Shown piece by piece: positions 1-64,000 of a DNA stretch of 64,000 bases. Made by a program: the position numbers and the translations under genes. Source of the DNA: Siphonodentalium dalli (Eukaryota; Mollusca; Scaphopoda; Gadilida; Siphonodentaliidae); assembly GCA_032622095.1 (NCBI GenBank), contig CP136061.1, positions 36,957,797-37,021,796 on the forward strand, in the 5' to 3' direction. The notes beneath the pieces were generated by a model. The model searched no databases, was not told the DNA's origin, and saw nothing but the letters and a program-made list of their open reading frames with translations. Numbering within the stretch: the stretch's first letter is position 1; each line of letters starts with the position of its first letter.

Positions 1-147
1 ACATACTTTCTCTTATTGTGAGCACATTTCTGTCGTTCGTCCATGTTATGTAGTGACGTCATCACAATTGTCTCATGACTTCATTGTATTCTGTTTCTTT
101 GCTTTATCTCAAACCATAATTAAGCAACATAACTATGCACAATCGCT

Positions 148-658
148 TACCTTACTCGTATTTAAATTCGCGCAGTACTATTTTTCGCGCACCCATCGGT
201 ACGCTAATGTAAATCTTAGCGAAAAATAGTACGAATCCCAAGTTTAGTCTAAACCACTGTCCATGGGAAATACAAGAGGGCCATGTTGCTGAATTTACAT
301 ATATTATGAACGGTTGAATAGACAATTACGCCAATACATGTATGCATATATTTACATTCGACCAACCGCTATCAAGACCGTTGAAATTCTTGTATAAGAA
401 ATACTAATATTCCAGGTCGCCACAAAATAATAATGTATGTAGTTACTAGTTTATTGTCTACACGATGTGAATCCGCCGCGAATGTGTTTAATATACATGT
501 ACACATATGCTATCTACAGCAATGACTAACAACCGAAACTTTCATCATATACGAAAATATCACGGAAATATTACAAAAATATTAAGAGAATTTAAAGTGC
601 GTGAATTCAAAACTGAGCTAAAAATAGTACTGCGCGATTTAAATACGAGTAAGGTATA
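148..658. mobile_element. foldback element with about 40-bp inverted ends
   Basis: ttaccttactcgtatttaaa (148-167) continuing ttcgcgcagtactattttt is repeated inverted near 617-656. The interior is non-coding and AT-rich. Probable non-autonomous DNA transposon. Confidence 0.6.
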
Positions 659-918
659 CCACTGTTTTATATAGATGTCCTTCTTACGTGCAGTGAAGAA
701 CGAGAGACAATATTCCCTTATGTGAATTCAAATAACAGATAAGCAACATAGCGTCAGTGGGCTTCTAAAATATCGTATCTGGTGTTTTGGCACGAAAGCA
801 CATTTTTGCATACTTATAATCGATTACTTGAGAAACCTCAGATTCAAGAATAAGTGCCATTTCCAGGGAAAATCGTGGTGCTAAATGTCGTATCAGGGTT
901 TCCCGCGAAATTTTATCG

Positions 919-1375
919 TTAAAGGTACTCAATCCGATCAGACGCTCCTAAATTACTATTTCTTTGGCTTCGGGGGTAAAACATATTTGATTCGAGTCGA
1001 GGAAACCACCCATCAAAGCTCAGAGTGATCAGATATCGATTTTTGAAGTTTGTTATTTCTCGAGATGTGGCCCAGAAACACGTGGTCAAACGGATGGTCA
1101 CGGACAAAATTGCGGATGAAGATGGATAACTCAAAATAAAGTGGTAATACGGTCAAATTTCGTGATACTTTAGTGATAATACGGCCATATTTTGTTGAAC
1201 AAAATGTTGATAAATAACAAGTTTTGGGAAATTTGATACCATAGTTGACAGTGGTTAGCATTATTTTGTTGCAATAAATCGATTCTGATAACTAAAGCGT
1301 ATTTTAAAGAAATGTTGTTGTTGTTGTTGTATCTTGACGGTATGGGGACCTTCTGATCGGATTGAGTACCTTTAA
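919..1375. mobile_element. TTAA-flanked MITE family A, copy 1
   Basis: Ends are TTAAAGGTACTCAATCCGAT and its inverse, with TTAA at both borders, the target preference of piggyBac-type transposases. Non-coding. Other copies: 38820-39296, 42192-42629, 46743-47163, 49814-50281. Confidence 0.85.
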
Positions 1376-1482
1376 TTCTGAAGTGTCGAATGTTCACATG
1401 TATGAAAACGTTCATTGTATGATACTTCTGATTGAATTGTTTTGAAGACGAATGACTGCCGGGCGTTTTCTCCTTTTACTGA

Positions 1483-1737
1483 GTGACAAAGACAAATCGA
1501 ACTCGCGGAAATGATCAAACTAAAATGTCGTATCGCATGAGTCGTGACTTAATTTGTTATCCATCATCCCATTCTCCTCTCTTCCGAATGGCTGAGGGTG
1601 CGTCACATGGCGTGCCGCAAATCAATTATTACCCACCCTCGATGGTAACATTTCGAGAGTTGTTGACCGCTAAACGATTACCAATAAATATTGAACTACG
1701 AAATACTCAACGTGCAGATTACCTCACAGCTCTCTAA
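1483..1737 (+). CDS. unrecognised small ORF, 84 codons
   Basis: An open frame from ATG to TAA with no family I recognise. A stretch PPSMVTFRELLTAKRLPINI reads like real protein, but there is no signal peptide, repeat or membrane segment, and no splice context was identified. It could be an exon piece, a mobile-element remnant or chance. Confidence 0.15.
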   Translation: MTKTNRTRGNDQTKMSYRMSRDLICYPSSHSPLFRMAEGASHGVPQINYYPPSMVTFRELLTAKRLPINIELRNTQRADYLTAL

Positions 1738-2754
1738 GAATTTTCTAAAACACTCTCATTTTATCATCCCCACTGTTTCGTAATAACCGCGAACTGTGGT
1801 ATTTGCTAATTTGCACAATTGTTGTTTTTAATTTGAAATTAAAATACGCTATGTATAAATGATGTTATCGCGGACATAAATCCGTTAAAAGTTGTAATGT
1901 TTCTATTGGACCTTTTTATATCAATAATGCATATCGTGAAACAAAGTATGCAGATGGTATTGCAGACAAATGCACACACGGTGTACATATATACGTTACA
2001 AATACTTTTTCTGAAGTCTCTGAAGTTCGAATAGCCACTCTTTATTGTATATCAATTGACAGTTTCCTTTCGGCTTCATTCCCCCGACTTCACAAGAATT
2101 ATATCCCTATGTTGCGTAACAGTTTGTAACAGAAAACAGTTGTCAATTTCTTTTGCACCACTAAAACTTGTTGATTTCACAGTTTAGCGTTCTCGAAATT
2201 AACACGTCTGTATACCAGCGGCTATACTCTCATTTAAAATGAAACCGACCATTTCGCTGCATGGCTACTCTACTTCGAAATTGCTTTACTCCTCTTTCAG
2301 TGAACTCCATTCCACCATGCGACCAGCAAATGATGGATGTGTTAATTGATCCAAAATTTTACCGTTTTATTTTCTAAAACGCGAGAATTCCAACATAAAA
2401 TTAACTCTTCGAACTGGATTAAATAATATACGCGCGCACTTAGGCCTGTCATTAAGGGACGTGTGTGTGTACTCCTTTGTCAGATAGCAAAACAGTTGTT
2501 ACCCTTGTTTTTGTAAGACACGGGGATTTGTCGCCGCTCTCATCCTGGAATGTGACCCTCGGGTGACATTCCAGGTCTCGAGGGTTTTTTCATCAACCAG
2601 GAGAGAAGTGAATATGAAAGTTTATATTTTATAACAATGATTGTGATACCATGCAAAGGTATTGTAAGATACAAATGTTATTTCCATAGATAAATAGTTT
2701 GTTGTGTCTCCTGTAAAACTAGATTTTTGGAGGATACGAAGCTATGTTCTTTAA
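1738..2754. other. non-coding stretch, nothing recognised
   Basis: AT-rich DNA. Only a small inverted motif (tgaccctcgggtgacattcc near 2551) stands out. No exon or repeat family seen. Confidence 0.5.
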
Positions 2755-2915
2755 GCCTCCAATAATAGTCCAATTAGACCCAATAATAGTCTAATTACAC
2801 CCAATAATAGTAAAATTACACCCAATAATGTAAAACTACACCAAACAATTGTCAAATTACAACAACTATTAGTCAAATTAACCCAGTAATCGTCGAATTA
2901 CACCCATTGTTTGCT
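2755..2915 (+). repeat. degenerate about 20-bp tandem repeat
   Basis: Seven or eight diverged units of cccaataatagtc(t)aattaca occur in a row. Confidence 0.8.
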
Positions 2916-3165
2916 GAATGGGCAATAATTTTAGTGAAAGAATGGCAAATTTGATCATTATTTGAAAATTTAGTCATAGAAAATGTGTTCTAGTGAATCA
3001 TGAAAAAAGACATTTTGCAGTCTCATTTTCAAGGTAAATTGCTTGTTATACATTCTGTGTTATACAATTTCCACCTACAATTTTTTTTCTGCATGTTTTA
3101 CAGTTGCACCAACTTGTGTGCAGTTAAATTTAAATGGTTGGTAGACAGAGTTATTTTCCAGTTGA

Positions 3166-3480
3166 GGTGCCCTGACCCTCAAAGTGATGTGAAACACAGC
3201 GGTACGGTGATCAAATCGAAATGAAGAATAATCGTGCTCAAAGTAGTTATTTTTACAAATGTTATATCCAAGCTGGCAACACACGCCGTCATTCTTATAT
3301 ATTAATTAATTGCAGCGATTATCGAAGGTGAAATCGTTTTCGTTAGTTTATCGCAGATAGTTGCGTCCCGAATCGAGAAGTAAATATTTACAATTGAGGG
3401 TAGTTCAGACGGTCGATTTTCTTGAAATTTTTGGCGATGTTACTAAAATGCTACATTCCGCCAGTTGACATAGCGCCTGA
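3166..3480 (-). mobile_element. MITE family D, copy 1
   Basis: Inverted relative to the copies at 4421-5162, 36335-36836 and 63103-63394. The shared end reads, on the minus strand, toward caccgtaccgctgtgtttca and the shared middle includes gcgattatcgaagg and ttgcgtcccgaatcgagaag. Non-coding. Confidence 0.65.
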
Positions 3481-3618
3481 ATGTTAACTTATCAGTTTCA
3501 CATACCCGAACAAGTCCATAATATGTCTTTAACAAGTTTGATCTTATGCGGTGAAGATTACGAGTGGCTTATTTATCGTGGTATGCAATTACGAGCGTTC
3601 TCTGTTATTCGTTTCTTA

Positions 3619-4118
3619 TTAAAGGCACGTGAGGCCTTAGTTGTCGAAAATATTCATATTTGTTCCAATCACCGTAAACAGAAAAACATTAAAACGCATA
3701 CAGTTTCGTTCATATATACCATGAGTATCGCGTAAACAGCATGTTATCATAAATATTTACTATATTTTACCTAAGCAAAAGCCTGATTTTGTTACAGAAG
3801 ACAGCACAATGCTGCTGGCTAATCACACACAAATGGCATAAAACGCTCTTTATTCGTTCCATATCAGGAATTCACCAACAAAGAACGCTCTTTATGTTTA
3901 CCATCATAATATAAACAAACAGAAAAGTAACTTTTTATGCTTTTGTTTACATAACAATGGTCAAATATATGACAATAACATGCTGTTTATGCGATATTTC
4001 TTATTTGTATACGGACAAAGTCTGTCTACATTTTGTTGTTCTTTCTGTTTGTGGCGTTTTTTGACGGGTGGAAATATTTTCACAGGATACCCACCGCCAA
4101 GGCCAACCGTACCTTTAA
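3619..4118. mobile_element. TTAA-flanked MITE family J, copy 1
   Basis: TTAAAGGCACGTGAGGCC at the left and GGCCAACCGTACCTTTAA at the right. The interior carries paired aacgctctttat motifs and catgctgtttatgcg, shared with 56648-57173. Non-coding. Confidence 0.7.
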
Positions 4119-4420
4119 GGTATAGAACCATCATATAATACATTTGATCTCATATGTTGTCCTCCTATAGTATTGAAATTCTGAACGAACTGAGAACGTG
4201 TTAAATCCAACACGTTGGGGTAGGTAATTATCCAGATTGTTTACTAACCTTCTTCTGTCTGCCTCTTGTTTTAACAATTTACTATTATCCAAACATCACA
4301 CTTTCAACTTTGATGCTGCAATATCATCACGTGTTGATGGGTTATCTGGGCATAATCAGTGTTTATTGAATACATATTATGGTCTTGATCGGGTGTGTGA
4401 AGTTGTTAAGTTGGTACTCA

Positions 4421-5162
4421 GGCGCTATGCCAACCTGGTGAATGTAGCATTCTACTAATATCGCCGAATATTTCAAAGAAATCTACCTTACCACTCCATA
4501 GAAAACATCGTCTGAACTACGCACAATTGTAGATATTTACATCTCGATTAGGGACGCAACTATGGGCGATAATCTAACACAAATTATTTCGCCATCGAGA
4601 GTCATTTAATTTAGTTAATATCTGAGAATGACGGTGTTTATCGTCAATTTGGATTAATATTCGTAACAAATAACTAACTATAAGTAATGGTTAGAGCACA
4701 AGAATTGTTCTCTGCCAGAATCAATCGAGTCGAAGACGAGATTTTTTCTGGTAAAGAACTATTCGCGTGCTCTGACCGACTTAGAGAACAATGGATCCCA
4801 CATCATGCAATCAACTGATATGTGCCGTTGAGCGTGTTTTGACGACGACGCACAATCGGTGCGCTGGCCGCGATTGGGCACAATAGCCGGTTAACCACGC
4901 CCAACAACGTGATTAACATGAACTGATCGCCGTTGAATGTGAATAGATATGTCCGAAACAACACAGACTGGTCCCACTTTGAAGCTCCCGTGCGATTTGT
5001 CTGTTATGAGTTACGTGTGCCTAACAATGGGATAATCACTGAACTATTCCTTGGCCAATCTTGGGAATTGGTGTGATTTACCAAAAATCAGGTGCTCCAA
5101 GCAAGATTATTCTTAATTTCTATTTGATCACCCTACCAGAGTGCTTCACATCACTTTAATTG
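4421..5162 (+). mobile_element. MITE family D, copy 2, with internal insert
   Basis: Shares atgtagcattctactaatat and the end gatcaccctaccagagtgct with the other D copies. The segment 4681-5090 is absent from the shorter copies and so looks inserted; it begins and ends without a recognised family. Confidence 0.65.
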
Positions 5163-5924
5163 CCACCGACCATTTTTGCGATGGGATGTCTTGAACTTGA
5201 TCAGTTGTCATGCTGTGGGAAATCAGTGACATGATTTTAAACCAACCACATATCTGATCCTCTGATAGAGAGTGCAAACCAAATTATTGGATGTCGTTGT
5301 TAGAATCATTAGAAAGTGCAATTGATTTAAACCCTTCAATCGTACTCGTTGGAGAGCTGATCGCTGATCGACTGACCATGAATAATGTGATAACTGGGCT
5401 GACGCGTATGACGGCCACCTGTTTACGAACTCAACAGTGTGTAAGCATGTACTGGAGGATTTTCCTTATTTGCGATTTATGCGACAACTTTCTTACGATT
5501 TTCCAAATTTCGCTTATTTAAGCTGTCGTGCATTTGCACAAACGACTTTTTCCCACACCAAATATCATATTATAATATGATATATGTGCCGGAAAAGCTT
5601 CTTTTTCCAATATCCTGGCTGATGACTAAAGGTATATGTCCAATAAAAGTGGGTATTTGAAATGATGTTGCACAGGTATTCCTCATTTAGTTGGCAACTT
5701 GATTCCATCGGAGGATAAAATGGAATCTTGGGAAGCCCTTTTAAATTTGTACTGCACAATTTGATTACATTCTAGTTTGGGAAAATTTCGTTCGGTTGAG
5801 AGAATGCACGCGGTTGGAGCAGGTAGCCATGACATATGGTTAAGTTATTCGATGTTTTTATTATAATTACTCGACTGTACCGCATTATTCGATCACATAG
5901 AACAATCATTATCCTTTACGTCGA
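5163..5924. other. non-coding stretch, nothing recognised
   Basis: No exon motif, hairpin or known repeat noted. An 76-codon open frame at 5291-5521 has no recognisable domain. Confidence 0.45.
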
Positions 5925-6647
5925 TTAAAGGGGTACTGTACCCCAAATTCAATAAATTCCCAGTGACAATAGCGATCTAATATGAATATTATATTATAAA
6001 ATAACTAATTTGAGTCGACGATGTCTACTGAAAACGTTCCGGTTAACAGGCTATCGTAAAAGTAAAATTGAATTATTTAATATAAATTCATTTATGGCTG
6101 GAGTCATAAAATGGAGAATTATGCCATTACGAGTTACCGTTCTTGAAATCGCATATGTTGCGTGTCTTTTATTAACCAGGGCATTCCTGACTCCAAGCTT
6201 CTATTGGAACAAGACGGCTGTCAATCAAGACTAGTCTGTTATCGACTTCCATTCGCGAACATTATTGAGTTGCAAACAAAACATGTTACCTGCAAAAGAA
6301 GGCCCGTTATAACCGATTCGGGGAAAAAGGAGAAAGAAACAAGAGTCATAAAGCGTCAAGTATTTTTATAGGGAGTGAGATTGTTCGATGGAAGAGATTG
6401 GATGCATCAATTGAAGCTGTGATTAATGAACTTCCGGTTCTTCCTGCGACCTGAGTCTTCTCCGGTGAAGGTCAAAAACATGGCGCGTAGTTTGAAATCG
6501 TAATATTTTTGTTTCCAAGATCAATATTTTCTTCGCTAAATTAGGTTTATACGAAACTCATATAACACGAACACAATCTAATTTGAAAGTTATTTCAATG
6601 GGAGTAAATACAAAAATTGTCTATCCCTGTGTACAGTACCCCTTTAA
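5925..6647. mobile_element. TTAA-flanked MITE family H, copy 1
   Basis: Left TTAAAGGGGTACTGTACCCC and right GTGTACAGTACCCCTTTAA with TTAA borders, 723 bp, no intact coding frame. Relatives at 32754-33171, and a lone end at 43782. Confidence 0.75.
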
Positions 6648-7771
6648 CTGTAATCGTTCGTCGACATCAAAATATGTTTTATTTCATTATTGCGTTTCAA
6701 ATTGATCAGATAACACACTACATAAAGACTATTCCACACAGCTTTTGCCGTGCCTATATATCGCGCGATAATAGCGACAAATTGGTCTTTGGCGTTTTCT
6801 GCGGCGACGGTATTTTCTGTGGTTACTCGTATGTCTCCGTTGAACTCAGTGGTTTTTGTTATTCGCATATGTTTGTTTAAAATGACTGCTTGATGAAGCG
6901 ATGCACAATCGCAGCACAAAACTGATCTAGACCGAAAACTGATGTGCTTTCATTGCATGTCTTCGTTCTTTACAATTATTGTAAAAATTAGCCGAATAAT
7001 CAGAGTCGATACTCGCGGTGCATGATGGGCGTTGTTCCAAAAACCGCCCGAATAGGACAAATATGTAATTCTGCGGCAGTTTAATTAACAAAAACAAGCC
7101 CTTTTTGTTAAACATTGAGCTTGTTAAACATTGAACATGAAACTTTGTTTTTTGCGGGTACTCTGCGACATCGTTCTGTTCAAGTCCCATCCCGGATGGA
7201 TTATCGCTTCCTCGAAATATTTTTTTATTTCTTTTCAGAGGTTTATATATATGTGTTTGGACTCTTATACAGAATCCAATGAGTTATTGTTTCCCAAAGT
7301 AAACTGTTTTTCTTTCCTAATTTACTTATCTGAACTCGGACAGGACCTTTCTAATATCCTGGACTGTTAAGCCTGTATTTAAAAGACATACATTTTTGGT
7401 AAGGTTTATGTATCGAATAATTGCTCCTCTGTTCTTTTTTATATAACATTGCAAAAAAGTAGTCAAAACGTTTCATGTAGAGAATACCGATGTTGCCGAA
7501 CAAAATACTTTGGGGAAGAGATATCCAGTTTCTTCAAAATGAGTTGTCTCAACGTATTTGGTGAAGCAAACAATCTCCAAGCCTATGGCGATAACCCATA
7601 ATATGTCTTTAAATACGATCAGGTGAATGATATTGGAGCTACAACGCAGTATACCGGGGGGTTTCTTTGGTTAGGTGTTTATAAATATATCAGCCAAAAA
7701 TGACTGAAGGAAGAAGATGAAATATGTTTTATTCATCATCGTGTGTGAAGACCAGTTTTCTTCTGGCTTAC
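6648..7771. other. non-coding stretch, nothing recognised
   Basis: Several short open frames on both strands have no known domain or splice context. Confidence 0.45.
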
Positions 7772-7985
7772 GTTTGCAGAATGAGGTCCCCAGATGATGA
7801 ATTTAGTGACGATATCCCCCACATCGGGCTATCATCACCAAATTCACTGTCTGGTAACCTAATTCTGTTCAGGCCTCAACTTCTATATGGAAGACATGGG
7901 ATCAGATTAAAATTTCCATGGGGTCAACATATGGTGAATTGGTTATGCTAGCCCGCTGTGTGGGAACCTAATTCTGCAAATCCAG
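7772..7985. mobile_element. foldback family C, copy 1 (diverged)
   Basis: The gcagaatgaggtccccagat...tgaatttagtga arm is seen, with an inverted ...cctaattctgcaaat end. Same family as 50577-50829 and others. Confidence 0.6.
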
Positions 7986-9112
7986 AATCAAAATTAATTC
8001 AAAATCATGGCATATGTGCCAACGGGTTTTCTACAACATTATAAACTCGAGAGTTGAAGTAATCTCAATACTGGAAGCTTTTTTGGCACCCAGCTCGTAG
8101 TGGCCTATATCTGCATCCGCAACGTACGTTCATCGATCTTGTGTAAGCATGGGACATTCAGCTTTTATAACGATGGGACTGTCAGTTTGTGTAAATATGG
8201 GAATGTCGCCACGCTTTGTGGCATAAATGTCTACTGCAAGTCCCAAGGTGTTGCATAATGATGGCATAAAGAAATTAGACGGATAATAAATCTGTAAAAC
8301 AGATTTACACCTCTCGCATCGCCATTACCCATGATTTGACTGGTACTCTCACCCGTGACGTCATTATTTCATGCATTATATACCAACATTCTATATCTAG
8401 CCATTTCCCATGTGCATCATCAACCATTTACGAGCCACTGGTGACATATAATGGATGCTTTGAAGCGGTCGTTAACTTGGTGGTTTGCCGGCGAATCTGC
8501 GCTAACTTAGTTGAGCTCAATTAACGACGGCAAATGACGTCACGTCACCTAGGTTACGAGGCTCCCCACTGTTCTCATTACGTTAATTCCTTCACATCAA
8601 TTGTCGGAACATGGAGTTAATATGAAAGAGACATAATAATTATGGTAGAAAATCCCATTACGTAGTGGGGCGGCTGTAAGTATATATACGCGGAAGATGT
8701 GTGCAGAACAGTTAGGTTATTGTACAAGGAAGTGTAACCGGAATTAACAAAGTAGTTCAGGTAGCAATACACAATTTCAGCGATTTTGGGTGGGGGTACT
8801 CTATTTCAAATCAATACACAATTTCAGCGATTTCGGGAGGGGGTACTCTATTTCAAATCGATGCTGAGCCATTATCTTTGGCATAGGTCCAAGCATGTTT
8901 TATTTTCGACATAAATTGTCTGTACTTTAGCTTCTTTATAAAAGCTACACTGGCTGTTATGCCCCCAGATATATATATTTCTATTTTTCAGTCCCCCCCC
9001 CCCTACAACCCGATAAATCGTGTACTGCTAACTCAAAGTGCACATGGTTCACATATGTTTGCCGTTATATACTCGGCAGTTAACACTGGCTCAGAACGGT
9101 TCAGAACTAAAA
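7986..9112. other. KCNQ1-upstream non-coding stretch
   Basis: No S1-S5 channel exon found. It includes a direct repeat of caatacacaatttcagcgat (8765 and 8814) and a C run at 8993. A taagtatatatacgcgg motif at about 8677 looks TATA-like but has no supporting transcript feature. Confidence 0.45.
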
Positions 9113-9210
9113 CACAGGTGATTGGCACAATATACCCCACCACCCCAAATGACACAGTCTTATATATGTCTTTTGGGTGGTGTGGTCTATTGTGCCAATC
9201 ACCTGTGAAC
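9113..9210. repeat. short hairpin, about 98 bp
   Basis: cacaggtgattggcacaata...ccaccaccc pairs with the inverted gggtggtgtggtctattgtg plus ccaatcacctgtg. Probable small MITE. Confidence 0.8.
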
Positions 9211-9425
9211 TAAAATATATACACACCTGACATTAAGTAGTTTGGTGTAATCATGTCGAAGGACATAGGGGTGTCTCAACATCAGAACTTACCATAGTTA
9301 ATTCCAAGTTTTCCATCGCCATATTTGAAATTTACAATATACAGGGAGGTTTCGATCTGTCTGGAACTGCAATCTGCGGGCGCTGTCAGTGATCAACGGA
9401 TAAATATACTATTGGGTATGGTGAG

Positions 9426-9749
9426 GCTGAAGGGGTCACTCTCACCAAAAACGTGATGAATGGTACACAGGATTTGAATATGTGCTGAAGGGTACACAGG
9501 GTTTGAAATGTCGTTCTAAATGACGTTTAGTTTTCGTATCCGCCATGATTTCTGTTAGAGAATAATTGTTTACGTTCCAATGAACATTAAAATGAACTGA
9601 AAACAAACTGCTAATGGGCACCATACTTTCAGAAACACAGTTTAAGTAACGATGTTAGTGGCGATCACAAACCCTGTGTACCCTTCGGCACATTTTCAAA
9701 TTCTGTGTACCCTTCAGCACTTTTTTTTGGTGAGAGTGACCCCTTCAGC
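9426..9749. mobile_element. MITE, GCTGAAGGGGTCACTCTCACC family, copy 1
   Basis: A 324-bp element with long terminal inverted repeats starting GCTGAAGGGGTCACTCTCACC. It has no coding capacity. The same family is at 9996-10329 and 51057-51366. Flanking target duplication is not clear for this copy. Confidence 0.8.
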
Positions 9750-10424
9750 TGTGGGAGTCGGTGACATATGTTCCGCCACATGCACAGGAGGGTGGGGTTT
9801 ATTTTATCAGCACAGTGTTGGCTAATGATTCCAACATTTTTTCCATATTACAGCGACCACCATATGATACGGTGACATGATTCATCACACATGGATCTAT
9901 GAGGTTTATTTGATCAGTCCAGACTAAATGAATGTTAACTATTCGTCCCGTTCTTTTTTAGATTACACAGTGACCATCCTATCACCATATAATAGGGCTG
10001 AAGTAGTCACTCTCACCAAAAAAGTGCTGAAGGGTACACAGGGTTTGAAAATGTGCTGAAGAGTACACAGGGTTTGTGATCGGCACGAACACCGTTACTT
10101 AAATTGTGTTTATGAAAGTCTGGCACCCATTAGTGGTGCCATTAATTTGTTTTCTGTACATTTTAATATTCATTGGAACATAAACAATTATTATCTAACA
10201 GAAATCATGGCAGATACGAAAACTGAACGCCATTAAGAACCCCATTTCAAAACCTCTGTACCCTTCAGCACATTTTGAAAAACCTGTGTACCCTTCAGCA
10301 CTTTTTTTGGTGAGAGTGACCCCTTCAGCTATAATAGGATGACACGATTCCTCATCTGCACGCGTGGATGGGGTTTATTTTATCACTAAAGTGTTAGCTA
10401 ATAATTCTGTTCTCTCTTTTTCAG
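9750..10424 (+). repeat. decayed tandem copies of the pore-exon acceptor and start
   Basis: Three diverged units of roughly 105-115 bp precede the real pore exon. Each has a T-rich tract, an acceptor-like AG, text resembling gtgaccaccata...tacggtgaca...catggat, then a shared intronic tttattttatca. The clearest starts near 9854 (cgaccaccatatgatacggt). The third is split by the transposon at 9996-10329. Frames are broken, so none is a usable exon. Confidence 0.8.
9996..10329. mobile_element. MITE, same family, copy 2, 8-bp target duplication
   Basis: Same terminal repeats as 9426-9749. It is flanked by an exact 8-bp duplication TATAATAG (9988-9995 and 10330-10337), which suggests a hAT-like or other 8-bp-target transposase. 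It is inserted inside a decayed copy of the KCNQ1 pore exon. Confidence 0.85.
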
Positions 10425-41110
<30,686 letters not shown>

Positions 41111-41169
41111 CACCCACCTACCGACCTGTTACGTCATTCATCGATGGGGATTCCTATCCCAAAATTATA

Positions 41170-41405
41170 ATCCCACCATCGAGCTTTCAGTTCTAACGTA
41201 TGCACCAGTGGTATGCGCCATTTAGCTAAGTCTCGGCCATATTGTGTCCATCCAGTCCCGTTCCTTATTTTTAGTGCTACATGTCAAAGTTCTGGAGTAG
41301 CATTCCATACGTGCATATGGAATTCATGAAATGCAAAGGCTCCATATATGGAAGCTACTACAGAACTTTGACATGTAGCACACAAAAAAACGGAATAGGG
41401 CTGGG
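41170..41405. mobile_element. foldback MITE
   Basis: gtgctacatgtcaaagttct at 41273 is inverted near 41352-41383 (agaactttgacatgtagcac). A related structure is at 50390-50530. Confidence 0.65.
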
Positions 41406-41701
41406 TGGATATAGATTGTATGGTCGCGACTAAGTTATATGACGTATTCATTGGTATGCATTGGTATGCACATGCGCATGCGCCAGGCCACAGAGCTGCA
41501 GCATGATGTTGCTTCTTCTTAACGCCACTTCGGAACATTCCCATAATGCATTGAGACCGGTACTCTTGTTCAAACGTTTCAACGGCGGTCAAACGGCCAG
41601 CAATCATGTGGTTTTAAAGGATTACACCGCTGTAGCTTTTCTCATTCATTATCGATTCACACTAATCCCACTGAGCATGTTGCCAAAAGATTTTTTGTTA
41701 T

Positions 41702-42707
41702 AGGCTGCCCGTAACTGAAGTTATGCCGATTCATGCAATTGCATATTTTGCAGTCTGAATCGGTAATCTTCCTCGTGTGACGTCACACAAGGGACTACTA
41801 GCGACACACGGTGTCAAAATTGAAAGACTGTCGCAAATGTCGTTTATCTGATTTATACAGAAAGCGTTGGACCTTTGGAGCTGAACATTTGTACAAATGG
41901 GTAATTTGACCCTGGGAATATTATTAGATAGGTCCCGTTGACATCATATATGTCTTAAAAGGGCACTTATAATTAATTAATTTAATTTATTAATTAATTA
42001 TATACCCAAAATGGTTGGAATCTGGTCAGTGAACAACAAAAGACGGTGATAAATTGACCCGTAGAGTGTCGGGAGATAGATGCAGTTGACCTCAGACAAC
42101 ACATTTTCAGATCCGATTTTATTTCGACAGCCTTTCAAGTTTTACACTGCGTGTCGCTAATAGTCCCCATGTGACGTCACATGAGTGAAGATTAAAGGTA
42201 CTAAATCCGATCAGAGGGTCCTATATTACTATTTCTTTGGCGGTAAAAAATAACTGATTCGAGTCGAGGAACCTACCAATCAACGCTCAGGGTGATCAGA
42301 TATCGATATTGGAAGTTTTGTTATTTCTATTCTTTTTGTCCCAGAACACGCCGTCAAAGGGATGTTCTCGGTCAAAATTGCGCACTTTATTTTAGAGTTA
42401 TCCATCCTTGTCTGTTTGAATAGTATTTCTGGTGTACACATCTCGAGCAACTTACGAAGTTTGGAGCAATTATTAGTACTCATCTCGAGAAAATAACAAA
42501 TTTCAAAAATCAATATCTAATAACTCTGAGCTTTGTTTGATGGGTTCCTCGACTCGAATCAAATATTTTTTACACCCAAAGCCAAAGAAATAGTAATATA
42601 GGACCCTCAGTCATATTGATTACCTTTAACGATTCAGGCTGCATAATCCATAGTGGAATATTCAATCGCATGAATCGGCATAACTTCAGTTACGGGCGGC
42701 CTATCAC
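41702..42707. mobile_element. 1-kb inverted-repeat element with nested MITE
   Basis: ataggctgcccgtaactgaa (continuing gttatgccgattcatgca) is inverted at the right end, giving inverted repeats of more than 60 bp. A second inner pair includes tgtgacgtcacaca/tgtgacgtcacatg. Family A copy 3 (42192-42629) sits inside it. No transposase frame. Confidence 0.8.
42192..42629. mobile_element. TTAA-flanked MITE family A, copy 3 (nested)
   Basis: Family A ends with TTAA borders, inserted into the element at 41702-42707 and so younger than it. Confidence 0.8.
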
Positions 42708-43002
42708 AAAAATATTTTCGGCCACGTGTTAATTTGATTAGCGGGCGCCGATACTGACTGAGAAGAGCTACACCGGCGTAATCCCTAAGTTAAACAATTA
42801 ACATACAAAATGGGACATTTAACCCTTTCACTACTAATAATGTTATTCATATAGAGTGATGTTCAGGTAATAAGAGCAGACGACAGACAAACGAAAAGAC
42901 AATTTAAAAGCTGATGGTAATATACTCGTTATCATACAGAACAATACATGCAGTACTGTTCCATTGGTCATTGATGAGTAGTTGTCCATTAGGAAATGTT
43001 CA

Positions 43003-43236
43003 GCATTGAGCAGCAACGATTTGAAGGAGAAATTGCGAAAAGAAACGTTTGAACAATCGTACCTTGATCGTCAAAAGCATATTGCTGAGGCCCCCACCCC
43101 TAGGGTCCTAAAATCTGGCATTCGTGCTAACATTGCTCATGGCATCCGGAATATACTCTTTAAGACATGGGTGTCATCAGGAATACGTCTATTTGAGATT
43201 ATTCGGTCAGTTAACCAACATAAATTGAGCGACTAA
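43003..43236 (+). CDS. unrecognised ORF fragment, about 77 codons
   Basis: The frame SSNDLKEKLRKETFEQSYLD continuing to a TAA at 43234-43236 looks protein-like: a charged start, then NIAHGIRNILFKTWVSSGIR. The first ATG lies in family F repeat text, so the true start is unknown. A possible aataaa follows near 43313. May be the last piece of a gene fragment or retrocopy; no family recognised. Confidence 0.25.
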   Translation, partial: ALSSNDLKEKLRKETFEQSYLDRQKHIAEAPTPRVLKSGIRANIAHGIRNILFKTWVSSGIRLFEIIRSVNQHKLSD

Positions 43237-43341
43237 ATAATATTGTCTAAGATGTTATTGCATATCGACAGGTGGTATTAATTGCCACTTTAAGCTGTAA
43301 ACGCATGTGACTTAATAAAGCTACATCGATATGAGCTTCAG

Positions 43342-43562
43342 TTTTTAAAATTACATCAAACACCAACATTTATAAAGTGCACGATTGAGCATGAACATTC
43401 TCTATCCACTGATTGTTCAATCGTGATAATTCAGGAACCTATACATATATGAGTAATGCGGGAAGCTATACTCTGGAAGCACTCGTTAATTCTGACAAAA
43501 TTTGATCGGTTCGGAGTTCTGATTATTGTGCACTTTATAAATGTTTGTGTTTGATGTAATGT
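43342..43562. mobile_element. foldback element
   Basis: ttacatcaaacaccaacatt plus tataaagtgcac at the left is inverted at 43530-43562. Non-coding. Confidence 0.75.
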
Positions 43563-43964
43563 TATGGCGTACGCAGTGGCGGCATCCGGAATTCTGTGGG
43601 CGTTATTTTTGTTCGCCTCTTTCTCTTTGTCTTCGCCCTCGAAGCCGTGTCAACGTTCGGTAACCCACGGGCGGTGTCTTTAAGGACTATAGAAAGTTAG
43701 AAACTGAAATTATAGAACAGGGGATAGTAGCATGCCTTGAACACTGGCAACATAAGATTATTTACTGCAAACGTTACTTCTTAAAGGGGTACTGTACCCC
43801 AATTTCAAATTATCAAATTAACCAAATGGCAGATAAGTTAACCAAATGACAGATATCAGTGATGGTTATATAATGTGTTCTATACATTCATGTTTATCCA
43901 GTATTCCCCAAAATTTGAGTATATATATAGTCCTTAACAGACCCCGAAATCTGACACCCGAAAG

Positions 43965-44215
43965 GGGTTGGGGGCTCAGTGCTTGTTAGCGTATTGTTCC
44001 ATATAGATTGGTGGGGGGCCTTAGTGCTTGTTAGCGGATTGCTCCATGCATATAGATTGGTGGGGGCCTCATTGCTTGTTAGCGGATTGTTCCATATATA
44101 TTGGTGGGGGCCTCAGTGCTTGTTGGCGGATTGTTCCATATAGATTAAAGGTGGGGTTGGGGGCCTCAGTGCTTGTTAGCGGATTGTTCCATGTAGATTA
44201 AGGGTGCTAACCGTG
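43965..44215 (+). repeat. about 55-60-bp tandem repeat, 5 copies
   Basis: Units of tcagtgcttgttagcggatt plus gttccatatagattggtgggggcc, diverged. Confidence 0.85.
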
Positions 44216-45785
44216 CTATGTAAGTGGATATCTGTGCGATTTGTTTGCAGTAAGTGATTAGTTTATGACTGACTATTGTTATTAACGAATATCTACTGTT
44301 ATTATGGCAACTACATGTACATACAGGGACGTGGCAAGGGGGTTGTGACGTCTACCCACACCCACCGGGTGCCACCCTCAAATGTTATGCCGAGTACAAC
44401 ATTAGTTGCAACTTTGAAACCAAATATAGGTTGAAATTGTTCTGATATATTAATTTTCCGACTAATATTAAGCGTAAATTTGTTGTTTTAGATCAAAAGA
44501 CGTATATATTTTCAAACTTTTGGTCAATTGTTTTGACTGAAATGATTGGAATCATGATATATTCATAATATGATGTGTCATTCACCTGTTAGATTGGAAA
44601 TTCCAAGCAATTGGAGTTCCCCTATATGTACATGTATACATCGTGTGTATTCTTATCGCAATAAGCTCAGTTACTCCAATAGTTGACTTGCTGTCATGCT
44701 GAATTTAGTTGTGTGGCAATGTGTTTTAACACCGTTTTGACAAATACAGACGCCAAAATGGATGAATATGTGAACGAACGGTGACTGTTAATGAGAGGGT
44801 GTAATTGATTGCACAACGTCGTGAGTTAGAAATGTTAAAATGAAATTTAATGTTTTGCATAATAATTGGTTTCTGTTCGCTGGTAAGTTCCTGCTAACAA
44901 TTTCTGTGCAATGTTCATAAAAAATTGTCCCAAAACTACCCGATAATTGGTTTGTTGAATATCAACATTTTGTCCGGAGAATGTTATACACAGTAACACA
45001 ATGCATGTGGCACAACTTTCGATAGATTCGCTACGTACTAAATAGCCTATTTGGGGTGCTCGAAATGGTCCCGAGAGTTACATACCATGCAAGCCTCAAG
45101 GTAAAACCAGTAACATGATTGCACGCTTTTGTGGACTTTCATGGATACATTATGTCAATATATTAAAGAAAACACTTATATACGAAGTGATGTGGCTCAG
45201 AAGAATGGGCGTAGCTAATATAGTGTGTGCCTCTCTATCTATGGAACTCTTCGGTGCATATCCACATCGGTTTCAGACGCCATTCCCTCTCTAAGCAACA
45301 GTACAGGGGTATGTCGTTGTAAGAACGTGAGTAAAAATCAATAGAAATGAATAACCAAAATAAAAACCGTGAGCGCCACTTTAACAAATGGATCGCTATT
45401 TACATTATGTCAATAACCACGTGTTTGTTATAGTGACCATGCGTTTGTTAAAGATGCGCTCTATGTTTTTATTATAATTTATTATTTATATGTTGCTGCT
45501 TTCTCGGTTCATGCAATTAATGGAAGATTGTGACCGTCCGGAACAGTCCCGTCAACGCATGTTATCTGTATCTGTAGATATTACAGTGCAGGAACCAATT
45601 CTGGTTGTAGACGCACTGGTCCAGGTGCTACCACGGCCGAGCTACTTTATAACCCTGTGGTGACTCCAGTAGCGTTCTTTAACGTGCACACACCGAGGCG
45701 TGTACACGGGTCAGCCATTAATGTCCGCGCCCGATCGGACAGCGCATTGCACCCACGACAACATACCTGAACAAGTGTTGTAATG
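44216..45785. other. intergenic, nothing recognised
   Basis: Contains one diverged ggaaatttcc/attgttctgatat repeat related to 22900-23260. No gene or hairpin seen. Confidence 0.4.
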
Positions 45786-45962
45786 GGGGGGGGGGGGTCG
45801 GTATTTGCATTCGGATCTTTATTCAGTGATCTCGAATGAGACTTTTCAGCCTGACAAACTTGGTATCTGACCGAGTTCTGATTTTTGTCAGAATACCCTG
45901 ACCAGGTTGTGAACCCCGGTCTGCTAGCACAAGAGACCAGTACGCTACCTCTCGGCTACCGA
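45786..45962 (-). mobile_element. tRNA-derived SINE (probable)
   Basis: On the minus strand a box A-like TAGCCGAGAGGTAGCG (from about 45958) and a box B match GGTTCACAACC (45914-45904) have pol III-like spacing. An unrelated body follows, ending in a C run (45786-45797). No intact tRNA cloverleaf. Confidence 0.5.
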
Positions 45963-46054
45963 CTTATACATGGATACTGCCTCATACACCTTCAACCGTA
46001 AATCGTTGATAAATGGATGTGGAACTCGAGAGTCCGTGTGTCTCTATTAAATGT

Positions 46055-46440
46055 TAGGTCAAAAGCCCACATAATCTTCGAAGTTCGAAGCCACAATGTA
46101 TATAACATCGATCAAATTCAACATGGCGTAATGACAATAACATTTGATTTGGTAAATCTGGTGATCTAATCTATGAAATATTTAATACAAAAATAATAAC
46201 AACGATGTTGTAATACAGAAGCTCCAACGTGTGCTTGTGTTCTGTGTTGAGTCTCCCTTGATATAATTCGACCACCGTCTTGTTGATATAAGAGGGATAA
46301 CTCTATGGCCGAAAAATGGGTGAATTTCCAAAATTATCACTTCAAAATGCCTTGTCCGATTTGACACCATAAACCACAATCTCTACGCCTTCAGTACCGT
46401 CAAATAATTAGGTCGGACCTATTGGCCCATTTTTAAAAGA
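46055..46440. mobile_element. family E relative, diverged
   Basis: Shares the aaagcccacataatcttcg start and gaagctccaacgtgt interior with the E copies. The right border is unclear. Confidence 0.5.
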
Positions 46441-46742
46441 TTTTGGTGGCCAAATATCGACTTACGAAAGAGATAGTTTTAACACGTTTTGATTTTTTTG
46501 TCACCCTAAAAAAATATCAAATGACCGCCTCTTATATATAAAGAGCGTCCATGATCCAGTATCGCAAAAGCGGGGAGCCAATAAAGAGCGTTATGAATTG
46601 TGATATTTTGTTCTTCTTTTCAACGTTAAACCTTAAACGGTGGATGATATACTTGTATTCTCGCGATTATTGTGCCGCACGAATAATGCTGATTGCGAAT
46701 ATGTTTTCGTTTTCCTTTAAAATTTACATATTAAGCTAATAA

Positions 46743-47163
46743 TTAAAGGTACACAATCCGAGTCGATGGTCCCCGTATCATCAGATTCCAACAACAACAA
46801 CAATACAACAACATCATCATCATTTCTTCTTCAAAAGAGGCTTTAGTTATCACATTCGATTTATTACCAAAAAATAATGCTAACCACTGTCAACTATAGT
46901 ATAAAATTTCCCAAAACCTGTTATATATTAACATTTTTTGCAACGCAATTTGGTATATCGAGAGTGTGTCGGTCGGCTCGTCGAATATGTGCTATAGACC
47001 GCCAACTATTCCAGGTGGTGAAAAATGACGAGATTTAAAAAATCGATATCTGATAAATATGAGCTTTGGTGGGTGGGTTCCTCGACTCGAATTAAATAGT
47101 TTTACCTCCCGAATCCAAAGAAATAGCAATTTAGGAGCGTTAGATCGGATTATGTATGTTTAA
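46743..47163. mobile_element. TTAA-flanked MITE family A, copy 4
   Basis: Diverged family A ends with TTAA borders. Confidence 0.75.
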
Positions 47164-48414
47164 CGCAGAACTTGTTTTACTAATTTATCAAGTCAAATCG
47201 GACATCGCATCATTAATTGGTGGATACGTATGTTCCATGTCTTAGTGGAATATATACGTTTACCACTGTTTCAGATAGGAGAAACTGGGGTGGAGTGGGA
47301 CAGTGAATAATGTAGTAAACGTTGGAGATAACTCCTTACCGATGATACGTTGCTACATTTATATGGATTCATGTGATGCTCATAGGATTTTACCAGAACA
47401 TAATTTATGACATGAATCTAAATTGTAGCCAGCATATTCATTGTTTTAGGGGGAAAAACAGTCGTTTTTGTGGCATCTGAGCAATTTGTTCCTAACACAT
47501 TTTGACATCAGAGATATCTTCTTGCCGACTCTGATATCTGATACAACTGTTTTTTGGGCTTTAGCTTGCATGTCTGTTTCAATACCTTAGATTAAACATA
47601 TTGCTAGAATATCGACTCACTACTGCTAAGCAATTTAATTGTATATTTGTGGTTAATATTCTGTGGGACTAATCTAATGCGAATAGTATATAAGAATTTT
47701 TCATCCAATTTCCCAGTGTGTTAGTGTTCCCAAGAAAAAAAATTCTAGGTATAGAATATTTTTCTTAAAAGTAAGAAAAAGTTTCTTGATATAAGATAGT
47801 TTATCTTATATTAAGAAATATTTTCTAAATAAGAAAATCCTTTTTGGCAGTGTATATATGTGCCTTCAAAATTATACCCCAGATCTGGGATTAAAATAAA
47901 ACCTCATGTTGGTTCATTGGCGCCAAAATCGAGCTGGTACATTTTCTCAAGATTATGTGGCCCAACAAAACCTCAATAAAACTCCCGACTCCGCGCTATG
48001 GCTTTCCCAAGGCTCGACTTAGAGCATCGTAACCCACATGGTCGGGCTTTTTGTTAAGAAAGCGAGCAAAAAATTAAAAACACTTTATAAAACGCACCAT
48101 TATAGTATCGACGAACGCATGTCCGGACATTTGTGGCTGTTGGTTTGTCATGCGCACTGAGAGTTCGGTAGGCTGAATAAAACAAACATAATTCTCAGAA
48201 AAAGTTAATTTTCCGCCCTTTCATGACTATTTGTATCTGAACAACTGACGAAATCATGCGATGATTACAGTGCATACAGTAACTGTTTTCAATAAAATGT
48301 ACAAGTCTGAATGTTCGACATATAATTAAAATTTTACGGATAAAGTGTTCGTCGATACTTTATACCGCATTTTTAAAACAATCGTATCTCTATATTGAAA
48401 TAATGCTGTATACG
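47164..48414. other. intergenic, nothing recognised
   Basis: A short hairpin-rich AT tract (ttcttaaaagtaagaaaaag...) lies near 47758-47845. No gene seen. Confidence 0.45.
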
Positions 48415-48814
48415 TTAACCCTTTACCCAACAGAAGGGCCCTGTGCCAATGCATTCTCTTATATATGCGAGTCGACCATAGGTCGCCTCGCATATATAAG
48501 AGAATGCATTGGCTTAACACATTACAAATTATAAAATTGTTAAAGAATGTAAGAAAAAATGGTAAAAAGTGTTAAAAAAAGATTTTTTTTAGGCCAATGC
48601 ATTCTCTTATATATGCGAGGCGACCTATGGCCGACTCGCATATATAAGAGAATGCATTGGCACAGGGCATAACTGTAACCATCACAATGTGGTCAATGAG
48701 CCGGTTCCAATGATATCCATATTTGTATGGTTCTATTGAGACAGACCGAAGATATTTTAGGCTGTTAAAGCTTTATTTGGCCGGTTTTGGCCGGTTTGTT
48801 GGGTAAAGGGTTAA
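48415..48814. mobile_element. two-hairpin MITE family P, complete copy
   Basis: A 400-bp reference copy with TTAA borders and CCCTTTACCCAACA...TGTTGGGTAAAGGG ends. Two stems each pair ccaatgcattctcttatata (then tgcgag) with its inverse; the loop of stem 2 is the inverse of that of stem 1. The right third is a ccggttttggccggttt-rich tail. Non-coding. Confidence 0.92.
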
Positions 48815-49813
48815 TACCGATGTGTTTGTTGAAGTGGCGCGCACGTTTTTAACATTTTTTAATTTATATTTTGCCCGCTTTCTTAAAGATGGTGGATCTC
48901 TTCCTAACAAGTTTTATATAAATTTCCGAGGAATAAAATAATAAATCAAATACCCCGATCTGGAAACACTTCTATAAAGTAATAGTTATTTTAATACGAA
49001 TGTTCTGGTATAATACATACACACTTTCGGGACAGTGTTACGGGCTATTTTTGGAACCATTTTATGGGCTATTTCCAGGCGAATTCGGAGCGTAGCACGA
49101 GATATAACTCTATCTTGTAATCACTCTCCATCAAGACAAATTGTCATTTCGATTCAGATATCTTGCAGGAATAATCCACTTTAGTGTGCCTTTATAGACA
49201 AATAATATACCCAATATTTAGTATTGTCTGTGGTTTATCACACAAAAGGGCATAATGTCGCCTTGAAATTGTGTTTTATAAAAAACAATATGTTGTTGTT
49301 GTAATTGCGGCACCGAAGAGATATACCATCTTTAACAACAAACCCCATGTGCCCTAACCAATTCCCGCTATCGATGTTGGGAATTGTACATTTGCCCTAA
49401 CCAGTAACCAATTCCCTCTATCGTTGTTGGGTAGTGTACATATTATAACAATGTATACTCTCTTTGTTCGCCAGTATTTTTATACATTATTGTTCGTGAT
49501 AATGCACCACGTGTGATTTAATTTTATAAGTATACTGTATCACCTTCACACTTCCTGTTTATCGCCTTCCCTATCATTTCAAATTGCTTTATATAACATT
49601 AGTTTTAAATTTAATTCCATATACCATTCACACTTTTCATTCAGATGTTTTCATGTTTCCTCGAAACCAATTGGAGATATTTACAGATAAAAATTTAAAT
49701 CATACCAGTGTTGTTAACTAAATCCACCGATGGCATATATTCCCAGCAACGGATTTATTATAATGTGGATTTTAGTGCTCGCGAACAAATGATACCAAAT
49801 GCACGGTATTTAT
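48815..49813. other. intergenic, nothing recognised
   Basis: An imperfect 60-bp direct repeat (ccaattccc(g/t)ctatcg(a/t)tgttgg) lies at 49360-49430. No gene seen. Confidence 0.45.
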
Positions 49814-50281
49814 TTAAAGGTACTCAATCCGATCAGACGGTCCCCATACATCAAGATACAACAACAACATCATTTCTTCAAAATAAGCTTCAGTTATGAG
49901 AATCGATTTATTGCAACAAAATAATGCTAACCACTGTCAACTATGGTATCAAATTACCCAAAACTTGTTATTTATCAACATTTTGTTCAACAAAATATGG
50001 CCATATTATCACTGAAGTATCACGAAATTTTAACGTATTACCACTTGATTTTAGAGTTATCCATCTTCATCCGCAATTTTTTTCCGAGACCTTCCGTTTT
50101 ACCACGTGTTTCTGGGCCACTTATTATTACACATCTCGAGAAATAACACACTTCAAAAATCGATATCTGATCACTCTGAGCTTTGATGAGTGGTGGGTTC
50201 CTCGACTCGAATAAAATAATTTTACCCCCGAAGTCAAAGAATATTTATTTAGGAGCGTCTGATCGGATTGAGTACCTTTAA
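49814..50281. mobile_element. TTAA-flanked MITE family A, copy 5
   Basis: Ends TTAAAGGTACTCAATCCGAT and inverse with TTAA borders. About the best preserved member here, opposite in orientation to copy 1. Confidence 0.88.
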
Positions 50282-50389
50282 GGGCGGTGGGTTCCTTTGT
50301 TTCCGAGTCCATGTTCTAATTACTGTTTAAAGCGAGACTACTGGGTAGCGGCCGTATTCATCCAGCTCCGTTCCGTAGTTTGAGATATT

Positions 50390-50540
50390 GATCCAGCCCA
50401 ATTTCCGTGGTTTTATAGTGCTGCTAAGTCACAGTTCTGGAGTAGCATTTCCATATATGGAGCGTTTTATTATTAATGACTTCCATATATGGAAATACTA
50501 CTCCATAATTTTGACATGTAGGACTAAAACCACGGGGCCT
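50390..50540. mobile_element. foldback MITE, relative of 41170-41405
   Basis: tctggagtagcatttccata and the inverted ccatatatggaaatactact. Confidence 0.65.
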
Positions 50541-50576
50541 GGTAGATCCGATATGTCCGCGAGTTATAGTGACAGG

Positions 50577-50829
50577 CAAGCCTTGAAATATGGTGTCTGT
50601 CATTTGCAGAATGAGGTCCCCAGAGGGTGAATTTAGTGATGCTACCCCGCATAGCGGGCTAGCATCACCAAATTCACCCTCTGGGTACCTCATTCTGCTT
50701 ATACCTCATCAGAATGAGGTTCCCAGAGTGAATTTGGTGATGCTAGTCCGCTATGCGGGGTAGCATCACTAAATTCACCCTCTGGGAACCTCATTCTGCA
50801 AATGACAGACACCCTATTTCAAGGCTTGG
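50577..50829. mobile_element. foldback family C, copy 2 (complete)
   Basis: caagccttgaaatatggtgt ... accctatttcaaggcttgg ends. The interior is two back-to-back hairpins made from gaatgaggtccccagagggt plus gaatttagtgatgctagcccgc. Fragments or copies at 51410-51512, 51645-51713, 52809-52917, 53503-53639, 56117-56265 and 62719-62800. Confidence 0.85.
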
Positions 50830-51056
50830 TGACAAGGCGTATAAGGCTAAAGTGGTCAATTCCATAACAAAAATGGAACGGGTACACAGGCTTCAGCCTT
50901 CATGATTTAGTCAATTGAATGGTGCATATACCTTCCAGCGGGAATGGCTAAAGGTTTCGAAAACTTGTCGTCTGCGAGTAATTAAGCCTTCTGTGTTCTA
51001 CATACGTTTATAACTTTGCCTCGCCCCTCTAAAGCTGAACTTTGCCTCTCACCTCT

Positions 51057-51366
51057 GAGCTGACGGGGTCACGTTCACCATAAACAGTTCTAAAGGTAAC
51101 ACAGGTTTGGAAAATGTGCTGAAGAGTACACAGGTTTTAAAATCTCATCCGAAATGACGTTTTAATAGTTTTCCCGTCTGCCACTATTTCTGTTAGAGAA
51201 TAATTGTTTATGTTCAAATGAAAATTAAATGAACTGAAAACAAACTGCTGACGGATGCCAGCCATTCAGGAACACATTTGACGTAACTGCATAAGCGCCC
51301 TTCAGCACATATCCAAAATCTGTATACCCTTCAACGCTGTTTTGTGTGAGAGTGAACCTTTCAGCC
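51057..51366. mobile_element. MITE, same family, diverged copy 3
   Basis: Diverged inverted ends (agctgacggggtcac... and ...gagtgaacctttcagc) and the same internal text about ttctgttagagaataattg. Non-coding. Confidence 0.7.
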
Positions 51367-51409
51367 CCCAAAGGGCTGGCTCTCTGGCAATGATCCCCGA
51401 GTTTAGTGT

Positions 51410-51713
51410 GCCTGTCATTTGCAGAATGAGGTCCCCAGAGGGTGAATTTAGTGACGCTATCCCGTATAGCGGGCTAGCATCACTAAATTCACCCTCTGGG
51501 GACCTCATTCTACTTTGGCCTCATCTTCTCTGGAAAGATTCTTTATTATCAAATTTCTATAGATACCACTTCACACAGATTCTATTTCTTTTTTAGTTTA
51601 TAGTTTCTCTATATACCCAAATTGACAGACGACACGATGAGGTCGTGCAGAATGAGGTTCCCAGCGGGTGAATTTAGTGATGTTAGCCCGCTATGCGTGG
51701 ACCTCATTCTGAA
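51410..51713. mobile_element. foldback family C, copies 3 and 4
   Basis: One complete single hairpin (51410-51512) and a shortened one (51645-51713), both carrying gaatgaggt(c/t)cccag arms. Confidence 0.8.
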
Positions 51714-52808
51714 CATTTCCTATGGGAATTACTCGTCAATGAGTATTGCAGGTAATGAGTGGAAACGTAATGTGACATGCGCTTAGCATGGCACATATTC
51801 AGCAATCTTCAACTGATGATGGTCTTATCCAAACATGTTGGCATCTTTTAACTCATCGGGAGTAATTTCCAAAAATGTCTAAATTCCACTTTTGGCATAA
51901 AAAAAAATAAAAAATTTGTGGGGTATGTTCTAAAACATTTTTCAAAATTCTATTAAACAGCTCCAGGATCCAGTTTCCACCTCAAAATTCATGTCATCAG
52001 AACGAGGAGCAATTAGTCTCCGAGAAATTGGGACCTTGGTCATCATTATATTTAGCCTCGAATTTTCTTTAATATGCCTCTAGCCGACATCCTCCCCTTT
52101 CTTTTGACATCCAGACATGTGTGTACCACCTTCATTATGTGGGGAAATTATATGACGGGATAGGTTGTAAGCCATTATTTCTTTCACTATACTTATGTCG
52201 ACAAACGGAAAGGCCGTAAGGTACGTCAGCCAGTACTCCATTCTGACTTGTTATTGTCATTCATGAGTGCTGGGTGTGACCCGGGCAAAAATGTTACATT
52301 GTCAGGCAACCGCTTACCTGTATTGGTTAACTTAAAAAGCTATTTTAACAGACCTTCCATAAATCCAGTATTCAAGGCATTCAAAGTAGGTTAATGAAAA
52401 ATTACATAATTCATAAGTATGTAAAACAACTATCATCACCAAATACATGTTAAAATAAATCAGCTTTGTTCTTATTTTCATTATAAATAACGGGATTTTG
52501 CATATCAAAAGCATTATTATTTAAAAGGTACTGTTACAGTGGCATTACCATCAAATTAAAACTTGACATAAACATTGGAAAACATTGGAAAAAGTCAAAA
52601 GCATTGAAAAATTTCGGAAAATCATATTTAGATTGAAATATTTGAACTTAAAATGCAATTATCGTTGGTTGTTTACAACAGTTTTTTTTTAGCATAACAA
52701 AGGTTTCATCACGAAAATTTTTGTTATTGAAGACTTTATATCAATAATTAATATTAGAACAAAATTTATCTATTTCTCCATGTTCTTGGTGCTGATGATT
52801 CTCAAGCC
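51714..52808. other. intergenic, nothing recognised
   Basis: A lone family F end lies near 51713-51760. Otherwise AT-rich DNA with no gene seen. Confidence 0.45.
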
Positions 52809-52917
52809 TCTGTCATTAGCAGAATGAGGTCCCCAGGGGGTGAATTGGTGACACTATCCAACATGGCGGACTAGCATCACCAAACTCACCCTCTGGCAAC
52901 TTCATTTCTGTTTAGGC
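52809..52917. mobile_element. foldback family C, copy 5
   Basis: Single hairpin, diverged, ending directly at the TTAA border of the next element. Confidence 0.75.
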
Positions 52918-52918
52918 A

Positions 52919-53308
52919 TTAACCCTTTACCCAACAGAACGGCCCTGTGCCAATGCATTCTCTTATATATGCGAGTCGACCATAGGTTGCCTCGCATATA
53001 TAAGAGAATGCATTGGCTTAACACATTAAAAATTATAAAATTGTTAAAGAATGTAAGAAAAAATGGTAAAAAAAGATTTTTTTTAGGCCAATGCATTCTC
53101 TTATATATGCGAGGCGACCTATGGTCGACTCGCATATATAAGAGAATGCATTGGCACAGGGCATAACTGTAACTATCACAATGTGGCCAAGGAGCCAGTT
53201 CCAATGATATCCATATTTGTATGGTTATATTGAGACAGACTGAAGATATTTTAGGCTGTTGCAGCTTTATTTGACCGGTTTTGGCCGTTCTGTTGGGTAA
53301 AGGGTTAA
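52919..53308. mobile_element. two-hairpin MITE family P
   Basis: Both hairpins intact with TTAA borders. Slightly shorter than 48415-48814 through loss in the AT-rich spacer. Confidence 0.9.
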
Positions 53309-53502
53309 CTGCTGTGGGAGACCCAGGATCAGATTTATTTTCCCCAGGTGAAGTTTGTGATGTTCACCCATTACCGGTAGTCACCTTGATTATGCATTTT
53401 ATCTTCTGCAAATTAAGAGATACAGAAACTGAACAGAAGGGAAAAAATAACTAAAAATAAAGTTTAATTTGAGACTATAGATACTTCCCAGAAGATGAGG
53501 CC

Positions 53503-53639
53503 TAAGCAGAATGAGGTCCGCAGAGGGTGAATTTAGTGATGCTAGCCCACTGTGCCGGATAGCATCACTAAATTCACCCTCTGGGGATTCCAGTGGGGAC
53601 CTCATTCTGCAAATGACAGGCAAACTATTTCAAGGCTTG
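53503..53639. mobile_element. foldback family C, copy 6
   Basis: Single hairpin with the caaatgacaggcaaactatttcaaggcttg end. About 140 bp downstream of the likely 3' end of the eEF2-like gene. Confidence 0.8.
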
Positions 53640-53781
53640 ATGATTATTTTTCAAATTTTGCACATTTACCCACTGTGAGTGCCTTGGGTCCCTTTAATGG
53701 ACATGGTAGGTCATTTTGCTTCAGAGACCCAGGAGAATAATTTCACTGAACAAACACAAAGGTTGGTCATATAACATTTCT

Positions 53782-53787
53782 TTTATT
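53782..53787 (-). terminator. possible polyadenylation signal of the eEF2-like gene
   Basis: AATAAA on the minus strand about 256 nt past the stop codon; the nearest canonical signal seen. Implies a short 3' UTR in 53760-54042. Confidence 0.5.
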
Positions 53788-54042
53788 TGTCATCTCCAGT
53801 TTCATGACCTGAGATAAAAATATCTCAAATATATCAGCTCTCAAAAATAAACTTGAATCAACATAAATTTGTTTGCAGTTTAATTCCCAAGATGAAAGTA
53901 CTAAGGATAGTATGGTTACTATAAACATTTGAATGTATAACATCAAAATAGTTAAAACATAAATGAATTAAACAAAACATAATAGGATATTCTATTAAAA
54001 GTTAAATAAATAACAAAAGAATATTTAACAATCTATAGTTGA

Positions 54043-54236
54043 TTACAGTTTATCCAGATAGTTCTCGACTTTTGGTATGGTCACCGCAAGTCCCTTTCTC
54101 TGTCTGATTTCTGTTACTACTGCTCCAGAACGCGAGCTTGGATCCAAGGGGTCACCAGGTACGAGTTGCCAATGGTCGAAAATACACTGCGGGAAGGCCT
54201 GACCCCCTGTCTTCGATCTGAGCTCACTGGTGAAGC
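54043..54236 (-). CDS. EEF2: eEF2-like terminal exon: domain V end
   Basis: A 194-nt exon after cttttccag with stop TAA at 54045-54043. It encodes [20 protein letters not shown] then [40 protein letters not shown] and LDKL. The C-terminus has the same length and end as ordinary eEF2, so the protein is not truncated. Confidence 0.96.
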
Positions 54237-57200
54237 CTGGAAAAGAACACAGAAATTACATGAAAATGTTATTGCAACATTTTTAATCATAGAGAATCAT
54301 GCATATAATACAAGAACACAGAACAGATATGAAGATACCCAAAGTTCCAAGTCTGGGAAGTTTCATTAGCACCCCCCCCCCCCCCCCCACACCACCACCA
54401 TGCACTGTTGTATTGGAATTTCCAATAGTTGGAAAGCATGAAGTACCAGTCCCAACGTAAAGGGGTGCATATATGTGACCCGCCATATCAAATCCAGTCG
54501 GAAGTCGGGATTTTTTTACCCTGTGCCAATGCATTCTCTTATATATGCGAGTCGACCATAGGTCGCCTCACATATATAAGAGAATGCATTGGCCTAACAA
54601 TTTTTTACAATTTTAATAATTTGTTTTTGTATTCTTTAACAATTTTATAATTTCACCCATACAGAGCCCCAGACAAACATGAGCAGACGACACTCTTCTA
54701 GGTGCTTCTGTATATGTGTGGGGCTCCTTGCAGGGTAATGCATGTTTTTTTTATTTTATTTCCTAAAAATTGTAAGAAACATTTATTTAAAAAAATGATA
54801 AAATATTGTTAGGCCAATGCATTCTCTTATATATGCGAGGCGACCTATGGTCGACTCGCATATATAAGAGAATGCATTGGCACAGGGTAAAAAAAAAATT
54901 TCAACTGGTACCTCAAGCTTTCCAACATGACATCCCCTCAGGTTGGATGTTTACAAACAAATGGTCATTTCAGTTCAAAACATTTACCAAAGTAAGAAAA
55001 TATGCAACTTTTTGTCCAAAAAAATACAAATTTCACACAAATAATGGTTGGGAGATCAAACAATCAGAACAACTATTTTTAGTTGGAAATTTTCAAAGTT
55101 CTGATGTAAGTTGGGCATGACATTTCCAAAAGTTGAAATTTTGATCAAAGTTTGCATGTGTGAGACCCCCCCCCAAAACCCACATGTGTGAGACCACCCC
55201 CAAAACCCACATGTGTGAGACCCCCCCCCCCAAAACCCACATGTGTGAGACCACCCCCAAAACACACATGTGTGAGACCACCCCCCAAAACACACATGTG
55301 TGAGACCACCCCCCAAAACACACATGTGTGAGACCACCCCCCAAAACACACATGTGTGAGACCACCCCCCAAAACACACATGTGTGAGACCACCCCCCAA
55401 AACACACATGTGTGAGACCACCCCCCAAAACACACATGTGTGAGACCACCCCCCAAAACCCACATGTGTGAGACCACCCCCCAAAACCCACATGTGTGAG
55501 ACCACCCCCCAAAACCCACATGTGTGAGACCACCCCCCAAAACCCACATGTGTGAGACCACCCCCCAAAACCCACATGTGTGAGACCCCCCCCCAAAACC
55601 CACATGTTGCCATATCTTTGCCAGTATAAACCACTGAGTGTGTTAGAGTCTAATTTGGTGATTATGACAGTTGGTGTTTAGTTTATATGTAATTCTACCA
55701 GGGAGCATCCCAGAGGTTTAAAATGGGAGAAATCACTGCTCCCGATATGTTTGTTAGGGAGAAGTGGACTGTTATTAGGGAGAAGTGGACTGTTATTAGG
55801 GAGAAGTGGACTGTTATTAGGGAGAAGTGGACTGTTATTAGGGGAAGTGGACTGTTATTAGGGAGAAGTGGACTGTTATTAGGGAGAAGTGGACTGTTAT
55901 TAGGGAGAAAAGTCATCAAATCTGAAGATCAATTTGCATCTGAACAACAGACTTCTTCGATCCAATAAGTATAATACTATACAAGAGCTCATTTATATTA
56001 CCCAATGTAATCAATAATTACATTGCTGTAATCAGCAAATAAATTTCAAATACACTGTTTGGAGATATACATTTGAGGGAGTAGTCACTTCTTCCGAGGA
56101 CACAAATATGGACAAGCAAGCCTTGAAATAGTGTAATGCCTAACCAGAATGAGGTCGCCAGAGGGTGAATTTTGTGATGCTAGCCCACTGTACGGGATAG
56201 AATCACTAAATTCAACCTCTAGATACCTCATTTTGCAAATGACAGGCAGACTATGTCAAGGCTTGGTCCTTAAATATGCTGGCTGTTGAGACTCTTACCA
56301 GTGTAAAGCACCTAGACTATGTTATGGTCTAATCTGGTGACTATGGCTGTCAGTTTTTAGTTTATATGTCATTCTGCTGCCATGGATACTCACCGAAAGA
56401 TTCGCTGACAGGCAGGAAGGCCCGGATGGTGCACATCGGTGAGTTCGGGCTGTGTAATTCTTCTACTATTGTTCCTCTCTTCTTTGTCAGAGTTCCGAAT
56501 ACTCCTCCAACAACATGTTCATTACACTGTGGATAAATATAGAAAATTTGAGTCAATATTACAGTCCTTGTCCAGACATCAATGTTATGTCATTCTCTGC
56601 TATTGCTTGAAATTTGATAAGGACATTTAGATTGAACATTGTACTTATTAAAGATACGGGCGGCGTTGGCGGTGGGTATGCTGTTAAAATATTCACCTCC
56701 ATCAAAACTGCCAAAAACAGAAAGAATAGTAAAATATAGACAGATTTGTTCTTATACCAACCAGAAATATGGCATAAACAGTATGTTATTGTCAATTTTG
56801 TTTCCTTTGTTATGTAAACAAAAGCAAAAAACGTTACGTTTCCTGGCTTTTGTTTAGATCCTGATATGGTAAACATAAAGAGCATTATTTGTTACTGTTT
56901 TCCTGATATGGAAATAATAAAGAGCGTTTATATCATTTGTGTGTGATTAACCAATAGAATTGCGCTGTGTTATGCAAACAGAAGCACAACTTCTGTAACA
57001 CAAGCAGGCTCTTGTTTATGTACACCATCGTACGTCTTGACGACAATATAATATTTACGCGCTCATTATGTTTGGCACATGAACAAAACTATATATATTT
57101 TAATATTCCTTGTGTTGATGGTGATTAGAACAAATATGAATATTTCTTCAACTAACGACGCCTGTGCCTTTAAAGCTGCATCTAGTGTTCACACCACTAT

Positions 57201-60200
57201 TATACTAAATTAAAGTTTTGTCATGATTGCCTAATTAACCATTTCTTCACTATATACACACTGAAGATTAGTTCCTTCAGGAAATGTTCAGATAATAAGA
57301 TCATAGGTTATTTGTTGAACTTTAAAATTATCTGAACATTTCCAACCAAATAATATGAATCCATCAGCACTTCTATTATCATTTCTGTCTTATTTTTCCT
57401 GAACACCACTCTAGATGAATAATAGACCATTCTAATGTATACATGTATTACTGAGTGGGAGAACCATTTAGACTAGAAAGGGTTACAATAGGACCAACTT
57501 GCATAATTTGTCAGGATAATGGAAACTACTTCCTTTAACCCTTTTACCCAACAAACCGGCCAAAAACGCCCATATAAAGCTTCAACAGCCTAATATATCT
57601 TGGGTCTGTCTCAATAAAACCATACAAATATGGATATCATTGGAACCGGCTCATTGACCACATTGTGATGGTTACAGTTATGCCCTGTGCCAATGCATTC
57701 TCTTATATATGCGAGTCGACCATAGGTCGCCTCGCATATTTAAGAGAATACATTGGCCTAAAAAAAATCTTTTTTTAACACTTTTTACCATTTTTTCTTA
57801 CATTCTTTAACAATTTTATAATTTTTAATGTGTTAAGCCAATGCATTCTCTTATATATGCGAGGCGACCTATGGTCGACTCGCATATATAAGAGAATGCA
57901 TTGGCACAGGGCCCTTCTGTTGGGTAAAGGGTTAACTAAAAGCAGGACAATTTTTCTGTTCATGAATTTCTGCCATGCTTTGTTGTTTGAATATCCTTTT
58001 CAGTGAACTCATCACTCGCCAGATTGCGCACATATTTTCATTTTAGAACATATTCCACAATTTGAATGACGAGTGTCAAATGAATCGAAGATGTTAGATA
58101 TTACAAACAAAACAACCAACTACCATTTTGGTCTTCAAGCATTTACAGTATACTTTCTCAGGAATTCTTTTCAAATTGTCCAAGCAAGTGACTAACATGG
58201 ATAGAGATACTGGCAGGAAAGTGATCAGTTTAAATGAGCTGAGTTTGCGGAAGAATCTCATCAATGAGATACAGTAATGCACTAATTAATCGACTCCATA
58301 ACCACAGCAGAATTATGGGTTATTTTTCAGGATTTAGTCGGAAATATGGCTTGTTGCCATTCATCGGAAAGCTCTCAGTGAGAGCTTTCCGATGAATGGC
58401 AACAAGCCATATTTCCGACTAAATCCTGAAAAGTAACCCATAATTCTGCTGTGGTTATGGAGTCGATTAATTAGGGCATTACTGTACATGTTGTTCTTGA
58501 GTAAAACGAAAAGAAAAAATATTCACCTGGATTTCTACTTTATAGACTGGTTCCATGAGTCTTGGCTTGGCTGTGAGCATGGTTCCCATGACACATCGCC
58601 TCATGGTTGGTATGACCTGTGATGCCTGTCTGCATGAAGGGTCGCTATGGACCTGGGCGTCCCTGATGTCGAATCTCACACCTCTCACTGCCTCTTCACA
58701 GAGAACACCCTGTAAAAATTACAAAAATTAACCCTTTACCCAACAGAACGGCCCTGTGCCAATGCATTCTCTTATATATGCGAGTCGACCATAGGTCGCC
58801 TCGCATATATAAGAGAATGCATTGGCTTAACACATTAAAAATTATAAAATTGTTAAAGAATGTAAGAAAAAATGGTAAAAAGTGTTAAAAAAAGATTTTT
58901 TTTAGGCCAATGCATTCTCTTATATATGCGAGGCGACCTATGGTCGACTCGCATATATAAGAGAATGCATTGGCACAGGGCATAACTGTAACTATCACAA
59001 TGTGGTCAAGGAGCCGGTTCCAATGATATCCATATTTGTATGGTTCTATTGAGACAGACCGAAGATATTTTAGGCTGTTGAAGCTTTATTTGGCCGGTTT
59101 TGGCCGGTTTGTTGGGTAAAGGGTTAACCATTTTATTCCTAAATGGACTGATGTTAGTTACAAATTTTAATATATAAATAATTTCTATGAGCAAGAATAT
59201 TTGCTATCCACATTTGAACACATCGGTATAGTGGTTCACATCATTTTATCTGTTCCATGACCATAACGGCTGTGTTGTATTGGGACCAAGATAACCGAAA
59301 AAGCATTTGGTCATGGTATAAATAAATCCTGTTATATGTGTTCAGCATCAATTTAATTTGTATGATACCCCAAATTAAACATGAATATGTCATTCTGTTA
59401 TACATTCATGAGTATTTTAAAAAGCTAAAATGGGGCATTTTGAGCACACATTTCAAATATTAAATGTTGCACTATTTCCTTGAAAAGTCAGCTCAGAGAC
59501 AGCGCTTGCCAAGCACGGTAGCACGGTAGTGACAGGATTAACAAATAAATCTTAACCAATAACAACACACAAAAATATAAATTATGTTTTTTTTATATAA
59601 TTTATTCATATATGCAATCAACGTCGTTTTCGATGCATCTGTCGGCGTATAGAAGTGTCGGATGCCGAACTACATAAATTGGGCGACCGACCGGAAGTTC
59701 GAGATGAACACGCACAATTCGATCGCTGTTTCCGATATTCCAACTACACAAAAGCAAGAGACCACACCCGTAAACTATTAAACTGTACTTGCTGGTGTAA
59801 ATTTGACTTATTTAAAACGATTCTAGAACATGTATTGTCATAAAGGCAATCCGATTCGATAGCAATTCCGAAGCGGTGTTCTCAAACTTCGCCACTGAAT
59901 TTGTGGTCTCCGGCGACTCGAAAAGTAAACAATCGCTACAAAGGTGCATTCTATGCTCTCATGACCACTGCCATGTCATATTAGTATTGGCATGAAGCTG
60001 GATAAATGCTAATACTAATGGTGGAATAGTTATGTAATACATTCTTTTATCCCCAAATAAATTAATGTACTATTTTGCTGTTTAATCGGTGATCATTATT
60101 CGCTGAGATTTGGCGTCTTGTGTTACCACTAGAAACGGAAGTGATTTCTTGCGATTTGATTGGTGGACAAAATAAAATTCCGGGTAAATTCGCCCCATGG

Positions 60201-63200
60201 ATATTCGACTTGGTTTGCGATCTTTTTAAGGTATCACTACCCCCAGTGATGCGGGAAACGACACTTCCCTCCACTGATAGATATTGTCGCTACCAAGCGT
60301 ATCTAAGGGCCTTGACCAATCAAATGCATGCATTTTAGTCAAAGCGAAAGTAGTTGTAATTATATTTTTGGTAACAGTATATTCATAGTATTACATATTT
60401 TTTAACATGAATACAAAAAACAATACAATACAAAATGTATATATATAACTTTATTTACTTAATATCATTTATTTATTTTTTGTTCATGAGAACCCTCTTC
60501 ATCTTCCAATGCCAATTCAGATACTTTTTGCTTGGTCTCAATATTCTGTGATGTGTATCATCAGCCAATTTAACATGGTTGGGCATTCGAGTTTCAACTT
60601 TCTGAGAAATTTCAGATAGTGAAATTTTCTTCCCGGAAGGTACATATGTGTGTACTGTCTTTGTAGAATTTGCTATATATATGTAGCATAACGCTTCTTT
60701 TTTTTTAGATACTAAATGGAATTAAAAATATAAATTATGTTAATCTTCTATTTATTTTGCCCATCAGTTTTGATTATGTACAGAAATAGAAGAGATTACT
60801 GATAACTAACCTCTTGTGTTGCCCACTGAAATCCTGCTTTGATTGGGTCACTTATGTTGTTGAGGTACTGCACTGCTTTAGTTGTGTCCAGAAGGATGTT
60901 AGGTCCGGTTGTGTTGGGGCCGAAGCACCAGATCTTCCTGGCTTCTCCTGCATCAAATCCATGGTTGTCAGCTAAGTATCGGGAACGTTCCTTTACGTCC
61001 TGTACCGATGCTACTTTTCCCTGTAAAATATTGTTGACTTTATCAGACAAGGCTCATTTGAAGAGATACTAAACATTGTTATATCAAAGTCTGTGCGATT
61101 ATAATGCAGGACAGTGTGTGCATTTGTGTTATTACCATGTGTTAGGCCTATAAAGGTTTATGGTTATTCACACCATCATTCACAACATTCTCCCTCAACC
61201 TCATAGCAGGATCATATTAGTAATGAGATAGTGGAGATAACAAAACATCTATAAAATTAAACTTCAATTGATTTTTTTGCTGCAGACAACTGCTGCAGAA
61301 GTGAAGAATGTGTTAGATGCATCCTTGCTCAAATTTTATTCCTATAGCTTCACAACCAAAATACATCTTTTTTCGATCGCCAAAGTAAAAAATGATATAC
61401 ACATAATGAAATAACTATAATTGAAAAGTTATCTAGAAACATGATCACTAGTGAAAAGTTGGCTACTCCTGTGACCAATATTTAAGAAATGACTTGAATA
61501 TCGATTGGAGTCATTGGTTTTGACTGGCAGAGTAAATATTTAAACAGAATGGGTGAATCCCAAAGAGATTCACACAAACTTTAAATTTTTTTAATTACTC
61601 TGCCATTCAAAACCAATGACCCCAATCGATATTCAACTCAACTTTTCAAAACTACCAAAACAATTGTAAGTAACATATTGTTCAAATTCCAACATAGTCT
61701 GTGACATAGGTGGTTCATAGCTGTTTATGAAGTGTACAGCACACATGGCTTGAAGTGACGTAGGTGGTTCATGGCTTTTTATGAAGTGTCAACTTCAGTT
61801 ATTGGTTTATGAACCTCAGAAATGTTTGTGTAAACCGTATGGCAAGATGTACTGATTCATTCAGGCACTAATTTTGTGAACGTACAGGGTGTGTGATTAT
61901 GAAATGATGGCTAAGCGTGTGACAAGTGCTTTCTGACAATGATTATAGATGAATGACCTCATCAGCTGTATTACTCACATCCTCTATCTCCTCAGTGAGG
62001 CCATCAGGTAAGGGCTCAGCTGTCATGAACAGTCTCACATGCTTGTTTGTTGTCTTAGAGAGGCACAGTCGGTCAGATTTATCAGATACTGTTTCGCAGT
62101 AGTTCACTATTGGCATGGATTGCTATAAATAAAGAGAGGTCAGTCAGCAATGAATAAATTAATTTAAAATAGTGTTAAATTTTGAGGATAACCATTGATA
62201 ATCAGAGACCAATGACAAGATGCTGCTATTACATTATCTCAAATACATGCTTAACTCTTCCATGACGGGAGATGTGCTGCACAATAAAAATCCTGTGCCA
62301 GTGCATTCTCTTATATATGCGAGTCTCCCATAGGGAGCCTCGCATATATAAGAGAATACACTGGATTATAATGTCTAGGTGAATATTGTTAGGCCTATGT
62401 ATTCTTTTGTACATGTAAGGCTCCCTATGGGAGACTTGCATATATAAGACAATACATTGGCACAGGGTTTTCACCAAAATTTCAGGAAGCTGAAAAGTTA
62501 AAAGTATTATACATGTATATCAGTGGGGACAATATTTAAATCATTCACAAAAGTGGAATCCATTCTCAGACACCCACCCATATCACTCACAGTTAGTCTC
62601 AGAATTTTTTTTTAGTTGACTGAACATTTCCCTTGATTTCCCAACTAATATTTAATATACATTTAGTTGAAACTTAATTTATATGTTATTGTTGGAAAAC
62701 ATGATGCTAAATATCCAAGCCTTGAAATAGTGTGTCGGTCATTTGCAGAATGAGGTTCCCAGAGGTTGAATTTAGGGCGCTACCCCGCACAGTGACGCTA
62801 CTGCACATACATTGAACTGATGCGTGGACTTATCAAACAATACCTTGATTGGAATTCTTGCATGCTCTTCTTCCAAATCTTTCAAACATATTTCAAGGTG
62901 AAGTTCTCCCGCTCCAGCTATGATGTGTTCTCCGTCATCATATGTGCACTGGAATGGAAATATTCAGTTGATATCAGGTATAATATCTTGGTTTTCTCAA
63001 TGATCCTATATTTTGACAAAGTTTCTCAAAAATGGCCCAAACAATTCCAAAATGGCCAAAATATTTACTTCTTTGAGTGTGTGAAATTGATAAGATAGTT
63101 TTCCGGTGCTATGCTAAATGGAGAAATGTAGCATTCTATTAATATCGCCGAGAATCTTAAACAAATCGTTGGAAAACATCGTCTGTAAATCATCTCAATT

Positions 63201-63684
63201 CAGGACGCAACTATCAGCGATAAACGAACGAAAAATATTTCGCCATCGATAGTCGCTGAATTTAATTAATATATAATAATGACGGGGTGTGTTGTCAATT
63301 TGGATATATTAATATTTGTAAAAATAACTACTTTGAGCAAGATTTTTCTCCATTTTATTTGATCACCCTACCGGAGTGTTTCACATCACTTTAAGTGGGA
63401 AGAGTAAAGGAGAGGAGATGCTTACCTTTACCATGGGATCAGATTTAGAGAGTCGTTTTAATCCTTCGACTAGCTTTGGTAGATCGGCTGCGTTAACAGC
63501 CTCGACAGCGATCCTCACGACCGGGCTCACTGAGAATTTCAGGACCTTAATGTTATGTGCTTCCTCATAGGTTGTGATGGTTCCGGTCTTGACAAGGAAG
63601 TTGTCAATTCCACCGAGTCCGACTACATTACCACATGGCACTTCATCTATCGACATCACAGAACCTCCCATCATTATCACTGTC
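54043..63684 (-). CDS. EEF2: eEF2-like translation elongation factor, C-terminal half (7 exons)
   Basis: eEF2 is the cytosolic GTPase that moves tRNAs and mRNA through the ribosome. Exons in transcript order: 63684-63426, 62948-62844, 62122-61979, 61020-60811, 58709-58527, 56526-56394, 54236-54043. All are GT-AG and phase-compatible, coding 408 residues plus stop. Coverage runs from domain II (TVIMMGG...) through III, IV and V; the GTPase domain lies beyond 64000. Most blocks match eEF2 closely ([50 protein letters not shown], final YLDKL), excluding EFTUD2 and EFL1. The diphthamide His is Cys and nearby tip residues differ, unlike ordinary eEF2, so this is probably a divergent paralogue. Intact frame and splice sites argue against a pseudogene. 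Convergent with KCNQ1. Confidence 0.93.
54512..54897. mobile_element. two-hairpin element, family P type 3 (intronic)
   Basis: Both ccaatgcattctcttatata stems are present. The element starts and ends at taccctgtgcc/ggcacagggta without the CCCTTTACCC ends. The spacer differs from other copies and holds tacagagccccagacaaaca. Confidence 0.75.
55153..55612 (+). repeat. 28-bp C-rich minisatellite, about 16 copies
   Basis: Units of cccacatgtgtgagaccacc plus ccccaaaa in the last eEF2-like intron. Middle units have aacacac for aacccac. Long minus-strand frames (up to 192 codons) are translated repeat. Confidence 0.96.
55745..55912 (+). repeat. 21-bp minisatellite, 8 copies
   Basis: agggagaagtggactgttat plus t, in the last eEF2-like intron. 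One unit has lost two bases. Confidence 0.93.
56117..56265. mobile_element. foldback family C, copy 7 (intronic)
   Basis: caagccttgaaatagtgtaa ... actatgtcaaggcttgg ends with a degraded central hairpin. Confidence 0.75.
56394..56526 (-). CDS. EEF2: eEF2-like exon: domain V
   Basis: A 133-nt exon (phase 0 in, 1 out) between tatccacag and gtgagt. It encodes [20 protein letters not shown] then [20 protein letters not shown] and SESFG. VVGGxxGxLxxKRG and LPVxESFG are typical eEF2 domain V blocks. The final G is completed by GC of the next exon. Confidence 0.95.
56648..57173. mobile_element. TTAA-flanked MITE family J, copy 2 (intronic)
   Basis: TTAAAGATACGGGCGGCG at the left; gacgcctgtgcctttaa at the right. 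Shares ataaagagcgtttat and gcataaacagtatg with 3619-4118. Confidence 0.7.
57535..57935. mobile_element. two-hairpin MITE family P (intronic, reversed)
   Basis: Complete copy with TTAA borders, opposite in orientation to 48415-48814. Confidence 0.92.
58273..58475. mobile_element. near-perfect 200-bp palindrome (intronic)
   Basis: Two arms of about 100 bp (gcactaattaatcgactcca ... cggaaagctctcag and the inverse) mirror each other with only a few mismatches, centred near 58378. No loop of note. Lies 51 bp past the donor of the diphthamide-site exon. Confidence 0.93.
58527..58709 (-). CDS. EEF2: eEF2-like exon: domain IV tip, diphthamide site lost
   Basis: A 183-nt phase 0-0 exon between tttacag and gtgaat. 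It encodes [20 protein letters not shown] then [40 protein letters not shown] and Q. In eEF2 the corresponding tip reads HxDxxHRGxxQ, with the second His changed to diphthamide. Here that codon is TGC, Cys (58632-58634), the next Gly is Gln, and the His of the usual FDVHD is Arg (58662-58664). Flanking residues align without gaps. A transposon border lies 19 bp upstream of the acceptor. Confidence 0.95.
58728..59127. mobile_element. two-hairpin MITE family P (intronic, beside an acceptor)
   Basis: Complete 400-bp copy with TTAA borders. The lower border is 19 bp upstream of the acceptor of the 58527-58709 exon (reading on the minus strand). Confidence 0.92.
59128..60810 (-). other. eEF2-like intron
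   Basis: Open frames at 59655-59843 and 60120-60338 (+ strand) have no recognised domain. Composition rises in GC over 59620-60340, possibly an old inserted sequence. Confidence 0.4.
60811..61020 (-). CDS. EEF2: eEF2-like exon: domain IV
   Basis: A 210-nt phase 0-0 exon between ttttacag and gttagt. It encodes [20 protein letters not shown] then [40 protein letters not shown] and [10 protein letters not shown]. The IWCFGPxxTGPNIL block is an eEF2 hallmark and is intact. Confidence 0.96.
61021..61978 (-). other. eEF2-like intron with a foldback
   Basis: 61497-61634 is an inverted repeat (atcgattggagtcattggtt and inverse). 61698-61800 holds a two-copy direct repeat of gtgac(a/g)taggtggttcat. 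Confidence 0.65.
61979..62122 (-). CDS. EEF2: eEF2-like exon: start of domain IV
   Basis: A 144-nt phase 0-0 exon between tttatag and gtgagt. It encodes [20 protein letters not shown] then [20 protein letters not shown] and GLTEEIED. eEF2 normally reads SYRETV at the first domain IV strand; here it is NYCETV, so the conserved Arg is Cys (62096-62098). The rest follows the family (LSKxxNKHxRL, PDGLxEdI). Confidence 0.94.
62251..62501. mobile_element. two-hairpin MITE family P, type 2 (intronic)
   Basis: TTAA borders, CTCTTCCATGACGGGAG start, and two diverged stems (tgcattctcttatatatgcg). Confidence 0.8.
62719..62800. mobile_element. foldback family C, half copy (intronic)
   Basis: caagccttgaaatagtgtgt and one gaatgaggttcccagaggtt arm only. 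It ends about 44 bp from an eEF2-like exon. Confidence 0.65.
62844..62948 (-). CDS. EEF2: eEF2-like exon: domain III
   Basis: A 105-nt phase 0-0 exon between ttccag and gtattg. It encodes [20 protein letters not shown] then [15 protein letters not shown], the GAGELHLE signature of the domain III fold of EF-G/eEF2 proteins. It lacks an ATG and was found by motif. Confidence 0.96.
63103..63394 (+). mobile_element. MITE family D, copy 4 (intronic)
   Basis: Starts tagcattctattaatatcgc and ends gatcaccctaccggagtgtt plus tcacatcacttt. The shortest and cleanest of the four copies. Confidence 0.75.
63426..63684 (-). CDS. EEF2: eEF2-like exon: domain II-III
   Basis: A 259-nt exon after ttcttttag, first base completing an Arg codon, ending AAG before gtaagc. 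It encodes [20 protein letters not shown] then [20 protein letters not shown], and further [20 protein letters not shown] ending SKSDPMVK. This is the domain II end and domain III start of eEF2, very well conserved. A mobile element (family D) ends 31 bp after the donor. Confidence 0.96.
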
Positions 63685-63946
63685 CTAAAAGAATATTACA
63701 AGAAATATTAAATGCTGGCAAAACGCCTTAGATCAAAATTTGATTCTAACATTAACTGTACATATGGCTACCACATCTTGTTTTATTTGACTTAAAGCAG
63801 TCAGATAATTAGATATAGTCATCAAAATAATCTTTATTTCAAGTTGATTAAGTTTTTTCAAATCAAAACTTTGATTTAAAAAAAAATGTTTTAATAAATT
63901 GTTCAAGGAGTTCACTCCAAAGAAATAATTTTTAATTTTTTTTAAT

Positions 63947-64000
63947 TTAACCCTTTCAGTGCCAAGTCCGATTTTTGTATCAACCCATATACCCTGTGCC
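63947..64000. mobile_element. start of another family P element, cut by window end
   Basis: TTAACCCTTTCAGTGCC ... ccctgtgcc reaches the window edge. Confidence 0.6.

Follow-up and report, generated by a model that had tools for sequence, protein, structure and literature searches.

The window (the whole stretch of DNA that was analysed, 64,000 nucleotides; C1:36957797-37021796 of a 2.23 Gb assembly in nine contigs) carries on its minus strand much of a complete eEF2-type gene, here termed eEF2L, which runs from 63684 down to 54043 and extends in its 5' part to 72181 in window numbering (Table 1). Thirteen coding exons were found, comprising 2526 bases with a single, terminal stop codon and neither internal stop nor frameshift; the product has 842 amino acids, counting a Met assumed to come from an upstream exon. 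All 12 introns between these exons are of the GT-AG type, and exon borders were set by these signals together with reading phase. The exon carrying the ATG was not located in the model built from the window and the fetched flank; an ATG in a separate exon is common for eEF2 genes, and the numbering used here takes this exon as exon 1. The preliminary description had called the frame, splice sites and length of the gene normal, which holds for the whole gene once the flank is added, but only the 3' half was visible at that stage, as the gene passes base 64000. Five domains (GTP_EFTU, domain 2, EFG_III, EFG_IV and EFG_C) follow one another in this order in the product, all above Pfam cut-offs. 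In HMMER comparisons, the 408 amino acids encoded within the window score 618 bits to animal eEF2, 333 to the 116 kDa U5 component and 197 to EFTUD1 (EFL1). Given the similarity to solved eEF2, the predicted fold of eEF2L is not in doubt.

Table 1. Features of the eEF2L locus and of the remainder of the window (window numbering).
Feature	Position	Strand	Basis or remark
Exon 14, last coding	54043..54236	-	Ends ...LDKL then TAA; GT-AG and phase model
Coding exon 13, domain V	56394..56526	-	GT-AG and phase model
Coding exon 12, domain IV tip, altered diphthamide loop	58527..58709	-	GT-AG and phase model
Codon TGC, Cys699 at the diphthamide His position	58632..58634	-	HMMER alignment and gene model
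Diphthamide loop, 12 residues	58617..58652	-	Own canonical copy: LHADAIHRGGGQ
Coding exon 11	60811..61020	-	GT-AG and phase model
Coding exon 10	61979..62122	-	GT-AG and phase model
Coding exon 9	62844..62948	-	Intron after it (residues 555/556) absent in the canonical copy, which has one open stretch there
Coding exon 8	63426..63684	-	GT-AG and phase model
Six 5' coding exons beyond the window	64711-64906, 67000-67258, 69150-69383, 70320-70528, 70910-71094, 71967-72181	-	
Hairpin sites	52949-53155, 54525-54881, 57689-57905, 58758-58974, 48445-48661, 23865-24051, others		Several in eEF2L introns
Long palindrome	58270-58486		Intron after exon 12
Minisatellite-like array	55140-55610		Last eEF2L intron; by eye
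Reverse transcriptase-like open frames	18235-21295	+	By eye
Potassium-channel-type exon	10425-10545	+	Ion_trans_2, Pfam

The diphthamide-accepting residue is His699 in yeast and His715 in human eEF2 (PMC6193676). The HMMER alignment sets the TGC codon of exon 12 opposite this His, as the preliminary description had read it, and the lone gap in the 408-residue alignment with animal eEF2 is one residue long and lies near query position 90, far from the Cys site. The change described there in the loop after the Cys is likewise borne out: the codons TCA TGC AGA CAG GCA TCA CAG give SCRQASQ where canonical eEF2 has IHRGGGQ, with five of seven residues replaced. Two features of a diphthamide-carrying eEF2 are thus missing from eEF2L, namely the recognition loop IHRGGGQ and the His at 699/715, which is present in all 185 sampled sequences outside the paralog clade described below. 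eEF2L is an eEF2 in its ancestry, but its predicted product lacks the diphthamide feature that defines such proteins. From the known chemistry, a protein missing the acceptor would receive no ACP group from DPH1-DPH2, carry no diphthamide and undergo no ADP-ribosylation at this position.

An assembly or base-calling error at the Cys699 codon is conceivable insofar as a single assembly is the basis, though the odds of it are very remote: passing from a His codon to TGC needs at least two base changes (the genome's own canonical copy has CAT), four other loop residues are also replaced and the frame remains open. Chance or miscalling is made unlikely both by the replacement of five of the seven IHRGGGQ residues and by the separate, independent occurrence of Cys in another sequence, P0166. 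Since UGC contains no A, A-to-I editing of the mRNA would be unable to restore His. An alternative exon encoding His was also considered and rejected, as tblastn with four eEF2 proteins (E up to 1e-3) detected no second exon 12 in the window and 30 kb of upstream flank.

A parallel eEF2 had been envisaged in the preliminary description, and a gene with the normal HRG motif does occur in the same genome, where canonical eEF2 is located at 120.75-120.89 Mb of contig C3 (C3:120753640-120889717) and reads HADAIHRGGGQ. A whole-assembly search with Pomacea eEF2 gave 36 exon-level matches among the best 50 candidates scored; no third eEF2 copy appeared among these 50, and the counts are lower bounds. 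Weaker matches to the eEF2 query at C3:288.0 Mb, C4:268.6 Mb and C4:216.6 Mb are read by us as other translational GTPases. The exons found of the canonical gene span approximately 136 kb, compared with approximately 18 kb for eEF2L. In a 40-row IQ-TREE phylogeny, the canonical protein groups with that of Pomacea (98/95), which points to a mollusc as the likely source of the genome; at 0.30, its end branch is roughly double those of the four remaining canonical copies in that group (0.12-0.14).

The two genes of this genome specify the same amino acid at 489 of 801 aligned codons (61%), and 11 of the 12 eEF2L introns lie at matching places in the canonical gene, as judged from tblastn ranges that are not base-exact. 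The intron at residues 555/556 occurs only in eEF2L, whereas the canonical copy, of which the stretch 283-323 was not recovered, seems to hold an intron near residue 323 that is absent in eEF2L. Such largely shared intron positions point to DNA duplication, not retroposition, as the origin of eEF2L. In comparison with canonical metazoan eEF2, the five-domain translocase architecture is the same, but Cys stands for the diphthamide His, QAS for GGG, LKGITIKST for ERCITIKST in switch I and HATDT for RFTDT at the eEF2-kinase site. The genome also contains two PF01866 loci, the family to which DPH1 and DPH2 belong: the one on C7 has a 431-residue open frame with matches to PDB chains labelled 2-(3-amino-3-carboxypropyl)histidine synthase and Dph2, and the one on C3 is a split gene. 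Alpha-kinase domains, the class to which eEF2 kinase belongs, gave six matches.

Relatives of eEF2L were gathered through three protein searches, each contributing the best 120 of 8000 scored candidates, which yielded 220 proteins. The sets compared below, 37 sequences within the clade and 185 outside it, are samples of top matches rather than a census, and the larger set includes some partial or fused entries. With the loop columns excluded, IQ-TREE analysis of 40 rows places eEF2L in a 27-member clade (100/100) that stands apart from canonical lophotrochozoan, arthropod and deuterostome eEF2, and FastTree analysis of 222 rows, with the same columns removed, recovers a clade of 37 (support 1.0). 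The alignment and tree proposed as a check in the preliminary description therefore show eEF2L to be monophyletic with mollusc eEF2-like paralogs, apart from canonical eEF2. Species names are attached to 21 of the 36 members besides eEF2L and represent 20 genera of gastropods and bivalves, all of which we take to be molluscs (Crassostrea, Pinctada, Mizuhopecten, Pecten, Ylistrum, Mercenaria, Mya, Mactra, Dreissena, Sinanodonta, Solemya, Patella, Haliotis, Littorina, Nucella, Babylonia, Batillaria, Bradybaena, Candidula and Plakobranchus). Proteins annotated as 'elongation factor 2' or '2-like' in Crassostrea, Patella, Haliotis, Solemya, pectinids, Littorina and others belong to this same clade, and the label 'elongation factor 2-like' in oysters and snails conceals a distinct protein.

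Branching order within the clade is less clear. P0166 is the first branch in the 40-row tree; eEF2L falls in a 19-row group (91/74), and its place inside the clade is not settled by the tree. The inner topology departs from the mollusc species tree, with heterodont bivalves and Sinanodonta joined to Haliotis (96/82) and with oysters, scallops and Solemya in a separate inner group (98/88). This mismatch may reflect further duplications, losses or tree error, and it makes the date of the duplication unsure.

The picture of an isolated oddity drawn in the preliminary description gives way to that of a paralog clade with a relaxed diphthamide loop, of which eEF2L is the extreme end. Clade members were first chosen by loop motif, a possible bias in the loop counts, although the 222-row tree calculated without the loop gave the identical 37. 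Ile714 is replaced by Ala, Ser or Thr in all 37 sampled members, eEF2L and the mollusc '2-like' proteins alike, whereas 183 of 185 other sequences have Ile. Replacement is also seen at Gly719 (18/37 versus 2/185), Gly717 (13/37, comprising Arg in eight, Lys in four and Gln in one, versus 1/185) and Arg716 (5/37 versus 0/185). The His itself is kept in 35 of the 37 and lost only in eEF2L and P0166, both with Cys (0/185 outside the clade). Pro stands for Ala697, which adjoins Ile714, in 29 of the 37. Besides its replaced Ile714, eEF2L has the Gly at position 67 (GITIKST) that is likewise common to all 37 sampled members. GGG is retained in 16 of the 37, in 14 of these as HRGGGQ, so a clade-wide absence of diphthamide cannot be concluded; the 14 proteins with HRGGGQ may well be diphthamide-modified. 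For the eight that carry Arg717, the same Arg that prevents modification, we infer that they are unmodified.

The eEF2-kinase site is altered as well. Its Thr, which is Thr56 in mammals, is kept in eEF2L (T57), and the preceding RF of the genome's canonical copy is changed to HA. Because Ala at position 55 is also found outside the clade (38 of the 173 sampled non-clade sequences with a letter there), loss of Arg54 is the clearer change at this site, this residue being present in 173/175 non-clade but 16/37 clade sequences sampled. Met takes the place of the kinase-site Thr in ten of the 37. Other forms of the diphthamide loop were also observed. The land snail copies P0138, P0142 and P0201 (Bradybaena, Candidula) read HCGGSQ, with Arg716 changed to Cys beside a retained His. 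Outside the clade, P0089 (Conger conger, 'elongation factor 2b-like') reads HSDSTHRGGAQ and P0122 (Drosophila nasuta, eEF2-like isoform) HADAVHRSGSQ; these are possibly separate cases of loop relaxation in duplicates.

The second Cys-bearing protein, P0166, has 847 amino acids, is 62% identical to eEF2L and reads VHRDPSCRKGGQV in the loop region. Its full frame lies on one contig of 3111 bases, as that of a spliced transcript would. The two Cys proteins need two changes on the tree, and holding them together is disfavoured in an AU test (p 0.0245, 20.9 log units), in which the group was named post hoc, after the motif had been seen, and both rows are long-branched. Two independent replacements are thus the better reading of Cys in eEF2L and P0166, though not a proven one.

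Several measures bear on whether eEF2L has been maintained. Of the 194 columns that are invariant across the other 39 rows of the alignment, eEF2L has a change at one (Q520K), as against departures from the most frequent residue at 254 of the 642 variable columns; the His column is not among the 194 because of the Cys in P0166. The same invariant-site count gives 0 to 5 for the other 26 clade rows. The end branch of eEF2L amounts to 0.46 changes per column (IQ-TREE), and a copy free of constraint over most of this branch would have changed much of the 194, which shows long-term selection on the protein. Differences from the genome's own canonical copy at codon positions 1, 2 and 3 are 0.32, 0.20 and 0.62; in comparison with this distant copy, dN is 0.32 and dS is saturated (NG86), so the dN/dS ratio is uninformative. 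In agreement with the preliminary description, which had thought a dead gene unlikely, the intact frame and splice sites and the single changed invariant site are incompatible with a long-dead pseudogene. A young pseudogene, or a copy recently relaxed in this species, would be harder to recognize, given that very recent relaxation is invisible to the constraint test and that eEF2L is known from sequence alone, and its loop departs from IHRGGGQ more than in the other 36 sampled members. The absence of any stop or frameshift over 2526 bases, the intact splice sites throughout and the near-complete retention of invariant residues despite the long end branch nevertheless make this explanation very improbable. 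Hence, eEF2L is probably an intact, selectively maintained eEF2 paralog, that is, a predicted GTPase of the ribosomal translocase type without the diphthamide acceptor.

With regard to function, eEF2L is most likely a specialised diphthamide-free translocase that would be insensitive to diphthamide-directed ADP-ribosylation. Monophyly of the clade and the largely shared introns suggest that eEF2 was duplicated at the DNA level early in or before molluscs. As the sequences show, the GTPase and five-domain frame are kept, and the tip of domain IV, which enters the decoding centre, has lost the loop recognized by the diphthamide enzymes to a varying degree across the clade and, in eEF2L, the acceptor His as well. 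Alongside diphthamide-modified canonical eEF2, the protein may serve certain tissues or stress conditions as an additional elongation factor, and could possibly sustain translation when the canonical factor is ADP-ribosylated or phosphorylated by eEF2 kinase. An eEF2 can function without the His, since yeast lives on eEF2 H699N or H699I as its sole eEF2 (PMC3585130), with a growth defect at elevated temperature reported for H699N (PMC11651573); this tolerance concerns Asn and Ile, not Cys. In oyster larvae, the 'elongation factor 2-like' gene 111103490, a candidate member of the paralog group only, is listed with a log2 fold change of 2.16 (adjusted p 0.05) between two treatments of an acidification experiment (PMC9498863).

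It is also conceivable, albeit unlikely, that eEF2L has given up translocation for the binding of idle ribosomes or some other GTP-dependent task. At canonical-conserved sites, eEF2L departs proportionally most often in domain IV (20/80, compared with 28/152 in G/G', 6/69 in II, 7/62 in III and 8/52 in V, within approximate domain limits set by us), and changes around the P-loop and switch I extend throughout the sampled clade (S33T and C67G in 37/37, R66K in 36/37), as a change of role might predict. However, the GTPase and other domains are strongly conserved in eEF2L, and the departure shares averaged over the clade are nearly equal (0.24, 0.21, 0.16, 0.19 and 0.21 for IV, G/G', II, III and V), which weighs against a non-translocating protein. 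The translocase reading can be sharpened into a backup against toxins: eEF2L would be kept mainly because diphthamide-directed bacterial toxins cannot ADP-ribosylate it, such that translation continues when canonical eEF2 is inactivated. Arg or Lys at position 717 in 12 of the 37 sampled clade members fits this proposal, as does the survival of such toxins by CHO PR328 cells in which one eEF2 allele carries Gly717Arg (PMC2816718). Filter feeders encounter Vibrio. Yet Gly717 is kept in 24 of the 37, and loss of the loop and His could have come about by drift once the factor had no further need of the modification, so there is little probability that toxin escape is the main reason for retention. 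The broader proposition, of which the specialised translocase forms the core, is that molluscs have kept a second cytosolic translocase since before the gastropod-bivalve split, and that this factor is escaping diphthamide and, in part, the eEF2-kinase site, with His replaced by Cys independently in at least two lineages, giving a natural diphthamide-proof and toxin-proof parallel elongation system in an animal. In this full form it can be put forward tentatively, with the balance somewhat against it.

Some archaea and parabasalids are said to lack diphthamide and so to have natural EF2 without the modification, a lack that in some archaea is linked to absent DPH genes; eEF2L differs in coming from an animal in which DPH1/DPH2-family loci are present. 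A further parallel is provided by CHO cells, in which Gly717Arg blocks diphthamide formation on eEF2 and translation continues (PMC2816718). There, a working undiphthamidated eEF2 exists beside normal eEF2, much as eEF2L, known here as a sequence, accompanies the canonical copy; however, the CHO variant is a laboratory mutation of one allele with His present, whereas eEF2L is a fixed paralog without the acceptor. Among the papers listed in searches of the open-access literature, judged by title and opening of the abstract, none deals with this paralog or with an animal eEF2 that naturally lacks the His. The retention by nearly all eukaryotes and archaea of diphthamide, a costly modification that takes seven genes and is known above all as a target of toxins, still calls for an explanation. 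If the proposed reading is true, animals in which a normal eEF2 works alongside one that cannot be modified would constitute a natural experiment on frame keeping, mRNA selectivity and toxin resistance within one organism.

The remainder of the window is marked by repeats (Table 1). A near-perfect, MITE-like hairpin of about 69 bases (GCCAATGCATTCTCTTATATATGCGAG...) recurs, often in pairs approximately 70-220 bases apart; one of its arms has 26 matches in the window at two or fewer mismatches, with none expected from shuffles. The near-perfect long palindrome has arms of 108 bases that are 98% complementary and one base apart, and the minisatellite-like array is built of units of about 35 bases (acccacatgtgtgagaccacccccc). 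The long open frames at 18235-21295 resemble by eye the reverse transcriptase of a non-LTR retrotransposon and are broken by frame changes; the two long frames there gave no match in Pfam. The potassium-channel-type exon appears KCNQ-like by eye.
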